Part shown: positions 1-64,000 of the stretch, in pieces
Layout: the number at the start of each line of letters is the position of its first letter
Position numbering within the stretch: the first letter of the stretch is position 1
From: a virus
Direction: 5' to 3' (one strand)
DNA length: 64,000 nucleotides
IMG/VR virus record: IMGVR_UViG_3300049927_000163
Span: 1 to 64,000 of that record
The notes under the pieces: model-generated
Databases searched by the model: none
What the model was told of the DNA's origin: nothing
Seen by the model: only the letters and a program-made list of their open reading frames with translations
Translations under genes and position numbers: made by a program

Positions 1-169
1 TACTGACAAGAACTTGCCCGCTTGTGCCTAAACCTGACACGTTTTGCAATGCACTTGTGCTAGTAGTTCCGCCAGTTAAAACAGAATATGCCGTAAAGCT
101 TGCATCACCAGTACCACCTTGTGGAACAGTAACAGGATTACTTGTGTTCGTTGCATTATTTGTTGCCAT
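1..169 (-). CDS. Fibre-associated beta-rich protein, N-terminal part (cut by window edge)
   Basis: This is the first 56 codons of a gene that runs off the left edge. It starts MATNNATN and continues with SNPVTVPQGGTGDASFTAYS. The segment is almost identical in DNA to positions 38514-38672, where the complete 208-residue paralogue lies, so the missing part is probably the same domain. The N-terminal VPQGGTG segment is typical of phage fibre and collar appendages. Its ATG is 7 bases downstream of the HNH gene stop. The function as a fibre-associated appendage is inferred from position and composition. Confidence 0.75.
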   Translation of the reverse strand, partial: MATNNATNTSNPVTVPQGGTGDASFTAYSVLTGGTTSTSALQNVSGLGTSGQVLVS

Positions 170-175
170 AAAGCC

Positions 176-631
176 TTAAACCACTGTTATGTTTCTTTCT
201 TCTTCCGCATGACATTTCGGGCAAAGTGTTATCAGATTATCAAGATCATAAGCTTTTGAACTGTCAATCCTTAATGGTATAATGTGATGAATATGCAACT
301 TTTTATTGTATGCCAGACATTTCTTGCATTTATATCCATCACGTTCCAAAACTTTTAGTCTACATTTTTTGGCTTTTGTGCTCTTGTAGTTTTTTCTTAC
401 CTCTAGAGCTCTTAAATCACCTTTACCATCTATATAATTATGAGGTTTATGACCCTTAAGAAATCCATTATCAGGTCGGTGACCTTTTTTATATCTACCG
501 GTATTTTCTTTTCCTGTAGCAGGTTGAAATCTCAGATTATGGCATTTCTTACATCTATGTCTACGCCAATTTTCAATTTTATGAAATTCTGTTATTTCTT
601 TTTCTATATCACAATCAATACATTTCCTCAT
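176..631 (-). CDS. HNH homing-type endonuclease inserted beside the fibre gene
   Basis: A 151-residue HNH nuclease. Residues 4-34 carry paired cysteines (CIDC and CKKC) that should bind zinc. Residues 97-145 form the HNH core: CKKC, then LHIHHIIPL with the catalytic histidines, then DNLITLCPKCH. Such free-standing enzymes cut phage DNA and spread by homing. It is absent from the equivalent junction of module 2 (38672-38679), where the two fibre genes abut. Its last codons (RNITVV) match, base for base, the 3' end of the module 2 fibre gene, so the element seems to have used that end as its own C-terminus. The start has a GAGG Shine-Dalgarno sequence inside a hairpin. Confidence 0.9.
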   Translation of the reverse strand: MRKCIDCDIEKEITEFHKIENWRRHRCKKCHNLRFQPATGKENTGRYKKGHRPDNGFLKGHKPHNYIDGKGDLRALEVRKNYKSTKAKKCRLKVLERDGYKCKKCLAYNKKLHIHHIIPLRIDSSKAYDLDNLITLCPKCHAEEERNITVV

Positions 632-655
632 GATAACCTCATTTTGTTATCATGA
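628..655 (-). promoter_or_regulatory. Hairpin enclosing the ribosome-binding site and start codon of the HNH gene
   Basis: A perfect 10-bp inverted repeat (arms TCATGATAAC and GTTATCATGA) with an 8-base loop lies at the HNH start. The ATG is in the 3' arm and the GAGG Shine-Dalgarno sequence spans the end of the loop. In an RNA this fold would hide the start codon. Structures of this kind restrain homing endonuclease translation in T-even phages; applying that here is inference. Confidence 0.65.
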
Positions 656-686
656 TTTTACTTAACAGTAATATTACCTTCCACAA

Positions 687-1982
687 CTAAACTACGGTCA
701 CATTTCCAATCGATCCATACACCTGCCAGACTGAAGATGAACCACCAGTTACGCATACTAATTGCAAGGAATCTCTTATGGCAGTAGATGCAAGTGATCC
801 ACCTGTTCCGGCTGTTGTAGAGCTAGTGCCGAAGAAGATTTGTTGCGAAGCATTCTGAGCTATCTTCCAGCCTAGAGCAATGTTAATACCAGTCACATTG
901 AATAAGTCACCAGCGGTAGATGATGCAGGTAAAGTAAGAGTTAGCAATGTGCCCTTATTACAGATATATCCATGACTTGCAACAACAGATTGATCCGCAG
1001 TAATCACCGACCAAGTTAGGCCACCTGCTGCTGGAGCAGCACTTGTCCAATTCGTTCCGTCACTTGTCATGACATTGCCGGATGTTGAAGGCACTGCATA
1101 GGTTTCTGTTGAAGCAACCCAATTCGTTCCATCGGACACGATAATTTTACGTGTTGTCGCGCTCGCATTGGGGAACGTTGGGGTCGAAGCAACCCAATTC
1201 GTTCCGTCCGCCACTAAGACCTTTGATGTGCCTGTGGCGACTGAGGGGTATGTTGCGGTCGAAAAACTTGGCGCTGCTGAGGCATTGGATTGTAATACGT
1301 TACCTGTTGTGCCTGGCCCTGCTAGAATAGAAGGCACTCCAGTATTGCTAGTAACAAGCATACCGTTATTTGCAGTTGCTAGGCCACCTACTACGCTTGT
1401 TGCAGAGGAGTATAGTATCTGACTGACAGTAGTAGTAGCCGGATATGTTGCAGTTGTAGCTACCCAGTTAGTTCCGTCAGCACGAAGGATTGTTCCAGTA
1501 CCTGTTGCTATTGCTGGATAGGTTGCTGTTGAATAAGCTGGATCTGCTGAAGCACCACCTGACTGGAGCACTTGTCCTGCTGAACCGGCTGCTGTTGCAA
1601 CTATGGCACTTGTAGCTTGACCAATGACTACGCCATGGTTAGTGAGGGTAGTTGCAGAAGGAGGTCCAGAGACGTTGATTGTAGCAGTTCCTCCAAGAGA
1701 TACTGGAGAACCTGACACTGATACGTTAGTGCCGTTAGAAAGCGTAATTTGGCCAGATCCTGGAAGGGCTCCAGCTGGGATTGCTCCAAAAGAGGGATCT
1801 CCACCTGTGTTTCCATTTAGAACTTGATTAGTTAAACCTGCTGTAAGAGAAGTAATGCCATTACCTGTTGAACCAATAAGAACAGCATGATTAGTAACGG
1901 GCAATCCGGAAAAAGTGGAAATACCGTTAAAACGCATTATGCCGGCAGTAGTAAGATTTAAGCTATTGGCTGGTATTCCCAT
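687..1982 (-). CDS. Tail fibre/appendage protein, copy 1
   Basis: A 431-residue protein of low-complexity, Ser/Thr/Ala/Gly-rich beta repeats (recurring DGTNWVA, GQVLQSGGASADP and ATYP). It ends in a compact C-terminal domain (about residues 325-431, from DQSVVASHGYIC to VYGSIGNVTVV). The same C-terminal fold recurs in the neighbouring 162-residue protein, which suggests trimeric fibre segments. It is over 90 percent identical by eye to the protein at 38679-39977. Repeats of this type occur in phage fibres and receptor-binding proteins. The start GIPANSLNLTT has an AAGGAC Shine-Dalgarno sequence. The last codons are synonymous with, but different from, those of copy 2 because of the adjoining HNH insertion. 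Confidence 0.8.
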   Translation of the reverse strand: MGIPANSLNLTTAGIMRFNGISTFSGLPVTNHAVLIGSTGNGITSLTAGLTNQVLNGNTGGDPSFGAIPAGALPGSGQITLSNGTNVSVSGSPVSLGGTATINVSGPPSATTLTNHGVVIGQATSAIVATAAGSAGQVLQSGGASADPAYSTATYPAIATGTGTILRADGTNWVATTATYPATTTVSQILYSSATSVVGGLATANNGMLVTSNTGVPSILAGPGTTGNVLQSNASAAPSFSTATYPSVATGTSKVLVADGTNWVASTPTFPNASATTRKIIVSDGTNWVASTETYAVPSTSGNVMTSDGTNWTSAAPAAGGLTWSVITADQSVVASHGYICNKGTLLTLTLPASSTAGDLFNVTGINIALGWKIAQNASQQIFFGTSSTTAGTGGSLASTAIRDSLQLVCVTGGSSSVWQVYGSIGNVTVV

Positions 1983-1997
1983 ATTTACGTAAGTCCT

Positions 1998-2486
1998 TTA
2001 CATTAAGAGCCATGTAGCATCTGCTTCGAGGGCCCACCAAGTTGATGAAGCTTCTCGGTAAACTAATATTAAATTATCTCCAAGGGCTGTACTTGTGGCT
2101 GTGCCACCAACCGAAGAAGATTCAGCACCGATCGCAATAAACTGTGTCGCATCTGCTTGAACTATTACAGAACCTGCTGTATCACAGATAATGCTCACTG
2201 TCTGGCCTTGGGTTGCACCACCTGGCAAAGTCACAGTTAAAGCCGCAGTACAAAAGTACCCTTCATTGACTGTTGCTGAAAAATCGGCTGCTTCATCGGT
2301 CCAGTTCATGATTCCGGATGTAGCTACTATGGTAACAGTATTTCCAGAACCAGAAGTACTAACTGCACCAGAACCAAAAATATTCAAGGTGCTTAATGAT
2401 GAAACCGCAGTACCTGAATTCGTGACAAAGTTGATTGGTACGTTTACCGGCACATTTCCTGTTACTGCTATTGAATAGCCTGACAT
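1998..2486 (-). CDS. Fibre-associated protein, 162 residues, copy 1
   Basis: A beta-rich protein that begins MSGYSIAVTGNVPVNVPINF. Residues 62-162 resemble the C-terminal domain of the preceding large fibre: a Tyr-Phe-Cys segment, a TLPGG loop, the VQAD...FIAIG stretch, and a terminal Trp-rich end. It is probably a fibre segment or fibre-tip subunit of the virion. The near-identical copy in module 2 is at 39990-40478. It lies 16 bases from the next fibre gene, in the same transcription unit. Confidence 0.7.
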   Translation of the reverse strand: MSGYSIAVTGNVPVNVPINFVTNSGTAVSSLSTLNIFGSGAVSTSGSGNTVTIVATSGIMNWTDEAADFSATVNEGYFCTAALTVTLPGGATQGQTVSIICDTAGSVIVQADATQFIAIGAESSSVGGTATSTALGDNLILVYREASSTWWALEADATWLLM

Positions 2487-2489
2487 GAA

Positions 2490-2837
2490 TCAACTCGCGT
2501 AGAAGGTTGATAAGTACACTGATCCCGTAGATGCAACGCCTCTAGCATAAAACTGCGTCTTTGCTACCGTCGCAAGGATAGCATTGGACACAGCGTTAGC
2601 TGTTTCATCCAAGGCAAAACCTGCTCCAGGCAAAAGAACAACATGGTCATCTACTCCATTCCAAGAAATAAATACGTTTACGCCAGTGTTGTTGACGAAG
2701 AGGAGTACTCTTGATGGATTGGTAATTGGCGATGCCACAAGACTTGCATTTAGAAAAGGCATGTAGGAGCCTGTGAATGAAGCACTATTTATGCTTCTCA
2801 TTGGCTCTGGTAGTAATCGATCGCTGTAATCAGGCAT
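2490..2837 (-). CDS. Virion-associated small beta protein, copy 1
   Basis: A 115-residue protein with a conserved N-terminus (LLPEP, then INSASF), a SPITNPSR segment and a C-terminus GSVYLSTFYAS. It has no catalytic motif. It is present in the same place in module 2 (40482-40829), where both termini and the SPITNPSR segment are conserved while the middle diverges. Its constant place between the two large fibres suggests a fibre connector or decoration subunit. A terminator separates it from the upstream 729-residue fibre gene. Confidence 0.65.
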   Translation of the reverse strand: MPDYSDRLLPEPMRSINSASFTGSYMPFLNASLVASPITNPSRVLLFVNNTGVNVFISWNGVDDHVVLLPGAGFALDETANAVSNAILATVAKTQFYARGVASTGSVYLSTFYAS

Positions 2838-2849
2838 ATAATTTCCCTT

Positions 2850-2871
2850 AAAAAAGGGGGATTTCTCCCCC
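2850..2871 (-). terminator. Rho-independent terminator after the large fibre gene, copy 1
   Basis: Read on the minus strand, the hairpin GGGGGAGAAATCCCCC is followed by six T. It lies just downstream of the 729-residue fibre gene. An identical element is found at 40842-40863 after the module 2 fibre gene. Confidence 0.8.
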
Positions 2872-2876
2872 TATTA

Positions 2877-5066
2877 TTAATTTTGTCTTACGATGAAATA
2901 AGCATATGTAGATACATCGCCCGTTTGCGTCGAACCAGGCGTGCCCACAATCAGTGATGTGACAGTAAAGCTTGTCGCATTGATGATTGTGTATGATAAC
3001 TCACCAAGTGTTGTAGATGCCGCTACACCAATTCTCTGTAGGAATATCCTATCAGCAGTTGCAATGTTTGTATTAGCGATTGTCTGAGTACCAGCAGTTA
3101 GAACACCTGTACCGATAAAGTCAGTTACTGCACCGCCATTCAATTGGAGCTGAGTAGCTACGTTACCTAGGATTAGGTTACCGTTTACAGTTGCACCACC
3201 TGAACCTGTGTTCAAGACAAGGGCTGTTGCGCCTGTTATGTTACCAATTGTGATTGTTCTAGCCGCAGCACCTGTACCAATGTTAATTGCTTGAGCAACA
3301 GCATTGTTACCAACGTTAATCGCAGCTGCTGAGCTATTAAGGCTTAGAGCACCAACTGCATCAACTGTTACAGCCGCACCACCTGATACTGCAATAGCAC
3401 CTGATAGAGCATTACCAATTGTTACTGTTCCTGTGGATGTACCTGAGTTAATCGCTGTGTTAGAGTTTTGGCTAGCGTTGATACTTGCTACGCCTAAGAT
3501 ATTCACTGTTGTTGCGCCATCAGCGTTACCAACTGTCATCGTCTTAGTACCAGTACCAGTCAGAACGTTCAGGGCCATTGTACCAGCAGCTCTATTGCCA
3601 GTAGCAATTGCTGTGGTATGTGTACCTGAAGTTACAGCACCTGTAGCGATGTTAGTAAGCACTTGGCCTAGGGTTACACCACCTGAGTTAACATTGACTG
3701 TTTTTACACTGTTTGCGTTGGTTGTAGCACCGCCTGTACCTAAGTTCAAAGTATCAGTTACAGCAGCTACAACAATTGTTCCACCGGAAACTGTAGTTGT
3801 ACGCGAAGCAGCAGGAGCAATATTGCAAAGATCTGCAGTAGTTACACGAGTATTATTACCGATTGCAAGGACACCCGCACCCGCAGTACCAATACCTGAC
3901 ATGATGTTTACTGTTGTATTACCAACAGACGCACCGTTTGAAATACTGACCGTTTGAGTAGAAGTGTTTATGCCATTGCCAATTAGGATGGTATTTCCAT
4001 CGATACCATTACCGATATTAATAGCTTTTGTACCATTGCCAGTAGCTGCGTTCAGAGTGATAGTTCCAGAAGCGGCATTGCCTGATAGAATGTTGACAGT
4101 TGAATCACCAGCAGAGGCACCAGCTGCAATATTGACTACTTGCGCACCAGTATTGACAGCGTTACCAATGTTGATAGTCTGACCAGAAGCTGAAGTACTA
4201 CGACCTAGAGTGATTGTTCCAGTTCCGACAGCGCCACCTAGAGTAATGGTACCAGAGGTCATCGCATTACCGATTGTCACTGAACCTGTAGTTTGTGTGT
4301 TGCCTATTACGATGGTGTTGGCTCCAGAGCCTCCAACTGTGATTACACGGGCAGTTGTACCGATTGCCAGGTTAACTGCGGCTGCATCATTATCGGAACC
4401 AAGGCCTAAAGTTGTGCCAGCAGTTTTGATATTGGCTGATGCATTGAATGTCGCAAGACCTGAAAAAGTTGTAGCTCCTGCAATTGAAAGCGCGTCATCT
4501 AAAACAACTGCGCCTGTCACATCTAAAGTGCCAGGAAGATCAAGACTATTTGACCAGATTGGATCAGCAGCAGATTGTCCGATTAAAACCTGGTTAGTTG
4601 AACCTACAGCAGTTGGAGTCACTACACCAGTTCCAGAACCAAGCATGATACCATGGTCTGTGATAGTTGTAAGACCGGTTCCCCCTTCAGAAACATCAAG
4701 TGCGGTGGAGAAAACAAGAGTTGTAGCAGTAAGAGTAGTGAATGTACCAGCACCTGGAGTAGTCGTTCCAATATCGCCCGGAGCGGCCATAATTGAAGGC
4801 AGGTTTGATGGTACTAGAGCAAGATTAGTAGCAACTTGTGCAGCGGCTTCGCCATTGGTAGCAATTTCGATCAATCCAGGAACAGTAGTAGAGGCTAAAA
4901 CTCCCCCAGAGAGCGCCACTTGGCTAAGACCATAAGGTGTTACAGCTATTTCTCTATAGTTAGCTGGATTTGGTGTAACTGTTTCTGCGGCAGTTGCAAA
5001 ACGGGTAATTCCAACGGTTTGTTCACTCGCTGGAACTGCACCAAGATAGGAAAGTGGTGAAGACAT
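2877..5066 (-). CDS. Large repetitive tail fibre/tailspike-like protein, copy 1
   Basis: A 729-residue protein. The first 130 residues are a likely virion-anchoring region (SPLSYLG, then ATNGEAAA, then TTPGAGTFTTL). Residues about 230-650 are a long array of short imperfect repeats of the type GTITLG, INIGNG and TVNILSG, spaced as expected for a beta-helix or beta-prism stack. The last 80 residues (from GVLTAGTQTIANT to YFIVRQN) form a compact tip that is almost invariant between the two modules. It is likely the main receptor-binding fibre. The repeats give long open frames on the opposite strand, which I treat as shadows. The start overlaps the promoter region of the plus-strand island. Confidence 0.8.
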   Translation of the reverse strand: MSSPLSYLGAVPASEQTVGITRFATAAETVTPNPANYREIAVTPYGLSQVALSGGVLASTTVPGLIEIATNGEAAAQVATNLALVPSNLPSIMAAPGDIGTTTPGAGTFTTLTATTLVFSTALDVSEGGTGLTTITDHGIMLGSGTGVVTPTAVGSTNQVLIGQSAADPIWSNSLDLPGTLDVTGAVVLDDALSIAGATTFSGLATFNASANIKTAGTTLGLGSDNDAAAVNLAIGTTARVITVGGSGANTIVIGNTQTTGSVTIGNAMTSGTITLGGAVGTGTITLGRSTSASGQTINIGNAVNTGAQVVNIAAGASAGDSTVNILSGNAASGTITLNAATGNGTKAINIGNGIDGNTILIGNGINTSTQTVSISNGASVGNTTVNIMSGIGTAGAGVLAIGNNTRVTTADLCNIAPAASRTTTVSGGTIVVAAVTDTLNLGTGGATTNANSVKTVNVNSGGVTLGQVLTNIATGAVTSGTHTTAIATGNRAAGTMALNVLTGTGTKTMTVGNADGATTVNILGVASINASQNSNTAINSGTSTGTVTIGNALSGAIAVSGGAAVTVDAVGALSLNSSAAAINVGNNAVAQAINIGTGAAARTITIGNITGATALVLNTGSGGATVNGNLILGNVATQLQLNGGAVTDFIGTGVLTAGTQTIANTNIATADRIFLQRIGVAASTTLGELSYTIINATSFTVTSLIVGTPGSTQTGDVSTYAYFIVRQN

Positions 5067-5100
5067 TATTTTAAATCCTCGTTTAAGGTAATTTTAAAAC

Positions 5101-5129
5101 TTGAGTGTAGGATTAACAATCTTTATGTT
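5101..5129 (+). promoter_or_regulatory. Promoter of the 5.1-6.7 kb plus-strand island
   Basis: TTGAGT, a 17-base spacer and TATGTT fit a sigma-70-type promoter, 45 bases upstream of the first plus-strand gene. An equally spaced pair (TTGAAA, 17 bases, TATTGT) precedes the matching island in module 2. Confidence 0.5.
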
Positions 5130-5173
5130 ATAACAACTATTTCTTTGGCTAAAGTCCCTGTATCTGGAGTTTT

Positions 5174-5419
5174 ATGCAATGTGCTGAATGTAAAAATGAT
5201 ATGAATGATAAAAAAGATAAAAATCTTAGATTTTGCAGTAATATTTGCAAAAATCGGGCTATCAGTCGTTTAAAAAGAGGCGATCATAGACGTGTTTATA
5301 TGATCTGTAGAAACTGTGGAGAAAGATATATAGTGAAAATGTCACAGAAGAATAAGACTAAATATTGCTCTAGAAAGTGTCAGGGAGTGATTTTAGGTAA
5401 AGGAAATAAAAAATGTTGA
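5174..5419 (+). CDS. Small double zinc-ribbon protein
   Basis: An 81-residue protein with two cysteine clusters. The first is CAEC near residue 3, paired with CSNIC near residue 22. The second is CRNC near residue 45, paired with CSRKC near residue 66. The linker LKRGDHRRVYMIC is conserved in its paralogue at 43161-43400. Such zinc ribbons usually bind nucleic acid; no catalytic domain is visible. It opens a plus-strand island that also holds an HNH endonuclease, so a link with that mobile gene is possible. Both paralogues sit immediately upstream of, and divergent from, a large fibre gene. Confidence 0.7.
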   Translation: MQCAECKNDMNDKKDKNLRFCSNICKNRAISRLKRGDHRRVYMICRNCGERYIVKMSQKNKTKYCSRKCQGVILGKGNKKC

Positions 5420-5475
5420 GATAAAATAATTATATAAGCTATAAAATTTCAGTTTCCTAATATAGAGGCATAAAA

Positions 5476-6159
5476 TTGGGCACATTCATAGATTTAACTG
5501 GTAAAATTTTCGGAAAATTAACTGTTTTAGAGAGATGTGGATATACAGGAAAAAACCATATAACTTGGCAATGCCAATGTGAATGTGGAAATAAAAAAAT
5601 TATATGTGGTACAGAACTAAGATCTGGAGACACTAAAAGTTGTGGTTGCTTGCTTTATAAAAAAACTTCAATAGAAGAAAAAGATAATCATACTATAAAA
5701 GTTCTTAAAGAAAATGTTAAAAAAAACGAAAAAACTGGATGTTTTGAATGGAATATGGGATTAAATCATAATGGATATGGATCAGTAAATTATCGAGGTA
5801 AGACAAAACTTGCACATAGAGTAAATTGGATACTAAATAAAGGAGAAATTCCAAAAGGAATGCATGTTTTGCATAAATGTGATAATCCTCGTTGCATATG
5901 TCTAGACCATCTCTTTTTGGGAAGTCATGCCGATAATATGCATGATATGGCTAAAAAACAAAGACATGGTAAAAATAATCATAAAGGTCAAAATCACTAC
6001 AGAACAAAATTTACTGATGAACAGATCTATGATATTAGGAAAAAGTATAAAGAAGGTATAAAACCATATGAAATAGCTAAACTTTATAATAGTAGTTATT
6101 ATTCTATATATTTCGTTGTAACTAGACGTTCATGGAAACACCTAGATGACAAAAAATAA
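5476..6159 (+). CDS. HNH endonuclease with N-terminal zinc domain and C-terminal HTH
   Basis: A 227-residue protein with three parts. Residues 6-64 are the domain often seen in phage HNH/AP2 endonucleases (DLTGKIFGKLTV, WQCQCECGN, then SGDTKSCGC). Residues 88-155 are the HNH core (TGCFEWN, then LAHRVNW, then HVLHKCDNPRCICLDHLFLG), with catalytic histidine and zinc-site cysteines in place. Residues 170-225 form a helix-turn-helix (DEQIYDIRKKYKEG, IAKLYN). This is probably a free-standing homing endonuclease. Initiation is at TTG, as no suitable ATG lies upstream. Its high A+T contrasts with the neighbouring virion genes, as expected for a late arrival. Confidence 0.85.
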   Translation: MGTFIDLTGKIFGKLTVLERCGYTGKNHITWQCQCECGNKKIICGTELRSGDTKSCGCLLYKKTSIEEKDNHTIKVLKENVKKNEKTGCFEWNMGLNHNGYGSVNYRGKTKLAHRVNWILNKGEIPKGMHVLHKCDNPRCICLDHLFLGSHADNMHDMAKKQRHGKNNHKGQNHYRTKFTDEQIYDIRKKYKEGIKPYEIAKLYNSSYYSIYFVVTRRSWKHLDDKK

Positions 6160-6388
6160 AAAAATTAATCAAATTACAGAAAATGAACTCAATCTCATAA
6201 TTATATATGATAGACATTCACGCTATTCCCAAACATGGCTCATGAAAGAATTTCAAGTATCTAGAAAAACTCTAAAACATATAATTTCTCTTCAACAGAC
6301 TACTGGTAAGCCTAATCCTAAATTATATGAAGAATTTTCCTCTCTAGAAGCATGGCAGCAATATGTTCTATCTTTTTGTGAAGGATAA
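6146..6388 (+). CDS. Small HTH-like protein of unknown function
   Basis: An 80-residue protein that overlaps the end of the HNH gene by 14 bases. Residues 13-50 (LIIIYDRHSRYSQTWLMKEF, then VSRKTLKHII) have the spacing of a helix-turn-helix in which a short helix is followed by a recognition helix. It may be a small DNA-binding partner of the endonuclease upstream. No family is recognised. Confidence 0.5.
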   Translation: MTKNKKINQITENELNLIIIYDRHSRYSQTWLMKEFQVSRKTLKHIISLQQTTGKPNPKLYEEFSSLEAWQQYVLSFCEG

Positions 6389-6446
6389 TATTTATTGACT
6401 TAAACGCTTTCTTAGATAAGAATGATATAATAACGTGTAGGTTGCA

Positions 6447-6617
6447 ATGGACTTGTATCAACTGCCTGTTATCTTAATCGGTATATATCTTATAAACTAT
6501 ATAACAAATTATAAGAATGAAGTTGATATCTTGAAAAAGAAACAAGCAGATTTGCGAAAAGAGTATGAATTATATCTTGAAAAGAAATTTTATCACGAAT
6601 ATATGAAGAGGAAGTGA
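6447..6617 (+). CDS. Small membrane-anchored coiled-coil protein (56 residues)
   Basis: It has one hydrophobic N-terminal helix (LPVILIGIYLINYI) followed by a highly charged heptad-like stretch (EVDILKKKQADLRKEY). This is the shape of phage accessory lysis or inner-membrane spanin-like proteins, but size and sequence do not prove it. Its stop overlaps the ATG of the next tiny frame. The matching island of module 2 holds similar anchored coiled-coil proteins (43400-43866). Confidence 0.5.
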   Translation: MDLYQLPVILIGIYLINYITNYKNEVDILKKKQADLRKEYELYLEKKFYHEYMKRK

Positions 6618-6673
6618 TGTTAATTGTTATAGGTTTTACCATTATCGTTTTTGTGATTTTGTCTCTTGAATGA
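6617..6673 (+). CDS. Tiny hydrophobic peptide at convergent junction
   Basis: An 18-codon frame (LIVIGFTIIVFVILSLE) that is one membrane-spanning helix. Its start overlaps the upstream stop (TGATG), and it runs 32 bases into the 3' end of the convergent ejection gene. Alone it would be ignored, but the same arrangement recurs at 23278-23370 and 43868-43936. Confidence 0.3.
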   Translation: MLIVIGFTIIVFVILSLE

Positions 6674-8156
6674 AATCTTCAGCATTCAAATCTTTGATTT
6701 CATCATATAATTCAGGAGATTCATCTCTTGATAATTCCTTAAACTCCTCAAATAGTTTATTTGCAATTGGAAGTTGATTATTATTCAAAGCTCTGACAGT
6801 TTTTGCACCCAAATTTTGCATTCTTGGATCGGTAAGATATTTTGTTGCTATCTGTCTTGCCACTAACGGAGTTGTTGCAGCATAAAGCCAGGTATAATCT
6901 CCTGACCAAAGACCATAAAGAGCACTCATACCTTTTACATATAGCATCATATCAGCATGAGGAGGCGGACGTAATTGATTTCCAGTATTTAAAACATTTG
7001 AATATAGCTCATTTGCTAATCGGAAATCTTGTCCTAACTCAGGAGAAATTGCTTCTATAGCTTTTTTAGTCAATTCTTGTAGTTTACCAATTCTCTTTGG
7101 ATCACTGACTTCTTGATAAGCATGCTGATAAAACTTGATAAAATCGTCGCCTGTGCCTTTGCTATTTAATAAATCTTTAAAAACTGGATCTAATTGTTTC
7201 CTAAGACTTGGAGCCAGATCTTCGTATTCTGATACATATTTTTCAAAAAGATCAGGAATGATATTTTTATCTATCTGTTTTATAGCTTCTGGACTTTGTC
7301 TTAAATCATTATAAATATTTCCTACTGATTTCTTACTTGATTTAATTTTATCTTGTGTTCCTTGTCCTTTATAAGACCAACGAGCAAGGAATCTTCTAAA
7401 TTGACTATCTTGATGCAATGCAGGAGCAATTTCAGCATCACTTAAACCCATTCGTTTTGCAAAATCTATAATTTCTTGTTGTCTAGGATTTCTAATACTA
7501 CCTACTAACGCTTTAGAAAGATCTGGTGAAGCAAAGGCTGCTATTTCAGCAATAGTTTGCCCTGTTTCACTTCGTCCCAGTTTCTTTGCAGTTTCACCAG
7601 CTAAGGCAGCTATTCCTGTTCTTGCAAGATTTGATCCTATACCGCCTGGACCTGCTAAAACAGTAGGAGCTAACTTTGTTCCTCTTTTTATAGTTCCTTC
7701 AACAAAACCTTCATTTGCTGGATATCTTTTTTCTAAATCTTCATTTAAATTTTGTCTTTCTTCTTCAGTTTGAGGCTTAAAAGCTTTCTCTTTTTTCATC
7801 TCTTGGAATTCTTTAGGTGTAGTATCTACACCAAGAACTTGCCCAAATTGATTACCAGATTCACCGAAAGGATCTTCATTTATCAAAGATCCAATACTTT
7901 CTCCTAGACCAACGATACCCTGAATTGAACCCTGTTTTGCAGCATTAAAATATGATTGATACCAAGGAACATCTTCTTTGATGGGTTCTGCCATTGCAGC
8001 ATCAGCAAACTCTAGCTCTTCAGGTGTTGCTGCAAACTTAGACTTGCTTGCAGAAGTAGATTGCCTTGATTGTAGAGCCTGCCTTGGCTCTACTGTAGGC
8101 ATGCTCATTTTAGCAAATTCTAGTTCTTCTGGAGTTGCTGCAAATTGGCTTGTCAT
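6642..8156 (-). CDS. Internal virion/ejection protein (gp16-like position), module 1
   Basis: A 504-residue protein in the third place of the ejection trio. The N-terminus carries two copies of FAATPEELEFA (residues 5-15 and 41-51), separated by a Ser/Gln-rich linker. Residues 155-200 are a Gly/Ala-rich amphipathic stretch (VLAGPGGIGSN, ALAGETAKKLG) of the kind that can enter membranes. The remainder is helical and charged. By position and composition it corresponds to P22-type proteins that leave the head and cross the cell envelope during DNA injection. The module 2 counterpart is the longer 780-residue protein at 43933-46275. Confidence 0.65.
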   Translation of the reverse strand: MTSQFAATPEELEFAKMSMPTVEPRQALQSRQSTSASKSKFAATPEELEFADAAMAEPIKEDVPWYQSYFNAAKQGSIQGIVGLGESIGSLINEDPFGESGNQFGQVLGVDTTPKEFQEMKKEKAFKPQTEEERQNLNEDLEKRYPANEGFVEGTIKRGTKLAPTVLAGPGGIGSNLARTGIAALAGETAKKLGRSETGQTIAEIAAFASPDLSKALVGSIRNPRQQEIIDFAKRMGLSDAEIAPALHQDSQFRRFLARWSYKGQGTQDKIKSSKKSVGNIYNDLRQSPEAIKQIDKNIIPDLFEKYVSEYEDLAPSLRKQLDPVFKDLLNSKGTGDDFIKFYQHAYQEVSDPKRIGKLQELTKKAIEAISPELGQDFRLANELYSNVLNTGNQLRPPPHADMMLYVKGMSALYGLWSGDYTWLYAATTPLVARQIATKYLTDPRMQNLGAKTVRALNNNQLPIANKLFEEFKELSRDESPELYDEIKDLNAEDFIQETKSQKR

Positions 8157-9415
8157 TTGATATATTCCTGCACTTTATCATTCGGAAGTATGGTATAGCC
8201 TAACTGTTTTGCTCTTTCAATGGCTTTTTCTGGAGAACCGGTTTTCTTTAAAAATACCTGGAACATGTTTCTAGTGAGTGGAGTTCCTGTGGGAGCTTTT
8301 TTATTAGCCAATTTATAAAGTTCTTTTGTCCCTTTTTCCTTTTCATAGATAGTTCTAGTACGATAAGCCATCCGTTCTTGAATATCTTTTTGGATAGGTT
8401 CCATAGCTTTGAAAGTGCGGGCTTCAATATCTCCGCCTTCATAACCTTGTTTTTTCATATCTTCTTCAGCAAGTTGGTTATAAATTTCAGTTTCAGCTTT
8501 ATCCAGCGCGAGTTCTGCTTCAAGAGCTTCTTGTATAGTCATATTCGCCTCAAGCGTTTGACCTTTTGAAGCGAATGCTCCTGCCATAACTTTTTCAAGC
8601 CACATATTTTGAGCTTTTGCAGACACACGTGTTAAATTTGAGAATAGATTTTCCTTGATAGCTAAATTTAAAGCAGCACCACTTGGCGATCTAAAACCTG
8701 GAACATTAAATAAATCTGCAAGATAGTCTCCGCTAAACATACTTAGATCTTCGCTTTCTAGGGCAGTTCTAGCCAAATCTAAGGCATTTTGCTTTCTAGG
8801 AATAGATTGTCTAAGACCACTGACAGTTTTTCTGAAATCAGCTGATTTTTTTTCATTATAGTCTCTCTCAGACTCAAAAGCTCTACGCTTGTACTCTTCT
8901 CCTTTAACTTTTTGTTCTGCTTGTTTTTGCAAGATATTTGCAACAGGCGGATTTAAACCAGCTAACTCTTGAATAAATTGTTGCTTACGAATATTAGGAT
9001 CTTTCTGAGGCGGGTCTTGAGCAGGCATGTTACTGGAGAATTTAGACCGCACTCCCTGTTGAGACTGTCCTTGCATACCAGGTTGCGTTTGAGGCTGTCC
9101 TTGGCCTTGCATTTCATTGCCAAGGTTGGTTAAAGGCTGCGATCCAGTGTCAACTGCTTCTACATTGTCAATATCGTTATATTTGTCAACAAGTCCACTT
9201 GTACGTCTTTGCTTGTCAAATTTTAATATGGCATTAAAGTCACCTGATCGCGCAAGTATGCTTGATTTCTCAATATCAGGAGTATTGGGATCAGCAAAGC
9301 GCTGCATATCACTTTGTTGTTGCTGTTGAGCTTTAAGTTGAGCGTAACCTTGAGCTGCACCTAAAAATTGATTACCTATTCCCTCAGCTATCTCTGCTGG
9401 TGTTCGATATACCAT
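8153..9415 (-). CDS. Internal virion/ejection protein (second of trio), module 1
   Basis: A 420-residue protein that starts MVYRTPAEIAEGIGNQF. A Gln-rich helix follows (residues 28-40), then a Pro/Gln/Gly-rich linker (about 105-140) and a long charged helical C-terminal half. I chose the ATG at 9415 because it has an AGGGG Shine-Dalgarno sequence and lies 8 bases after the previous stop; a longer frame exists upstream. The gene overlaps the next by 4 bases (ATGA). The equivalent in module 2 is 46277-47320. Its role as a DNA-ejection protein is inferred from order and composition. Confidence 0.65.
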   Translation of the reverse strand: MVYRTPAEIAEGIGNQFLGAAQGYAQLKAQQQQQSDMQRFADPNTPDIEKSSILARSGDFNAILKFDKQRRTSGLVDKYNDIDNVEAVDTGSQPLTNLGNEMQGQGQPQTQPGMQGQSQQGVRSKFSSNMPAQDPPQKDPNIRKQQFIQELAGLNPPVANILQKQAEQKVKGEEYKRRAFESERDYNEKKSADFRKTVSGLRQSIPRKQNALDLARTALESEDLSMFSGDYLADLFNVPGFRSPSGAALNLAIKENLFSNLTRVSAKAQNMWLEKVMAGAFASKGQTLEANMTIQEALEAELALDKAETEIYNQLAEEDMKKQGYEGGDIEARTFKAMEPIQKDIQERMAYRTRTIYEKEKGTKELYKLANKKAPTGTPLTRNMFQVFLKKTGSPEKAIERAKQLGYTILPNDKVQEYIK

Positions 9416-9422
9416 AATACCC

Positions 9423-10181
9423 CTAAGATTGTAAACCCTGATTGACTGCATTACCTGTTTGAACGCCTATAGGAACACCTGCTGGTCCACCAGTTACACC
9501 ACCAACTACACCACCTGCTACAGGAAGTGCTATATTTGCAAATCTCTGGTAAGCGTTTGGACGAGGTGGAATTTGTCCTGCATTTTGAGATATAGTAGAT
9601 GCATTATTTCCAGCATTCGAAAGGTTTTGGTTAGCTCCTGATTGAGCATTGTATAAGTCACCAATAGTGTTATATTGCATTTGCTGTTGACGAGCGCGTT
9701 CTTCTTGAACTAGAGGAGCAAATTGAGCATTCAGGCCAAGATGTAGATTTGCACCTGCGGCAGCTAAGGCTTGGTTCAAGGCTGAAGAGGTTTTGCTTCC
9801 ACGGCCAAATTGATTCATGACATCAGGAAGTGTCTGCTGTTGGAAGTTAGCACGAGCATATTCAGCTACTGGATCAAAAACCTGTTTAGCTTGGTCATAG
9901 CCTTGCGTTCCTTGATAGGCCTTACCACCTACACCAAATTCACTTCGGAGTTGCTGGGATAGAGGATCTGTACCAGCTGCAAAGTCTTGAGTTCTCTGAA
10001 GTGCTTCTTTACGAAATGGAGCACCTTTCAAGTATTCTTTGGCGGCTTGTTTTTTTACCTTAAGATCTGCTTCTCTAGATGTATCTTTGTCGCCTTTAAG
10101 CTTTTTTATTAATTTTCCTGCTGCATTATAACCAAGACCAAATGTTGCAACCTTTCCTACTTTTTTACCTGCTTTTCCCAT
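9423..10181 (-). CDS. DNA injection/ejection protein (first of trio), module 1
   Basis: A 252-residue protein with a Lys/Gly-rich N-terminus, a central helical part (SSALNQALAAAG, then FAPLVQEERARQQQMQY) and a Gly/Val-rich hydrophobic C-terminus (ALPVAGGVVGGVTGG). The SSALNQAL segment is shared with the module 2 homologue at 47320-48090. Such proteins in P22-like phages travel with the DNA into the cell. Unlike the module 2 protein it has no S74 chaperone domain. Its start overlaps the stop of the acetyltransferase-like gene (TAATGG). Confidence 0.65.
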   Translation of the reverse strand: MGKAGKKVGKVATFGLGYNAAGKLIKKLKGDKDTSREADLKVKKQAAKEYLKGAPFRKEALQRTQDFAAGTDPLSQQLRSEFGVGGKAYQGTQGYDQAKQVFDPVAEYARANFQQQTLPDVMNQFGRGSKTSSALNQALAAAGANLHLGLNAQFAPLVQEERARQQQMQYNTIGDLYNAQSGANQNLSNAGNNASTISQNAGQIPPRPNAYQRFANIALPVAGGVVGGVTGGPAGVPIGVQTGNAVNQGLQS

Positions 10182-10630
10182 TATTCCTCCTTGTATTCCA
10201 TGGCCACATCTTTACAGCGCTTGAAGCCGAGACGTTCATAGAATTTAGCGTTTGTAGTCATCCAGATAGTCGTTTTGACTTTCATTCTGTTAGCAATTAA
10301 TTTCACAAATTCCACAGCTTTCTTCATCGCTTCACCTTTTTTCCAGTAAATCTTATCGATAGAGAAGGTGTTTACAAACATGCTGTGATCAAGTGGGTTT
10401 AAATCCATCCAGAGGTAGCCAACTATTTCCTTATCTGGGTTAATCAAGGCGTATATTAAGCTAAAAGGATTCTCTTCGTCTACGCATTCTTGTGCATATT
10501 TGTAAAAGTCATCTACAGAGAATGCGCGGCCTTTTACTTGCTCAACAAGATGCCTGGGAATAAGTTCTGGGAGGAGCAGCTTCATGAAGGTGAGGTCTTC
10601 AAGTGTGTAGACTTTCTCTTCAGTCATCAT
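10181..10630 (-). CDS. GNAT-like acetyltransferase fold protein, module 1
   Basis: A 149-residue protein with the outline of a GNAT domain: an N-terminal helix pair, a central strand pair (SLIYALINPDKEIVGYLWMDL), a helix of the cofactor-binding type (KGEAMKKAVEFVKLIAN), and a C-terminal FYERLGFKR motif typical of GNAT proteins. The canonical acetyl-CoA loop (Q/RxxGxG/A) is not clearly preserved, so activity is uncertain. Its conserved place between tail and ejection genes in both modules argues for a virion or assembly role rather than random cargo. Confidence 0.6.
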   Translation of the reverse strand: MMTEEKVYTLEDLTFMKLLLPELIPRHLVEQVKGRAFSVDDFYKYAQECVDEENPFSLIYALINPDKEIVGYLWMDLNPLDHSMFVNTFSIDKIYWKKGEAMKKAVEFVKLIANRMKVKTTIWMTTNAKFYERLGFKRCKDVAMEYKEE

Positions 10631-11067
10631 AGCTGAGTACCTACAATACGTATGTTGAAACCTGCTGTTATGCCAGCTCTATTATGTTTTATTTGGAAGT
10701 TTGTAGTAGTCGACGTGATAGTTAAGATATTGCCTGCCCAAGCACCAGTTCCAGCTTGGCTAGAGAGTAGGTTTACAACGCCTACAGCAGCATCAGATGA
10801 CTTGGTAAGTGCCCATACAGCTGTAGGTAGCGTTGACTCGATTCCTGAGACTAGAACCATAAAAGCACCGAATCTAGCAACATTAGGAATATCTGCAGCG
10901 GTATCTGATATTGGGATAGAGAATGCTGTAAAGTCTCTAGCATTTATATTAATGGCTATATCTTCATAAAGCCTTGTCAGATACTGTACAAAGGTCATTA
11001 TCTCTTGAGGCGATGGAACAATCGTGTCAGGAGATAAATAAGGTAGCTGAACATTGTTAAAACTCAT
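10627..11067 (-). CDS. Virion-associated protein after the tail nozzle, module 1
   Basis: A 146-residue protein with an N-terminal helical part (PSPQEIMTFVQYLTRLYEDI) and a beta-rich rest that ends in NIRIVGTQL. The module 2 gene in the same place (48526-49074) shares the layout, a short Pro-rich start and a helix followed by a beta-rich domain, but little sequence. A tail-tip, needle-like or knob-like component is possible from position alone. Both ends overlap the neighbours by 4 bases, so translation is probably coupled. Confidence 0.5.
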   Translation of the reverse strand: MSFNNVQLPYLSPDTIVPSPQEIMTFVQYLTRLYEDIAININARDFTAFSIPISDTAADIPNVARFGAFMVLVSGIESTLPTAVWALTKSSDAAVGVVNLLSSQAGTGAWAGNILTITSTTTNFQIKHNRAGITAGFNIRIVGTQL

Positions 11068-13388
11068 AAAAACATACCTGGAGTTAATCTACCCGCAGGT
11101 TCTGCCCATAATACCATACCAGCAATTACAAATTGTCCTCGCTGATTTATAAATGATGATGAGTCTATTTGTAAGCGTAAAAATTGCCCTGTAAGATTGA
11201 CATACATCCTTTTCCAAGCATAATCCTGATAGATGCTACCAGTTGCTGGCGAATCAAGAGTCATAGACTGAATGAGAGCAGGATTATTACTGTTATTTAT
11301 ATACCAACTTAATTGTAATACAATCTGTTCACCATTATCATTGTCAACAGTATAGGAGTTCCTGCCTACTTGATAATAAAAGTCTACATAACCAAATGTT
11401 GCTTTTTGACCCTGTTGGATAAAAGGGTTCCATCGCTTACTAACCATAGTGCTATCAATTAACTGACCACTAGATGGATCTGTAGTATCTATGACTTTAT
11501 CCATTTCAGCTTTGGCATCGTTAAGGTAATAGACGATACCATTTGTATCTCCACCTAGCATCCAGGGAACCAGATCTTGGTCTATAAGAGAGTTCCAAGT
11601 GAAAGTACATGCTTCCCATGTTGTAAATGCAGCTGCCAAATCATTCCATGTTACATCTGTATATGTCTTTGCAGATCCTATACAAGAGAGGGAAATATCA
11701 TAGGTAGACCAGGTCTCTTCTAGCCAGTTAAAGACTATGACTTTGTCACAATTTGTATTTGTAGTAGCTCTTTCATCTGAAGGATAGATCATCCAGCTTT
11801 GCTGGGTTTGATCGAACCTCTTTCCTTGACAAATTGCAAAACTATTTTCATCAATATCTGTATAGAGATCTATGGCATCTGGAACGTCATAACGATCTTT
11901 ATTAACTCCATCACATTTACATAGGCCTTTTGCACCCATTGACGTAGTGTATGTGTCATATTCAATAGATCCATATGGAGCATTTGTAGATTTAGTAGAG
12001 TTAATCTTGAAAAATCTGAATGGTGAAGAGACATTTCCTGTAGATCTAAATAAGAAACATGAATCTTCGAATTCAATGACTAAGGCATCTCTTAAGTATG
12101 AAGCTGACATAATCCAGTCACCAGTACTTGCAGAGATAAATGAACCGTTACCTGGGACATCTGCTGCAAAATTAGTAGGATTATGAGGGGCACTAGAGCG
12201 TATCATCTGACCATCAGGAAAGGAATTTCCTACAGTTGTAGGCCTAATGAGAAGGAGTGATTCATTATAGACTTTCACATCTAGAGTAGTCTTGATATCA
12301 TTTACAAACGCTTCCACATGAGCAAGAGTGATTCCAAGAGGAGGACGAGCTAGATTTGTGCCATCATACGTTGTAACTTGATCTACATTGTTTGTCATAT
12401 AAAGATGCGAAGTATCAGATTCTGAAGCTCGCCAGTTGACATAGTTAAATAGGTTTTTGAAGTCACCAGTGAAATAATCACCTTGAAGGCTAGAAGATAC
12501 TGTAAAAGTAGCTACTTCAGGAGCCACTAGATTTATGGTTATCACTCCTGTTGCATAGTTTACAGAAGCTGAAGCGATATTTGTTCCATCAGGTAAAGGA
12601 TTGCCACTATGAGTAAATCCGCCTGTACCATCATCTTCAATGGTAAAAGTGTTAAGAAGTGTTTCTTTCTTAACTATTACAGAATATGGAGCTAAATTTG
12701 TAAATCCAGTAGTGAGTGTAAATGGTCCAGTAAATGGAGGAGGTGGCGAAGTGAGAGTTGTAGTGTAATTTATCTGAGATATTGAGCTAACTGGATCAAA
12801 AAGCTGAGTTATGGTGTTGAATACTGCAAATCTTCTAGTGTCTGCTATCACTAGTCTATGAGCGTTTGTCTGTTCATTGATGAATTCAGTTATCATCATG
12901 ATAGGACGTTTTTGTGGAGTAGTTAGAGCATTTGGAGTATATGTATATTGTGCTACTATAGGATTTAAAGCTGGTATTGTAGCTGTTGTATTAAGATTCC
13001 AAACACCAGTAGAATAATCAATTGCTGAACCAGCTGCGGCAAGAGATCCAGATAAATTTCCTGTTGCTGTTGCAGTAGCAGTTTTTAAACCAGTCGATGT
13101 CAAAGCAGTAAAAGTAATAGTTCCTTCTATAGGAAAATTTGAAAGAATACCACTGTAGGTTGATCCACCATTTCCAGTAGCTACTATCTCATTGTCCTGA
13201 TATCTAATAGATCCAGTAAGGCCATAGACAGAAATACCGTTACGCTTTTGTACTTGACCACGGAACACATAGGAATTTACTAATGGATTCCATGCATCAT
13301 CCGGTTGCATCCAAGGCTGGGTGTATTGAAACTGTCCAGTCTGGAAGTTAGTGATAGCAAAGGGCTGATATCCTGAAGGAGCGCTCAT
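11064..13388 (-). CDS. Tail nozzle/DNA-stabilisation protein (gp10/gp12-type), module 1
   Basis: A 774-residue protein. The N-terminal signature PWMQPDDAWNPLVNSYVFRG followed by KRNGIS is the hallmark of podovirus nozzle proteins, which close the tail after DNA packaging. Repeated beta-propeller-like segments follow (MTNNVDQVTTYDG, LLIRPTTVG, ASYLRDALVIEFEDSCFLF). Two extra beta domains (about residues 65-150 and 215-300) make it about 100 residues longer than the module 2 homologue (49074-51083). The C-terminus PAGRLTPGMFL parallels PSGNRMIGG there. It overlaps both neighbours by 1-4 bases. Confidence 0.75.
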   Translation of the reverse strand: MSAPSGYQPFAITNFQTGQFQYTQPWMQPDDAWNPLVNSYVFRGQVQKRNGISVYGLTGSIRYQDNEIVATGNGGSTYSGILSNFPIEGTITFTALTSTGLKTATATATGNLSGSLAAAGSAIDYSTGVWNLNTTATIPALNPIVAQYTYTPNALTTPQKRPIMMITEFINEQTNAHRLVIADTRRFAVFNTITQLFDPVSSISQINYTTTLTSPPPPFTGPFTLTTGFTNLAPYSVIVKKETLLNTFTIEDDGTGGFTHSGNPLPDGTNIASASVNYATGVITINLVAPEVATFTVSSSLQGDYFTGDFKNLFNYVNWRASESDTSHLYMTNNVDQVTTYDGTNLARPPLGITLAHVEAFVNDIKTTLDVKVYNESLLLIRPTTVGNSFPDGQMIRSSAPHNPTNFAADVPGNGSFISASTGDWIMSASYLRDALVIEFEDSCFLFRSTGNVSSPFRFFKINSTKSTNAPYGSIEYDTYTTSMGAKGLCKCDGVNKDRYDVPDAIDLYTDIDENSFAICQGKRFDQTQQSWMIYPSDERATTNTNCDKVIVFNWLEETWSTYDISLSCIGSAKTYTDVTWNDLAAAFTTWEACTFTWNSLIDQDLVPWMLGGDTNGIVYYLNDAKAEMDKVIDTTDPSSGQLIDSTMVSKRWNPFIQQGQKATFGYVDFYYQVGRNSYTVDNDNGEQIVLQLSWYINNSNNPALIQSMTLDSPATGSIYQDYAWKRMYVNLTGQFLRLQIDSSSFINQRGQFVIAGMVLWAEPAGRLTPGMFL

Positions 13389-14071
13389 TAATTACCTATT
13401 GCAAAATAGTAAAATCCACCTGTCCATAAACCAGAATCACTTCTTGGAGTAAACCTATTTGCACTCACATCGGGTGTGCCAACATCACCTATATATATTG
13501 AATGTGAATTTGTACTATTTCGTATACCAGTTATTTGTACATTTATTGTTTGAGTTGCAAAAGGAGTTGGATAAGTAAAGTTTTTTCCGTCAACATCACC
13601 ACTTGTAGGAATTACTCTTCCCCATTTATATTCAAGACCATTTGGAAAAATAATATTGCCATAGTCAGTTGTAACACCATTACCATTACCCATAACATCT
13701 GGTCCAACATTAAATATACTTGCTTGTACTACACCGTTGCCTCCAGGAGTTCCAGCTTTCCAAATTGGTAGGCCACCACTTACACTAGCACTTGTAATCT
13801 GAGTTTCTGCAGATGAACTTGTGTAAAATAGTTCTGTTCGTCCAGCAACTGTCTTAATATAAACAGAACCTTGGCCAGCAGAAAGAACTGGTGTTGCAAT
13901 GACTTGAGGGAACCTTACCTGTTTATGATATCCACTTGTAGGCACTGAAGGACTTAAAGGAACATGATCCACTCCGAATATAATATTCATTTGCTGTGAA
14001 TTAACAAGAATTTCAGGGATATCATTTGATATCATATGTGGTAGATCTGGAACATTTGGATTATAAGTCAT
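13388..14071 (-). CDS. Small spike/fibre-like protein between adaptor and nozzle, module 1
   Basis: A 227-residue protein. The central part GSVYIKTVAGRTELFYTSSS resembles a short repeat domain common in phage appendages. The C-terminal 90 residues (IIFPNGLEYKWGR, then FYYFAIGN) look like the gp53-type tail fibre C-terminal domain, in which an F/LPNGL...WG motif precedes a beta sandwich. The module 2 counterpart (51083-51739) has the same ELFF segment and layout. It is probably a short fibre or collar appendage. Confidence 0.6.
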   Translation of the reverse strand: MTYNPNVPDLPHMISNDIPEILVNSQQMNIIFGVDHVPLSPSVPTSGYHKQVRFPQVIATPVLSAGQGSVYIKTVAGRTELFYTSSSAETQITSASVSGGLPIWKAGTPGGNGVVQASIFNVGPDVMGNGNGVTTDYGNIIFPNGLEYKWGRVIPTSGDVDGKNFTYPTPFATQTINVQITGIRNSTNSHSIYIGDVGTPDVSANRFTPRSDSGLWTGGFYYFAIGN

Positions 14072-14073
14072 AT

Positions 14074-14991
14074 TTAAAACCTTGGGATTGCCCTGGAACT
14101 ATCCAGTTGTTGTACATATCTACCAAGAGCTACTCTTTCAAATTCTTGGTATAGGTCATAGTTTTCTGCACGGGAATTACTGTCACCTCTATCAGCAAAT
14201 ATCTGTAGGGCCGCACCATATGCTATTAATTGGCCCCATTCCTGTAAGGATGGCGTCTCCTCAGTACCTGTAAGTTCAGATGGATTTATGAACCCTTGAA
14301 GACGAATCTTATAAACTGCATCTGGTATTGGACGTAGGGTAAAGTTAAATTCATCTCTATAGGGATCAGTGTAAAAGAGGATACCTCTAGGAATATTTGC
14401 TAGCATCGAACAGTATTTGATTACTATTGCTGCATTCAAAGCAGGAGGATTAGGAAATGAAATATTATATATTCCAGTTCCATAGTTTATAGCTCCAATC
14501 ACAGATACAAAATTATTTGTATTTGGATCTTGGTCACCAAATCCACCCTGTCCATCATCAACAAAAGTCTGAGTGTCACCATCAGTGATATAAACAGTTT
14601 CTTGGGCTATAGGTTGAGCCTGAGTTACTCCTGAGAAACCTACTGTAGTTCCATCGCCTGAGGCTACTGGATCTTGGTTATACTGCTGAGGCCAATGCTT
14701 CCAGAAGATGTCTGGATCTTGCTCATATGTGACTGGAAACCCATCAGCCCAAGCACATGGCTGATTAGTGAGAAATCTGCCTTGAAACTTGTACACATCC
14801 TGAAAAGGGATAGTGTAAAAGTCATAAAACTTGAGCTGGATCTGTTCCTTAAGCTCAAAGGGCATGATATACTTGTAATAATTATTAATATAATCCGTGA
14901 TCTGAAGATCGGTTAATTGATCTTGAGAGGGGGTTCCGGTAATGTTACGTACCTTAAGGATTATGTTAGTAAGGGTCCAGCCACTAGACAT
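14074..14991 (-). CDS. Head-to-tail adaptor protein (gp4/gp11-type), module 1
   Basis: A 305-residue protein with a conserved N-terminus (GWTLTNIILKVRNITG, then LTDLQITDYINNYYKY) and a C-terminus (TPSLQEWGQLIAYGAALQIF) shared with the module 2 protein at 51755-52627. This N-terminal helix followed by YINNYY is characteristic of the ring protein that joins portal and nozzle in short-tailed phages. The middle (residues 115-190) is a beta domain that ends in AIVIKYCSML. Placement directly before the spike and nozzle genes supports the call. Confidence 0.7.
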   Translation of the reverse strand: MSSGWTLTNIILKVRNITGTPSQDQLTDLQITDYINNYYKYIMPFELKEQIQLKFYDFYTIPFQDVYKFQGRFLTNQPCAWADGFPVTYEQDPDIFWKHWPQQYNQDPVASGDGTTVGFSGVTQAQPIAQETVYITDGDTQTFVDDGQGGFGDQDPNTNNFVSVIGAINYGTGIYNISFPNPPALNAAIVIKYCSMLANIPRGILFYTDPYRDEFNFTLRPIPDAVYKIRLQGFINPSELTGTEETPSLQEWGQLIAYGAALQIFADRGDSNSRAENYDLYQEFERVALGRYVQQLDSSRAIPRF

Positions 14992-15434
14992 TATCTACCT
15001 CTTATTGACTTACACTGATAGAGCGATTTGTATGAAGTGGGCATGCTCTTTGTCATACCAGATCTTTCATCAAACTTATCTTCATAGCCAAAAGTATGAC
15101 ATGAATTTGGGTCATGAGGATTAGTACCTTCAAGGTGATTGATCACTTCAATAGGAAGATCATATTCCTTGTCATGCATTAGCTTGTAAGACTTTAAGGG
15201 ATGCGTCTTTGAAGCATAGAAAAAGTCAAGAGGACGACCTGGATCTCTGTTATTTACAAACTTAATACGCTCATACTGAGGTCTATTGCTTGCAACTACG
15301 GCCACAACTTCTTTGTTAAAATGAATCTGATCTTCAGGTTCATCCATGACAGCTGTTGCTGTTGGAGCAAAAGATTGCATTGTAACAACAGGATCTTTTG
15401 TTTCTTTAGGAATTATTCTTTTTGGTCTTGCCAT
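14991..15434 (-). CDS. Virion-region protein upstream of the adaptor gene, module 1
   Basis: A 147-residue protein. Its second half (LKSYKLMHDKEYDLPIEVIN, then HLEGTNP, ending QCKSIRG) matches the 112-residue module 2 protein at 52636-52974 (FKKYTLMHGGKYKLPRKV, QHIESRNTP, FQCRQVF). The first 50 residues are extra and charged. No enzyme motif is seen. The conserved place between decoration and adaptor genes suggests a head-completion or assembly role. Confidence 0.6.
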   Translation of the reverse strand: MARPKRIIPKETKDPVVTMQSFAPTATAVMDEPEDQIHFNKEVVAVVASNRPQYERIKFVNNRDPGRPLDFFYASKTHPLKSYKLMHDKEYDLPIEVINHLEGTNPHDPNSCHTFGYEDKFDERSGMTKSMPTSYKSLYQCKSIRGR

Positions 15435-15446
15435 TTGTATACTCCA

Positions 15447-15806
15447 TTAAAGTATGTTTTCGAAAGGATCATAAGGCTCATGCCCTGCAATTATCAGAGC
15501 CTGCCCACCACTAATATATGTACTGAATACCGTGCTATTTATCGATACCGTGATGTTGTCCACGTCAGGGACGCTTAGGATCATTCCAATGAGTAAGTTC
15601 ATTTGGGACATGCCTTTGATTTGATGGAAACTTAGAGAAGTAATTCCAACATCAGCGGAAGTTGTAAACCCATGATTTATTATTGTTACCTTGGCCTCTG
15701 CGGCTTTGGTGATAAAAGAGATTGTCTTAACCGTATTAGGGAACTCAAAAGGAGATGGTGGTACTACCGATGGAGGATATGAGACCTTTTGGTTTTTGAC
15801 AGTCAT
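15447..15806 (-). CDS. Small decoration-like protein (single beta domain)
   Basis: A 119-residue protein. Residues 28-107 repeat the domain found in the neighbouring 236-residue protein: KAAEAKVTIINHGFTTSADVGITSLSF, then SQMNLLIGMI, then INSTVFSTYISGGQA. Its N-terminus is Pro-rich. It looks like a duplicated domain of the decoration protein that became a separate gene. Module 2 has only one gene of this kind. Confidence 0.55.
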   Translation of the reverse strand: MTVKNQKVSYPPSVVPPSPFEFPNTVKTISFITKAAEAKVTIINHGFTTSADVGITSLSFHQIKGMSQMNLLIGMILSVPDVDNITVSINSTVFSTYISGGQALIIAGHEPYDPFENIL

Positions 15807-15820
15807 TTGTAGCCTGTTGC

Positions 15821-15846
15821 AAAGTAGGGGATTTTAACCCCCCACA
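15821..15846 (-). terminator. Weak hairpin after the decoration gene, module 1
   Basis: Read on the minus strand, GTGGGGGGTTAAAATCCCCTAC can fold just after the decoration gene stop, followed by only a short T stretch. The equivalent place in module 2 has a stronger hairpin (52985-53012). Attenuation between the abundant capsid genes and later genes is plausible. Confidence 0.35.
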
Positions 15847-15856
15847 ATGACGTTAA

Positions 15857-16567
15857 TTAACCGTTTGCTGAAGTATCTAGCAATGCATAGTAGTTCCATA
15901 CATCTGCAGTAGTAGTCATCAAATCTGTGCCCAAAGTAAGGCCAATAACACCATGGTTGTATAATGGTGTCATTTGGACTTGTGAGCCAAATTGTGTTGT
16001 TACAGGCGCACCAGTAATCACGTTGGCAATACCACCTGATACATACGTACTAAAAGCAGTAGAGTTGATATTGACAGTAAATGATGTTGTGCTAGTTACA
16101 GTTGTAATCTGACCACGTAGGGTATTGATCTGCTGCATACCAGCTACTTGACTAAATGTAACCCAAGTTACACCAATATCAGCTGAAGTAAAGCTATGAG
16201 TAGCAGTGATGCTAGCTTCAGCAGCTTTAGAGATTGCAGTGATGACAAGGTTAGTACTATGGTTCACATTGTAAGGAGCCTGATTAGGAATCCAAAGATC
16301 CTGATCAGCTGTTATAAATGGTGTAAATGCATTGGCTGTATGCCATGCAAATTCAATTGCTGGCTGACTAGCAGTATAGTCTGTAGAAAGACCAGTACCA
16401 TTTGCATATGTAGGAAACCATTCTGCTTTAACGATTTCATCGTTAACAGGGTTTATTGCATTGGTCTGGTTAACCATATAGAAGTAACTAGGGATAAATC
16501 CCAAAGTTAGATTCTGAGCTGCACCACCTAAAACAGTGGTAAAAGTTCCAGTTTTGATAATAGACAT
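15857..16567 (-). CDS. Head decoration/capsid-associated protein, module 1
   Basis: A 236-residue protein encoded directly behind the capsid gene. The N-terminal 95 residues (GTFTTVLGGAAQNLTLGFIP, then IEFAWHTANAF) are followed by an Ig-like beta domain at about 105-195, with the closing motif FSTYVSGGIAN. The same closing motif (YVSGG.A) occurs in the module 2 gene at the equivalent place (53019-53615). Small proteins at this position usually coat or stabilise the capsid. Confidence 0.65.
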   Translation of the reverse strand: MSIIKTGTFTTVLGGAAQNLTLGFIPSYFYMVNQTNAINPVNDEIVKAEWFPTYANGTGLSTDYTASQPAIEFAWHTANAFTPFITADQDLWIPNQAPYNVNHSTNLVITAISKAAEASITATHSFTSADIGVTWVTFSQVAGMQQINTLRGQITTVTSTTSFTVNINSTAFSTYVSGGIANVITGAPVTTQFGSQVQMTPLYNHGVIGLTLGTDLMTTTADVWNYYALLDTSANG

Positions 16568-16569
16568 AG

Positions 16570-17529
16570 TTATGCTCCCAATCTTAAGGTGCTTGTGACT
16601 CTGGCGATCCAGTTGTCATTGATGATTCGTCCACCCCAAGGAATCTTGAAGCCAACTGATGATCTTTGATCAAGTGCATCAGTAGTACCTGCAGATCCTA
16701 GAGGCTTAACAATAAGTTGAGCTTGCATAGCACCTAGTTTCACTACACCATAAGCCTCACGGCCTACAACAAAGCTAGAGTAGACTGGTATTGCTGCACC
16801 ATTGTTGAAACCGTTGGTCGATGTCATCCATCGAATATTTCGGGTTTGGCCCCATTCTGGAAGCAGACTTGTGCTTTGATTCGCATAGTTTGCAACTGAA
16901 TTGAAGCTTGATACTGCCTCTAGATCCATCTCCATATCTGTAGACATAAAGCCCCAGAATGATTGACGGCCAGGAGCTGTTCCAAAACGGTTTTCACCTT
17001 GTACGAGCGGAGTTAGAAACTCAGCGTTACCTTGGCGAAGTGCTCTTTGAACAAGCTGTAGATCACGGTCTGTAATCTCTGTAGGAGTGTTACCGTTGAT
17101 ACCATTAGAGCACGCGATTGTTGATGCTGTTGAAACCATCATGTCGCGGATTAAAGTATCTAGGGTAAGACCTAGTTGTAATGAAAGAACTTTGGTAAGT
17201 TCATTCAAAACGCGGTCCTGCACTGTGTACTGAACTACATCAGATACGATCATATAGGCGCCATACCATGCGATCTTAGCGCTAAAGTCGATAACTGACT
17301 GTGATTGTCCAGGAGGAGATACCGCTTCTGTTAGAGGCGTTGTAGCCGCTGACTGTGTGCCATATCGTCTAAAGATCAATGAGTCACCTGAGTTCATTGG
17401 GATAACGCGCTGTTGTGCGCACTTATCATAAATGAGGGCAGGCGTAGCAAGTTTTAGCAGGAGTCTATCGTAATAGACACGTACTTCTGGTGGTACTGTA
17501 TTTGTGGTTACAGCATTTGGTGATGACAT
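16570..17529 (-). CDS. Major capsid protein (N4-gp56 family), module 1
   Basis: A 319-residue protein of the N4-gp56 capsid family. The N-terminal signature EVRVYYDRLLLKLATPALI leads to GDSLIFRRYG, then PPGQSQSV, then VQYTVQDRVLNE, all shared with the module 2 capsid at 53628-54569. The C-terminus (LIVKPLGSAGTTDALDQRSS, then VGFKIPWGGRIIND) is also conserved. It has the HK97-type fold by family. The gene is preceded by the scaffold gene and followed after 2 bases by the decoration gene, the usual head order. Confidence 0.9.
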   Translation of the reverse strand: MSSPNAVTTNTVPPEVRVYYDRLLLKLATPALIYDKCAQQRVIPMNSGDSLIFRRYGTQSAATTPLTEAVSPPGQSQSVIDFSAKIAWYGAYMIVSDVVQYTVQDRVLNELTKVLSLQLGLTLDTLIRDMMVSTASTIACSNGINGNTPTEITDRDLQLVQRALRQGNAEFLTPLVQGENRFGTAPGRQSFWGFMSTDMEMDLEAVSSFNSVANYANQSTSLLPEWGQTRNIRWMTSTNGFNNGAAIPVYSSFVVGREAYGVVKLGAMQAQLIVKPLGSAGTTDALDQRSSVGFKIPWGGRIINDNWIARVTSTLRLGA

Positions 17530-17543
17530 AAGTTACTCTTTAC

Positions 17544-18302
17544 TTACATCCCGCTCTGGATTCTTTGATACTCGGCTTCAAATTCTTCATCTGACATCGT
17601 CGCGTAGTCTTTTACTGCATGGAATGATCCCTGTCCCCCAGTCATTGAAAGTGAACCAGGTTTACGGGAATTCTCTACAATCCTAGTGGCTGACTTAGAG
17701 ACAGTAGGAGGAGCTACAGGAGCGGGCATCTGATTTTGTCTGCCTTGTTTTGCAAGTGACCCAATATCATAGGCATATTGCCAAGGATCTTGAGCCGCAT
17801 GGAATCCAGCTGCGAGATTAGGTTTTTCTCTAATTAGGGGCGCGGCGTACTCATCCAGCACCTCTTTATAATCAGGATACTTAACTGCCATTCGGAGTTC
17901 TGCAATCTCACTTTCCATAGCCTTTTGCCTTTTAAGCATTTCACCTTCTTGATGCTGGTAAACTCCTACTGGAAGAGCGTCCTCACGGTCGAGATCTTCA
18001 ATTGGGTTTTTGTTTACCTGCGGTTCAGGAATGTTTTGCTTATGTAAAGTTGCTTTCCAGATCTCAAAATTTTGTTTAAGTTCTTCCTTTTCTCGTCGTT
18101 CTCGAGCAAGCTCTTCCCTGATTGCCACGATGTTCCTATCGATCGGTAATTCAGCAGGGGAGATGGGTTCCTGTTCTTGAACCTTAGGATTTACTGCCTC
18201 TACGCGATCTAAGTCATCTTGGTATGCCAAGTAAGAATTATGCCCTTTTACTTTTGGACTCACGGCGGCTGAGTCTGGTACGCCCGCTTCTTCTGTAATC
18301 AT
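17544..18302 (-). CDS. Capsid scaffolding protein, module 1
   Basis: A 252-residue acidic, Gln/Glu-rich helical protein with a coiled-coil stretch (residues 60-85, REELARERREKEELKQNFEI) and a C-terminus that ends YATMSDEEFEAEYQRIQSG. The motif YPDYKEVLDEY matches YPDYNDVVRKY in the module 2 protein at 54590-55240. Its composition and place before the capsid gene are typical of internal scaffolds. Confidence 0.75.
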   Translation of the reverse strand: MITEEAGVPDSAAVSPKVKGHNSYLAYQDDLDRVEAVNPKVQEQEPISPAELPIDRNIVAIREELARERREKEELKQNFEIWKATLHKQNIPEPQVNKNPIEDLDREDALPVGVYQHQEGEMLKRQKAMESEIAELRMAVKYPDYKEVLDEYAAPLIREKPNLAAGFHAAQDPWQYAYDIGSLAKQGRQNQMPAPVAPPTVSKSATRIVENSRKPGSLSMTGGQGSFHAVKDYATMSDEEFEAEYQRIQSGM

Positions 18303-18352
18303 TTATTTTCCTGTAGGTCGGCGACACCTGTATACGCCCTTTTTAGGAGAGG

Positions 18353-18715
18353 CTATGTATAGCCTAAGTTAGTTCTTTTACCTTGTTCCGCTACGCTTAC
18401 TATGAGGTCTTTTGGATCATCTGATAGGAAACGAGGGTCAATCGGCATGTCTGGTGGACTTGATAGCTCCTGGACCAGATCACATATTCCAAGTTTGTTA
18501 TTCACATACCATACAAGTACACCTATCATGAATGGTGGCCTTTGATGGTAAGCTTTAACAGTCTGGTTAATCTTATTAGGGGTAAGACGATCTACAGTGG
18601 CGTAATAAACGACATAGAATGGCTCTTTGATGTGAGACATTTTGTGGACGAAATCGTACACATAGTTCATACATCCTTCTGCCATACTTTCTCGGACATC
18701 ACCCATTTGTAGCAT
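18353..18715 (-). CDS. Conserved protein between portal and scaffold, module 1
   Basis: A 120-residue protein. KEPFYVVYYATVD and VKAYHQRPPFMIGVLVWYVN match TEPYWIVLFASPS and IKAYGMRPQRQVGMIVGEVN in the module 2 protein at 55297-55656. The family is not recognised. Its fixed place suggests a head-assembly role. A short palindrome (AGGCTATACATAGCCT) spans the stop codon. Confidence 0.6.
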   Translation of the reverse strand: MLQMGDVRESMAEGCMNYVYDFVHKMSHIKEPFYVVYYATVDRLTPNKINQTVKAYHQRPPFMIGVLVWYVNNKLGICDLVQELSSPPDMPIDPRFLSDDPKDLIVSVAEQGKRTNLGYT

Positions 18716-18718
18716 AGT

Positions 18719-18931
18719 CTAGTACCCGTTTTGATCAGTTTTATCGTTGTACATCATATAAGGTGCAATTTTAGCCTTATCAGACTTGCAGCCAGCTGAG
18801 CCATACTTGCCGTATGCAATGCCTGTCATTTCGCCTATAAAGGCCTCTAGACCTGGAGCTGAGTACATATCTGAAGGGCCTGAACCCTTAGGAGCCTCTT
18901 TAGGAGATGAAGTTTCGTTCATATATTTCAT
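18719..18931 (-). CDS. Small protein in head gene cluster, module 1
   Basis: A 70-residue protein with a Pro/Gly/Ser-rich N-terminus, a middle segment GLEAFIGEMTGIAYGKYG and a charged C-terminus. Its position matches the 82-residue protein at 55667-55915, although similarity is not evident by eye. The function is unknown. It starts at ATG 18931, directly after a tiny Lys/Pro-rich frame. Confidence 0.5.
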   Translation of the reverse strand: MKYMNETSSPKEAPKGSGPSDMYSAPGLEAFIGEMTGIAYGKYGSAGCKSDKAKIAPYMMYNDKTDQNGY

Positions 18932-18932
18932 A

Positions 18933-19007
18933 TTATTTACCTTTTGGTTTTTGACTTGGCTGGCCTGGCTTAGGAGCGCCTGGTTTTGCTGGTCCTGGTT
19001 TGGGCAT
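18933..19007 (-). CDS. Tiny Pro/Lys/Gly-rich peptide
   Basis: A 24-residue frame (MPKPGPAKPGAPKPGQPSQK and four more residues) directly upstream of the 70-residue gene. A Shine-Dalgarno sequence (GGTAAGG) lies in the arm of an inverted repeat. It is the first minus-strand frame at a divergent junction. Similar Lys/Gly-rich termini occur in small proteins of module 2. It could be a leader peptide or a small nucleic-acid-binding protein. Confidence 0.4.
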   Translation of the reverse strand: MPKPGPAKPGAPKPGQPSQKPKGK

Positions 19008-19012
19008 CATAA

Positions 19013-19065
19013 CCTTACCTATAGTTTGGGGTTAATATATTATAGTATATAGCCAAACTGTAAGG
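19013..19065. promoter_or_regulatory. Symmetric divergent promoter/RBS region
   Basis: Two 13-base arms form an inverted repeat: CCTTAC plus AGTTTGG on the left (with four extra bases between) and CCAAACTGTAAGG on the right. They flank an A+T-rich core (TTAATATATTATAGTATATA). Each arm ends in the ribosome-binding site of the gene it faces (GTAAGG). This looks like a shared promoter with a common operator for the minus-strand head genes and the plus-strand island. Confidence 0.5.
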
Positions 19066-19146
19066 ATGAATACAAATTTATGCAAGAAAGGAGTTGCACT
19101 TAATTTGGAATTGCTAGAAGATCATTCTTATGTGATTGCAATATAA
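19066..19146 (+). CDS. Tiny open reading frame (26 residues)
   Basis: It starts with a well-placed GTAAGG and encodes a short peptide with LNLELLEDHSYVIAI at its end. No similarity is recognised. It is the first frame of the island and may be a leader peptide. Confidence 0.3.
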   Translation: MNTNLCKKGVALNLELLEDHSYVIAI

Positions 19147-19155
19147 GGTGAAATA

Positions 19156-19332
19156 ATGGCTAAGACTGAAATACAAATACATGGTTCTATGTATAAGTTA
19201 TTTGACTTATTGAATGGCAACGGCTGGAGCGTGGATCTTACCATTAGACAAGATGAATATGATGAATTCCTTGACTCTAGAGTTACAGATGATATGAATG
19301 AATCTAGTGATGAGGATTTAGCTGAAGATTAA
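19156..19332 (+). CDS. Small acidic protein with possible read-through extension
   Basis: A 58-residue protein (MAKTEIQIHG..., acidic C-terminus SSDEDLAED). The frame stays open after its TAA for 30 further codons, to 19425. That extension holds a compact cysteine motif (FCGQCDKRCKIEKCECD). No start codon is visible for the extension alone. It may represent read-through, a nonsense change in a longer gene, or an error in the sequence. The function is unknown. Confidence 0.5.
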   Translation: MAKTEIQIHGSMYKLFDLLNGNGWSVDLTIRQDEYDEFLDSRVTDDMNESSDEDLAED

Positions 19333-19408
19333 ATAGAGTTCTCTGAAAAAGATGCTTTTTGTGGCCAATGTGATAAGAGATGCAAAATTGAAAAGTGCGA
19401 GTGTGATA

Positions 19409-19597
19409 ATGAAAAAGAAAAGTAAAGATCAAAAGTCTGAAAAAGAGGACTTTATGACCAAGAAAGATCTAAAAGATTCTAAGCATCAAGGCATGCTGAA
19501 TACTATGGATGAAGTCTGTGAAAAGCTAAATCAGGCTGGATATGGGCCTTTTGCTTGGGAAATTGTTATTAAACGAAATGTTAAATATGATATTTAA
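19409..19597 (+). CDS. Small charged protein (62 residues)
   Basis: It starts at MKKKSKDQKSEKEDF and has a Lys/Asp-rich first half. The more ordered C-terminus is NTMDEVCEKLNQAGYGPFAW. It overlaps the cysteine-rich extension of the preceding gene in another frame. No family is recognised. Confidence 0.45.
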   Translation: MKKKSKDQKSEKEDFMTKKDLKDSKHQGMLNTMDEVCEKLNQAGYGPFAWEIVIKRNVKYDI

Positions 19598-19618
19598 ATA
19601 AAGGTACTGTAAATAATT

Positions 19619-20365
19619 ATGAATGAAGATGTAAAAATACATTCAACAATTGAATATTCACAATTTAAACTCTCTCCTAAAAATAGGAAAGTATGTGAAA
19701 AACATGTTAAAGATTTATCTGAAACAATAAGAAAAAGCAATCAATTAGATGTAAATCCAATAATCGTAAATTTTGATAATGAAATTGTCTCTGGACAACA
19801 TAGGTGGTTGGTAGCACAAAAATTAAAAGTACCAATTTTTTATATTAGAAAAGATGTACCTGTAGAATATTTTTTGACAGCAAATCTAAATCAAAGACGA
19901 TGTGAGCAAGTGGATGCAATCAAATTTTATTCAAATGTAATGAAATTTCCTGATTATATTAAATTAAATAATATTTTAACAACTTCAAAAGCTTCTCCTG
20001 GAGTTATTTGTAGTTTACTTGGAATTACATCATCATGTGGATATAGCGATATGATTAAAAGTGGAAAATTTAAATTTAAATATGATGAAGAAAGATGTAA
20101 TTTTATGTTATCAAAATATATAGAAACTAGAAATTTACTCGATACACTTCCATTTATGGTAAGAAGTGCTTATCGGGGTATAAATTTTTGTAGAGGATTT
20201 AATCTTTTATTTGAAGAAAAAATTGATTGGAAGATTTTTGAAACTAGACTTCGTATAAATTACAAAATGTTAGATATAGTTTTACATACCGGACCTCTTT
20301 GGCTTAAAAGATTTAAAGAAATGTATAATAAAAGAGCTATTGTAAATAGATTGATAGAGGAGTAG
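19619..20365 (+). CDS. ParB/Srx-fold domain protein
   Basis: A 248-residue protein. Residues 10-100 follow the ParB N-terminal pattern: KLSPKNR..., a helix VKDLSETIRKSNQLD, the strand NPIIVNFDNEIVSG, then the QHRWLVAQKL motif that corresponds to the GxxR nucleotide-binding box of ParB-type CTPase/nuclease domains. The remaining 150 residues are helical and not recognised. Phage ParB-like proteins act as nucleases, DNA-binding adaptors or methylation-related proteins. A second, different ParB-like gene lies at 60624-61154. Confidence 0.7.
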   Translation: MNEDVKIHSTIEYSQFKLSPKNRKVCEKHVKDLSETIRKSNQLDVNPIIVNFDNEIVSGQHRWLVAQKLKVPIFYIRKDVPVEYFLTANLNQRRCEQVDAIKFYSNVMKFPDYIKLNNILTTSKASPGVICSLLGITSSCGYSDMIKSGKFKFKYDEERCNFMLSKYIETRNLLDTLPFMVRSAYRGINFCRGFNLLFEEKIDWKIFETRLRINYKMLDIVLHTGPLWLKRFKEMYNKRAIVNRLIEE

Positions 20366-20369
20366 ACGA

Positions 20370-20522
20370 ATGATTTTATTAGATCATTGCACAAGTTGTT
20401 ATCCTACACTGAATCAAGTTCCATGGTGGTGTGGCTTTGCAATATTCTTTATCACACTCTTTACACTGATAGGTCTATTTACTGTTTTATTTTATATAAG
20501 CAAGAAAATATGTGGAAAATAA
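20370..20522 (+). CDS. Small membrane protein with N-terminal cysteines
   Basis: A 50-residue protein: HCTSCYP near the start, then a single membrane helix (CGFAIFFITLFTLIGLFTVL) and a positively charged tail SKKICGK. The ATG has a GAGG sequence 9 bases upstream, right after the ParB-like gene. Its stop overlaps the next start. It is probably an inner-membrane peptide of unknown function. Confidence 0.55.
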   Translation: MILLDHCTSCYPTLNQVPWWCGFAIFFITLFTLIGLFTVLFYISKKICGK

Positions 20523-20683
20523 TGCATGCATTTAGAAAAAAACAATTCATCGGTACAGGTATCACACATCGCCTATGCACATGGCCACCTGATGATTTCA
20601 ATGGCACTTTGAGGAAGATAAAGGAAGCCAATCAATACATGAAGACTTTGGATAAGAAAACTTTGGATGAACTGAAACTATGA
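20522..20683 (+). CDS. Small basic protein (53 residues)
   Basis: It starts at MHAFRKKQFIGTG and ends with KTLDKKTLDELKL. The start overlaps the previous stop by one base and the end overlaps the next start (ATGA), so translation is probably coupled. A longer frame from an upstream TTG is unlikely because it would cover the membrane protein gene. No function is recognised. Confidence 0.5.
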   Translation: MHAFRKKQFIGTGITHRLCTWPPDDFNGTLRKIKEANQYMKTLDKKTLDELKL

Positions 20684-20997
20684 AATGCCATAACTGCTCT
20701 AAAGACTTAGACTTTATTCCTGCAAGCGAGGCTGATATATTCTGTTCGGGCATTTGCAGGCGCAAGGCTCAAATAAATGGATGGCGGATTGGTGAATATA
20801 GAGCTCCTAAAGTAAACCCTGAAATTACGGCTTCTATGAAGAAATGGGATGAAGTGTATCAGAGGTATATCAACGGAACAGCTACTAGACATGAAATGAT
20901 ACTTGCTATGCAATGGTGTTTGAAGGTCGATAGATATGAAGAAGAGCGTAAGACATTTGCCTATATGAAAAAACGTGAAGGATTTTTTGAGGAATAA
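20680..20997 (+). CDS. Zinc-ribbon protein
   Basis: A 105-residue protein with an N-terminal treble-clef-like zinc site (CHNCSKDLDF, then FCSGICRRKAQ). A helical, charged remainder follows (VYQRYINGTATRHEMILAMQ). It is probably a small nucleic-acid-binding protein. It shares the CxxC...CSxxC pattern with the zinc ribbons at 5174 and 43161. Confidence 0.6.
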   Translation: MKCHNCSKDLDFIPASEADIFCSGICRRKAQINGWRIGEYRAPKVNPEITASMKKWDEVYQRYINGTATRHEMILAMQWCLKVDRYEEERKTFAYMKKREGFFEE

Positions 20998-20998
20998 C

Positions 20999-21199
20999 AT
21001 GTTAATAACCATATGTTTTGTAATAGTTATATTAATAAATATATATTATATTATAAGCATTAAATATAATTTCTTTAGGGTATATAAGGATATTCGTGAT
21101 TTTGCAGAAGTTAACGTGAAAATGGTTGCTTGTATGGTTGAACTACATGAAAGAATTCAAAAACTAGAGGATAAAAATGGAATATCCAAAGATAAATAG
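20999..21199 (+). CDS. Small membrane-anchored coiled-coil protein
   Basis: A 66-residue protein with an N-terminal membrane helix (LITICFVIVILINIYYII) and a C-terminal heptad stretch (MVELHERIQKLEDKNG). ATG at 20999 is preferred because GAGG lies 6 bases upstream. The gene overlaps the RNA ligase start by 23 bases. Its form resembles the small anchored proteins at 6447 and 43400-43866. Confidence 0.5.
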   Translation: MLITICFVIVILINIYYIISIKYNFFRVYKDIRDFAEVNVKMVACMVELHERIQKLEDKNGISKDK

Positions 21200-21848
21200 C
21201 CTATATAAAAGAGAAGATGTCACACTAGATCCTGTAACTGGAAAGAATTTATTTAGCAAATCAAAGAAGCATAAGTTAGTCATTGGTGACTATGCCCTTG
21301 AGGAATTTGGTCTTATTAACTCGTGGCAGGTTTTTGAGAAAATCGATGGGACCAATATCCGCATTACTTTTAAAAAAGAAGGAATTCTTGAAGATGTTAG
21401 GTTTGATGGACGCACCAATAATGCACAAATACCTACCCATTTGATTAAATACCTACAAGACAAGTTCACTATTGAGAAGTTGTCAAAATATTTTGAGGAA
21501 GATGGCACATATATTCTATTTGGCGAGGGATTTGGCCCAAAAATACAAGATGGTGGCAATTATCGTTTTGATGTCTCATTCATCCTTTTTGATGTGTTTA
21601 TTTCTCCCTGGTGGCTAAATTATGAAAGTCGTCTTCAAATAGCAGATTATCTAAGCATTGAACATGTACCTTTTCTTGGAGAAATGAATGAAAGTGAGAT
21701 ATTGCATTACATCAGATCGAAGCCAAAAAGCACTATTTCAGTCAATAAAGATTATGTCATGGAAGGGGTAGTTTGTAGATCAGAACCTTTGCTTTGTCTG
21801 AGGAATGGGGATCCATTGAAGTTTAAACTTAAATGTGTGGATTTATGA
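21177..21848 (+). CDS. RNA ligase of the Rnl2-like family
   Basis: A 223-residue nucleotidyltransferase. Motif I is EKIDGTNIR near residue 57, where the lysine would carry AMP. A later strand holds DVRFDGRTNN; motif III-like YILFGEGFG is near residue 120; motif IV-like MEGVVCRS is near residue 198; and motif V-like LKFKLK is near the C-terminus. These are the ordered motifs of T4 Rnl2-type RNA ligases, which seal broken RNA, often tRNA cleaved by host defence. A tRNA gene lies 170 bases downstream in the same island, which fits an RNA-repair role. It has a good Shine-Dalgarno sequence (GAGG). Confidence 0.85.
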   Translation: MEYPKINSLYKREDVTLDPVTGKNLFSKSKKHKLVIGDYALEEFGLINSWQVFEKIDGTNIRITFKKEGILEDVRFDGRTNNAQIPTHLIKYLQDKFTIEKLSKYFEEDGTYILFGEGFGPKIQDGGNYRFDVSFILFDVFISPWWLNYESRLQIADYLSIEHVPFLGEMNESEILHYIRSKPKSTISVNKDYVMEGVVCRSEPLLCLRNGDPLKFKLKCVDL

Positions 21849-22024
21849 AACGTATTTTTACAGTTCGAAGGTACCAAATTGGGTTTTTTGGATCTTTAAT
21901 AGTACATGATGTTAAGCTTAAATTATCTAAGAGACTTTATAAAAAAGTAATTCGTAATGTTGGACGAGTAAAAATAAGATGTAATAAGAATTATTCTTAC
22001 CCAAGATGTATTCTGGCCACATAG
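21845..22024 (+). CDS. Small basic protein before the tRNA
   Basis: A 59-residue, Arg/Lys/Tyr-rich protein (MKRIFTVRRYQIGFFG...). It starts with a 4-base overlap with the RNA ligase stop and ends 10 bases inside the tRNA gene. Its charge suggests RNA or DNA binding. It could be only a fortuitous frame. Confidence 0.4.
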   Translation: MKRIFTVRRYQIGFFGSLIVHDVKLKLSKRLYKKVIRNVGRVKIRCNKNYSYPRCILAT

Positions 22025-22087
22025 CTCATGCGGTAGAGCACTCGTCTGTTAAATGAGCGGTCGTTGGTTCGAATCCAACTGTGGCCT
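22015..22087 (+). tRNA. tRNA-Asn (GTT)
   Basis: A full cloverleaf is visible. The acceptor stem is GGCCACA/TGTGGCC and the D arm is GCTC...GAGC. The anticodon stem CTCGT/ATGAG closes the 7-base loop CTGTTAA with anticodon GTT. The T arm is GTTGG-TTCGAAT-CCAAC. CCA is not encoded. Phage-borne tRNAs can offset codon demand or replace tRNAs destroyed by the host. Confidence 0.93.
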
Positions 22088-22154
22088 AAACTTTTGACAC
22101 AGGTAGACAAAATTTTTGGATAGATTTTGTGACAGATATTCAGAAGGTAAAGTA

Positions 22155-22379
22155 ATGAAATGGATTAATGTAAAAGAGCGACTTCCTAACAAAGAAGAAT
22201 GCCTATGTTGGGTGATGAATACCAATCGTGGGGGTTATGGTTTTCTTGCATTTTACTATCATGATGGACAGTATTTCCAATTACAAGGTGGAAGTAGTGA
22301 AAAGAGTCCTGCGCTTCTAGTTACTCATTGGTATCCTTTACCATTGCCAATATGGGGATTTAAAGATGAAATGGATTGA
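22155..22379 (+). CDS. DUF551 protein, array copy 1
   Basis: A 74-residue protein with the DUF551 outline: MKWINVKERLP at the start, a beta-rich middle and the closing motif THWYPLPLP. These small proteins are common in phages and their function is not known. It is the first of four in a row. Its last codons (DEMD, stop) contain the start of the next copy (ATGAAATGGATT). Confidence 0.8.
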   Translation: MKWINVKERLPNKEECLCWVMNTNRGGYGFLAFYYHDGQYFQLQGGSSEKSPALLVTHWYPLPLPIWGFKDEMD

Positions 22380-22632
22380 TAGATTAGAACAATTACCAGA
22401 ACTGAATCAAAAATGCTTATTTTATGATCCAACTCTTGGTGATATAGGTAGTGGCATTTATGTATCTTCTACCTGTGTTGATGAAATTCCTAGAACATGT
22501 GGATGTACTGGTATTGATTTCTACGAATGGACATATTGGATGCCTTTGCCAGAGTCTCCTTTAGAAGAATATGAAACAAAATGGGGTAGGAAATATCGTG
22601 AAGTAAAGGATAATTCTAATGAAATGGATTAA
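22366..22632 (+). CDS. DUF551 protein, array copy 2
   Basis: An 88-residue protein that starts MKWIDRLEQLP and has the motif TYWMPLPESP near residue 63. The 25-residue tail beyond it is longer than in the other copies and ends NEMD. It overlaps both neighbours by 14 bases through the shared ATGAAATGGATT sequence. Confidence 0.78.
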   Translation: MKWIDRLEQLPELNQKCLFYDPTLGDIGSGIYVSSTCVDEIPRTCGCTGIDFYEWTYWMPLPESPLEEYETKWGRKYREVKDNSNEMD

Positions 22633-22852
22633 TGTTAAAGATAAGTTGCCTACAACAGGTCCTTGTGGAAGCGAAGAAGTTTTAGTTTATCGATCTAGTG
22701 TATTAGATAAATTTCATGTATGTATATATTTCGGTAAAGATCCTTGGTTTAAATGTGGTCATCATTGGAATCTAAAACATGGCCACAATAAAGCTGCTGA
22801 AGATGTTACTCACTGGATGCCTTTACCGGAGCCTCCTAATGAAATGGATTAA
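22619..22852 (+). CDS. DUF551 protein, array copy 3
   Basis: A 77-residue protein: MKWINVKDKLPTTGPC at the start and THWMPLPEPPNEMD at the end. It is the closest of the four to the usual DUF551 pattern, in which a W-x-x-V-x-x-x-L-P start is followed by an HWMPLP end. The terminal codons again encode the next start. Confidence 0.8.
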   Translation: MKWINVKDKLPTTGPCGSEEVLVYRSSVLDKFHVCIYFGKDPWFKCGHHWNLKHGHNKAAEDVTHWMPLPEPPNEMD

Positions 22853-23078
22853 ATATAATGAACGGAAACCCGAGAAATCCGGAAGATATCTAATTATTTT
22901 TAAGTGTGAATCAGGTTTTCACAACTGTTTAGCAGTTAATTATGCTCACCCATGCTGTGATATAAATATTGCATATTTTTCCTTACCAGATTATTGGGAA
23001 TTTGCTACATTCAGGCCTATAGCTATAGAATATACTATAATCCATTGGATGCCATTACCTGAGGTGCCAAATGAGTAA
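22839..23078 (+). CDS. DUF551 protein, array copy 4
   Basis: A 79-residue protein that starts MKWIKYNERKPEKSGRYL and ends HWMPLPEVPNE. The start at 22839 is set by the conserved overlap with copy 3. It lacks the final MD codons and so closes the array; the next gene begins inside its last codons. Confidence 0.78.
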   Translation: MKWIKYNERKPEKSGRYLIIFKCESGFHNCLAVNYAHPCCDINIAYFSLPDYWEFATFRPIAIEYTIIHWMPLPEVPNE

Positions 23079-23232
23079 CAGAGGCAAGAAATCAAGTAAA
23101 CGAACCAATCCCAAGATAAAAAGTGCCGCTCGGGCATTGTATCATCAGTATCTATGGCACATACGACGAATGGCGAGTCAGCGGAAGACAATACGTGAGG
23201 TTAACGTGGGTACTGCCCTATACCTGGACTAG
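23071..23232 (+). CDS. Small basic protein overlapping a tRNA-like sequence
   Basis: A 53-residue protein, strongly basic at the N-terminus (MSNRGKKSSKRTNPKIK) and ending REVNVGTALYLD. It starts within the last codons of the DUF551 array. Its last two thirds lie inside a sequence that can form a tRNA-like acceptor and T arm. The function is unknown. Confidence 0.45.
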   Translation: MSNRGKKSSKRTNPKIKSAARALYHQYLWHIRRMASQRKTIREVNVGTALYLD

Positions 23233-23253
23233 GTTCGAATCCTAGATGTGCCA
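23156..23253 (+). tRNA. Degenerate or unusual tRNA-like element
   Basis: A 7-bp acceptor stem (GGCACAT/ATGTGCC) encloses a canonical T arm (CTAGG-TTCGAAT-CCTAG). There is also a possible long variable arm (GGTA...TACC), a possible D stem (GAC/GTC) and a stem TACGT/ACGTG around GAGGTTA. The anticodon loop lacks T33 and about 11 extra bases lie after the D arm, so this is not a normal tRNA. It may be a decayed class II tRNA, a tRNA mimic, or a tRNA 3' end kept as an attachment site. Confidence 0.4.
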
Positions 23254-23277
23254 ATTATACCATCTACTAAGGTTCCT

Positions 23278-23370
23278 ATGGAATTTAGAGTAATATTTAA
23301 TATATTCGCATTCTTTTGTGTTTCATTCTCTATAGGAATGCTATTTACACTCCTGTTTCTGAAGTCATAG
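23278..23370 (+). CDS. Tiny hydrophobic peptide at convergent junction
   Basis: A 30-residue frame that is a single membrane helix (VIFNIFAFFCVSFSIGMLFT) with short polar ends. It terminates 26 bases inside the 3' end of the convergent portal gene. The arrangement matches 6617-6673 and 43868-43936. Confidence 0.4.
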   Translation: MEFRVIFNIFAFFCVSFSIGMLFTLLFLKS

Positions 23371-25459
23371 GCTGTTGCTCTGCCATCTGCATCTCATGCT
23401 GGCCTCGATCAATGTCATGGTTCATTCTGTGTTGGTCAAGTTCAGTTTTAGCCAAACTATTAAGCATATTTAGCTTTTCCATGAGTTGGGAATGATCAAT
23501 ACCTTGGAGCTCTTTTACAGCTTTTACAATATTCAAGAGTTCAGCGGTCTTCTCTTCTTCTGCGCGGGATATTCTCTCTGCATTTAATGCTTGGTCAAGG
23601 TGAATTTTGTTAAGCCTTTCAGCTGCAAGGGCTTGGTCACTTTGCGCCTTTGCCTCTATGCCATCTGTTGCAACACGGAGCTGCTCCATCTCAAGAGCTT
23701 CTTGCTTCTGTTGGAACTGTTGCTGTTGCTCGGCTTGAGCATCAAGGATTTCATTGAGCTCAACTTTTCCGTGGAGGTTTGAATTCTTGACAAGTAGACT
23801 ATCTGGGATGTTGACACCAAGTTGTTTGAGGGCGAGAAGCTGCATAAATTGAGATTGCCTCTGTGTATCTGTCAAGATACCTTCCTCAACGACGATATCA
23901 TAGTTATAGAAGTTCTGAGAGAAGAATTCAGGTGGACATTGTTTCTTTGTGATCTTCTGGATTTTTTCAGAGGACCAGTTCGCTTGAATCATTTTAAGGA
24001 CTTTCTGGCCTATGAGTTGCTGGGTCTCTGCTAAGCCATCAAAGAGACGTCGTAATGACACCAGACCGGCGTTAACACGCATTTTAGCTAGTATTGCTGC
24101 GGTCTCTAGATTTGGATTCTCTGGCATACCAAGCATTTCAGGGTTTATGCCTAGAATATTCGGAATATCTTTTTCGAAAGCATCCATAAGAGCAAAGTGG
24201 CCAGGAGGGATATCGGCGGGAGCAAGTTTCTCAACATCTGTCATCTGTGCGGTGGGTTTCATAAATATTACTGGACCTTGTCCAGATTTGAATAGGGAAG
24301 CGGAGTTTTCTACGGAACCTGATTTAGCTTTCCAGCCAGGGTAGGCTTGAGAGTCGAGAATATCCACCATCTTAGAACGTCTTTTATTGAGCTCTAGTTG
24401 GGGGTCACGGATTAAACGTATGAGACTCTGCATTTTCCATTGGAATAGGTCATAGGAAGGCTCATAGATAGCAAATATTGGCGTTTGAGCGTAGTCATTG
24501 ATGCCATAGGGGTCTACACCATAATAAAGTAGCTGATTTTCAACGATAATACCAAGGTTGACTTGTTGTACCGGCTTCTTGATTAGCTGCATGTTGGGCA
24601 TCATAGCCTGGATGTAGGACAATCTCTCACGAGTGCCTTTCCATTCAGAGGTTTCTCCTGTAGCCATATCGACGAGCACGTCTTTTGTCACCCAAGATTT
24701 GGTCCAGTATTCCGTGTATGACATTAATTTATTGAAAGCTCCCTGGCGAACGTATGGCATATAGGTGAATTTATTATCACGAGTTCCGTAACTTAATCTT
24801 TTAATTACATCTTCTTGCTCGGGAAGAAGTGAGATGACATCAGTTCTAGAGATATACTTGCGTCTAGCAAAGAAATTACAATCTGATAAGTCTTTCTTGT
24901 AAAAGAATGGGTCCCAAATGGTGTCGTTCCAGTGGTCCAGGTTGAAAGCTACTTCGCCATTTACTGGATCGTTACGGTAGTCCATATAGGGAGATATCCA
25001 GGATACTCCTGTCACCATCGCATCCTTGAAGCCAGTGGATAGTGTCTCATAGAAGTTTCCACGATTGTTGGCGTACTGGATGCAGTCTGTGGCAATATCA
25101 GCTATAGCATTCTGGTCATCTTGGACGGGGGATATGATTGTAGCGAGTCTATTTTGCCTTTGGATACCCTCGATAAGGTTTATCATCCTCATACACATAT
25201 TGTACGTGAGGGCTAGGCGTTGTTGATCTGCTAGATATTTTACTTGATTCAGGTCCCACTGATTGCCTAGATAGAATGATTGATCACGGTAGGCTTCGGC
25301 ATAGTATGGATTAATCATTTGATAGGCACGGTCATAGCGTTCCCCGAACATATTGACAATGTCGTAGCCTTCATCAAGACGGGGTTGTACTGTTTTTCGC
25401 TTGTAATCTGAGAGGAAGTCTTCGGCATTGCTAACTAGGGACGCTTCGGGGAGGCTCAT
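23345..25459 (-). CDS. Portal protein (P22-like), module 1
   Basis: A 704-residue portal protein. The N-terminal region YRDQSFYLGNQWD, then EGIQRQNRLATIISPVQ, is typical of P22-like portals. The long C-terminal part (residues 590-700) is a Gln/Glu-rich coiled coil, matching the barrel helices of that family. The length is close to P22 portal (about 725). It forms the dodecameric ring through which DNA is packaged. The module 2 portal (55905-57929) is homologous. The start codon sits in a hairpin. Its 3' end overlaps a tiny convergent frame. Confidence 0.88.
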   Translation of the reverse strand: MSLPEASLVSNAEDFLSDYKRKTVQPRLDEGYDIVNMFGERYDRAYQMINPYYAEAYRDQSFYLGNQWDLNQVKYLADQQRLALTYNMCMRMINLIEGIQRQNRLATIISPVQDDQNAIADIATDCIQYANNRGNFYETLSTGFKDAMVTGVSWISPYMDYRNDPVNGEVAFNLDHWNDTIWDPFFYKKDLSDCNFFARRKYISRTDVISLLPEQEDVIKRLSYGTRDNKFTYMPYVRQGAFNKLMSYTEYWTKSWVTKDVLVDMATGETSEWKGTRERLSYIQAMMPNMQLIKKPVQQVNLGIIVENQLLYYGVDPYGINDYAQTPIFAIYEPSYDLFQWKMQSLIRLIRDPQLELNKRRSKMVDILDSQAYPGWKAKSGSVENSASLFKSGQGPVIFMKPTAQMTDVEKLAPADIPPGHFALMDAFEKDIPNILGINPEMLGMPENPNLETAAILAKMRVNAGLVSLRRLFDGLAETQQLIGQKVLKMIQANWSSEKIQKITKKQCPPEFFSQNFYNYDIVVEEGILTDTQRQSQFMQLLALKQLGVNIPDSLLVKNSNLHGKVELNEILDAQAEQQQQFQQKQEALEMEQLRVATDGIEAKAQSDQALAAERLNKIHLDQALNAERISRAEEEKTAELLNIVKAVKELQGIDHSQLMEKLNMLNSLAKTELDQHRMNHDIDRGQHEMQMAEQQPMTSETGV

Positions 25460-25488
25460 GAGGTACCTTTTAGTAAGAGATACCTCAT
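25458..25488 (-). promoter_or_regulatory. Hairpin at the portal start codon, with a -10-like box upstream
   Basis: Arms ATGAGGTA and TACCTCAT (8 bp) enclose a 15-base loop that holds the AAGG ribosome-binding site. The portal ATG begins at the end of the second arm. A TATAAT hexamer lies upstream at 25504-25509, without a clear -35 box. The fold could limit portal synthesis, which is needed in few copies. This is inference. Confidence 0.4.
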
Positions 25489-25523
25489 TGTATGTGTAGG
25501 TCTATTATACGTAAAGTTTTAGG

Positions 25524-25799
25524 TTAATTACCTTTACAAACTGGACAATTATCAAGGATTTCTTGAACTTCTAGGATTGCTTTATGGTTTGACATAAGAT
25601 CAGATTTTAGTTCTGCTAAATATTTACCAAGTCCATAGCAACCTAAGTATTCAACAAGACCATTTAAAGTATATCTTCTATATAATTTATTACACTTAGG
25701 CTCTTTGTGTTCTTCCATGAGTCTTTTTGCCTTATCTCTACGCCAATGATCATAGCGCTCGAGTCTTTGATAGTGAGCTTTTGTAGGACAATCTGTCAT
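25524..25799 (-). CDS. Small protein upstream of portal (91 residues)
   Basis: It is Lys/Arg-rich in the first half (YQRLERYDHWRRDKAKRLM), has a helical second half and ends in CPVCKGN, a possible half zinc site. No family is recognised. It is the last gene of the small-gene block that precedes the portal gene. Confidence 0.5.
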   Translation of the reverse strand: MTDCPTKAHYQRLERYDHWRRDKAKRLMEEHKEPKCNKLYRRYTLNGLVEYLGCYGLGKYLAELKSDLMSNHKAILEVQEILDNCPVCKGN

Positions 25800-25921
25800 T
25801 TCTTTTTCTTTTCCATAGATTCAGCCTTTTCACACGCTTTATCACGGATTTTATCTTGCCTCAAGAGTTTATCCATTTTTTTGTCTATTTCTTGCTTGGT
25901 TTTCTTGATGATTTTATCCAT
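25796..25921 (-). CDS. Short, highly charged helical peptide (41 residues)
   Basis: The sequence MDKIIKKTKQEIDKKMDKLL continues in the same Lys/Glu-rich style and ends in four lysines. The stop overlaps the next start by 3 bases. It is probably a small coiled-coil or nucleic-acid-binding peptide. The overlap on both sides supports it as a real gene. Confidence 0.45.
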   Translation of the reverse strand: MDKIIKKTKQEIDKKMDKLLRQDKIRDKACEKAESMEKKKK

Positions 25922-25922
25922 T

Positions 25923-26105
25923 TTACTGTCCTTTAGGTGTAAAGTATTTACTTATAGGAATAGATTCCTCAATGATATATTCTTGAGGATGACGATCATC
26001 TATAGTATCGTCTAGATTTGCCAGCCAGAAGAGGAAGGCAATAAATATAATTGTACCAACTATTGGTCCTAAAATATAAAGCATTTCTCTGTTGGATTCT
26101 TTCAT
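25923..26105 (-). CDS. Small single-pass membrane protein (60 residues)
   Basis: It has a short charged N-terminus, a membrane helix (LGPIVGTIIFIAFLFWLANL) and a polar acidic tail. The ATG overlaps the stop of the lipoprotein gene upstream (ATGA). It is part of a run of membrane and lipoprotein genes that is a candidate lysis or superinfection-exclusion block. Confidence 0.55.
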   Translation of the reverse strand: MKESNREMLYILGPIVGTIIFIAFLFWLANLDDTIDDRHPQEYIIEESIPISKYFTPKGQ

Positions 26106-26305
26106 AAGACACTCGAGGGTATTGTGAGACTAGGGTCTACTTTTGGGTCATTGGTTTGCTCTTCGTCAACAATATCTTGAGCTTTGCCTTGAGAGCCTAC
26201 CATATTGAGTGACATGGTACAGCCTGAACAATAAGTCAAAATTATAACCATGACTAGGATTAAAGCTAAGCCGTCACGGATATCCTTAAATAATTCTTTA
26301 TTCAT
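26102..26305 (-). CDS. Small lipoprotein, family conserved in both modules
   Basis: A 67-residue protein: an N-terminal hydrophobic segment (GLALILVMVIILTY) ends in CSGC, followed by TMSLNMVGSQGKAQDIVD. This matches the module 2 lipoprotein at 62175-62339 (GCTLSFNLID...EAADMVDE), which has a perfect lipobox LVTGC. The lipid-bearing cysteine is likely the one before TMSLN. ATG 26305 is chosen for its GAGG sequence. Outer-membrane spanin or exclusion lipoprotein are both possible. Confidence 0.6.
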   Translation of the reverse strand: MNKELFKDIRDGLALILVMVIILTYCSGCTMSLNMVGSQGKAQDIVDEEQTNDPKVDPSLTIPSSVL

Positions 26306-26453
26306 CGCAACCTCTTGGTTCAAGATATGACTGGTCTATTGGTCCGTCAAATCTTAAGACTGGACCTGGTCGGGATTTATGACAAGGGCAAGAGCAGGAA
26401 GTTATACCTAAAAGGAGGTATAACCCTAGATAAGTTGCTATAAGTTTATACAT
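26298..26453 (-). CDS. Small lipoprotein with Cys-rich N-terminus
   Basis: A 51-residue protein: a signal segment (YKLIATYLGLYLLL) and lipobox GITSC, then SCPCHKSRPG. The start at 26453 has AAAGGAAG upstream. It is paired with the lipoprotein gene that follows with an 8-base overlap. A similar pair is found in module 2 (62340-62492 and 62175-62339). It is probably exported and lipid-anchored. Confidence 0.6.
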   Translation of the reverse strand: MYKLIATYLGLYLLLGITSCSCPCHKSRPGPVLRFDGPIDQSYLEPRGCDE

Positions 26454-26736
26454 TTTCTTCCTTTGTGGATTGTGTGGAATCAGCATCGTAGGATTCATGC
26501 ATGGCTCTACGAGAATTGTTAGGTGTTTCTACATTTACTGTGACCTTAAGATTATACACCTCATTGGCGTCTCTAGGAGGATTCTCCAGTTCTTTTGCAA
26601 AGAGATATAGGCTAGCATTAGATCTGTTAAAAGCAGGCTTCTTAGACACCTTACGGCCCCAACAACAGTTGCATGAGTCTTCTATGTCTATATTTGTGTT
26701 AGGGTTTGCTGTAATTGGTGGGATTGGTGCGGACAT
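26446..26736 (-). CDS. Unknown protein (96 residues)
   Basis: It starts MSAPIPPITANPNTNIDIED and includes SCNCCWGRKV. It has a beta-like middle (EVYNLKVTVNVETP) and an acidic C-terminus. No signal or known domain is seen. It overlaps both neighbouring genes and belongs to the small-gene block. Confidence 0.5.
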   Translation of the reverse strand: MSAPIPPITANPNTNIDIEDSCNCCWGRKVSKKPAFNRSNASLYLFAKELENPPRDANEVYNLKVTVNVETPNNSRRAMHESYDADSTQSTKEENV

Positions 26737-26905
26737 GATTTGCCTCCAAGAGCTGTTCTAGTTCTTTGGTTAGAGCGGATGTATCAGACAGAACGGAGGG
26801 ATAGATTCCTCTCACAGTTATGCCAGTAGGTTTATGTTTGATTTCTTTGATGTATCTGCCTTGAGATTCTCTAAAAGTAACTATCTGTAGGTCGTCTGCT
26901 CTCAT
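26699..26905 (-). CDS. Unknown protein (68 residues)
   Basis: It has a mixed strand and helix pattern: LQIVTFRESQGRYIKEIKHK, then PTGITVRGIYP, then a helix LTKELEQLLEA. A faint likeness to the release-factor peptide-loop region is seen but the GGQ motif is absent, so I make no functional call. It overlaps its neighbours by 4 and 38 bases. Confidence 0.5.
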   Translation of the reverse strand: MRADDLQIVTFRESQGRYIKEIKHKPTGITVRGIYPSVLSDTSALTKELEQLLEANHVRTNPTNYSKP

Positions 26906-27003
26906 TTATACCTCGACATTAGGAGTAAATATAATCCAGCACCAATTCCTATTGATAGAATTAGGATTGTTGAAATTAGTACTATGTATCCGGATATGTC
27001 CAT
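26902..27003 (-). CDS. Tiny single-pass membrane protein (33 residues)
   Basis: Almost the whole protein is one hydrophobic helix (YIVLISTILILSIGIGAGLY) and it ends with SRYK. The stop overlaps the next ATG (ATGA). It is too short for database-style recognition. The overlaps on both sides make translation likely. Confidence 0.45.
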   Translation of the reverse strand: MDISGYIVLISTILILSIGIGAGLYLLLMSRYK

Positions 27004-27086
27004 TATTTCAAATCCTCGAAAAAGCTTAGGAAGACCTTAGAGAGAACTATTGCTAGGAATGTCTCGAGGACATGGATTAAACTCAT
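27003..27086 (-). CDS. Tiny amphipathic peptide (27 residues)
   Basis: The sequence MSLIHVLETFLAIVLSKVFL is hydrophobic and helical, followed by SFFEDLK. The start overlaps the previous stop (ATGA) and the stop overlaps the next start by one base. It may be a membrane-active peptide. Confidence 0.4.
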   Translation of the reverse strand: MSLIHVLETFLAIVLSKVFLSFFEDLK

Positions 27087-27262
27087 ACTGTCAACACGTT
27101 GTTATCAGGCCTATGGTCATTCTTGCCGAGATCATGATGTTTGTCATGATGTTTGGTTATAATCATGTAATTGGGTTTATAGATTAAGAATATATATGTA
27201 AATATAAAAAATAATTCCAGAGAGATTAAGAATATACATGAAAATAAAAGAAATAATTTCAT
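27083..27262 (-). CDS. Small membrane protein with His-rich tail (59 residues)
   Basis: The N-terminal half is one long hydrophobic segment, or two short ones (LFLLFSCIFLISLELFFIFT). The C-terminal half is polar with the pattern TKHHDKHHDLGKNDH, a possible metal-binding tail. It overlaps both neighbouring genes by 4 bases. No family is recognised. Confidence 0.5.
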   Translation of the reverse strand: MKLFLLFSCIFLISLELFFIFTYIFLIYKPNYMIITKHHDKHHDLGKNDHRPDNNVLTV

Positions 27263-27396
27263 AAGTCCTTCATACGCTTATGAATTGCTAGGTCATGTTC
27301 TAAAAGCTTGCGCTCTATCTTCTCAAGGCGTTTGTCAATGAAGTAAGCCAGGGTCGTGAAGCCAATGGCATTGAGGAGTAGCATGAATGTTAACAT
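27259..27396 (-). CDS. Small anchored coiled-coil protein (45 residues)
   Basis: A short membrane segment (MLTFMLLLNAIGFTTLAY) is followed by a charged helix (IDKRLEKIERKLLEHDLA). The form is that of holin-associated or XhlA-like peptides, but no firm assignment is possible. It abuts the 63-residue gene upstream. Confidence 0.45.
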   Translation of the reverse strand: MLTFMLLLNAIGFTTLAYFIDKRLEKIERKLLEHDLAIHKRMKDL

Positions 27397-27588
27397 TTAT
27401 TCACCTTTAAAATATTCTTGTACTATGTCCTCGTGGCCTTCAATCAAACCTAAACATTGATGCGCTATAGCATCAAGGATTTCATCTGAATTCTTATCAA
27501 GCTTCCTACCCTGCTGGATGATAGAAAGCATCTGGCCACTAACAATTGCTAGAGACTGAAGCAGTTCTTGGGCGTTGAATCTAGTCAT
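27397..27588 (-). CDS. Small helical protein downstream of the terminase gene
   Basis: A 63-residue all-helical protein (LLQSLAIVSGQMLSIIQQG, then DEILDAIAHQCLGLIEG) with an acidic end. No signal or zinc site. It is first in the small-gene block after the large terminase. Function unknown. Confidence 0.5.
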   Translation of the reverse strand: MTRFNAQELLQSLAIVSGQMLSIIQQGRKLDKNSDEILDAIAHQCLGLIEGHEDIVQEYFKGE

Positions 27589-27642
27589 AGAAAACCAAAT
27601 AGTGTTTTTCCTAGAGTATAAGAATGATGAGATATTTTGTAT

Positions 27643-29142
27643 CTACAATCCGTATGGGTTATGACGCTGTACCATTCTCTCTACCCAATCATCTGTAACA
27701 CCAGAATCTCCAAGGAGATGTATGCCACAAGTAAGGGTACGTAATGCATCTGCGCAATGACTTGCATCATTATGCAGAGGTTTAGAGCCCCAACAACCTA
27801 ATTTAGCATTCCATGAGCGCTTATAGTTATCAAGATGTGCAACACCTTTACCACACTTAGATTCATCAAACCAAAATCTAGGGAAAAGATAACGTGTAGC
27901 ATCTATGCCTTCATCAACTGGAATATCTGAAACCAGAGTGAAGGTAAAGCCATTCTTTCGAGCAGTCTCAATACGCGTTAAGCCCGAGCCATACTCATGC
28001 GCGGCGGCATCATGAGGAACAAGGTGAGTGCCATAGATATAACGTTTTTCTTTTAAAAGCTTGAGGTAGTAGACTAAGGATTCATTGTTTCCTTCGATGT
28101 ATTCCAAAAAATGAATTTCTTTTCCTTCTATCTGGAACAGCCAAATTGCAGTACTGTCCCCGTAGCCTAAATCAAAACAGGTATGTACCGGAGCGTCTTC
28201 GGAGTAGTAAATTTCACTGATTCTACCCTGCTGGCGAGCATAACTTAGCTGCTGTGCATAGTAGGCACCAGTGATGGCAGTTTCAAAGGATTCAGCTGGC
28301 GTAGAAGGGTATTCACGCTTCATATCCTCTTGCTGCGTGGCCTGCTTTTTGACATACCATTGCTTTTGAGGAAGAGATAGCTTGATATCTTGACGCTCTA
28401 AAGATTCAAAGTAATCATTCTGTTCTTTTGTAATTACAACATGTTCATTCAGGAAGTAATCCTTACATTTATACCAAGGAAAGAAGTGAAAAAGATAATC
28501 CAGCTTAGTAAGCTTGGTCTTTTTGTCCTTGAGAGCTTGGGCCTCTTGACACATGTCATAAAAGTAACCGTCACGCCCTTCGGCTGTAGACTCTATAAAC
28601 ACAAACTGGCCAGCAGCAAGCGTGTTAAGTGAGCCAGTCACTATCTCCCTAGCTCTAGTAGTATCAACGGCTGAAATCTTGCCAAATTCGGAAATGTGGA
28701 GATATTGGAGCGTCGAGCCTCTCATAGAGGTGCCAACACGAAGCGAACTGCCATTGTTAAAAACAAGCTCGCGGGCACTATCAACCGTTGCTGAACGATA
28801 AGCCTTGAGCTGAAGGTCTAAAGAATCATAGGCAAACTTGATACGCTTGAACATGTAGGCCGCATCATCCATAGTATGGGCGATGATACCGGCAGATAAG
28901 TTGTCATTGAATAGGCAGCGGTCTAGGAAAAGTATACATACATATGTAGATATACCAAGCTGTCTAGCCTTGAGGATGATGTTGCAATGCCAGGTGTTGT
29001 TATAAAGTTCTTCTTGGGCCCAATTACACTTGAACTTAACCTTCTCACCCTCTTTGCCAATAATCCAATATAGATTATTCAGCCTCCACCAAGGGTCATC
29101 TAGATTCTTCCTGGCTTGCTCAATCTCTTGCTTAGTCGGCAT
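27643..29142 (-). CDS. Terminase large subunit, module 1 type
   Basis: A 499-residue packaging motor, the same length as P22 gp2. The ATPase has the variant Walker A LKARQLGIST near residue 57 and the Walker B-like LQYLHISEFGK near residue 145. The nuclease part shows acidic residues in TCFDLGYGDSTAIW (near 315), LVPHDAAAHEYG (near 373) and HNDASHCADALR (near 470), an RNase H-type set. It cuts and translocates phage DNA into the head through the portal. It does not resemble the module 2 terminase, which is a separate family. Confidence 0.88.
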   Translation of the reverse strand: MPTKQEIEQARKNLDDPWWRLNNLYWIIGKEGEKVKFKCNWAQEELYNNTWHCNIILKARQLGISTYVCILFLDRCLFNDNLSAGIIAHTMDDAAYMFKRIKFAYDSLDLQLKAYRSATVDSARELVFNNGSSLRVGTSMRGSTLQYLHISEFGKISAVDTTRAREIVTGSLNTLAAGQFVFIESTAEGRDGYFYDMCQEAQALKDKKTKLTKLDYLFHFFPWYKCKDYFLNEHVVITKEQNDYFESLERQDIKLSLPQKQWYVKKQATQQEDMKREYPSTPAESFETAITGAYYAQQLSYARQQGRISEIYYSEDAPVHTCFDLGYGDSTAIWLFQIEGKEIHFLEYIEGNNESLVYYLKLLKEKRYIYGTHLVPHDAAAHEYGSGLTRIETARKNGFTFTLVSDIPVDEGIDATRYLFPRFWFDESKCGKGVAHLDNYKRSWNAKLGCWGSKPLHNDASHCADALRTLTCGIHLLGDSGVTDDWVERMVQRHNPYGL

Positions 29143-29677
29143 CGTTCTCTTTGTAAGTAGTTAGCTCTTTTGATTTGTTCGAAGTTGAATCCAGCAAAAA
29201 GCTTATTGGATTTGCTGCGTCCCCTGATACCTCTGTTCGCTCTTTCCAGCCATGACAATTTTGTAATACGAACTTAGTTAGATTTGCGTTAATTTCATTA
29301 AACAAACCCTTCTCAACTAGTTTACCTTGTTGCAATTCATGAGCTTTTTTTAAAGCTAAGGCAAAGTCTGCAGATTTATTAGCAAATTCATCAAGTCGTT
29401 GAGGCTCATATCCTTGCTGTAAAGCAAAGTTTTTTAACCAAATATTTCTTGGTACTTCAAACCACTTGATTAACAGTTCAGCTTCTTGTTCAAGACGTTC
29501 AAGAGTGTATATTTCAGGGATGGTGAGTTTATCTCTCGGAGGACCTGGATTGCCCTTAGAATATTGGTTTCCTAACATATGGAATTGGACGGCAGCTTTT
29601 TTCTTCAATTTCTTGCCAGAACTAACTCTCTTAGCAATATCAGATGCTTCTTTTCTTTTGGCATCTAAATCTGTCAT
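29132..29677 (-). CDS. Terminase small subunit, module 1 type (probable)
   Basis: A 181-residue protein that directly precedes, and overlaps by 11 bases, the large terminase gene. A Lys-rich N-terminus (KKLKKKAAVQFHMLG) is followed by helices, with the segment ADFALALKKAHELQQGKLVE and then TKFVLQNCHGWKERTE. The latter resembles the end of P22-like small terminases. Start 29677 is selected for its GGAGAGG sequence. It should recognise the packaging site on DNA. Confidence 0.7.
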   Translation of the reverse strand: MTDLDAKRKEASDIAKRVSSGKKLKKKAAVQFHMLGNQYSKGNPGPPRDKLTIPEIYTLERLEQEAELLIKWFEVPRNIWLKNFALQQGYEPQRLDEFANKSADFALALKKAHELQQGKLVEKGLFNEINANLTKFVLQNCHGWKERTEVSGDAANPISFLLDSTSNKSKELTTYKENDAD

Positions 29678-29836
29678 AAGTTCCTCTCCGTTAATCAATC
29701 CCACGGTATCCCGTCCATCTATTTCCTTGCAAAGGATTCTTTTCTCTTGCTAGAATATCATTCTTATGTAATACTAGTCCCTATAGCAACACAGTCTCCC
29801 TTAACTCGCCTAGAGCGAATAGGTTGTAGCGTGTAG

Positions 29837-29864
29837 CTAGATTAACAAAAACAGTAAAATCTAG
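29837..29864. promoter_or_regulatory. Inverted repeat upstream of the first early plus-strand gene
   Basis: CTAGATT and AATCTAG are separated by 14 bases, A/T-rich, and lie 8 bases before an ATG. It sits in the divergent region between terminase and early genes, so it could be an operator. No clear -35/-10 pair is seen near it on the plus strand. Confidence 0.35.
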
Positions 29865-29871
29865 AGGTTAT

Positions 29872-30123
29872 ATGATAGGACTTAAATTTAAATTAATATT
29901 GCCAGAAAAAAGTAATCTTGGCTTCACATACATACAGATTGTTGGCAGGGTGCTTGTGACGCATGATGATTACAAGCATTGTGAGAATCATACAAGTCGC
30001 ACCTACAATTACGTTTTAGATTGCATAACAGACATTGGGTTTATGCAGATTACGGAGGAAGAATTTTCCGATGAGCTTAGCTATAGTATATATGAATTAG
30101 ATGCAAATTCAAAGATAAGTTAA
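29872..30123 (+). CDS. Unknown early protein (83 residues)
   Basis: It starts MIGLKFKLILPEKSN. The middle part GRVLVTHDDYKHCENHTSRT looks like a small alpha/beta domain and the end is acidic. It stands alone between two minus-strand blocks, with its own upstream inverted repeat and a likely terminator behind it. No family is recognised. Confidence 0.55.
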   Translation: MIGLKFKLILPEKSNLGFTYIQIVGRVLVTHDDYKHCENHTSRTYNYVLDCITDIGFMQITEEEFSDELSYSIYELDANSKIS

Positions 30124-30212
30124 CATGAAAGTCACAAATAATGATTGAAGCTTTAAAATTAGATATTTCACTAAGTTAAATTAGATGTTATCAATATTTT
30201 AGCTAACTCTTC

Positions 30213-30248
30213 GGGCAATCATTCCCTGGTTGCCCTGATTATTTTATA
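30213..30248 (+). terminator. Terminator candidate for the lone early plus-strand gene
   Basis: The stem GGGCAA/TTGCCC with an 11-base loop is followed on the plus strand by TGATTATTTTAT. It overlaps the last codons of the convergent winged-helix gene. Confidence 0.4.
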
Positions 30249-30443
30249 CACAGTTTTCCTATCAACCATTTCCCTCGAAATGAATCCTTTTTCCACTAAA
30301 TATTTCAAAGATAGTCCCACATTTTCTCTAGACATTTTGATATCTCTGGCAATTTGTTCATGAGAGACAACGATAAACTTATATTTTTTACCCAATAGGA
30401 CTAGATACTCTAGAACTATTTTTTGTTTTACCGATAAACCCAT
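30219..30443 (-). CDS. Winged-helix DNA-binding protein
   Basis: A 74-residue protein with the winged-helix pattern. LSVKQKIVLEYLVLLGK is followed by the helix-turn-helix SHEQIARDIKMSRENVGLSL, a further helix (KYLVEKGFIS) and a wing that ends KTVYKI. It resembles small MarR/Rep-type regulators. In this place it is probably an early repressor or a replication regulator. Start 30443 is preferred over an upstream in-frame ATG. Confidence 0.7.
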   Translation of the reverse strand: MGLSVKQKIVLEYLVLLGKKYKFIVVSHEQIARDIKMSRENVGLSLKYLVEKGFISREMVDRKTVYKIIRATRE

Positions 30444-30574
30444 AATTTCCCTGTTTTCATACAATCGTAAATTTGGCCTATTCCAGGCTATTAGCTGAAT
30501 TCATTTTCTTCTTGGTGTCTTTTGTCATTAGAAGATTTATCGATGAATCCTGATCCTTTTAGAGGCCTAGATAT

Positions 30575-30940
30575 TTATTTTGTCTGATTATGATCTTGAG
30601 GAAAATAGAATCTACCTTTGCCTTGAAGCATTTCTTTCATATGAGGATGAAAATTAAGGAAGTCTTCTATTGTTTTATGAAATATATTTAACAAACCAAA
30701 AGGGATATTCATAGAAAATCTTTTATCAAAATCTAAATCAATAGTATCAATTATTTCTATTCTATCTCGCCCGTCATCATAAATTATTTTTATGCAATTA
30801 AAACCCAAGATAAATTTATGATCAATAGCGTCCGAATCTTTGAAAAGTTCTCTTACAATAACCTGTAAAGATATTTTTACCATTGCACTGCAGTCATTAC
30901 TGTTAAACGTTATCTCGTTAATATCTATATTAATATTCAT
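30575..30940 (-). CDS. Unknown early protein (121 residues)
   Basis: It has alternating strands at the N-terminus (MNINIDINEITFNSNDCSAM, then VKISLQVIVREL), an acidic middle (DDGRDRIEIIDTIDLDF) and a helix with a Lys/Gln-rich end. No enzyme motif is seen. It is part of the minus-strand early operon. Confidence 0.5.
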   Translation of the reverse strand: MNINIDINEITFNSNDCSAMVKISLQVIVRELFKDSDAIDHKFILGFNCIKIIYDDGRDRIEIIDTIDLDFDKRFSMNIPFGLLNIFHKTIEDFLNFHPHMKEMLQGKGRFYFPQDHNQTK

Positions 30941-30968
30941 TTAAATCCATGCTTAAATTTATTTATAC

Positions 30969-31169
30969 TCATTTCTTTTCAAGAAATTGTACATGACGTT
31001 TTTGTTCAGAAAGCGCCCATTCAAGTTCGTCTATTTTTTTTAAATTTTCATAGTTTACCTGCAGGGAAATCTCCCAATGATATTTAAAATATTTTTCCCA
31101 AGAACCTTCATGTCTTTCATGCAACTCCTGCATTATATCACTTGAATATTCTTCCTCAATTTCATTCAT
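30969..31169 (-). CDS. Small acidic coiled-coil-like protein (66 residues)
   Basis: It starts MNEIEEEYSSDIMQELHERH. Most of it is helical and charged, and it ends QKRHVQFLEKK. I use ATG 31169 because the longer frame overlaps the neighbour further without a better ribosome-binding site. Function unknown. Confidence 0.45.
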   Translation of the reverse strand: MNEIEEEYSSDIMQELHERHEGSWEKYFKYHWEISLQVNYENLKKIDELEWALSEQKRHVQFLEKK

Positions 31170-31179
31170 TATTTTTCCT

Positions 31180-31854
31180 TTAACTATATCTGTACTTTGC
31201 TTTGTATTCTTTCGCAATTTTAGTTAAAAAAGCTGCGACATTTTCAGGTTTTCCGTATTTTCTCCAGTAATCTTTTGTATCTTTGATTGCGGACTGTAAT
31301 TCAGCTTCGGAAAATTGATTTGCAATAATTTGCTTATCTTTGTCAGAAAGTATCGGTATTTGAAGGCAATGTGGTATAGATTTATTGACGTAAGTCCAGG
31401 AACGCTGCCGATTTTCAAAAACTTTGAAATTAGAATCATCCATAGTGAGTAACGTTCCTTTACTTGTTCTAGATATTCTAGATAGTGTCGGAAACTGTGT
31501 CGGACTATCTCTAGAAATATCTACTTTTCTAAAAATATTCCTATCCTTTGTGTCTAATTTTAAAAGATTATCTGATATAAAGTAAAGTAATGATTGATAT
31601 GCTTTTTTAATTGTGCTCATCCAACCATAAGATAAGAATTTCTTGACCGCCTCAATAACTGTATCGCGACAACATCCAACCATACGAGCAATTGTGCTTT
31701 GACTGGGCCTGGTTACATAGCAATGCTTATTAAACCAGCATAGGAGTTGCCAGATTTGCTTTTGATGATAACTAAGCATTTCGAAAGATATCAGGAAGTT
31801 TTGTTGCTCTTCTGTAGGTTTGAATTCTGTTTGTGTTTGAGCTTTTTGTGACAT
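31180..31854 (-). CDS. HTH protein, possible replication initiator
   Basis: A 224-residue protein. Residues 35-95 hold a helix-turn-helix (TRPSQSTIARMVGCCRDTVI followed by EAVKKFLSYGW), as in phage and plasmid replication or primosomal proteins. The C-terminal helices (LQSAIKDTKDYWRKYGKPEN, then VAAFLTKI) are like the last domain of such proteins. Start 31854 has GGAGGAAG upstream. It lies in an early operon with recombination genes, which supports a DNA-replication role. Confidence 0.6.
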   Translation of the reverse strand: MSQKAQTQTEFKPTEEQQNFLISFEMLSYHQKQIWQLLCWFNKHCYVTRPSQSTIARMVGCCRDTVIEAVKKFLSYGWMSTIKKAYQSLLYFISDNLLKLDTKDRNIFRKVDISRDSPTQFPTLSRISRTSKGTLLTMDDSNFKVFENRQRSWTYVNKSIPHCLQIPILSDKDKQIIANQFSEAELQSAIKDTKDYWRKYGKPENVAAFLTKIAKEYKAKYRYS

Positions 31855-31990
31855 TTTATTCTTCCTCCGAAGATTGTGTTGGTTTAAAACACTCGGAGAA
31901 AGTACCATTAGAATTATCCTTACAAGATATTCTTTAGGTTTCCTTTCTTCTCTTCCGAGCGAACGAGGGTTGTGTTTCCTAAATGACAAT

Positions 31991-32020
31991 AGGGCCGTGT
32001 AAACAGCGGCCCTTTGTTAT
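31991..32020. terminator. Hairpin between ERF and HTH genes, bidirectional terminator candidate
   Basis: The stem GGGCCG/CGGCCC with a short A/T-rich loop is followed on the plus strand by TTTGTTATTT and flanked on the minus strand by TATTGTCATTT. It lies 140 bases before the HTH gene start. Confidence 0.45.
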
Positions 32021-32071
32021 TTACGTCCTTTTTATATACGCCTCACAGCCAATTTCCGCCTACTTATTTCC

Positions 32072-32101
32072 AAAAAAAAAGCCCCGCACACTGCGAGGCC
32101 C
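32072..32101 (-). terminator. Rho-independent terminator after the ERF gene
   Basis: Read on the minus strand, the stem GCCTCGCA-GTG-TGCGGGGC (one G-T pair) is followed by nine T. It lies 30 bases beyond the ERF gene stop. Confidence 0.8.
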
Positions 32102-32130
32102 CGACCAACATCCTTCACAAAATCTATCCA

Positions 32131-32823
32131 TTAAGCTACGGATGCAGGTCTATCTTTCCACTCTTTCATACTCGAGCTAAATTGTGCTACTTTTTCATCT
32201 GTTGACAGCGCACTTGCTATGAGTTCCGCTCTTGTCTTTTTCGGATACTTTTCCACTAAGTATTCTAGAAACTTTGTCACATCATCCTCGCCTACTAGAT
32301 TTCCAGTGGCACAGACGGCCTTTTGCAGCCTCACTGTTGAATGATCTATAGCTATAGGCTGTGTAGACCCTGATAGGCTCATATTCATTGGTTCTACTGG
32401 CCTTTGCATGTGTCTTGATTCCTCTTTCTGGGTAGCCTTCCTTTCGGATTCACCATCATCATCAAAAGTTGATAGGCCTATCAGGGAGCTAAGAGAATAT
32501 CTCCTAAAATAGGTCGTAGATCCTCCTATCGACTGTGAGTCACCTTTTCCTGCAGGCAAAAGCACCCTTCCTTTTATCCATTGCCCCGATTTGTGCAGCA
32601 ATCTCGTGACTAGATAGTTCTTTTCGTTTTCTACCTCGTATGTCATGACAACGCTTAACCCATTATCCTTCAAAGGCTTTTTGCATGCTTGCATAACTGT
32701 ATGTAAATCAGCGTATTTGCTCTTAAAATATGGATTTGCGCTATTTTCAACAGCACCTTCAATTTCTCCCTGCGCTATGGATAACGCTGTAGCTAATTGG
32801 TCTAGTTGTTCTGATTGCATCAT
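32131..32823 (-). CDS. ERF-family single-strand annealing protein
   Basis: A 230-residue protein. Residues 1-125 match the ERF pattern: ALSIAQGEIEGAVENSANPY, FKSKYADLHTVMQACKKPL, then GLSVVMTYEV, and the typical IGGSTTYFRRYSLSSLIGL followed by DDDGE. It anneals complementary DNA strands in phage recombination and genome repair. A PD-(D/E)XK nuclease is encoded upstream in the same operon, a usual partner. The C-terminal half is variable. Confidence 0.88.
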   Translation of the reverse strand: MMQSEQLDQLATALSIAQGEIEGAVENSANPYFKSKYADLHTVMQACKKPLKDNGLSVVMTYEVENEKNYLVTRLLHKSGQWIKGRVLLPAGKGDSQSIGGSTTYFRRYSLSSLIGLSTFDDDGESERKATQKEESRHMQRPVEPMNMSLSGSTQPIAIDHSTVRLQKAVCATGNLVGEDDVTKFLEYLVEKYPKKTRAELIASALSTDEKVAQFSSSMKEWKDRPASVA

Positions 32824-33071
32824 GCCCTCATCATGTTATGGATTTCTTCTAGTGCTTTTTCTCTTTGTGCCAGATTCTCTTTTGTCTCTTCTTGGATTTC
32901 TTGGCATCTACCTGACCAATATTCCGAATGGTCCTTCCAAAATGCTATGTCACTCTCTGAATCCTTGAGCTCTAGCTTCAAACGCTCGTTCTCTTTTTTA
33001 AGATTGTTTAGGTAAGCGAGAAATTGTACTGGATCAAAAAACTTGTAATCTTTTAGATTGTCATCATTCAT
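32820..33071 (-). CDS. Coiled-coil protein (83 residues)
   Basis: A charged helical protein: LAYLNNLKKENERLKLELKD, then EEIHNMMRA at the end. Its stop overlaps the ERF start by 4 bases, so the two are probably translated together. It may be a small accessory factor of the annealing protein. Confidence 0.55.
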   Translation of the reverse strand: MNDDNLKDYKFFDPVQFLAYLNNLKKENERLKLELKDSESDIAFWKDHSEYWSGRCQEIQEETKENLAQREKALEEIHNMMRA

Positions 33072-33111
33072 AGGTAACCTCTATGTGTTTGTGTTAAATA
33101 ATAAGAGCCGG

Positions 33112-33146
33112 CCCTCTAGGTTCTGATCCTTCCTAGAGGGTTTTTT
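33112..33146 (+). terminator. Strong hairpin with T-run on the plus strand
   Basis: Perfect 9-bp arms CCCTCTAGG and CCTAGAGGG, followed by six T on the plus strand. No plus-strand gene precedes it, so it may stop antisense transcripts. On the minus strand it lies in the leader of the coiled-coil and ERF genes. Confidence 0.55.
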
Positions 33147-33180
33147 CTTTCTGTATACACTATTGCATAATTCTTATCTT

Positions 33181-33810
33181 CTAGTCAATATCAAAGTTAT
33201 TTGCTTTATCTTCCCAATATTTATTTGCCTCGTCAATGCATTCCTGGAGCACTTTTTGGCTAAAAGTAAATTCATAAACTTTCGGTGCAACTGCTTCATA
33301 AGTCATAATATTCATACCAGTAAAACCGTCCATGATAGGCTGTCCATCATTATTTACTAGATTTACTTTCTTATGACGCAGGTTAATCCAGCGCATCTTG
33401 GTTCCAATTTCTATTTTGTTAGCTGATACGAGATACCAGTAAAAGTGTGCCTGCATATTCCAAATCTTCTCGTTCGCTTTCGCGGAGGTCTTATAATCTA
33501 TGAGTATTGGTCCATCTGCAGAATCTATGATCGCGTCCATCTGGCCAGTTATCATGAGATTGTCATCAAAGAGCCTGGCTTCCATGACGAGATATTTTGG
33601 ATCTGCTTTTTCATACCATTGAAGGAATGAGTTAAAGTAGGCACGCTCTCTATCACATTTGTGCTCATAGGGCTGTTTTAGGATGTATTTCTGAATTGAC
33701 TCATGGACATTTGTTCCTATTTGAGCCTTGGCTGCTAGAACATCGTGGTCTATAGATCCAAAGTTCTGAAGTCTTGCTAAAATATCACTGACTCGTACGT
33801 AGTTTTTCAT
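33181..33810 (-). CDS. PD-(D/E)XK nuclease (RecB/Cas4-like)
   Basis: A 209-residue protein with the nuclease signature: G..VHESI near residue 36, MITGQMDAIIDS near residue 87 (conserved Asp), and ILIDYKTSAK near residue 103 (the D-x-K active site), then a QAHFYWYLV helix with the conserved Gln. These are the ordered motifs of RecB-type phage exonucleases. Together with the ERF protein it likely provides a recombination pair. Start 33810 has an AGGAGG sequence. Confidence 0.8.
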   Translation of the reverse strand: MKNYVRVSDILARLQNFGSIDHDVLAAKAQIGTNVHESIQKYILKQPYEHKCDRERAYFNSFLQWYEKADPKYLVMEARLFDDNLMITGQMDAIIDSADGPILIDYKTSAKANEKIWNMQAHFYWYLVSANKIEIGTKMRWINLRHKKVNLVNNDGQPIMDGFTGMNIMTYEAVAPKVYEFTFSQKVLQECIDEANKYWEDKANNFDID

Positions 33811-33831
33811 GTAACCTCCTGTTATTTCTCC

Positions 33832-33861
33832 TTGCATATTATTACAAGACTATGATTTAAT
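33832..33861 (+). promoter_or_regulatory. Promoter candidate for the plus-strand early operon
   Basis: TTGCAT, an 18-base spacer and TTTAAT lie in the 72-base divergent gap upstream of the GTG-start gene with an AGGAGG site. No other good pair is seen there. Confidence 0.4.
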
Positions 33862-33882
33862 ACAAGCACAAAGGAGGTAATC

Positions 33883-34062
33883 GTGAAATTAGAAGCCTAT
33901 TTAGAGAAGCATAAAATGAGTCCTTTTGACTTTGCAGCACTCATACAGTGTAGTGTGGACACTGTTTTTAGATGGAAGAGAGGCGTTACGCCTTCAAAAG
34001 TATATCAGAGACAGATTGAAGAGAAAACTAAAGGTCAAATAAAACAAAGGGATTGGGTGTGA
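33883..34062 (+). CDS. Small HTH (Cro/YdaS-like) regulator
   Basis: A 59-residue protein that starts at GTG after AGGAGG. The pattern LEAYLEKHKMSPFDFAALIQ, then CSVDTVFRWKRG, is a compact helix-turn-helix of the Cro or YdaS kind. A basic tail follows. It is the first gene of the plus-strand operon, opposite the recombination operon, as expected for a lysogeny or early switch regulator. It is too short for some gene finders. Confidence 0.65.
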   Translation: MKLEAYLEKHKMSPFDFAALIQCSVDTVFRWKRGVTPSKVYQRQIEEKTKGQIKQRDWV

Positions 34063-34514
34063 AAAAGAGTGATATTGAGGTACTGGGTGAAAATGATTAC
34101 TTAACCGTTCAGGAAGCGGCTGTTTTCATGGGTGTTTGTACACAGTGTGTTTACAAGGCTATTTACAGGAAGAAGCTTGAGTTCAAAAAGATCAAGGTGC
34201 TTCTAGACAATGGCTTTATGAAATGGAGGACGTATACAACTAAATGCTGGATAGCAAATTATAAAGCAATCATGCATGACAAGGACACTATGCGATGGAA
34301 TGGGAGGCCAATGTTTATACCCAAAGAAGGCAAGCTTAGTACTCATCAGGCTTATGAATATCTTGGGATGACTAAAAATATGCTGGCGCATTACACGAGA
34401 ACTGGTCAGCTAAAATATACGAGGAAAGGGTACTACTATGTCTATGATGTAGAAGACCTGGATGCTTTACGTGAATCTATTGAAGAAAAAGCTAAGCTAC
34501 TAAAGACTGGGTAA
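34059..34514 (+). CDS. Double-HTH excisionase-like DNA-binding protein
   Basis: A 151-residue protein with two MerR/excisionase-type segments. The first is LTVQEAAVFMGVCTQCVYKA at about residue 14. The second is STHQAYEYLGMTKNMLAHYT at about residue 95, followed by YYVYDVEDLDALRES. The initiation codon GTG overlaps the stop of the previous gene (GTGA). It probably regulates early transcription. Excisionase activity is possible but there is no integrase in the window. Confidence 0.65.
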   Translation: MKKSDIEVLGENDYLTVQEAAVFMGVCTQCVYKAIYRKKLEFKKIKVLLDNGFMKWRTYTTKCWIANYKAIMHDKDTMRWNGRPMFIPKEGKLSTHQAYEYLGMTKNMLAHYTRTGQLKYTRKGYYYVYDVEDLDALRESIEEKAKLLKTG

Positions 34515-34529
34515 AACCAAGGAGGTTTT

Positions 34530-34772
34530 ATGTCTATGACACAAAGAGAGATTTATAACGAAGGTCGTAACGACTGGGTTCTAAATCAGAATTTTCAAAC
34601 CGAGATGGAATATGGTCACACTCAAGCTGATGCTATGGTTCGTCCTTCTCAATCTGTGGTTTATGCTGACAGTGCTATACCTAGGATTCCGTCATGTCTT
34701 GAGGATGTGTGGCAATTTCCTGAAGCGGACCCAATGATTAGGATGCCAAATAAAATAAATAAAAGAGATTGA
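34530..34772 (+). CDS. Unknown protein (80 residues)
   Basis: It starts MSMTQREIYNEGRNDWVLNQ and has mixed composition with a Pro-rich C-terminal half (SAIPRIPSCLEDVWQFPEAD). AGGAGG precedes it. Function unknown; it lies between the regulator and the RusA gene. Confidence 0.5.
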   Translation: MSMTQREIYNEGRNDWVLNQNFQTEMEYGHTQADAMVRPSQSVVYADSAIPRIPSCLEDVWQFPEADPMIRMPNKINKRD

Positions 34773-34793
34773 TCTAAAATATTTTCAGCAAGT

Positions 34794-35210
34794 ATGAGTG
34801 TCTTTACAAAAGAGACACTCATGTACCTGTTTGAGATACACCAGAAGCCTATTCCTCAAAAGCAAACGCAATGGGGAAGGGGTAAGGGTTACGACCCTAG
34901 CAAAAAAGATAAAGAGACGTTAATTTGGCAGATACGAGCCTATGCTCCAATTAAGCCTATAGAAGGGCCAGTATTGGTCGATATTATGTTTTACATGCCA
35001 ATACCCAAGACCTCGAAGATACAAGCTAGAAACATGGCTAACGGGGCAATTTTGCCAATTAAGAGACCTGATGTTGACAATCTAGCATATCTGATAACGA
35101 ATGCCATGAAGGGCATCTTCTATGAGGATGACTCACAAATTGTAGATCTATTGCTACACAAGCGATACGGGGAACAGACAAAAACAGTTGTAAAGGTAAT
35201 TGAATTGTGA
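34794..35210 (+). CDS. rusA: RusA-type Holliday junction resolvase, first copy
   Basis: A 138-residue protein. The RusA catalytic region is clear: KRPDVDNLAYLITNAMKGIF, then YEDDSQIVDL, with the conserved Asp residues and the Asn of the D-x-D-N motif. The family resolves four-way DNA junctions. The N-terminus is typical in length for phage RusA. It overlaps the next gene by 4 bases. A second, diverged RusA is at 62711-63454. Confidence 0.85.
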   Translation: MSVFTKETLMYLFEIHQKPIPQKQTQWGRGKGYDPSKKDKETLIWQIRAYAPIKPIEGPVLVDIMFYMPIPKTSKIQARNMANGAILPIKRPDVDNLAYLITNAMKGIFYEDDSQIVDLLLHKRYGEQTKTVVKVIEL

Positions 35211-35401
35211 AAATTGTATTTGAACAGGATGAAGGGACAGAGTTTTTTGAGATACAGCTTACCGAAAGGGAGATTAAAGATCTTTTGTCCTATAAGGGTT
35301 TTGAAGAGAAATTATTGATTAAAAAGAGACCTACCAGCATTTACGTAAGGAGAATATCAAATGCCACTATCGAAGGGGAAGAGCAAGGAAATTATTTCTA
35401 A
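35207..35401 (+). CDS. Unknown small protein (64 residues)
   Basis: MKIVFEQDEGTEFFEIQLTE is followed by a helix and a basic stretch (KKRPTSIYVRRIS). The gene overlaps its neighbours, the next frame starting inside it at 35361. No family is recognised. Confidence 0.5.
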   Translation: MKIVFEQDEGTEFFEIQLTEREIKDLLSYKGFEEKLLIKKRPTSIYVRRISNATIEGEEQGNYF

Positions 35402-35513
35402 AAATATTAAGACAGAAATTGCTCACGGAAAACCACAAAAACAAGCAGTTGCAATTTCTTTAGAAAAAGCAAGAGAATCTGGGGCAAAAATACCTAAGAA
35501 AAAGGCTAAATAA
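35361..35513 (+). CDS. Small conserved phage protein with KPQKQAVAI motif
   Basis: A 50-residue basic protein (PLSKGKSKEIISKNIKTEI, then GKPQKQAVAISL, Lys-rich end). This pattern is widespread in phages and phage-carrying bacteria as an uncharacterised short protein, probably nucleic-acid-binding. ATG has AAGGAGA upstream. It overlaps the two adjacent genes. Confidence 0.65.
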   Translation: MPLSKGKSKEIISKNIKTEIAHGKPQKQAVAISLEKARESGAKIPKKKAK

Positions 35514-35704
35514 TGAAAATTGATGAAGATATTGATAAAGTCTTAGATGCAGTGATTGATATTGCAAGCCAGGGGGTACCTATACAGGCAATTATTCGCT
35601 CATTGATAAAGAATCAAGCCAATACCCAGGTTAGCCTTAATGAAATTAGAAAAGAGTTTGAACAATTTAAAGCACTAATTAACGAGGAAGACGATGACGA
35701 ATGA
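35513..35704 (+). CDS. Small acidic helical protein (63 residues)
   Basis: The sequence MKIDEDIDKVLDAVIDIASQ is followed by IQAIIRSLIKNQANTQ and an acidic tail (NEEDDDE). The ATG overlaps the previous stop (TAATG). Function unknown. Confidence 0.5.
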   Translation: MKIDEDIDKVLDAVIDIASQGVPIQAIIRSLIKNQANTQVSLNEIRKEFEQFKALINEEDDDE

Positions 35705-35906
35705 TTGGAAAATTGCTAGTGAAGTATTGCCAGAGATTGGCAAAAAAGTAGATGTGAAGATACTTAGCTATGCTATGGGCACAAGGACTGGAGAGTCCAA
35801 CTTCCTATTGGATGAATCGGGGATGACAACTAGTACTGTAATTGCTTGGAAAAATACGGATGTGAAAGATGAAAATATTGAACTACAAAGAGCTGAACAA
35901 GGGTAA
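35694..35906 (+). CDS. Unknown small protein (70 residues)
   Basis: NDWKIASEVLPEIGKKVDVK, then a small beta-like region with STVIAWKNTD. The opening W-x-x-A-x-E-x-L-P resembles a DUF551 start but the HWMPLP end is absent. It overlaps the next gene by 38 bases. Confidence 0.45.
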   Translation: MTNDWKIASEVLPEIGKKVDVKILSYAMGTRTGESNFLLDESGMTTSTVIAWKNTDVKDENIELQRAEQG

Positions 35907-36186
35907 TATCACAGCAAGTTTTGATGTTGTGATTGAGGAATGGGGTATCACTATCAAGAGATGTGGACTTTTTTTATCAAAAGATAAGCGTTTCATAGGG
36001 TTTCCCTCGTATAAGTATGATGATGCTGAAGGCAAAGTAAAATATGCACCCTATGTTTTCATGGAAAAGACTCGAAAGGAGCGCTTTGATAAGAGTGTTA
36101 TTGCTTTGCTAGATGCTGGTACTTTTGAAAGGGCGGATGCTCCAAAGATTGAAGAAAGAAAGTTTGATGAGGAGTGTCCATTTTGA
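35869..36186 (+). CDS. SpoVG-like small DNA-binding protein (tentative)
   Basis: A 105-residue protein: ITASFDVVIEEWGITIKRCG, then LFLSKDKRFIGFPSYKYDD, then YAPYVFMEK. The order of strand, helix and RFIGFPS is reminiscent of SpoVG, a regulator that binds nucleic acid. The C-terminal 30 residues are charged. The assignment is tentative and rests only on this resemblance. Confidence 0.5.
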   Translation: MKILNYKELNKGNITASFDVVIEEWGITIKRCGLFLSKDKRFIGFPSYKYDDAEGKVKYAPYVFMEKTRKERFDKSVIALLDAGTFERADAPKIEERKFDEECPF

Positions 36187-36380
36187 ACCATAAAGAACGC
36201 GAAGAGCTTGGTATCAAGCTTAAACAGGCTAGAATTTCAAAAAGACTTACTCCTGCCCAAGTCTCTAGTAGAATTGGGCATCATTTTAGCTTGATAGAGA
36301 GATTAGAGCGTGGAGAAGTTACTTTGATCAATGAAGCAATGCTCCAAGACCTATTCAAGAATCTTGATATTGAACTTTAA
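36183..36380 (+). CDS. HTH XRE-family protein
   Basis: A 65-residue protein with the Cro/C1-type HTH: ELGIKLKQARISKRLTPAQV, then SSRIGHHFSLIERLERGE. A TTG start at 36183 fits the GAGGAG sequence best and overlaps the previous stop. It closes the plus-strand operon and meets the minus-strand genes of module 2 tail to tail with a 4-base overlap. Confidence 0.65.
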   Translation: MNHKEREELGIKLKQARISKRLTPAQVSSRIGHHFSLIERLERGEVTLINEAMLQDLFKNLDIEL

Positions 36381-36775
36381 GATAATGCATCCAGGAGGTC
36401 TTTTTGGATCTCCTTTTCACCCGTACTAAATGCCACAATTTCTTTTTCTTGAAGTGGTGGCAATGGTGGGAAGATTTCATCTGCTCTTAGGAGTCTAGGG
36501 ATGTAGCGTCTGGATTGCTGTACAACCATCATAGAACGGGCGAGGCTCAACGAACAATACCCAGTGGCTACTATGGCACAGGTCAAGGCTGAAAGCTCCA
36601 AGGATGGGCAGTATATCTTGCCATCAAATACTAGGAATGAGAGTTCATAGACCTTACGGGCAAGTTGTCCACTAGCTCCAGCAAAGGCTAGAGAACCTAG
36701 GAGTTTCGCTGATTTCAAGGCTATTGGTGGTAGGCTTGTAGGTATATAGCTCTTAAGGCTTTCGAAGCATTTCAT
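36377..36775 (-). CDS. Protein with two hydrophobic segments at the module boundary
   Basis: A 132-residue protein: ALKSAKLLGSLAFAGASGQL and LSALTCAIVATGYCSL form two hydrophobic stretches separated by about 30 polar residues. A Pro/Glu/Lys-rich C-terminus follows. ATG 36775 is chosen over an upstream GTG. It lies at the 3' end of the module 2 fibre operon, where a bilobed membrane protein could be a holin or a host-directed cargo. No family is recognised. Confidence 0.5.
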   Translation of the reverse strand: MKCFESLKSYIPTSLPPIALKSAKLLGSLAFAGASGQLARKVYELSFLVFDGKIYCPSLELSALTCAIVATGYCSLSLARSMMVVQQSRRYIPRLLRADEIFPPLPPLQEKEIVAFSTGEKEIQKDLLDALS

Positions 36776-36781
36776 GGGCAC

Positions 36782-37423
36782 CTATAGGGTTAAAATTTCA
36801 TACCACACATTAATAATAACAGTATTGTTATTGGCAGCATTGCCGGAAATTTCTGTTGCAAAAGGTTCGTAGGCAACAATTTTCAGATTTTCCACTGCGG
36901 CAGTTGCATTATTTGAGAGAACAAAACTAGTTGCTTGTTGCGCTTCCAATCGGCTTTGAGAAGCTACTATGCTTGTATTTGATAAAATAGTACCAATTGC
37001 TTGTCCAGCAGCGCTATTGTATCTAAGTTCAATCCATTGAGATGCGCCTGCAACAAAGACGTTACTTCCTCCATATTTCATTTCTGCGCTTACAGTAACT
37101 GGAAGAACAATTTTCCCCGAACCTGGAGCGGCAATTATTTGTATTGGCGTACCATGAAGAGCTTTTACTTGAGCAGAAGTTAAAGTAACTGTTGCTAAAG
37201 ATAATATACTCACTCCTCCCGGTCCCGTTTGCCATGTAGGTAACGCAGAAGGGCCATTACTAGTTAGAGCCTGAGTACTAGAGCCTAATCCCGATACATT
37301 TTGTAAAGGCGCGGTGCTAGTAGTTCCTGCACATAGTATAGAGTAGGCTGTGAAGGAAGAATTGTTTGTACCACCTGTTGTAGTGTCAATCGGATTGCTG
37401 AAGTTATCACAATTGTTTGTCAT
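36782..37423 (-). CDS. Fibre-associated beta protein, paralogue 3
   Basis: A 213-residue protein. Its N-terminal half is fibre-like (NSSFTAYSILCAGTTSTAPL, QNVSGLG). The C-terminal 120 residues form the domain shared by this trio: LTSAQVKALHGTPIQIIAAP, GSGKIVLPV, YGGSNVFVAGASQWI and ISGNAANNNTVIINVWYEI. Members of this group occur in phage appendages and likely form fibre-tip subunits. It abuts the next paralogue with a one-base overlap. Confidence 0.65.
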   Translation of the reverse strand: MTNNCDNFSNPIDTTTGGTNNSSFTAYSILCAGTTSTAPLQNVSGLGSSTQALTSNGPSALPTWQTGPGGVSILSLATVTLTSAQVKALHGTPIQIIAAPGSGKIVLPVTVSAEMKYGGSNVFVAGASQWIELRYNSAAGQAIGTILSNTSIVASQSRLEAQQATSFVLSNNATAAVENLKIVAYEPFATEISGNAANNNTVIINVWYEILTL

Positions 37424-38040
37424 TATGTGCTCACTACTGAATATAAAACATAAGCTGAAAATAAGTTGTTATTGGCAACATTTCCTGTAATAGCTGTTCC
37501 TTTATTTCCTATAACTAAAGGTAAGTTATCAAATTGTGATAAATTTCCAACGGTTGACCCTGATGGCTCGCAATATATTTGGCTAGAAGAAGAATTCATG
37601 GCGGATTGTGTCATCAATTGAACCACTGATAATCCTGCATTATTATTCCATTCTAAAACTACACCTAAGCTGCCACCTGAAAAGACATTAGTTCCTCCAT
37701 ATGTCATTTTTGCAGTTACAGCAAGAACAAATAAAACAGTTCCTGCACCCTGCGCCGGAACAATTGTGATAGGAGTGGTGGTTAATGCCTTTATCTGAGC
37801 ATTGGTTAAGTTCAGTGTAGCTAGAAAAGTATTTGAGCTAATCGTCTGATAACTTGGCAAAACCCCCGCACCATTTGATATAAGTACTTGACCAGAAGTT
37901 CCGGTACCAACCTCTTGAATATTACCAGTATTTGTAGTTCCAGCGGCAAGTGTAGTATAGGCTGTAAATGAACCTACCCCGAGTCCGCCCTGTGGAACTG
38001 TTATAGGATTTGAGCTATTGATTGCATTATTTGTCGCCAT
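37423..38040 (-). CDS. Fibre-associated beta protein, paralogue 2
   Basis: A 205-residue protein that has the same two-part layout: MATNNAINSSNPITVPQGGL, then NAQIKALTTTPITIVPAQGA, then YGGTNVFSGG and ITGNVANNNLFSAYVLY. It shares the opening MATNNA with the third paralogue. These three genes look like recent tandem duplicates that diversified at the receptor-facing end. Confidence 0.65.
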   Translation of the reverse strand: MATNNAINSSNPITVPQGGLGVGSFTAYTTLAAGTTNTGNIQEVGTGTSGQVLISNGAGVLPSYQTISSNTFLATLNLTNAQIKALTTTPITIVPAQGAGTVLFVLAVTAKMTYGGTNVFSGGSLGVVLEWNNNAGLSVVQLMTQSAMNSSSSQIYCEPSGSTVGNLSQFDNLPLVIGNKGTAITGNVANNNLFSAYVLYSVVST

Positions 38041-38045
38041 TTTAC

Positions 38046-38672
38046 CTAGAGTGTTACTATGTAATAGGATGCTTGTATCGTAAAAGTGTTATTGTTTGCG
38101 GCGTTACCAGATATTTCTGTTGCACTAGTGTTTCGAACGTTTACATTTATATTGTCAAACAAGGTTGCTGCACCTAAAGGATTTGAATCCGGACCAAGAT
38201 AAGCATATTTATTCGCATTGCTCGTAATCATAGCATTAACGATTAACCCACCATAAGTAATAGTCGAACCACGGAATATATCAATGGTTTGCGAAGCGCC
38301 TGCCACAAAGACATTAGTCCCACCATAATTAAATTTTGCAGCAACATTCAAAATAGATATCACCTTTCCAGCACCTGGAGCGGCAATCAATTCTATAGGT
38401 GTAGCATGTAATAATTTAACCTGAGCAGAAGTTAAAGTTAATTGAGCTGTCTGTATAGTCAATACAGAAGCTGTTTGCCAAGTTGGTAATGAAGAAGTAC
38501 CAGTACTGACAAGAACTTGCCCGCTTGTGCCTAAACCTGACACGTTTTGCAATGCACTTGTGCTAGTAGTTCCGCCAGTTAAAACAGAATATGCCGTAAA
38601 GCTTGCATCACCAGTACCACCTTGTGGAACTGTGACAGGATTACTCATGTTTGTTGCATTATTTGTCGCCAT
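38046..38672 (-). CDS. Fibre-associated beta protein, paralogue 1
   Basis: A 208-residue protein, the full-length counterpart of the gene cut at the left edge. It reads MATNNATNMSNPVTVPQGGT, a linker to residue 75, and the shared C-terminal domain (LTSAQVKLLHATPIELIAAP, then YGGTNVFVAGASQ, ISGNAANNN). It abuts the large fibre gene, six bases away, with no HNH gene between, unlike module 1. Confidence 0.68.
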   Translation of the reverse strand: MATNNATNMSNPVTVPQGGTGDASFTAYSVLTGGTTSTSALQNVSGLGTSGQVLVSTGTSSLPTWQTASVLTIQTAQLTLTSAQVKLLHATPIELIAAPGAGKVISILNVAAKFNYGGTNVFVAGASQTIDIFRGSTITYGGLIVNAMITSNANKYAYLGPDSNPLGAATLFDNINVNVRNTSATEISGNAANNNTFTIQASYYIVTL

Positions 38673-38678
38673 AAAGCC

Positions 38679-39977
38679 TTAAACCACTGTTATGTTTCCG
38701 ACGCTACCATAAACCTGCCAGACTGAAGATGAACCACCAGTTACGCATACTAGTTGCAAGGAATCTCTTATGGCAGTAGATGCAAGAGATCCACCTGTTC
38801 CAGCAGTTGTAGAGCTAGTACCGAAGAAGATTTGTTGTGATGCATTTTGGGAAATCTTCCACCCGAGGGCAATGTTAATACCAGTCACGTTGAATAAGTC
38901 ACCAGCTGTAGAAGAAGCAGGCAAAGTGAGCGTTAGCAATGTGCCCTTATTACAGATATATCCATGACTTGCAACAACTGATTGATCTGCAGTAATCACT
39001 GACCAAGTTAGGCCACCTGCTGCTGGAGCAGAGCTTACCCAGTTCGTTCCGTCACTCGTCATGACATTGCCAGATGTTGAAGGCACTGCATAAGTTTCTG
39101 TTGAAGCCACCCAATTCGTTCCATCGGCCACGATAATTTTACGTATGGTTGCGCTCGCATTGGGGAACGTTGGCGTCGAAGCCACCCAATTCGTACCGTC
39201 CGCCACTAAGACCTTAGATGTGCCTGTAGCGACTGAGGGGTATGTTGCGGTCGAAAAACTTGGCGCTGCTGAGGCATTGGATTGTAGTACGTTACCTGTT
39301 GTACCAGGACCTGCAAGGATAGCTGGTATACCTGTGTTACCTGTTGTAAGTAGACCGTTATTTCCTGTAGCGAGGCCTGAAATTACACTTGTTGCAGAAG
39401 AGTATAGTATCTGATTGACAGTAGTAGTTGCAGGATAGGTTGCAGTTGTTGCCACCCAGTTTGTTCCATCTGCTCGAAGGATTGTTCCGGTACCTGTAGC
39501 GACTGAGGGGTATGTTGCGGTCGAATAGGTAGGATCGGCAGAAGCACCACCGGATTGTAAGACTTGGCCTGTGCTACCTGCTGCCGTTGCAACTACTGCA
39601 CTTGTAGCTTGACCAATGACTACGCCATGGTTCGTTAATGTAGTAGCTGAAGGAGGTCCAGAAACGTTGATTGTAGCAGTTCCTCCAAGAGATACTGGAG
39701 AACCTGACACTGATACATTAGTGCCATTAGAAAGCGTAATTTGGCCAGATCCTGGAAGGGCGCCAGCTGGTATTGCACCAAAAGATGGATCTCCTCCGGT
39801 ATTGCCATTAAGGACTTGATTTGTTAGTCCTGCTGTAAGAGAAGTAATAGCATTAGTTGTTGATCCTACAAGAACTGCATGATTTGTTACAGGAAGACCT
39901 GAGAATGTAGAAACTCCATCAAATCTCATAATCCCAGGAGTTGTCAAATTTAAACTATTTGCCGGTGTGCCTACCAT
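38679..39977 (-). CDS. Tail fibre/appendage protein, copy 2
   Basis: A 432-residue protein, over 90 percent identical by eye to copy 1 (687-1982), with the same repeats (DGTNWVAS, GQVLQSGGASADP) and the same C-terminal domain ending VYGSVGNITVV. One extra residue lies at the N-terminus (MVGTPANSLN). This copy has the undisturbed 3' end, giving the reference for the HNH insertion in module 1. It is probably a trimeric fibre of the virion. Confidence 0.8.
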   Translation of the reverse strand: MVGTPANSLNLTTPGIMRFDGVSTFSGLPVTNHAVLVGSTTNAITSLTAGLTNQVLNGNTGGDPSFGAIPAGALPGSGQITLSNGTNVSVSGSPVSLGGTATINVSGPPSATTLTNHGVVIGQATSAVVATAAGSTGQVLQSGGASADPTYSTATYPSVATGTGTILRADGTNWVATTATYPATTTVNQILYSSATSVISGLATGNNGLLTTGNTGIPAILAGPGTTGNVLQSNASAAPSFSTATYPSVATGTSKVLVADGTNWVASTPTFPNASATIRKIIVADGTNWVASTETYAVPSTSGNVMTSDGTNWVSSAPAAGGLTWSVITADQSVVASHGYICNKGTLLTLTLPASSTAGDLFNVTGINIALGWKISQNASQQIFFGTSSTTAGTGGSLASTAIRDSLQLVCVTGGSSSVWQVYGSVGNITVV

Positions 39978-39989
39978 ATATTCCCCATA

Positions 39990-40478
39990 TTATGCCATTA
40001 TCCATGTTGCATCGGCTTCAAGTGCCCACCATGTAGAAGAAGCTTCTCGGTATACTAAAATTAGATTGTCTCCTAGAGCAGTGCTTGTAGCTGTTCCGCC
40101 TAGTGATGATGATTCTGCGCCTACTGCGATGAACTGTGAAGCGTCTGCTTGAACGATTATTGCACCCGTGGTAGCACATATTATGCTTACTGTTTGTCCC
40201 TGTGTGGCGCCTCCTGGAAGACTTACTGTTAAAGCCCCAGTACAAAAGTAACCTTCGTTGACTATTGCTCCAAAATCAACTGCTTCATCAAACCAATTCA
40301 TGACTCCAGATGTAGCAGTAATGGTAACGGTGTTACCCGAACCGGAAGTACTTACGGCACCTGAACCAAATACATTAATATTATTAGATGCCGATGTCGC
40401 AGTGCCCGAATTCGTGACAAAATTAATTGGAACGTTGCTTGGTACATTTCCACTTACAGCAATTGAATAACCTGACAT
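39990..40478 (-). CDS. Fibre-associated protein, 162 residues, copy 2
   Basis: A counterpart of 1998-2486, the same length. The first 40 residues and the C-terminal domain (IIVQADASQFIAVGAES, then WWALEADATWIMA) are very similar; the middle stretch SASNNINVFG differs. It is probably a fibre segment or tip protein. Confidence 0.7.
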   Translation of the reverse strand: MSGYSIAVSGNVPSNVPINFVTNSGTATSASNNINVFGSGAVSTSGSGNTVTITATSGVMNWFDEAVDFGAIVNEGYFCTGALTVSLPGGATQGQTVSIICATTGAIIVQADASQFIAVGAESSSLGGTATSTALGDNLILVYREASSTWWALEADATWIMA

Positions 40479-40481
40479 AGC

Positions 40482-40829
40482 TTAACTCGCATAGAAGGTT
40501 GACAGATTCACATACCCAGTGGATGCGGTACCTTTGGCATAAAATTGTGTATTTGCCGAGGTAGCCAGACTAGTAGACGAATAAGCGTTTGCTGATTCAT
40601 CTAATGCGTAGCCTGCACCCGCAGCTAAATCAACATGTCCCTTTACGCCATCCCATGAAATAGTCACAATTACGCCACTATTGTTTACTATTAGTAATGA
40701 CCTTGATGGATTTGTAATTGGAGATGCTACGAGATTCTCGTCAAGAAAAGGCTGAAAAGTGCCATCAAAGGACGCACTATTAATTCTTCGTATTGGTTCG
40801 GGCAGTAATTTCTGATGTAAATCAGGCAT
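40482..40829 (-). CDS. Virion-associated small beta protein, copy 2
   Basis: A counterpart of 2490-2837, also 115 residues. Ends are conserved (LLPEPIRRINSASF, STFYAS) and the SPITNPSR segment is kept, while residues 50-80 have changed. Such a pattern suggests a scaffold with one variable face. The terminator behind the large fibre lies just upstream. Confidence 0.65.
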   Translation of the reverse strand: MPDLHQKLLPEPIRRINSASFDGTFQPFLDENLVASPITNPSRSLLIVNNSGVIVTISWDGVKGHVDLAAGAGYALDESANAYSSTSLATSANTQFYAKGTASTGYVNLSTFYAS

Positions 40830-40841
40830 ATAATTTCCCTT

Positions 40842-40863
40842 AAAAAAGGGGGATTTCTCCCCC
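40842..40863 (-). terminator. Rho-independent terminator after the large fibre gene, copy 2
   Basis: Identical to 2850-2871: minus-strand stem GGGGGAGAAATCCCCC with six T. It separates the 728-residue fibre gene from the 115-residue gene. Confidence 0.8.
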
Positions 40864-40868
40864 TATTA

Positions 40869-43055
40869 TTAATTTTGTCTTACAATGAAATAAGCATATG
40901 TTGACACATCGCCTGTCTGTGTTGATCCAGGTGTACCGACAATTAGAGATGTAACAGTAAAGCTAGTAGCATTGATGATTGTGTATGATAACTCACCAAG
41001 TGTTGTAGATGCCGCTACACCAATTCTCTGTAGGAATATCCTATCAGCAGTTGCAATGTTTGTATTAGCGATTGTCTGAGTACCAGCAGTTAGAACACCT
41101 GTTCCAATAAAGTCAGTTACTGCACCGCCATTCAATTGGAGCTGAGTAGCTACATTACCGAGGATCAAGTTACCATTTACTGTGCAACCTCCTGAACCTG
41201 TATTAATTACGGTTGCGGAAGCCCCTGTAATATTGCCGAGGGTCAAGGTTCGCGCTGCGGCCCCTGTACCGATATTTATGGCTTGAGCCACAGCATTGTT
41301 ACCTACGTTGATTGCACCACCTGAACTATTTAAGCTTAATGCACCAACAGCATCTACAGTCACAGCTGCACCTCCAGAAAGTGCAATTGCACCAGAAAGT
41401 GCGTTACCTATGGTCACTGTTCCAGTAGAAGTACCAGAGTTAATCGCTGTGTTAGAGTTTTGGCTAGCATTGATGTTAACAACGCCCAAGAAGTTCATTG
41501 TTGTTGAACCATCCGCATTTCCCGCGTTCAAGGTCTTAGTACCAGTTCCCGTCAATAGGTTAACTGCCATAGTACCAGCAGCTCTGTTGCCAGTAGCAAT
41601 CGCTGTGGTATGTGTACCTGAGGTTACAGCACCTGTAGCGATGTTAGTAAGTACTTGGCCTAGGGTGACACCACCTGAGTTGACATTGACTGTTTTTACG
41701 CTGTTTGCGTTAGTTGTAGCACCGCCAGTACCAAGATTCAAAGTATCAGTTACCGCAGCTACAACAATTGTTCCACCTGAAACAGTGGTTGTTCTTGAAG
41801 CAGCAGGAGCAATGTTGCAGAAATCTGCTGTAGTCACACGAGTATTGTTACCGATTGCAAGGACACCAGCACCAGCAGTACCAATTCCTGACATGATGTT
41901 TACAGTAGTATTTGCAGCAGAAGCACCGTTTGCTATGTTAATCGTTTGAGATGAAGTATTTATCCCATTTCCAATCGCTAGGGTATTACCATCAACCCCA
42001 TTTCCTAGATTTATGGCCTTCGTCCCATTTCCTGTGGCTAGATTTAGGGTGATAGTCCCTGAAGCGGCATTGCCTGAAAGAATGTTTACGGTTGAGTCTC
42101 CAGCAGAGGCGCCAGCTGCAATATTGATTACTTGTGCACCTGTATTGACCGCGTTACCAATGTTGATTGTCTGGCCAGAAGCTGAAGTGCTACGACCAAG
42201 AGTGATAGTGCCTGTTCCTACAGATCCACCTAGAGTAATGGTACCTGTGGTCATTGCGTTACCGATTGTGACTGAACCAGCGGTTTGTGTATTTCCGAGC
42301 ACGATAGTATTAGCTCCAGAGCCTCCAACTGTGATTACACGGGCTGTTGTTCCTATACCTAGGTTAACTGCGCCTGCATCGTTATCAGAACCAAGGCCAA
42401 GTGTTGTACCAGCAGTCTTAACATTGATAGAGCCATTAAATGTTGCAAGGCCTGTTTGAGTTTGGGTACCAACTACTATGAGGTTATCGTCTAGCGTAGT
42501 GACACCTGTTACATCAAGAGTACCAGGAAGATCAACGTTTGATGTCCATGCTGGTGCTGTTGCGCCTGCGTTTACTTGAAGAACTTGACGTGCAGTACCA
42601 AGAGCAAGTTTAGAAAGTGTTGTTGAACCAGAAGCGTATAACGTATCGCCAGTTGTATAAGATGTTTGACCTGTTCCACCGTCTGCCGCAGTAATTGCAG
42701 AAGAAAAAGATATTGTTCCTGAAGCAGTTAGATCTGTAAATGTTGCAGCGGCTGGGGTTGTTCCACCAATTATTCCAGGTGCAGCCATGATAGATGCAAT
42801 ATTAGAAGGCACTAAAGCAAGATTAGTAGCAGCTTTCGCAGCAGCTTCACCATTTGTAGCAATTTCTAAGATACCAGCTTGGCTAGTTGATGCAGCAGGT
42901 GCACCGAAAGTAATTAAACCAGCTACACCCTGTGGTGATACGGCTAGATCGTCTCTAGTTCCTGCAATTGTTTCGGATACAGTTGCGAATTCTACACTAC
43001 CAAATCTGGATGTAGATGCTTTTGGTACGCCTAAATAGGCTAATGGACTTGACAT
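40869..43055 (-). CDS. Large repetitive tail fibre/tailspike-like protein, copy 2
   Basis: A 728-residue protein with the same plan as 2877-5066. The N-terminal anchor differs (MSSPLAYLGVPKASTSRFGS, then GGTGQTSYTTGDTLYASGST). The repeat array (GTITLG, INIGNA, TVNILSG) is shared, and the C-terminal tip is nearly identical (VIVGTPGSTQTG-type end, YFIVRQN). A start 12 codons upstream exists, but ATG 43055 has a clear GGAGAG sequence and aligns with the module 1 start. It is likely the receptor-binding fibre of the second unit. Confidence 0.8.
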   Translation of the reverse strand: MSSPLAYLGVPKASTSRFGSVEFATVSETIAGTRDDLAVSPQGVAGLITFGAPAASTSQAGILEIATNGEAAAKAATNLALVPSNIASIMAAPGIIGGTTPAAATFTDLTASGTISFSSAITAADGGTGQTSYTTGDTLYASGSTTLSKLALGTARQVLQVNAGATAPAWTSNVDLPGTLDVTGVTTLDDNLIVVGTQTQTGLATFNGSINVKTAGTTLGLGSDNDAGAVNLGIGTTARVITVGGSGANTIVLGNTQTAGSVTIGNAMTTGTITLGGSVGTGTITLGRSTSASGQTINIGNAVNTGAQVINIAAGASAGDSTVNILSGNAASGTITLNLATGNGTKAINLGNGVDGNTLAIGNGINTSSQTINIANGASAANTTVNIMSGIGTAGAGVLAIGNNTRVTTADFCNIAPAASRTTTVSGGTIVVAAVTDTLNLGTGGATTNANSVKTVNVNSGGVTLGQVLTNIATGAVTSGTHTTAIATGNRAAGTMAVNLLTGTGTKTLNAGNADGSTTMNFLGVVNINASQNSNTAINSGTSTGTVTIGNALSGAIALSGGAAVTVDAVGALSLNSSGGAINVGNNAVAQAINIGTGAAARTLTLGNITGASATVINTGSGGCTVNGNLILGNVATQLQLNGGAVTDFIGTGVLTAGTQTIANTNIATADRIFLQRIGVAASTTLGELSYTIINATSFTVTSLIVGTPGSTQTGDVSTYAYFIVRQN

Positions 43056-43079
43056 AAGTTGGCTCTCCGTTATACATTT

Positions 43080-43100
43080 TCTCGATGGCAATCGAGTCTT
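43080..43100 (-). promoter_or_regulatory. Leader hairpin upstream of the fibre gene
   Basis: The palindrome ACTCGATTGCCATCGAG lies in the leader, followed by a GGAGAGCC ribosome-binding site. The same hairpin plus the same GGAGAGCC occurs upstream of the module 2 scaffold gene (55264-55283). It is absent from module 1. An RNA-processing or translational control element is likely. Confidence 0.5.
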
Positions 43101-43122
43101 TATTTTAATTCCCCTATACTGG

Positions 43123-43151
43123 TTGAAAATTAATTTACGAAATGATATTGT
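43123..43151 (+). promoter_or_regulatory. Promoter of the 43.2-43.9 kb plus-strand island
   Basis: TTGAAA, a 17-base spacer and TATTGT precede the zinc-ribbon gene. The position and spacing are the same as at 5101-5129 in module 1. Confidence 0.5.
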
Positions 43152-43160
43152 CTAAGCTAA

Positions 43161-43400
43161 ATGGACTGTTGCATGAAATGTATAGAATGTGGTAAGATTG
43201 GTCCCGACACTAATTGGAAATACTGTTCTAGGGCGTGTAAGTGTAAAGGGATAGCTAAATTACCAAGAGGCGACCACAAACAAACTTACATGATTTGTCT
43301 TGAATGTGGTGGTAAATATTGCGTGGTGAATTCACGTGTGAAAAAGACAAAGTTTTGTTCTAAAAGCTGTCTTATGAAAAACACTAGGAAGAAAAAATAA
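43161..43400 (+). CDS. Small double zinc-ribbon protein, paralogue
   Basis: A 79-residue paralogue of 5174-5419. The cysteine pairs CIECG and CSRAC precede the shared linker (KLPRGDHKQTYMIC), then CLECG and CSKSC. The start could be the upstream ATG or one four codons later. It occupies the same position divergent from a large fibre gene, so the pair may serve both phage units in the same way. Nucleic-acid binding is likely. Confidence 0.68.
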   Translation: MDCCMKCIECGKIGPDTNWKYCSRACKCKGIAKLPRGDHKQTYMICLECGGKYCVVNSRVKKTKFCSKSCLMKNTRKKK

Positions 43401-43651
43401 TGGAAAAGATTGATATATTATTATGGGTCGTCGCCGGTGGATTAGGTGCGCAATTCAGCTTGTTAATTTTTATGTGGGGATCACTCAATAGACAAATAGA
43501 ATTCGTAAATTCGTCCTTATCATTGAGAATAGAAAAATTAGATGAAAAAATGACGGATATTGACCGTAGACTTTGTAGGCTTGAAGGTGCTTTTTCCGCT
43601 AAAGATTGTTGCAAATTAAATGATAATTCACAGATGAGGAAGGCTGAATAA
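43400..43651 (+). CDS. Membrane-anchored coiled-coil protein, lysis candidate
   Basis: An 83-residue protein: a hydrophobic N-terminal segment (ILLWVVAGGLGAQFSLLIFM), then a coiled coil (LRIEKLDEKMTDIDRRLCRL) and a Cys pair in the tail. It resembles accessory lysis proteins by shape, with the holin or spanin role unproven. It abuts the next similar gene with one-base overlap (TAATG). Confidence 0.5.
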   Translation: MEKIDILLWVVAGGLGAQFSLLIFMWGSLNRQIEFVNSSLSLRIEKLDEKMTDIDRRLCRLEGAFSAKDCCKLNDNSQMRKAE

Positions 43652-43866
43652 TGGATTGGAATCAAACATTTACTATTTTAATATCTCTTTTTGGTCTAAT
43701 TTTATGGGTGTTAAGAGAAATGAAATCAGATAAAGCAAGTGTATCTGCAAGTATAGAAAAACTTTCAGAAGAGATAAAAAAAGAATCACGGGATTTTCAC
43801 GGAAGACTTTCTACCTTAGAAGAAAAATATATACAAATGATGCAAAGATTTATGGAGAGGAAATAA
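43651..43866 (+). CDS. Second membrane-anchored coiled-coil protein, lysis candidate
   Basis: A 71-residue protein that has a membrane helix (FTILISLFGLILWVLREM) followed by a long charged helix (SIEKLSEEIKKESRDFHGRL, then STLEEKYIQMM). The same plan as its neighbour suggests duplicates or partners. No endolysin is recognised nearby. Confidence 0.5.
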   Translation: MDWNQTFTILISLFGLILWVLREMKSDKASVSASIEKLSEEIKKESRDFHGRLSTLEEKYIQMMQRFMERK

Positions 43867-43867
43867 T

Positions 43868-43936
43868 ATGTATACTATTTCAATGTTTATCTGTATATAT
43901 ATAATACTTAGGGATTTAGCGAAGAATTTACGTTAA
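43868..43936 (+). CDS. Tiny hydrophobic peptide at convergent junction
   Basis: A 22-codon frame (YTISMFICIYIILRDLAKNL) with one membrane segment. It overlaps the stop of the convergent ejection gene by 4 bases and follows the coiled-coil gene by one base. The same type of frame lies at 6617-6673 and 23278-23370. Confidence 0.35.
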   Translation: MYTISMFICIYIILRDLAKNLR

Positions 43937-46275
43937 TTTTCATCTATCATCTCATTTATAGAATTTGCATTTTTTATAGCTGTTGCCGGATCCAGAGGGC
44001 TTCTGAAAGAACGAAGTATTCTTCTCATCTTTTCTGAAGTAAAAATTGAAGCACCAAACTGTTTTAAAGCTAATCCTGAAACTGCCATGCCAGTTCCAAG
44101 AAGTAAAGATAATTGCGGCCCCAGAACTGCACCTAAAGCTAATTTTGATGGTGTTGATAAAGTATTATAGAACTTATTAAAAATACCCGGTTCCTTAATT
44201 TTTGATGCGGCAAGACTCTTAATGATTCCATCTGACCATTGTTCAATATTTCTTATAAACTGTACTCCATCTACTCCCATAATTTCACTCATTACAGTTT
44301 CGTAACCGGGATCACTTAAAATATCTTTTGCTTTACTCCAATCTATACTGCCATCTTTTGAAACAATAGAATTGAACATATCTTCAACAACTTGTTTTTC
44401 AAGGACTTTGAATAATTTCTTTCCTTGATCTGTCCTTCCAAATGTTTTCTTTGCAATCGAATATCCTTCGGGAGTTCTCATTGCTTTAAGAGTGAAATCT
44501 GGTCGTTCCCCTTTCGTAATTGAAGCGGACACATCCCCAAGCATATTTTGTTCTAAAAGTCTCGTTTGACCTTTAGATGTCAGATTATCGCCTAAATCTA
44601 TGAATTTCTGAGCAGCATTTTTCGCTTTATCAGAAAGGTGAGGAGAAAGATTTTTGAGTGTTTCGGTGGCTTGTTTATGATTCATTCGCCCAATTTGTTC
44701 TACAAGCTGTCTATCAACATCTTGGACATGCGCGCTTTGTTTGCCAAAAACATTTATTAAATTTTCAAGATTAGAAGGATTTAAGAAATCTGCACCTAAA
44801 TTTTCTGGAACTTCTGATTGTCGCAGTTTGCTGATAACATCTTTTCCAAATTTTTTTGCCGTGGCTTTATAAGATTCCTCTGCTTTTTCATAGGCTTGAA
44901 GCACTGCGGGTCTCGAATTTTTAAGAGATGACTTAAATTCTTCCTTAACAGTTCTTTGAAGAGGTCTAAGCCAGTCTTTTACAGAAGGAGAAAGGGTTTC
45001 ATAATTAATGGCATCATTAAGTCTTATAGATAAATCCATAAGTTTATCGGATTTTAATTTATGATTTCCTGATATCATAGAATTATATATAGCTTCAATA
45101 GCTTGTTTATTTCCAGATTGAATTGCGTTTTGTATAGTTTCTATTGTAGGTGAAATTCCAGTTAAATCTTGTATTACATCTTTGACCAAACTTGCAGTTT
45201 GACCATATCCAGTGGGACTAGTTTTTAAACTAGTCAATTTATCGAAAAGTTGTCTAGCCATATTTATAGAATTAACTGGATTAACTTCAATTTTTTCAGC
45301 AGCGGTTCGAACCCCCTTATAAAGAGGCTCAAAAACCTTTCTTTCAGCCATATACTGTGCGGTTGCAGCTTCTTGCACATCTTTCCATGCTTGCTGTGGT
45401 AATTTATCTACTTTTGCCACATCGTCTAGAATAACTGCTCTGTTACCTTTTGCAATTAAATTTTCAGTTTCTCTTGAGGAAAAGTTACCAAAATCAGAGA
45501 GAGCTTCTTTTGAAATTGCAGAGATTCTATTCTTTGAATCTTTTAATATATCATCACTCAGACTTAATGCTTGTTGTTCTAGGGTTTTTGGAACTTGTGA
45601 AGCTTTTCTTTCAATTTCTAAAGCAGTATTTGGTTTTAAAAATCCAGTCAATAGACCGGCGATTAAATCACCCCAATTCTGTGCACCTTCACTAGCACCT
45701 ATCATCTTTAACGTTTCTTTGGCTCCTAAGCCTGCTCCTTCAGCAAGGACTGCTTGAGCGCCAAGAGCTGGATTTAGAGCAAATAAAGGAGCCGTACGAG
45801 TTGCTCTTCGAACTAGTTCTTGTTGAAGTCCGCCTTCTGGAATTTCATTCTGAATAGCGCCAATACTTCCAAGCATCGTAGCGCCGCCCGGAGATACGTA
45901 CTCATCGGACAACTCTTGTAACTCTTGCATGGTAGGCATCTGGCCTTGTTGAATCCTTCCAAGAACATCATGCTGTTGGCCAAATTTCTGTTCTTGTTGA
46001 GCACCTAATACACCTTCAGCTTCTGGAACTCTTTCGTTTATGGGATTTTTAGGTAATCCCATTTGTTCAGCTTGGCTATGTAAGAATGCTTGCATACCTT
46101 TTTCAATAGGATACAATGGTAGACCGAGACCAGCCGTTGCAAGATCAAGTCCGCCTTGTTCTAATCCCCTAACGGTTTGTCTTGCATTAGATACGTCTTT
46201 AGCGGGTTCAAGAACTTTAAATTTCTTCTGTTCTTCTTCTTGCTTTTTTGCTTGTTCTAATATTCTGAAAGCCAT
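43933..46275 (-). CDS. Internal virion/ejection protein (gp16-like position), module 2
   Basis: A 780-residue protein. The N-terminal part has a Lys/Glu-rich helix, then Gly/Ala-rich amphipathic segments (GLDLATAGLGLPLYP, FALNPALGAQAVLAEGAGLG). The large middle is charged and helical (FKSSLKNSRPAVLQAYEKAE), and a hydrophobic stretch lies near the end (LALGAVLGPQLSLLLGTGMA). It is longer than the module 1 protein (504) but in the same place, and the amphipathic segments fit a protein that builds a channel across the envelope during injection. Confidence 0.65.
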   Translation of the reverse strand: MAFRILEQAKKQEEEQKKFKVLEPAKDVSNARQTVRGLEQGGLDLATAGLGLPLYPIEKGMQAFLHSQAEQMGLPKNPINERVPEAEGVLGAQQEQKFGQQHDVLGRIQQGQMPTMQELQELSDEYVSPGGATMLGSIGAIQNEIPEGGLQQELVRRATRTAPLFALNPALGAQAVLAEGAGLGAKETLKMIGASEGAQNWGDLIAGLLTGFLKPNTALEIERKASQVPKTLEQQALSLSDDILKDSKNRISAISKEALSDFGNFSSRETENLIAKGNRAVILDDVAKVDKLPQQAWKDVQEAATAQYMAERKVFEPLYKGVRTAAEKIEVNPVNSINMARQLFDKLTSLKTSPTGYGQTASLVKDVIQDLTGISPTIETIQNAIQSGNKQAIEAIYNSMISGNHKLKSDKLMDLSIRLNDAINYETLSPSVKDWLRPLQRTVKEEFKSSLKNSRPAVLQAYEKAEESYKATAKKFGKDVISKLRQSEVPENLGADFLNPSNLENLINVFGKQSAHVQDVDRQLVEQIGRMNHKQATETLKNLSPHLSDKAKNAAQKFIDLGDNLTSKGQTRLLEQNMLGDVSASITKGERPDFTLKAMRTPEGYSIAKKTFGRTDQGKKLFKVLEKQVVEDMFNSIVSKDGSIDWSKAKDILSDPGYETVMSEIMGVDGVQFIRNIEQWSDGIIKSLAASKIKEPGIFNKFYNTLSTPSKLALGAVLGPQLSLLLGTGMAVSGLALKQFGASIFTSEKMRRILRSFRSPLDPATAIKNANSINEMIDEN

Positions 46276-46276
46276 T

Positions 46277-47320
46277 TTATTCTTTTATCCATTTTGTGCC
46301 GTTAGAACGATATTTTTGTCCCTTATCATCTTCAATAAGCATGCCTTCATTATTCTTGGGAGGTGGCATTTTGTCGACTGAAGAACCCTGCTCTAAAGGT
46401 TTTTCTTGTGAGCTTTGCATTTTATTTCTGTTTTTATATAAAGCATCAATTTCTTCGTTCAACGGCTGGACTGCTTCATCAACTAATTGTTGAAAATTTG
46501 GCGGTAAGTCCAAACCAGCTTTGGCGTAAGAATCAGCCATACTTGAGGAGATATCCCCATAAGCATTTTGTATTTGAGCAATTCTTTTAAAATATTGTGA
46601 AGCTTCCATATTTGCTTCAGTTGTCTTAGAAGGTGACATTGCAATACTTTCAAGCCATTTTAATTTAGCATCAGAGAGTCTAAGACCTTTCATGTTAGTA
46701 AAATTTGTAATTACTTCTTTTGCTTTAGTAGCAAGTATTTGGTCAGATTTACTATAAAATAAAGAAGCCGCTGGAGTAGATTTAAGAGTCCTAGCAACAG
46801 CATTACTGGAACGTTCAGGATCCAAAATTGCGGCATCCAGATCATCCCAAGTTTCTAACATTTCTTTTGCAACACGTCCGCTTTCTTTCGTTTTTGTAAG
46901 ATATTCAACATTTGTTTTTGCCATTTGTTTATTAAAAGGAGTATTCGCGGCGGATCCAACTTTTGGTTGCCCCGCTTGGATGCTTTTAACAGATTCTAAA
47001 ACATCTTTAACAGGAGCTCCTTGTTGGAGAGCTTGAGTCATAAATTGATTAACTCGATTCTGATCCCATTGTTCACCTTCTTTAGGTTGCATTTCAGAAA
47101 GAGTTTTACCTAAAGTTTGAGAACCGAGCTTTTGCTGTTCCATCGCTCTTTGTTCATCGGCAAGTTTTCTTTCTTGTGCGCGCTGTTCCAAAGCTACTTG
47201 AGAAGCTTCTTGCTGTTTTTTTTGGCCGCGTTGCATCAAAGCTTGTCCAAGAGTACCAATACCTTGCTGTATCCCTTTCATTCCCCAAGGATCTTCAGGA
47301 GCATTAAAAGTAATAGCCAT
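46277..47320 (-). CDS. Internal virion/ejection protein (second of trio), module 2
   Basis: A 347-residue protein: MAITFNAPEDPWGMKGIQQG, then a Gln-rich helix (GQKKQQEASQVALEQRAQER), and a mostly helical remainder that ends KYRSNGTKWIKE. It sits between the two other ejection genes, with one-base spacing and overlap. The module 1 counterpart is 8153-9415, and similarity is mainly in composition and order. Confidence 0.62.
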   Translation of the reverse strand: MAITFNAPEDPWGMKGIQQGIGTLGQALMQRGQKKQQEASQVALEQRAQERKLADEQRAMEQQKLGSQTLGKTLSEMQPKEGEQWDQNRVNQFMTQALQQGAPVKDVLESVKSIQAGQPKVGSAANTPFNKQMAKTNVEYLTKTKESGRVAKEMLETWDDLDAAILDPERSSNAVARTLKSTPAASLFYSKSDQILATKAKEVITNFTNMKGLRLSDAKLKWLESIAMSPSKTTEANMEASQYFKRIAQIQNAYGDISSSMADSYAKAGLDLPPNFQQLVDEAVQPLNEEIDALYKNRNKMQSSQEKPLEQGSSVDKMPPPKNNEGMLIEDDKGQKYRSNGTKWIKE

Positions 47321-48090
47321 TATCTTGCCTCCAACGCATTAATTTTAGCATCGAGTTGTTTAACACAATTCACTAGAATAGAGACAAGCCCGTAAAGATC
47401 AACTCCTCTAATGCCATCAACACTAGCTTGTATTTCTTTTGGCATCTCTTCGGCAATTAATCCTACGCGATCATGTTGAGCCCCTGGAACTGGAATTATG
47501 TAGTCATACTGCTTCACATCCATATTTCGCACTGTCTCAAGACCTTTGTCATAGTCGCGGATGTTTTCTTTAACTGTACTCGAGGAAGCCATAATTCCGG
47601 CAGCACCTAATGTGCCTGCTACTTGACCAGTCGTTCCAATTATATCCCCAAGAAGACCCTTTTGTGGCCCTTGTACAATAGGTTCAAATTGACGTTGCCC
47701 AAGAAGAGACATCATTTGTTGTAAGGCACCCATTTGTTGGTTACCCTTCATCTGATCGTAATTAATTCTTTGACCGGCAAGAGTATTAGATAAATCCCCA
47801 GCACTCGAGACTAAAGCCTGATTTAAAGCTGAAGATGATCCAGCATTAGCATCGCCAAATCGTTGTTGAATAGCAGGTAGCATCTGTTGTTCGTAAGTTC
47901 TCATTGCTGGGTCTATAATCCCCTTCTGGAATTGTTCTTCGTTGCCGCCTTCTAACAATTGCCCTGTTGCATTTTGTGCATTTTGGCCTTGGCCACTAAG
48001 CAGTTGCTGGAGAAATTGCTGTTGCTGTTTTGTCATTAGGTTCGCTTTGCCCACTTGCTTGGCGTCCGATCCCATCATTGTCTCGCCCAT
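47320..48090 (-). CDS. Ejection protein with C-terminal S74 chaperone-like domain
   Basis: A 256-residue protein. Residues 20-165 match the module 1 ejection protein in plan (SSSALNQALVSSAGDL, then FEPIVQGPQ). The last 85 residues form a Peptidase S74/intramolecular chaperone domain: SSTVKENIRDYDKGLETVRN, then VKQYDYIIPVPGA, then RVGLIAEEMP, and the terminal coil LVNCVKQLDAKINALEAR. This domain normally ends tail spikes and cleaves itself after trimerisation; a Ser and a Lys sit where the dyad is expected. It overlaps the acetyltransferase-like gene by 95 bases, with a GGAG sequence inside it. Confidence 0.72.
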   Translation of the reverse strand: MGETMMGSDAKQVGKANLMTKQQQQFLQQLLSGQGQNAQNATGQLLEGGNEEQFQKGIIDPAMRTYEQQMLPAIQQRFGDANAGSSSALNQALVSSAGDLSNTLAGQRINYDQMKGNQQMGALQQMMSLLGQRQFEPIVQGPQKGLLGDIIGTTGQVAGTLGAAGIMASSSTVKENIRDYDKGLETVRNMDVKQYDYIIPVPGAQHDRVGLIAEEMPKEIQASVDGIRGVDLYGLVSILVNCVKQLDAKINALEAR

Positions 48091-48529
48091 CTTGAAACTC
48101 CATCAATACTTGTTTAGATTTCTTGAATCCATATTTTTCTGAATGTTTTGGACACCGTGTTATCCAAAAGACTGTTTTAAGTTGTGCGCCATCTTTAATT
48201 TCTCGGCACTTATTCACGAGAAGTTGCACCGCTTTCCCGCTTCCCCAGTACTCCTTGTCCATCGAGAAAGAATTTATCACTAAAGATTCTGATAATTCAT
48301 CTATGAACATCCAGCAAAAACCTTTAGTAATCTTTTTTTCATCTACTAGCACATATAGCAAATTTAAAGGATTTAATACCACCATTCCGTCCACATTGCT
48401 CATACACGCAAGCTTTTGAAATTGAATAAATTTATCTACAGAAAATCGTCTATCTTTAATCTGCTCAATATATTCTTCTGGAATGTGTATGGGATCAAAA
48501 ATTCTTACCCAAGAAAGATTTTCTATCAT
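47996..48529 (-). CDS. GNAT-like acetyltransferase fold protein, module 2
   Basis: A 177-residue homologue of 10181-10630. It has the same elements: NLLYVLVDEKKITKGFCWMF, the helix GSGKAVQLLVNKCREIKDG, and the end KYGFKKSKQVLME. About 35 residues at the C-terminus are extra and coincide with the overlapping start of the ejection gene, so the tail may be a late extension. Catalytic function is uncertain. Constant position implies a virion or assembly role. Confidence 0.6.
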   Translation of the reverse strand: MIENLSWVRIFDPIHIPEEYIEQIKDRRFSVDKFIQFQKLACMSNVDGMVVLNPLNLLYVLVDEKKITKGFCWMFIDELSESLVINSFSMDKEYWGSGKAVQLLVNKCREIKDGAQLKTVFWITRCPKHSEKYGFKKSKQVLMEFQDGRDNDGIGRQASGQSEPNDKTATAISPATA

Positions 48530-49074
48530 GTCTGATTCTCAAGCTCCTGACCAATATATTCCATATAACCTACAAATCCACCACCAGTAAAAGACACCAT
48601 TTGGATTGGATTCAAGCCAGAACCACACTCAAGGACTTTCCCTTTTATGGTGTTTGGCTGGCAATTCCAGACTAGATATGTATACCCCGCTGTAAAGACA
48701 TTATCGCTGCTATTAGACTGCATAACGCCAACCCAAGGCGTACCCTGGCTGTTAGCGGATTGATAAGGCATCTCAATAACAACATCGGCTGAAACAGAGA
48801 GAAACGACCAAGCAATATCCATCCAAACTTGAGTCATAATTCCTGATCGACGAGTCCAGCCATATTGTTTGGTGTATGTGACACTCGAATCGCTTACATT
48901 ATAAAGTTTTGGTGTCCAAGGTTTAATCCATCCATTTACATTCTGAGCAACTTGCTGGTATGTATCTGTCATTTTATCTATGAGGTCGCCCATATATTCT
49001 TTGAACTTTGCGGGGTTCTCATCTACAAAAGTCTCAGGTCGGTACGGGTATATTATATCAGTTGGAAGAGTCAT
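48526..49074 (-). CDS. Virion-associated protein after the tail nozzle, module 2
   Basis: A 182-residue protein: a Pro/Tyr-rich start (LPTDIIYPYRPETFVDENPA), a helix (EYMGDLIDKMTDTYQQVAQN) and a beta-rich rest with Trp residues. It matches 10627-11067 in place and layout but not in sequence. A tail-tip or needle role is possible. It overlaps the acetyltransferase-like gene by 4 bases. Confidence 0.5.
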   Translation of the reverse strand: MTLPTDIIYPYRPETFVDENPAKFKEYMGDLIDKMTDTYQQVAQNVNGWIKPWTPKLYNVSDSSVTYTKQYGWTRRSGIMTQVWMDIAWSFLSVSADVVIEMPYQSANSQGTPWVGVMQSNSSDNVFTAGYTYLVWNCQPNTIKGKVLECGSGLNPIQMVSFTGGGFVGYMEYIGQELENQT

Positions 49075-51083
49075 TAACCACCTATCATTCGATTGCCAGA
49101 AGGTTTAAACCAGGGCATAATCGCGTTAATTCTTAAATTATCATCTATACCACTATTGGTAATTCTAATGTAATGCTCATAGCCTTTTCCGCCAGCATAG
49201 GCTCTCTTCCAAGTTTTATTATTATTGTATGCTCTAAGGGAAATTTGTCCACCACCTTCATAAAAGCTAAAGGAAGAGGCATTTATACCATCGAGTGAGA
49301 AAGTATCATCATCAATCACAGTTATTGTGTACGGTCCTCCGGTAAGTTCTTGCATACTATCTAAATTATAAATATATACTTGATCTCCCGTAGACAGTCC
49401 GTGCTGAGCTACATTGATATCAACATCCTCAACAGTATCAGGTATAATATTAATTATATCTCCTAAATAACCAAGATTAGGGAGACAATTCATAGTCTGA
49501 ATTGCATATGGAGTGACAATATCATCGCAGAAAAATTCAACTGTGAAAAATGTATCTTGATCTGAGTCTACATAGAAATCAACATAGCCCATTTGACACT
49601 GGAGTCCTTGATCTTTATATGGGTTCCAGCTTGCGCTCATTATTGTAAGATCTATAGGATTTCCTAGATCATCGCCACCCTCTTCGAGGAAAAGAACGCG
49701 TCCAATTTGATCACCACCAATAAATTTTTCATCACCCGACTGGAAGAATCCTGAACCCCACGTTGCCTCGGCAGCTTGGGAAAAGGAGATATCTAAGTCA
49801 TTAGCCGCTATAAAATCCTGGAAGGCATAATCACGACTTGTTTCGGCATATCCAAGAGTACTCATATTTATATAAGAGTCACTATCCTCATCAAAAACAT
49901 AGGCTGTATAGATAGAGTAACCGTTATCTTCGTCTGTTCGAACTAAAGCAAAATTTGAAGTCTGCGGGTTTTCTAAGATATCAAAGTTAACACTTGAAGA
50001 AGGATATAAAGTTAAAGAGTGGAGTAAATTGAAATTTCTAGCTGAATACATTTGTCCGAAAGCTTCATCATTGATAGCGTCTGACATAAAGTTTGCTATT
50101 CTTTCGTCTACTCTCACCACTTCATTGCGATCGCAAGCAACAATACCGCGCTTGCCAAAAGATACAACATATCTATCATATTCAATATCCGCGTAAGGGG
50201 CTTCACATGCACGAAAACTATTAATACGAACCCATCTAAAGGGCAGAGCAGGATCGGATGTAGGTTCAATTACCCATACAGAATTTGTAAATTTCACCAC
50301 AATACAATCAGAAAGAAGTGTGGCAGAAATCATTTGTTCCGATGTTGGGGCATCTACAAAACCACCATTACCAGGGGTAATCTCGTTCCAGTTTTCACCT
50401 GAATCGGCTGGATTGCCAGCTCTTGACCATCGCAAACGTTGTGAGAAATTTGTACCCGAACCAATTGGAGGAGTTCCAACGGGAGCTACAGTTGATTCTA
50501 CTGTATTTAAAACAAGAAGGCGTTGACGAAAAGCAAAAATAAACTGCGCTGCGACTATATAATTTCTAGTGGCAGATACTGAAGGGGGCTGACTATCGGG
50601 AAGAAATTCATTCGTTGTTGTTCCAGTAGTAAATGATCTCATTGGAGAAATAGGAACACTAGTATCTCCATTGAAGTTTGTAAAATAGAAGGTACTCGTT
50701 GGAAATGAGCCAGTACGACCAAATGAGGCTGAATTTATAAACGAAGAAACTGATCCATTGAATATATCTACTGTATCTAGCGGATCAAAAGTTTGAGTTC
50801 CTTGATTAAAAATAGCCGCTCTTTTAGTGTCGAAAATAAGTAACTGACTTGCATTGTTAGTATCTACAAATGTTTTTATTCCCATGATTGGTAGTGTTCC
50901 GACAACATCTGGATCATAGATCATGGTTCCGAATTTAACCATGCCGGAACGTTTTATAATAACACCTTTATAGAGATAAGCGTTCACTATTTCAGTGAAA
51001 GCATCCTGGGGCAAAATCCATGGCTGAATTACCGTATCAAGACCAGTCGTAAATGCTGATATCAAATATGGTGTATATGTCAC
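49074..51083 (-). CDS. Tail nozzle/DNA-stabilisation protein (gp10/gp12-type), module 2
   Basis: A 669-residue homologue of 11064-13388. The signature is TVIQPWILPQDAFTEIVNAY, then LYKGVIIKRSG, with repeats such as LLSDCIVVKFTNSVWVIEP and a C-terminus NAIMPWFKPSGNRMIGG. I start it at GTG 51083, which overlaps the previous stop and has GGGGGACGGG upstream; the longer frame would overlap the spike gene. It should close the tail channel. Confidence 0.75.
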   Translation of the reverse strand: MTYTPYLISAFTTGLDTVIQPWILPQDAFTEIVNAYLYKGVIIKRSGMVKFGTMIYDPDVVGTLPIMGIKTFVDTNNASQLLIFDTKRAAIFNQGTQTFDPLDTVDIFNGSVSSFINSASFGRTGSFPTSTFYFTNFNGDTSVPISPMRSFTTGTTTNEFLPDSQPPSVSATRNYIVAAQFIFAFRQRLLVLNTVESTVAPVGTPPIGSGTNFSQRLRWSRAGNPADSGENWNEITPGNGGFVDAPTSEQMISATLLSDCIVVKFTNSVWVIEPTSDPALPFRWVRINSFRACEAPYADIEYDRYVVSFGKRGIVACDRNEVVRVDERIANFMSDAINDEAFGQMYSARNFNLLHSLTLYPSSSVNFDILENPQTSNFALVRTDEDNGYSIYTAYVFDEDSDSYINMSTLGYAETSRDYAFQDFIAANDLDISFSQAAEATWGSGFFQSGDEKFIGGDQIGRVLFLEEGGDDLGNPIDLTIMSASWNPYKDQGLQCQMGYVDFYVDSDQDTFFTVEFFCDDIVTPYAIQTMNCLPNLGYLGDIINIIPDTVEDVDINVAQHGLSTGDQVYIYNLDSMQELTGGPYTITVIDDDTFSLDGINASSFSFYEGGGQISLRAYNNNKTWKRAYAGGKGYEHYIRITNSGIDDNLRINAIMPWFKPSGNRMIGG

Positions 51084-51739
51084 TAAACCCGTCCCCCAAA
51101 AACAGCAAAGCAAAATCCAACGTCATCAACAACAAAATCATTACTAGAAAAACTATATCTTTGCATCTGCACACTAAAATCAGCCGCAGTTTGACCGAAA
51201 AGTAAACTTACATATGCTGAGGTTCCACCTGTATTTCTTGGTGTAAGTAGAATAGAATAGTTATCTGCCGAAGTCATAGGATCTGTGAAAGTTACTGTAT
51301 AGTTACCAGAACCAGAACCATTTCTTACAGCGCTTGCTATACCATAAGAACCGGCTTGTAAAACTCCATTAGAAGCTACTCGGCCCTGTGCGGAACAAAA
51401 TGCTTGCTGAGTATTTACAACTTGAAATGCGCCTGTTTGTAATCGTATATCTGAACCGTATAGAGGCTGCGTCCAGTATCCAACTCCTCCACCATTAGTC
51501 AACCTAGTGACATTAGAATTATCATCTTTAAAGAAAAGTTCAGTAAATCCAGATCCGTTAAGTTTAGTAAAAATTAATCCGGATCCTGCGATACCTCCCG
51601 GATCTCCTAATCTAAATGCTAGTTGCCATTTTCTACTAGGAACAGCACCTCCCTCTATAGCCTGCCAGTTAGCTTGGAATAGAGCAGGGGAAAGCCTAAT
51701 CTTAGTTGCATTCGTAGGTTGTGTAGGATCCCAAGACAT
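51083..51739 (-). CDS. Small spike/fibre-like protein between adaptor and nozzle, module 2
   Basis: A 218-residue protein. SGLIFTKLNGSGFTELFFKD corresponds to the ELFY segment of module 1 (13388-14071). The C-terminal half (NYTVTFTDPMTSADNYSILL, ending VGFCFAVFGGRV) is a beta sandwich of tail-appendage type, different from the module 1 C-terminus. This suggests domain exchange in a host-contact protein. Confidence 0.6.
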   Translation of the reverse strand: MSWDPTQPTNATKIRLSPALFQANWQAIEGGAVPSRKWQLAFRLGDPGGIAGSGLIFTKLNGSGFTELFFKDDNSNVTRLTNGGGVGYWTQPLYGSDIRLQTGAFQVVNTQQAFCSAQGRVASNGVLQAGSYGIASAVRNGSGSGNYTVTFTDPMTSADNYSILLTPRNTGGTSAYVSLLFGQTAADFSVQMQRYSFSSNDFVVDDVGFCFAVFGGRV

Positions 51740-51754
51740 TTTTACCTCAAAACT

Positions 51755-52627
51755 TTAAAACATTGGTCGTGTACGTTCATTCATAAGATTTTGAAGCGTA
51801 CGAGTAATTATGTATCCAATTTGTTCTTTATATAGAACAGTAAGCTCTGCATAACGATCCATCTCGCCATAATCCATTACAAGGTCTCTAGCGGCCCCGT
51901 AAGCAATAGCTTCACCCCATTCCTGTAGGGTAGGTGTATCGCTACCATTAACAAGCGGCGTAGGGATTATATAGGCCTTTACCATGACTCGATAAACAGT
52001 GTCAGGAACAGGATAGAATCGAAACTGTGAATTGTAGTAGAGAACCGCAATCGGTTGGCCCAAAGGGATAACTTCAAAGCTCTCCCAAATATTTACACTT
52101 GCAGGAGGTGCAGTAAAGAATGATACGCTTATGGCTCCAGTAGTATAATTAACACTTCCAGTGCCACCCATATCACCGACAAGGACACCGCTACCATTAT
52201 CCGTAAATGTCTCAACATTATCGGTTATGATAACACTGCCTGGAGAGATGAAAGGAAACTGAACGACGTTAGAGAAATTCTGTGTACTTCCGTCCCCTGT
52301 CCAGGGTATCAAGCGTTGGATCTGCTCAGGATTCTCATTAAAATAGACCACGGGATCTTGATAATAGAGCAATGGTTTTAAATCTATATATACAGGTGGC
52401 TCTATATTTGTGTAAGTTGTATCAGGGAAATTATAAAACTGTTCATTAGCAACAGTTTGAAAATTATAATAAGTATGTTCTTTTTCAAGTTTTAATTCCG
52501 CCGGTAAAGTGAATTGATAATAATTATTAATATATGTATCAATAGTGGAATCAGCGAGCTGGTTAGAGCTTAATCTACCCGTGACCTGACGAACTTTTTT
52601 GCGTATATCTGCTAAATTCCAGCCCAT
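51755..52627 (-). CDS. Head-to-tail adaptor protein (gp4/gp11-type), module 2
   Basis: A 290-residue homologue of 14074-14991. N-terminus GWNLADIRKKVRQVTGRLSS, then ADSTIDTYINNYYQF; C-terminus TPTLQEWGEAIAYGAARDLV. The middle beta region differs in detail. It should form the ring between portal and nozzle. Confidence 0.72.
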   Translation of the reverse strand: MGWNLADIRKKVRQVTGRLSSNQLADSTIDTYINNYYQFTLPAELKLEKEHTYYNFQTVANEQFYNFPDTTYTNIEPPVYIDLKPLLYYQDPVVYFNENPEQIQRLIPWTGDGSTQNFSNVVQFPFISPGSVIITDNVETFTDNGSGVLVGDMGGTGSVNYTTGAISVSFFTAPPASVNIWESFEVIPLGQPIAVLYYNSQFRFYPVPDTVYRVMVKAYIIPTPLVNGSDTPTLQEWGEAIAYGAARDLVMDYGEMDRYAELTVLYKEQIGYIITRTLQNLMNERTRPMF

Positions 52628-52635
52628 ATTTCACC

Positions 52636-52974
52636 TTAAGCAAAAACTTGACGACATTGAAATCGCGGTTTAGTTGAAACTTGTTTTTTAATCATTCGTC
52701 CTTGGCCATCCGGTTGCCACGACCAAACAGGAGTATTTCTTGATTCAATGTGCTGACAAACCTTTCGTGGTAGTTTATACTTGCCACCATGCATAAGTGT
52801 GTATTTCTTGAAGTTCTTGGTATTTCCATAGCAAAATGTATTCATCAAACCAGGTTCTTCAGTGTTGTAAAATTCAACATCGATTTCTTCATCTAGCCAT
52901 TTCTTTTCCTTTTCACTCATTTCCTTAACAGGAGTCTGAGCTATACCATTATCAAATGCGTTTCTATCTGTCAT
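52636..52974 (-). CDS. Virion-region protein upstream of the adaptor gene, module 2
   Basis: A 112-residue homologue of 14991-15434. It lacks the long N-terminal extension of that protein. The shared core is FKKYTLMHGGKYKLPRKV with HIESRNTPVWSW and the C-terminal FQCRQVF. Function unknown; conserved place implies head or connector assembly. Confidence 0.6.
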   Translation of the reverse strand: MTDRNAFDNGIAQTPVKEMSEKEKKWLDEEIDVEFYNTEEPGLMNTFCYGNTKNFKKYTLMHGGKYKLPRKVCQHIESRNTPVWSWQPDGQGRMIKKQVSTKPRFQCRQVFA

Positions 52975-52984
52975 ATATCCCTCG

Positions 52985-53012
52985 TAAAATTAGGGGGACT
53001 TAAGCGTCCCCC
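52985..53012 (-). terminator. Terminator after the decoration gene, module 2
   Basis: Minus-strand stem GGGGGAC/GTCCCCC (7 bp, loop GCTTAA) is followed by TAATTTTA. It lies directly behind the decoration gene, at the position of the weaker hairpin in module 1. Confidence 0.65.
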
Positions 53013-53018
53013 ATTAAG

Positions 53019-53615
53019 TTAACAAACTGAATTGTCGCCTTTAACGTTAGCGACCATTACATCGCCATCTGTACCGACAACACCTGTACCAATTAAGATA
53101 CCTTGGATACCAAAGTTCTCAGTTGGAATTGGGTTACCTGCTGAATCTTCAACACGGCTTGCAACACCACCAGACACATAGGCGCTATAGCCTACTGTAC
53201 TTTCTACAAGTGTGATTGCAGTTGCTGTAACAGATGCTACAGTGTATGTACCGTTCAACGATGCAGTTCCTGCACCATCATCAGCTAATTCTGCTACTTT
53301 AATTGTGTCACCTGCAACGATGCCAACTAGAGCAATATTACTTGCTGTAATGACACCAGGGTTTGCGTTAGTGAAACCGCTGATAGTAGCTCCATAGATT
53401 GATGATGTTGATAAAGGTGTAAAACCGTTTGATGTGGTTACTGCACCAGTATCTACTGTCTGATAGTAGCCGTTAGGCATTGCTGAGTTCCAATAGTAGG
53501 ACTTTCCATCCGTAAGATTGGTCGTTTGAATCTCAGAAATTGCAAAGCCAATGCTTTGATGCCTAGCTACTGCTGGGGTTGGATTTGTCCAACCGAATGT
53601 TTTTGCTTGTGTCAT
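53019..53615 (-). CDS. Head decoration/capsid-associated protein, module 2
   Basis: A 198-residue protein. Residues 1-65 differ from module 1. The beta domain at about 65-155 (GVITASNIALVGIVAGDTIK, then LNGTYTVASVTATAITLVES) closes with the shared YSAYVSGGVAS motif. The C-terminal part (IQGILIGTGVVGTDGDVMVA) is also beta. It is adjacent to the capsid gene. Only one gene of this type is present, against two in module 1. Confidence 0.65.
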   Translation of the reverse strand: MTQAKTFGWTNPTPAVARHQSIGFAISEIQTTNLTDGKSYYWNSAMPNGYYQTVDTGAVTTSNGFTPLSTSSIYGATISGFTNANPGVITASNIALVGIVAGDTIKVAELADDGAGTASLNGTYTVASVTATAITLVESTVGYSAYVSGGVASRVEDSAGNPIPTENFGIQGILIGTGVVGTDGDVMVANVKGDNSVC

Positions 53616-53627
53616 TTTATGTTCTCC

Positions 53628-54569
53628 TTAAGAATGGGTTGCTTCAAGATTCAACATAAATGAGTCATTTAAAATTCTTGAAACGAATGGATGTTGCCAA
53701 CCTACCGTTCCACGTTGATGCAATGGGTCAGCTGAACCAGCGGAACCAAGTGGCTCAATATAGAATTCACCACTCTCTACACCAAGGTGTACGACGGCAT
53801 ATGCTTCTTTACCGATGATAAAGTTGTTGTACACTGGTATAGCAGCGCTAGAAACACTCCCTACACTAGTGTAAAGCCATCTTACGTTACCTGTACTTCC
53901 CCATTCTGCGTCCAGAACAGTCTGTTGGCTAGGATATTGTGCAGTATGAACAAAGTTCTCTACCTGCTCAAGATCATCCAAAAGTGCTGTATCAATATAG
54001 CCCCAAAAACTAGGACGAATTGGCGCAGTTCCGAACATATCCATACCGGTGATGACTTCTGAAATCATCTCCGCGTTATTTCCCAGAAGAGTTTTAACAG
54101 CAATATTGATATCAAGTTCATTAATCTCTGTTGGTGTGTTTCCGTTACCACCATTAGCACATTGAAGTACTGAAGATGTACTCGCAAGTACGTCTCTTGT
54201 AACTTCATCCATGGTCTGACCAAGGTTTTGTGCAAGTAGACGTGCAGATTCATTAAGCACTCTATCTTGTACTGTGAACTCGACTTGGTTTGTTAATGTA
54301 ACAAAGTTACCGTAGAAGTCTACACGAGCTTTTAGGTCTTGTGTACTTAAAGCAGTTCCTGGAGGTGTTATACCATCTGTTAATGGAATTGGAACGGTAG
54401 CTAATCTGTTATATCGTCTAAATACAATAGTGTCTCCCATCTTACGTGGTAACTGTCGACGCTGCGCAAACTTTGTATGAATAAGCTTAGGATAAGCTGT
54501 CATCAATAGCAGACGGTCGTAGTAATCACGCACAGCTGGAGGGAGAACGCTGACGTTTGTAATTGTCAT
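53628..54569 (-). CDS. Major capsid protein (N4-gp56 family), module 2
   Basis: A 313-residue protein with the same family signature: AVRDYYDRLLLMTAYPKLIH, GDTIVFRRYN, TPPGTALS, VEFTVQDRVLNES, and the C-terminal YIEPLGSAGSADPLHQRGTV. Clear but moderate similarity to the module 1 capsid (16570-17529) shows that the two modules are related but not recent copies of each other. Confidence 0.9.
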   Translation of the reverse strand: MTITNVSVLPPAVRDYYDRLLLMTAYPKLIHTKFAQRRQLPRKMGDTIVFRRYNRLATVPIPLTDGITPPGTALSTQDLKARVDFYGNFVTLTNQVEFTVQDRVLNESARLLAQNLGQTMDEVTRDVLASTSSVLQCANGGNGNTPTEINELDINIAVKTLLGNNAEMISEVITGMDMFGTAPIRPSFWGYIDTALLDDLEQVENFVHTAQYPSQQTVLDAEWGSTGNVRWLYTSVGSVSSAAIPVYNNFIIGKEAYAVVHLGVESGEFYIEPLGSAGSADPLHQRGTVGWQHPFVSRILNDSFMLNLEATHS

Positions 54570-54589
54570 ATTTCCTCTTTATGTGGTTA

Positions 54590-55240
54590 TTAACCCATAT
54601 TCCTTGCAGCAAACTTCATGAAATCCGAATCGTTCATAGTCTTATATGCCTCTCCAGTAATACCAGACGTGGCACCTCCAATGGAGGAGAGATTCCCTGG
54701 TCTTTGCAAGTTTTGAGTAGCTTGCTGAGCCTGTGGAGATCGATTTTGTTGTCTTTGTTCTTGGAGATAAGTGTCTGAACGTTTTGCAAGATGATACGCC
54801 GCCTTATAAGGGTTGGGCGCACTCATGATCATTTCTTTAAGATCTGGGTCGGTTTTTAAAACATCCGGTAAATATTTTCTGACCACATCATTATAATCTG
54901 GGTATGCTTGAGCCATCTTCAGTTCTTCTACAGCGAGTTTTTGTTCGTGAGAAAATTGATTTATGAATTTCTTAGCTTCTCCGACAGTGAGCACGTCATT
55001 GTCAGATAAACCATTAAATTCATCAGGTGGTGCGGCTTTAGCGTTGTTAGCTTTCAGCAACTCCATGTGGTCTTGCATTAACTTCAGATTTTCTTGAAGT
55101 TGTTGGCGCTCGCGCCTTTCTGCTTGTAAAGCGGCTACTGGAACTAATTGTTCTTGTTGCTGCTCATGCATTGGCTGCTGAGTGTTAAGATCAGTCTGAA
55201 CGGCGGCTTCAGATGTAACGCCCGTCTGCATTGGTTCCAT
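54590..55240 (-). CDS. Capsid scaffolding protein, module 2
   Basis: A 216-residue Gln/Glu-rich protein: EQLVPVAALQAERRERQQLQ, then AYPDYNDVVRKYLPDV, then GITGEAYKTMNDSDFMKFAA at the end. ATG 55240 is used, because GGAGAGCC precedes it; an in-frame ATG 12 codons upstream lies inside the leader hairpin. It is a homologue of 17544-18302. Confidence 0.75.
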   Translation of the reverse strand: MEPMQTGVTSEAAVQTDLNTQQPMHEQQQEQLVPVAALQAERRERQQLQENLKLMQDHMELLKANNAKAAPPDEFNGLSDNDVLTVGEAKKFINQFSHEQKLAVEELKMAQAYPDYNDVVRKYLPDVLKTDPDLKEMIMSAPNPYKAAYHLAKRSDTYLQEQRQQNRSPQAQQATQNLQRPGNLSSIGGATSGITGEAYKTMNDSDFMKFAARNMG

Positions 55241-55263
55241 TTTGGCTCTCCTAATACGCCCTT

Positions 55264-55283
55264 TACTCGATGGCAATCGAGTG
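55264..55283 (-). promoter_or_regulatory. Leader hairpin upstream of the scaffold gene
   Basis: The perfect palindrome ACTCGAT-TGCC-ATCGAGT is followed by the ribosome-binding site GGAGAGCC. It is the same hairpin and RBS as at 43080-43100. It may set the expression of head and fibre genes in module 2. Confidence 0.5.
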
Positions 55284-55296
55284 CGATGGCGGCTCG

Positions 55297-55656
55297 TTAA
55301 TTATAAACATAAGCATCAGGGATCGATGTCTCGTAAACTTGACACCCTTCCTGTTCTACTCCTAACAATTCAAATCCGAATGGTTTGTCTGGCATATTGA
55401 CTTCCCAACGAATTGTTCCTTTTTGGTTGTTTACCTCTCCTACGATCATACCCACTTGTCGTTGCGGTCTCATCCCGTAGGCTTTAATGACTTTGGCTAA
55501 TGCGGGTAATCCGTTATGTTTGCGCTTCGAGGGACTAGCAAATAAAACAATCCAGTAAGGCTCGGTGCGGTCTTTATTCGCATTCAGCATTTTCTCGATT
55601 ATTTTTTCATCATCCTCAACAATCGCTTTTGATGTTTCCCCTACTTCTTGAGTCAT
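55297..55656 (-). CDS. Conserved protein between portal and scaffold, module 2
   Basis: A 119-residue homologue of 18353-18715, with the shared TEPYWIVLFASPSKRK and VIKAYGMRPQRQVGMIVGEV. The C-terminus is different. No known family; its conserved place suggests head morphogenesis. Confidence 0.6.
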   Translation of the reverse strand: MTQEVGETSKAIVEDDEKIIEKMLNANKDRTEPYWIVLFASPSKRKHNGLPALAKVIKAYGMRPQRQVGMIVGEVNNQKGTIRWEVNMPDKPFGFELLGVEQEGCQVYETSIPDAYVYN

Positions 55657-55666
55657 TTTTTACTCC

Positions 55667-55915
55667 CTAGAAATCGTATTCAAATGCTTCTTTAGGAGTG
55701 CCTCTATAATCATAAGGAAGTGCATTTACGCGCTTTCCATCATAATCAGGGCAAGGATCTACATAATAAGGCTTGGAAGCATGCCCCATAATGCCATCAC
55801 CCATAGAACCGGCCTTCTCAACGTTAAGATAACGTTCATTCATAGCCTTAGATGGGTAACGCGCATCAAGTTTTTCCTGCTCCGGAACCTTATTCATTTT
55901 TGGTTTACCTGGCAT
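55667..55915 (-). CDS. Small protein overlapping the portal gene end, module 2
   Basis: An 82-residue protein: MPGKPKMNKVPEQEKLDARY, then a Tyr/Asp-rich C-terminus (YYVDPCPDYDGKRVNALPYD). It begins 11 bases inside the portal gene end. It corresponds in place to 18719-18931, but similarity is weak. Function unknown. Confidence 0.5.
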   Translation of the reverse strand: MPGKPKMNKVPEQEKLDARYPSKAMNERYLNVEKAGSMGDGIMGHASKPYYVDPCPDYDGKRVNALPYDYRGTPKEAFEYDF

Positions 55916-57929
55916 TGTTCACCTGTTTTGGTTGTGTTTGTTTATCGGCTTGTGCCGAGATTGCAACGTCTTCCGCTTTCATTTGTTGTTCTTGAGCACG
56001 GTTGACGCCTTCCAATGCCATAAAGACATCGAGAAGCTTTAAAACTCTATCATCGTCCATTGCGTCTAACTGTTTGATTGCCTGCATTCGTTTCAAATCG
56101 GCGTCAGATCGGTTATCAAGTGACTTCGATACTCTTTCGTCTTCTAGGCCGAGATTTGCAATAGCTCTTGTAAATCGTTCTTTTGCTGAAGCAATATTCG
56201 AAATAGATTGAGACTGGAATAGCTCGGATTGAACGCGGACCTTCTCCATCTCGACTTGAGTAACTTGCTGTTGCGCTTGCTGCTGCTGTTTGTTGAATTC
56301 TTCCATTGCCTGCATGTATTCAGTCTTACCTTGGAGAGGTGCAACTTTTGCAAGTAATCCAGGTGGAACTGGCTCGCCGATCTCTTTAAGAGCAAGAAGC
56401 TGGTTAAAGAACATCTGTTGTTGACTATTAGTGAGCACGCCTTCTTGAACGGCTATATCGTAGCGTAGGGCATCTAATTTAAAGATCTTTTCGTCAGGCT
56501 CTTCATTAATGATGCGCTTGATCTTTTGTTTAGACCAGGATTGCTGCATTTTCAGAATTTTCTTAGAGATACATTCTTGAGCAAAACGCATGTTATCAAA
56601 GATATCTTGCAGACCTACAAGCGCAGCTCCTTGACGAAGCATCACTTTAAGTCCAGAATCTTGCTCGGAATCCGCTTGGCCTAATAGTTCTTCCGAAATA
56701 TTCGCCACTTTCATAATATGTCCCTCAAACATGTTCTTCAATTCGAAGAAACTGGGGGGTATTTGAGCAGGCTGTATCTTTACTATTGCATCTGGTGCCA
56801 AACCTTTTTTCTTAAATATCGCTCTACCTTGAGATGTCTGATAGAGAGATCTTGGGTTGATAACGGCATCTTCTTCAGCAATCCAGCCAGAGTTAATTTG
56901 GCTCTGAACGAGGTCAAGCATCTGCGAGCTCATCTGATTAGTGATGCGCTGCGGATCTATCATAGTCCTAACGAGAGATTGAACCTTTAAAACGTAATCG
57001 TAGCTTTCAGGTTCGAAAACTCCGAAGAAAGGCACGAATGGGTATTCATTTAGACCATATGGATTTTTCTCAGACTTGATATATTCACTATTTACGATGA
57101 TGTGCTGGTAGACAAAGGGTTCTATTCGTTCGATAACCTCCATATTTGGATCAGCAAATAGGAAGTAGTCGGATTCTTCCCCTAGATATTCCATTGTCTC
57201 GCCAGTTAAAGCATTATATAGGAATTTCTTGGGTTCCCATCCTTGTTCCCAGAATTCATCATATGCCATCATCTTGCCACCGTTAGGCAACTGCTGATAA
57301 GGTAACCATGTGAATTTATCGTCTCTTTCCCATCCAACGTGGTAGAGCATATCTAAGTCTTTTTCCATGCCTGGAAGCAGTGATTTAACCATTGGAAGTG
57401 GTAGATACTTACGTCTTAAGATATTAGAACAATCCGACATGTCTTTTTTGGTAAAATATGGATCACAGATGAAGCCATTATACGGCTCTCGTGAACATTT
57501 TATTTGACCATCAAGTGGATCTGTTCTATAATCTTTCCATAAACTGAATAGGTTCCAACCTGTGATAAGGGCGCCCTTAAAACAGTCGGAAATCTGTTCG
57601 TACATATCTCCGTGCTGGAATGTATATAATAATAGTTTTGTCAGTTGGTCTGCTGCCCGTTGATCACTGGCTTCAATTGGTACGCACACTGACGAATGAC
57701 GATGTTTTTTCTGATATCCGGTTACCATGTTGATATTTGGTCGGATGAAATTATTTACATAGGTACTTCTACCATCTTGGAATATTGCTCTCTTTTCTTC
57801 TTCGTTCCACTGATCCCCGAGATACATTCTCAGATCACGATCGGCATAAGGAAAAAGAGGATTCCAAGCGTAATAATTCTTATAGTAGGCTTGATAGTAA
57901 TTGTTGACGATCTCTTGCCCGATCAGCAT
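55905..57929 (-). CDS. Portal protein (P22-like), module 2
   Basis: A 674-residue portal. The N-terminal RDLRMYLGDQWNEEEKR and MVTGYQKKHRHSSVCVP correspond to YLGNQWD and IQRQNRLATIISPVQ in module 1. The C-terminal 120 residues are a Gln-rich coiled coil (QQQQAQQQVTQVEMEKVRVQ). It should bind the module 2 large terminase; that terminase is from another family than the one in module 1, although the portals are homologous. Confidence 0.87.
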   Translation of the reverse strand: MLIGQEIVNNYYQAYYKNYYAWNPLFPYADRDLRMYLGDQWNEEEKRAIFQDGRSTYVNNFIRPNINMVTGYQKKHRHSSVCVPIEASDQRAADQLTKLLLYTFQHGDMYEQISDCFKGALITGWNLFSLWKDYRTDPLDGQIKCSREPYNGFICDPYFTKKDMSDCSNILRRKYLPLPMVKSLLPGMEKDLDMLYHVGWERDDKFTWLPYQQLPNGGKMMAYDEFWEQGWEPKKFLYNALTGETMEYLGEESDYFLFADPNMEVIERIEPFVYQHIIVNSEYIKSEKNPYGLNEYPFVPFFGVFEPESYDYVLKVQSLVRTMIDPQRITNQMSSQMLDLVQSQINSGWIAEEDAVINPRSLYQTSQGRAIFKKKGLAPDAIVKIQPAQIPPSFFELKNMFEGHIMKVANISEELLGQADSEQDSGLKVMLRQGAALVGLQDIFDNMRFAQECISKKILKMQQSWSKQKIKRIINEEPDEKIFKLDALRYDIAVQEGVLTNSQQQMFFNQLLALKEIGEPVPPGLLAKVAPLQGKTEYMQAMEEFNKQQQQAQQQVTQVEMEKVRVQSELFQSQSISNIASAKERFTRAIANLGLEDERVSKSLDNRSDADLKRMQAIKQLDAMDDDRVLKLLDVFMALEGVNRAQEQQMKAEDVAISAQADKQTQPKQVNNAR

Positions 57930-57960
57930 TTAACACCATTTCAAAAAGTGAGTTCATATA

Positions 57961-58005
57961 CTTTCACTTACTTGAAAGAGGCGGGAGGGGTGAGTAAGCA
58001 CCCCT
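57961..58005. promoter_or_regulatory. Two hairpins upstream of the portal gene, module 2
   Basis: CTTTCA...TGAAAG and AGGGGTG-AGTAAG-CACCCCT (7-bp stem) lie in the 108-base gap between the portal and the next upstream gene. No T-run follows on the minus strand, so they look like leader structures rather than terminators. Confidence 0.35.
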
Positions 58006-58037
58006 AATGCTGATCAGGCTTTCCCGCGAAAATTTTG

Positions 58038-58202
58038 CTAAATTAAACGTCTTAGTGAGTTCCCTGCGTCTTCATCTGTATAAAGTACATGATTGAGAAC
58101 ATCTTCTAATTGTTTTGCTATAATTTTATCCTTATCATTAAAGGGGATTATTTGCACTGTCTTTTTAGATGTATTGCCTATTGTTACCTTTATATCCGCC
58201 AT
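58038..58202 (-). CDS. Small protein overlapping the terminase gene end
   Basis: A 54-residue protein: MADIKVTIGNTSKKTVQIIP, then a helix (KIIAKQLEDVLNHVLYTDED). The start at 58202 has AAGGGA upstream and overlaps the terminase end by 38 bases. It may be a small packaging or assembly accessory; no family is recognised. Confidence 0.5.
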   Translation of the reverse strand: MADIKVTIGNTSKKTVQIIPFNDKDKIIAKQLEDVLNHVLYTDEDAGNSLRRLI

Positions 58203-59454
58203 GAAATCCCTTACCATATGCTCGCTCCATTGCATTCGCATCCGCTTCCGTCATTCCACCCTGCATTCGATCGAAGAAGTGGGTATATAGTGCGTATCTC
58301 TGTGCATCGCAAGAATGGTCGTTCTGTTTGATGGGCTGGTCAATTCCACGCTTGCTTGCCCTTTCATCCCAAAGATATGTGCTGTATTCCTTAATGGAAT
58401 TCACACATGTTTTACATATCTTATATGTTCCGTTTGAAAGTAACTGTCCTTGAAAACGAATCCCTGGAATCACATCATTCTTTGCATCTAGTACATCCAC
58501 TACCCCGACTTTTCTCATCTCAACTTTGAAAGATAAAGCAGATGGGTCTATATAAATTGCCTTTACTGGATAACCAGATATAAAATCAATTAAATCTTTG
58601 GCGTAATCACTATCGCTTTTTTGTCTATTTTTTGCTTTTGAATCGTAATAGTATTCTTTCTCTAGCCAGATGTTTGGATATAGTCCAGAATTATACCCAA
58701 TGAGAGAGAAAACACAAGGGTTGCTAGTACCATAGTCAATACCGCAAATATAATAAGTAGCCGGTCCAGGAGGCTGCAGGATCGTGTGCAAGTCTTCCGT
58801 AAAAAAGTCATAAATAGCTCCTTCTGCTAATACCCATTTACCCTCGATATAGCGCTGATACCAGAGGCCAGAATATTCTTTTTTTAGGTTATTTTTGTAG
58901 TCTTCCCCAAGAGAGGGGTTATCTTCGATAGAGAACTTGAAGACCGCGATATCTCTTTCAGCCGCCTTGTCGATAAATTCGACCTTGAGCCAATGAAAAG
59001 GGGAATCTGGATTGGTCGAACCAAATAGTTTTGCTCCAGGTAACGATAACCTAGAAAAGAGCATTTTCGTAAAGTTCTCAGGTATGATCGTAACTTCGTC
59101 GAGAAGTGCGCCCACATATTCTGACCCACGGATCTTAGCTTCCGCTCTTTCGTCGTTTGCTCCAACAACATCTATTGTCCTTCCCCATAGTTTGATCTCA
59201 CCTTTACCAGAGAGATACTGTAAATCATCGCCAATCAGGTCATAGAGAGGTCGAACGATATTACGCTTAATAGTAGGCTCTGTTCTTCCACATACGATTA
59301 GAGGACCTTTAGGGCCATTCTGAATGAAATCTATCCAACGCCAGAAACAGGCATAGGATTTACCAGATCTAACAGGACCTTCCCAAATGTTAAGTCTCGC
59401 TGTGCTCTCCACTAGACTTCGCTTCTGTATCGGACTTAATATCTGCTTTAACAT
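58165..59454 (-). CDS. Terminase large subunit (PBSX/Terminase_3 type), module 2
   Basis: A 429-residue packaging motor. Walker A is WEGPVRSGKS near residue 30. Walker B-type GALLDEVTII is near residue 118, followed by the FGSTNPDSPFHWLK coupling motif. The nuclease part shows CGIDYGTSNPC (near 245), AIYIDPSALSF (near 305) and HSCDAQRYALY (near 390). These are the features of XtmB/PBSX-type terminases. Start at 59454 gives the usual LSPIQKRSLVESTARLNIWE opening. It is not homologous at the motif level to the module 1 terminase. Confidence 0.85.
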   Translation of the reverse strand: MLKQILSPIQKRSLVESTARLNIWEGPVRSGKSYACFWRWIDFIQNGPKGPLIVCGRTEPTIKRNIVRPLYDLIGDDLQYLSGKGEIKLWGRTIDVVGANDERAEAKIRGSEYVGALLDEVTIIPENFTKMLFSRLSLPGAKLFGSTNPDSPFHWLKVEFIDKAAERDIAVFKFSIEDNPSLGEDYKNNLKKEYSGLWYQRYIEGKWVLAEGAIYDFFTEDLHTILQPPGPATYYICGIDYGTSNPCVFSLIGYNSGLYPNIWLEKEYYYDSKAKNRQKSDSDYAKDLIDFISGYPVKAIYIDPSALSFKVEMRKVGVVDVLDAKNDVIPGIRFQGQLLSNGTYKICKTCVNSIKEYSTYLWDERASKRGIDQPIKQNDHSCDAQRYALYTHFFDRMQGGMTEADANAMERAYGKGFHGGYKGNNRQYI

Positions 59455-59809
59455 AATCGAGTAACTCTTTCCAGCCTTTTTTGGCCTGTGTTTCTGTGTC
59501 TTTACCGTCTAAGAAGTCAGTATGATGACCAAATTTATCAAGAACCCACATAAGGCAGTGATTGTCACCTTCAGCGATTCCTTTCGAAAAAGTCTTTTGA
59601 AGACAGTCTTCTACTAAGGATTTTCTAAGTTCATCAAGCCAATCTTGCATACCCCAAAGCGCTATCCTTTTCTTTATGGTCTCACAGCCAATCTCAATTC
59701 TATAAGTAATACTTAGATACTTTTTTGCTGCAAGAATAAAACCTCTTGTTTTAGTAAGAGCTTCTATTAATTGTTCGCATTTCAACTCAGGTCCACTATC
59801 TTTTATCAT
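59390..59809 (-). CDS. Terminase small subunit (probable), module 2
   Basis: A 139-residue protein before the large terminase gene, overlapping it by 65 bases. The pattern LIEALTKTRGFILAAKKYLS, then CETIKKRIALWGMQDWL, is a helix-turn-helix of small-terminase type, followed by FSKGIAEGDNHCLMWVLDKFG, also characteristic. It should bind the packaging site. Confidence 0.7.
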   Translation of the reverse strand: MIKDSGPELKCEQLIEALTKTRGFILAAKKYLSITYRIEIGCETIKKRIALWGMQDWLDELRKSLVEDCLQKTFSKGIAEGDNHCLMWVLDKFGHHTDFLDGKDTETQAKKGWKELLDYVKADIKSDTEAKSSGEHSET

Positions 59810-60176
59810 AATCTTTCACGTAATCTCTTGTCTTATCATAATATTTCTCTTCATACTCGTTTCTATGATATCGACATAGGTTTTCAGCCTTTATTGGGCT
59901 AGTAACAGATAAGCCTTCGTCAATCCTACAATACTGGCAACGAACCTTATCTTTCCTATCTATCTCAGTTACAATGTTTTTAATCAACTCATCAATTATT
60001 TCATACTTATCTTCTAATGGTATTGAAGTAGCACAAAATTCTCGCCATAATTGCTTAGACTGACCTGATAGCCATTCTTTTTGATATTTTTCTACGCCGT
60101 CTTTTTCTGTGCATTGAGCATATCTTTTATGCAAAAATTCATACAAAAGATCAAAAATGACGTTTTCCATTCTCAT
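59796..60176 (-). CDS. Unknown protein with C-terminal zinc-site pattern
   Basis: A 126-residue mostly helical protein. Near residue 88, CQYCRIDEG is followed by AENLCRYHRNEYEEKYY, a C-x2-C...C-x2-H pattern that may bind zinc. It overlaps the small terminase by 14 bases. It may be a nucleic-acid-binding accessory. Confidence 0.5.
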   Translation of the reverse strand: MRMENVIFDLLYEFLHKRYAQCTEKDGVEKYQKEWLSGQSKQLWREFCATSIPLEDKYEIIDELIKNIVTEIDRKDKVRCQYCRIDEGLSVTSPIKAENLCRYHRNEYEEKYYDKTRDYVKDYDKR

Positions 60177-60400
60177 AACTGCGTACCCTCATGCATTGGC
60201 ACAGCGTTGTCTGGCTTAAGTGGTTGATTGGCTATCTTTTGTTTTTCTGCTGCTTGCCTTTCAACTCCGGTGAAGGATATTTTATGGTAGTTTTGCTCTT
60301 GAGGTTGGTGCTTTCTGAAGCTTTTATCCCTTTTTTCTGGGCCAAATTGTTCAGGCATTGGCTTGCCATATTCCATAGGTGTGTTATCGCCATAGCTCAT
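60173..60400 (-). CDS. Unknown small protein (75 residues)
   Basis: It starts MSYGDNTPMEYGKPMPEQFG and is Gln/Lys/Pro-rich without hydrophobic core segments, so it is possibly disordered. ATG 60400 has AAGGAGAAGG upstream. It overlaps both neighbours by 4 bases. Confidence 0.5.
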   Translation of the reverse strand: MSYGDNTPMEYGKPMPEQFGPEKRDKSFRKHQPQEQNYHKISFTGVERQAAEKQKIANQPLKPDNAVPMHEGTQL

Positions 60401-60624
60401 TTTCCTTCTCCTTTTGATTTTATGTATTTCAACCATTTTCTCCAATCTCCCAAAGTGGGACCCTCTTCAGAATTTCCTAATTTAGTGTCAATTGATTCAT
60501 AAATAAACAATAAATTATTTCTTTCATCTTCGTATCCTTTTATATACCTATCTATTGTATCTAACCTATCTTTAATTTCTTTTATTACTGAATATGGATC
60601 TTGAGCTAAAAATATACCAGACAT
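60397..60624 (-). CDS. Small helical protein (75 residues)
   Basis: The sequence FLAQDPYSVIKEIKDRLDTI, then DRYIKGYEDERNNLLFIYES, suggests a coiled coil. Its start overlaps the ParB-like gene stop by one base. Function unknown. Confidence 0.5.
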   Translation of the reverse strand: MSGIFLAQDPYSVIKEIKDRLDTIDRYIKGYEDERNNLLFIYESIDTKLGNSEEGPTLGDWRKWLKYIKSKGEGK

Positions 60625-61154
60625 TATTTCTTTACCTTTGTTTTATATTTTCCAGGAAACTTAATAACATTTACGGCTTCGAGAAACAATCCAACATCCT
60701 CTACTTCTTCAAACTCAAAAATAACTTTAGGTATCTTGTCTTTTGGTAAAGGATCTTCGAAATCATCTGGATTAAATCCCCATTCACACAAAAGATTAGT
60801 ATCCCATTCATTGGCGAGTTTATCCCAATCCCAATCACCTGTATTTCTGTTCAGACGTATATTGAGTTCGTCTATCATTCGTTCATTAAAATCTCTATCC
60901 CCATCTATTACCCAGCATTCTATTTGTGTCCAGCCAAGTTCTTGACAAACCTTAACCCGTTGATGACCACCAATGATTATTCCGCCTTTAGTGATAATAG
61001 GCTTGTCTATAAGGCCAAACCTTATAATACTACGCCTAAGCTCTTTCTCCTCTTCCTTGCTCAAGTAACGAGGGTTCTTATGGTGAGAATTAAGATCGTC
61101 GATATCTCTAAGTTCAAGATGCCAAGTCGTTAAACTGACGTTTTCGTCTTGCAT
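60624..61154 (-). CDS. ParB/Srx-fold domain protein, module 2
   Basis: A 176-residue protein. The ParB N-terminal elements are clear: NPRYLSKEEEKELRRSI, then GLIDKPIITKGGIIIGGHQR, then VKVCQELGWTQIECWVI. The motif GGHQR is the nucleotide-binding/nuclease box. The C-terminal NTGDWDWDKLANEWD and EWGFNPDDF segments occur in phage ParB proteins linked with DNA methylases or terminase regions. ATG 61154 is used. It is more compact than, and different from, the ParB-like protein at 19619. Confidence 0.75.
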   Translation of the reverse strand: MQDENVSLTTWHLELRDIDDLNSHHKNPRYLSKEEEKELRRSIIRFGLIDKPIITKGGIIIGGHQRVKVCQELGWTQIECWVIDGDRDFNERMIDELNIRLNRNTGDWDWDKLANEWDTNLLCEWGFNPDDFEDPLPKDKIPKVIFEFEEVEDVGLFLEAVNVIKFPGKYKTKVKK

Positions 61155-61365
61155 TTTTACCACCAGATTTATGTTTCTTTTCTTCTTTACTAACTAGATT
61201 CTTAAGCTTTTTCAAAAGCGCCTTATGTTTCTCTAGCCATTTTTCGAATTTCACACCTAATTGGAGCGTCATATTATAACAAAAAATATCATTAACACAT
61301 TCCATTTTCCTCAAAAGAGTTCGTGCATCTTCAATAATAGTAGGCTGGTCATGCATAAGGCTCAT
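61114..61365 (-). CDS. Small helical protein with Lys-rich tail (83 residues)
   Basis: It has IIEDARTLLRKMECVNDIFC, then KFEKWLEKHKALLKKLKNLV and a tail KSGGKNARRKRQF. It overlaps the ParB gene start by 41 bases. The pattern suggests nucleic-acid binding. Family unknown. Confidence 0.5.
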   Translation of the reverse strand: MSLMHDQPTIIEDARTLLRKMECVNDIFCYNMTLQLGVKFEKWLEKHKALLKKLKNLVSKEEKKHKSGGKNARRKRQFNDLAS

Positions 61366-61367
61366 TT

Positions 61368-61544
61368 TTACTTACCTTTCTTTTTGCCGGCTTGGGCCAT
61401 CTTTTCCATCTTCTCTTTGCCATACTTTTTCATTCCGATAGCAGCGGCCACAGCTTTAGGATCTTCTACATCACCCTTAGCCGCTATTGATTTCTCTAGT
61501 TTTTCGAATCTCTTGCCAGATCCAAGTTTTGGTTGTTTAGGCAT
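61368..61544 (-). CDS. Small Lys-rich protein (58 residues)
   Basis: The sequence MPKQPKLGSGKRFEKLEKSI, then AAKGDVEDPKAVAAAIGMKK, and a tail AGKKKGK. The GDVEDPKAVAAAIGMKKYG segment is a recurrent pattern in small phage proteins of unknown role. It overlaps the next upstream gene by 8 bases. Confidence 0.55.
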   Translation of the reverse strand: MPKQPKLGSGKRFEKLEKSIAAKGDVEDPKAVAAAIGMKKYGKEKMEKMAQAGKKKGK

Positions 61545-61731
61545 CTTTCTTCCTTTTGTCTGTCATTCCTGTTTTTCCTGAACCCTTTGGCTTACCTGCT
61601 GATTTAATACCATCATAAGCTTTTACTGCCACTGCTGCTGCTTTCTTTCCAGCCGCTGGATTTGTAGGGCGAATATTATCTTCTCGTAGATTCTTTACTT
61701 TTTCGAATCCCTTTGCTATTTCTTTAGCCAT
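61537..61731 (-). CDS. Small Lys/Ala-rich protein (64 residues)
   Basis: It starts MAKEIAKGFEKVKNLREDNI and ends GSGKTGMTDKRKKDA. The composition is very basic, likely nucleic-acid binding or disordered. Start 61731 is preferred over 61746 because it is closer to the neighbouring stop and has a GAGG sequence upstream. Confidence 0.5.
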   Translation of the reverse strand: MAKEIAKGFEKVKNLREDNIRPTNPAAGKKAAAVAVKAYDGIKSAGKPKGSGKTGMTDKRKKDA

Positions 61732-61939
61732 TTGTAACCTCTTCAATTGGTTGTACTAACTTCTCGTGATAACTCACACACTTAATATTTTCTTTAGGAA
61801 AAAAGAATCCTGTCTTCTCTTCAGGGACATGGAAAGTCTTTCCAGACTCAATACTTTCTAAACACCTAAGAAGCGCTTCTTGATTTACATCTAGAGCAAT
61901 TCTTTCTTTATCATTATTTAAAACAATAACTTCGTACAT
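61724..61939 (-). CDS. Unknown small protein (71 residues)
   Basis: MYEVIVLNNDKERIALDVNQ, then a helix and FHVPEEKTGFFFPKENIKCV. It reads as a small alpha/beta domain. It overlaps both neighbours. No family is recognised. Confidence 0.5.
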   Translation of the reverse strand: MYEVIVLNNDKERIALDVNQEALLRCLESIESGKTFHVPEEKTGFFFPKENIKCVSYHEKLVQPIEEVTNG

Positions 61940-62178
61940 TATTCTGCCTCATCTATTTCATATTGTTCAATTATAATTTCACACTTTTTTATAAAGTCTT
62001 TTAAATCCTTCAAATTAAACATACCCTCCTCCATCACACCAATTATAATGGTCTTCTGAATGTCTAAGATATGCTTTATATCCATGCATATATCCGCCTG
62101 TGGTAGCTGTTCGACCAAGAGAACGGCCGCATAGTTTGACATGAATATAGCTGTATTAATCGGATCGTAAACATTCAC
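61939..62178 (-). CDS. Unknown helical protein (79 residues)
   Basis: It starts at GTG 62178, overlapping the lipoprotein stop. Sequence NTAIFMSNYAAVLLVEQLPQ, then MDIKHILDIQKTIIIGVMEE, ends acidic. It has no membrane segment of full length. Function unknown. Confidence 0.5.
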   Translation of the reverse strand: MNVYDPINTAIFMSNYAAVLLVEQLPQADICMDIKHILDIQKTIIIGVMEEGMFNLKDLKDFIKKCEIIIEQYEIDEAE

Positions 62179-62339
62179 ACAGCGCTCACAGGTACGGAAA
62201 TTTCAGGCGATATATTAGGCTCATTACTCTGTGTTTCATCTACCATATCAGCGGCTTCACCATGGGTATCTATCAGATTAAAGCTGAGTGTACACCCTGT
62301 TACCAAGAAGCATAAAATTATAATATTTGCTATTCTCAT
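62175..62339 (-). CDS. Small lipoprotein, homologue of 26102-26305
   Basis: A 54-residue protein with a full lipoprotein signal: MRIANIIILCFLVTGC (lipobox LVTGC) followed by TLSFNLIDTHGEAADMVDET. The mature part matches the module 1 lipoprotein (TMSLNMVGSQGKAQDIVDEE). It is thus a family kept by both units, presumably outer-membrane attached, and a candidate spanin subunit or exclusion factor. It is too short for many gene finders. Confidence 0.7.
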   Translation of the reverse strand: MRIANIIILCFLVTGCTLSFNLIDTHGEAADMVDETQSNEPNISPEISVPVSAV

Positions 62340-62492
62340 CTAAACCCCATGCCTAAGATCATTATACAAAGTATCGCTACAGTCAGTCTCTTCCACCACG
62401 CAATAGTCGCAATGACATTTATCCTCGGCGGAAGCCGAATATCCGCATGAAACTGTCCCAAATACCAAAAGAATCGCTAACGATTGCATCAT
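62340..62492 (-). CDS. Small Cys-rich lipoprotein, paired upstream gene
   Basis: A 50-residue protein: MMQSLAILLVFGTVSC, with the lipid cysteine at the end of a signal segment, then EDKCHCDYCVVEETDC. The pair with the next gene corresponds to 26298-26453 and 26102-26305. ATG 62492 is chosen because GGATG lies upstream. Disulfide-linked or metal-bound periplasmic role is possible. Confidence 0.55.
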   Translation of the reverse strand: MMQSLAILLVFGTVSCGYSASAEDKCHCDYCVVEETDCSDTLYNDLRHGV

Positions 62493-62721
62493 TTTTATCA
62501 TCCGTATTTGTAATATATTTTTGATAATCTCTACTCTCTTCTGATTGTAGCCATAGTTCATGCACTTGCATTGGGAAGGAAGTGTCGTGGAATATTTTCT
62601 TAATAGCAAACTCAGGGTGTCTAAGATTGAATACCCTTATCGACTGTGAAATAGGTAATGTATACCAGTCATCGCCTAAGGCCCAATGCATCTTAGCATC
62701 GTATTCATCTTTAAACTGCAT
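62419..62721 (-). CDS. Unknown protein (100 residues)
   Basis: The sequence begins MQFKDEYDAKMHWALGDDWY. It is mixed helical, with two Trp-rich stretches (HELWLQSEES, IWDSFMRIFGF). It overlaps the lipoprotein start by 74 bases and the RusA gene end by 11. No family is recognised. Confidence 0.5.
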   Translation of the reverse strand: MQFKDEYDAKMHWALGDDWYTLPISQSIRVFNLRHPEFAIKKIFHDTSFPMQVHELWLQSEESRDYQKYITNTDDKNDAIVSDSFGIWDSFMRIFGFRRG

Positions 62722-63454
62722 GCTTGCCCTCGTCTATTTCTTTTATAAGCTCTTGGCACAGCAATGATTCTTCTCGCACACATCCAAGTTTCTCTATTTT
62801 CTTTAAGATTGAAGTATATTTTAGAGAAAAATCACTCAGTCTGTGTGACACTTCTTTGAACCATGCATGCTTACTTTCATCACACAAATCGAAAATAACT
62901 CCATGTTTAAGACTAGATAAAGCTGAAGTGTTCGCCAAAAGGTCGTATAGCTCATCTGGAGAAAACATAGTAATAATCTTCTTTTCTTTCTCTGAAAGTT
63001 TAGGTACTTCTTTCACTTTAATTTCTATCTCCACTCTTGGATCATCGCTATAAAATTTATCTATCTCACCGCGTACAACTAAACAATCGTCTGCCCAAAT
63101 TACGTTATTTAAACAATCACAGTAAAACTTAGCTAGATTATCAAAATCAGGTTTGTTCGTGGCGAGTGTTAAGCCCCATAATTTAGCATTTCGTTCCCCT
63201 ATACTGTCGCTTTTATTTATTGGCAAGTAGAAAACAAAAGAAACAGTGAAAGCTTTACCTAAACAGACCTTACAAGCCTCTGTCGATATTCTTTTGTCAT
63301 CGGAATTTATTTGATCAGCTAGTGTAAATGTGAGTTGTTCTTTGACTTTATTCTTCTCTTTTTCTTGGGGATCATACGTGACTACGAATGAGCCACGTTT
63401 AGAATATCTAGCTCGGGCTTTCGGGATCGGATTGCCCTTTAAAATGATTTTCAT
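62711..63454 (-). CDS. rusA: RusA-type resolvase with C-terminal extension, second copy
   Basis: A 247-residue protein. Residues 1-150 match the RusA plan: KIILKGNPIPKARARYSKRG, then TNKPDFDNLAKFYCDCLNNV, then IWADDCLVVRGEIDKFYSDD, with D-x-D-N and later Asp residues. The last 90 residues are a helical extension (FSPDELYDLLANTSALSSLK). It is diverged from the 138-residue RusA at 34794. Two RusA genes fit two phage units each with its own recombination gene. Confidence 0.78.
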   Translation of the reverse strand: MKIILKGNPIPKARARYSKRGSFVVTYDPQEKEKNKVKEQLTFTLADQINSDDKRISTEACKVCLGKAFTVSFVFYLPINKSDSIGERNAKLWGLTLATNKPDFDNLAKFYCDCLNNVIWADDCLVVRGEIDKFYSDDPRVEIEIKVKEVPKLSEKEKKIITMFSPDELYDLLANTSALSSLKHGVIFDLCDESKHAWFKEVSHRLSDFSLKYTSILKKIEKLGCVREESLLCQELIKEIDEGKHAV

Positions 63455-63662
63455 AAAATTCCCAATGTTCGCCCAAGACGCGAAACAATTCTTCTCTTGG
63501 TACGTTGTTTTGTACACATGCCGAAATCATTAAATTTTCTGCAAGTAAAAAAACTTCCGAAGCACTTGGTTTATAAATATGAAGAACCTTATCTAAATCT
63601 TTCCTGATAGCGTCTAATCTTGGCTTTACATCTTCGTTAAAATGTTTCTATTTATCATACAT
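63408..63662 (-). pseudogene. Small gene interrupted by in-frame amber codon 5
   Basis: ATG at 63662 has a strong ribosome-binding site (AAGGAGAGAG) and reads MYDK, then TAG, then an open frame of 79 codons (KHFNEDVKPRLDAIRKDLDK, VLHIYKPSASEVFLLAENL, ending PESPS). No other start precedes the conserved part, and the only internal ATG would lose half of it. It is a broken gene, a read-through gene or a sequencing error. The 3' end overlaps the RusA start. Confidence 0.55.
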
Positions 63663-63673
63663 AATCTCTCTCC

Positions 63674-63874
63674 TTAGGGTACAATTGGGTCTTCCCATTG
63701 ATGATCTATACATTCCTCTTCCTTTTCTTGTTCTAACACTCTTTCATACCAACCGGGTACTATAATACGATTAAATATTATTTTAGGTACATCCTCTCTT
63801 CTTCTATTGCTCTTTGAAATATTCTCTTCATCTTTGGCAGGTATATATGTAGGGGTTGTTCGTTCTTTACCCAT
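63674..63874 (-). CDS. Unknown charged protein (66 residues)
   Basis: It starts MGKERTTPTYIPAKDEENIS, with a GGAG sequence 8 bases upstream. It is Glu/Arg/Lys-rich, with FNRIIVPGWYERVLEQEKEE near the end. Another open frame (63778-64000) covers its first half. Both could be expressed. Confidence 0.4.
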   Translation of the reverse strand: MGKERTTPTYIPAKDEENISKSNRRREDVPKIIFNRIIVPGWYERVLEQEKEEECIDHQWEDPIVP

Positions 63875-64000
63875 AGCTGATCTCCGTGATAGTTATTCCA
63901 AGCCTCTTTATACTCGGATGGTTTATATGCATATGAGCTAGTCCCAAATGCCCACATATGGAAGCCTATGTCTTCAATCCAGGTGGTTTTACTTATGCTC
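63778..64000 (-). CDS. C-terminal part of an unknown protein (cut by window edge)
   Basis: An open frame enters from the right edge: SKTTWIEDIGFHMWAFGTSS, then YAYKPSEYKEAWNNYHGDQL, and ends EEERMYLK. It is rich in Trp and Tyr and its start lies beyond the window. It overlaps the 66-residue gene by 97 bases. Family not recognised. Confidence 0.45.
   Translation of the reverse strand, partial: SISKTTWIEDIGFHMWAFGTSSYAYKPSEYKEAWNNYHGDQLWVKNEQPLHIYLPKMKRIFQRAIEEERMYLK

Follow-up and report, generated by a model that had tools for sequence, protein, structure and literature searches.

A probable homing endonuclease gene in the 3′ end of a phage tail-fibre-like gene

The window analysed here is a stretch of 64,000 nucleotides, bases 1-64000 of the 73512-bp IMG/VR virus record IMGVR_UViG_3300049927_000163. 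Near its start, an HNH endonuclease gene ends in DNA that, in a related phage, forms the end of a tail-fibre-like gene, and the fibre gene beside it is intact and ends in other codons. Judging from the sequence, it is likely that a free-standing homing endonuclease, with the conserved 3′ end of fibre genes as its target, entered here and brought a foreign replacement end with it.

Homing endonucleases usually spare their targets: they are hidden in introns or inteins, or placed between genes. Here, one appears to have entered the coding end of a gene and to have left a working replacement; if this is true, such HNH elements in effect restore the fibre gene that they break. The biology of homing endonucleases and the displaced-end strategy are already known, and what is new, as far as could be found, is HNH elements of this kind in phage fibre genes. 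The ends of HNH-bearing and HNH-free relatives are material at hand for testing whether an invaded gene is protected by recoding.

Two phages in one record

A preliminary description of this DNA spoke of two modules of one phage. This part has to be given up: the two modules are the fibre regions of related phages, A (~38.5 kb) and B (~35 kb), very probably joined by the assembler at a repeat. Why two phages? Each half of the record (1-38503 and 38504-73512) carries its own major head protein, portal and large terminase; bases 1-127 recur exactly at 38504-38630, where the identity ends; and most relatives of the fibre gene that have long contigs lie on contigs of ~35-42 kb. These points, with the recurrence of the final 119 bases of the record inside 36.7-36.9 kb, support the two-phage reading. 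The two gene sets are plainly present, and the join itself would be the work of the assembler, the 127-bp repeat being one k-mer length.

The presence of two phages helps the analysis, because the comparison becomes one between an allele with the HNH gene (A) and an allele without it (B); findings that assume A and B to be modules within a single phage need re-reading. Outside the fibre region, blastn of the A half against the B half also finds inverted stretches that are 97% identical (21832-23148 of the window and about 64500-65775 of the record), and Rfam places a tRNA gene of phage A at 22015-22087 on the plus strand.

The fibre end and its displaced copy

The fibre gene of phage A lies at 687-1982 on the minus strand and encodes 431 aa. 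It matches no family in Pfam or PHROG, and it is called a "fibre" gene because of its repeats and the genes around it. Its HNH-free allele in phage B (38679-39977, minus strand, 432 aa by translation) ends in GNITVV*. The two proteins are 93% identical, with C-termini ...YGSIGNVTVV* in A and ...YGSVGNITVV* (38679-38698) in B.

On the coding (minus) strand, the fibre gene of B runs straight on to the next gene: ...TAT GGT AGC GTC GGA AAC ATA ACA GTG GTT TAA GGCTTT ATG GCG. In A, the fibre gene ends ...TAT GGA TCG ATT GGA AAT GTG ACC GTA GTT TAG and is followed by 55 nt and the HNH gene (176-631, minus strand, 151 aa, PF01844). It is now the HNH gene that ends ...GAA GAA GAA AGA AAC ATA ACA GTG GTT TAA GGCTTT ATG GCA, with the same next gene as in B behind it. 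This next gene occupies 38046-38672 (minus strand) in B, where it holds the joining repeat; in A, its start (1-169, minus strand, MATNNATN...) is cut by the contig end.

The window contains exactly two copies of the 20 bp TTAAACCACTGTTATGTTTC, one at 176-195 and the other at 38679-38698, and the chance expectation is 0.01 occurrences, even allowing up to 3 mismatches. The copy at 176-195 (minus strand, GAAACATAACAGTGGTTTAA) is identical to the fibre end of B at 20/20 positions and codes the end of the HNH protein, ...EEERNITVV*, so that the last residues NITVV and the stop are the displaced fibre end. The earlier claim that the RNITVV end of the HNH protein is fibre DNA is thus borne out, and the exact old end followed by the same next gene supports an insertion. 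A self-BLASTN of the window breaks exactly at the HNH gene: 1-195 aligns with 38504-38698 at 97%, and 688-4462 with 38680-42454 at 82%.

Could this junction be a false join of two phages, made during assembly? The contig very probably does consist of two phages joined at the 127-bp repeat, and the junction lies <200 bp from the contig end. However, the stretch from the repeat to the junction holds six A-specific bases, the closest of them 31 bp from the junction, so that the junction belongs to A and is no piece of B; the same layout also recurs at locus L123, in another assembly. An artefact of this kind is therefore highly improbable.

The replacement end of phage A (687-716, minus strand, GSIGNVTVV*) has its terminal codons in GGAAATGTGACCGTAGTTTAG. 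Compared with GGAAACATAACAGTGGTTTAA, 6/21 bases are changed, one of them in the stop codon, and a single residue differs (Val/Ile), as had been described. Over the last nine fibre codons, A and B differ at 11/27 nt, against 6/120 nt over the preceding 40 codons (Fisher p = 7e-6). This jump in divergence supports an insertion and suggests that the end is of foreign origin. Set against this, the fibre gene is a mosaic in which 10/424 nine-codon windows diverge between A and B as much as the end does, so that this pair alone is no proof of a foreign end. It also counts against an insertion that an exact-sequence search of IMG/VR for the donor gave no match; in INPHARED, no relative of the fibre domain was found among the known phages.

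A possible further, degenerate copy of the fibre end at 658-678 (minus strand, GGTAATATTACTGTTAAGTAA, GNITVK*), which has look-alikes at other loci, was considered as something that an earlier insertion had left behind or as an operator through which the gene represses itself, and dropped: it is not significant as DNA (p = 0.76), and local alignment against shuffled DNA at 17 loci gave a combined p = 0.20. Among these 17, a second copy is individually clear only at L206 (p = 0.001), where 3455-3503, between the fibre stop and the HNH start, codes AVGKLGF against AVGNIGL; this copy may be a left-hand target duplication or an operator.

The HNH gene and its start-codon hairpin

The HNH protein matches PF01844 HNH with E = 4e-10 and 40.1 bits, against a curated cut-off of 21.4. 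Its catalytic-core H, H, N, H and zinc Cys are also present in 11 relatives encoded at fibre ends, and across the family alignment His, Asn, His and four Cys are invariant. The 12 aligned proteins form one loose family (31-52% identity to L115). The nearest relative of the phage A protein is only 37% identical, which counts against an insertion, and NUMOD3 motifs, found in homing endonucleases, occur in several relatives. A long C-terminal part is present in L084, L115, L122 and L123 and lacking in the protein of the window.

The NITVV end is confined to the protein of the window and absent from every HNH relative found. Relatives with the same terminal residues away from a fibre gene, which would speak against the origin first proposed for this end, were sought and none was found. 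In INPHARED, the HNH matches are mostly from Paenibacillus and Staphylococcus phages and cover <=75% of the protein; in the one inspected, Harrison, the HNH gene does not lie beside a fibre gene. The genome collection holds one relative, in a Heyndrickxia contig.

What kind of gene is it? The fibre and HNH genes each have their own start and stop, with no intron or intein around the HNH gene. Rfam gives no group I intron match at the gathering score in the window and 8 loci, and the self-splicing intron that would surround an intron-encoded endonuclease of that group is missing here. As expected of a homing endonuclease, the gene is present or absent at one and the same site (A versus B; L057 versus L077 and others; L123 versus L284). 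The HNH gene of phage A is thus probably a free-standing homing endonuclease gene.

A perfect 10-bp hairpin at 628-655 (minus strand) is predicted to pair the HNH start codon, with z = -5.0 to -5.5 against shuffles. This is not peculiar to phage A: the mean folding z is -3.2 at 17 HNH starts and -0.07 at 150 other gene starts of the same loci (Mann-Whitney p = 1e-9), and a strong predicted hairpin with a paired start codon is found at 8/17 of the former and 4/150 of the latter (Fisher p = 8e-7). Since the stems vary in sequence among the loci, the feature is conserved as a structure. Such hairpins control the translation of I-TevI, SegB and MobE of T4 (PMC2988022), and the predicted structure in the window, like theirs, involves the ribosome site or start codon. 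Together with the NUMOD3 motifs and the absence of an intron, the start-codon hairpins support an insertion.

Fibre ends with and without the HNH gene

The C-terminal domain of the fibre is widespread in viral contigs, with the typical end S-S-x-G-N-x-T-x-x-stop; an alignment of 16 diverse domains proved too variable for use as a search query. The usual neighbour directly after a fibre end is another fibre gene, often starting ATGGCAACNAATAATGC. Among 80 distinct fibre ends scanned in public viral contigs, an HNH gene follows 17 and is missing after 63, a ratio that is no frequency because the sample was gathered by searching for these genes. At the 17 ends, the HNH start lies 43-60 nt past the fibre stop, a nearly constant spacing that supports an insertion; at HNH-free ends, 59 of the 62 measurable cases have the next start within -4 to +23 nt. 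The use of stop codons at HNH-bearing fibre ends does not differ significantly (p = 0.26).

At L123, the fibre and HNH proteins are no more than distant relatives of those of the window, and the order is a fibre gene ending GNWSPA with TGA, then an HNH gene that stops at the TAA of TAAC, then AACTGGACGCCAGCTTAA (NWTPA-stop). After this displaced end come GGAGAAATT and ATG GCA AGC ATA AAT (MASINSINN). In L284, an HNH-free relative, the fibre ends GWGNWTPA-stop and is followed by MPSINAINN. Thus, L123 too has an old end behind the HNH gene and an altered end on the fibre gene. Aligning junctions with and without the HNH gene had been suggested at the outset; this pair repeats the layout independently and supports an insertion.

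Might the layout have arisen by mosaic recombination? An HNH gene already standing between two fibre genes could have had its 3′ part fused, by a deletion, to the end of the following fibre, with no insertion driven by an endonuclease. Fibre genes of this type do form tandem arrays with similar ends, the HNH protein of the window is without the long C-terminal part of its relatives in L084, L115, L122 and L123, and L129 (2113-4100) has the order fibre-HNH-fibre-HNH, an HNH gene following each of two successive fibre-like genes. But fibres A and B are direct counterparts and share the next gene, so that a second fibre gene is unnecessary, and L123 would demand another such deletion ending at the same codons. 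A deletion in the array is unlikely and less probable than an insertion by the endonuclease.

L057 adds a replaced end of another kind, which also supports an insertion. Where its HNH-free relatives have the fibre end GAITVA, L057 has GVVTYN, and the replacement also takes in the opening bases of the next gene. The proposal that the fibre had been given a recoded, synonymous end therefore stands in part: the end is differently coded in A, and L057 shows that the change is not always synonymous.

Another explanation is that the endonuclease has its cut site at some other place in the fibre array or close to it. The gene would then merely have come to rest at the fibre end, the altered end being a co-converted by-product with no role in resistance. 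Free-standing endonucleases of T4 can cleave at a distance from the gene that encodes them and co-convert the flanks (PMC2988022), and L064 has HNH genes of the same family at another position of the array. The joins, which are indirect evidence for a cut site, argue otherwise: on the right side in the window and L123, and on the left in L057, the join coincides with the Gly codon of the fibre end or directly adjoins it, and this speaks for a break at that point. A cut elsewhere with passive co-conversion is improbable, again below an insertion at the fibre end, and somewhat more so than the deletion.

The displaced end is retained behind the HNH gene in only 2/17 insertions, which counts against an insertion. 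The first idea, that the HNH gene had moved into the fibre end and kept the old end as its own C-terminus, is upheld for the window; in L123 the old end is likewise kept, behind the HNH stop, and in the other insertions it is not. In L115, L122, L202, L206 and L057, the HNH frame crosses the ribosome site and the start of the next fibre gene, so that recipient DNA commonly forms the HNH tail; these five loci support an insertion. It seems to hold in general that recipient DNA provides the end of the HNH frame; in the window and L123, this DNA is, or borders, the old fibre end.

Two further loci have peculiarities of their own. In L052 (1233-1735), the fibre-end HNH gene is broken into two reading frames, as if the copy were decaying. 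In L094 (2719-2760), the HNH gene is followed by a fibre gene that has apparently lost its ATG (ATC GCA ACA AAT AAT GCA), and the listed ORF starts later, at TTG.

How the gene may have entered

The steps proposed for the insertion are as follows. The target would be the DNA for S-x-G-N-x-T-V-V-stop, the conserved 3′ end of tail-fibre-like genes; because this protein end is conserved and repeated in each array, its DNA makes a good target. The fibre end would be cut in a recipient resembling phage B, and the repair would copy from the donor a tract made of a foreign fibre end and the HNH gene. With the left exchange point ~10 nt before the Gly-Asn codons, the fibre would keep its full length and take the donor's coding of the last residues. 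With the right join at the old Gly-Asn codons, the displaced end behind the HNH frame would supply the last residues and the stop of the HNH protein. The replacement end may then resist cutting, as is naturally expected, and the hairpin over the start codon would limit HNH translation from fibre transcripts.

What the analysis shows is the layout of the genes and that it recurs, the matching sequences, and a hairpin by prediction; cutting, homing and this direction of transfer are inferred. An insertion would account for a fibre end that is divergent and yet intact, for the displaced end and the tightly fixed position, and likewise for the presence/absence polymorphism and the features of a homing endonuclease. 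Since the targets are tail-fibre-like, probably host-range genes, set in arrays with a shared end, the elements could help to shuffle fibres.

Comparison with known systems

The closest parallel is found in fungal mitochondria, where mobile endonuclease ORFs (mORFs) replace the C-termini of genes: atp6 in Allomyces, atp6, atp9, cox2 and nad3 in Glomus, atp9 in Rhizopus and cox2 in Mortierella (PMC3630166). The inserted C-termini are 64-81% identical in DNA and nearly identical in protein, and the native ones, displaced downstream, are 91-98% identical to an insert-free relative (PMC3630166). As in these cases, the phage endonuclease gene stands at the 3′ end of a gene that an apparently foreign, recoded end completes, with the native end displaced downstream, in both the window and L123. 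Unlike the mORFs, which encode LAGLIDADG or GIY-YIG proteins in mitochondria, the element here is in a phage and encodes an HNH protein, which places it outside that lineage; the replaced stretch is far shorter (~30 bp), and translation of the endonuclease takes in the old end. Biochemical work is reported to have demonstrated that the fungal element is mobile (PMC3630166); for the phage element, mobility is predicted from sequence. By analogy, the HNH element of the window would work like the fungal mORFs and yet be no member of their family.

More tentatively, a widespread class of phage HNH genes may be specialised on tail-fibre 3′ ends, carrying a cut-resistant replacement end and using recipient DNA as C-terminus. 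Such a class would be an independently arisen counterpart of the fungal mORFs and a driver of fibre-array shuffling; this is conceivable, somewhat short of an even chance. In the literature searched, with subscription literature outside its scope, the displaced-end strategy was found described only for fungal mitochondria and not in phages.

Among phages, SegF, SegG and MobE of T4 (PMC2988022) are similar in having no intron or intein, an adjoining conserved gene and flanks expected to be co-converted, and I-TevI, SegB and MobE (PMC2988022) in having a hairpin at the start codon or ribosome site. Unlike the T4 group, the gene here occupies the end of the coding sequence that it presumably targets and leaves that target with a replacement end, and no description of a T4-group case of that kind was found. 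Skunavirus and other phage HNH genes (PMC12724721, PMC10448857) likewise occupy defined positions beside conserved genes, with local sequence differences, and the parts of these two sources consulted describe no duplicated or displaced gene end. Finally, the hidden HNH insertions of ShiLan type in phage methylase genes (PMC11855218) lie inside the gene and are read through in frame, whereas here the gene stops before the insert and has a substitute 3′ end. The two have in common that the HNH gene sits in coding sequence without an intron or intein and that a stop codon marks the border of the insert, in ShiLan as TAAC (PMC11855218), a border seen in L123 too.
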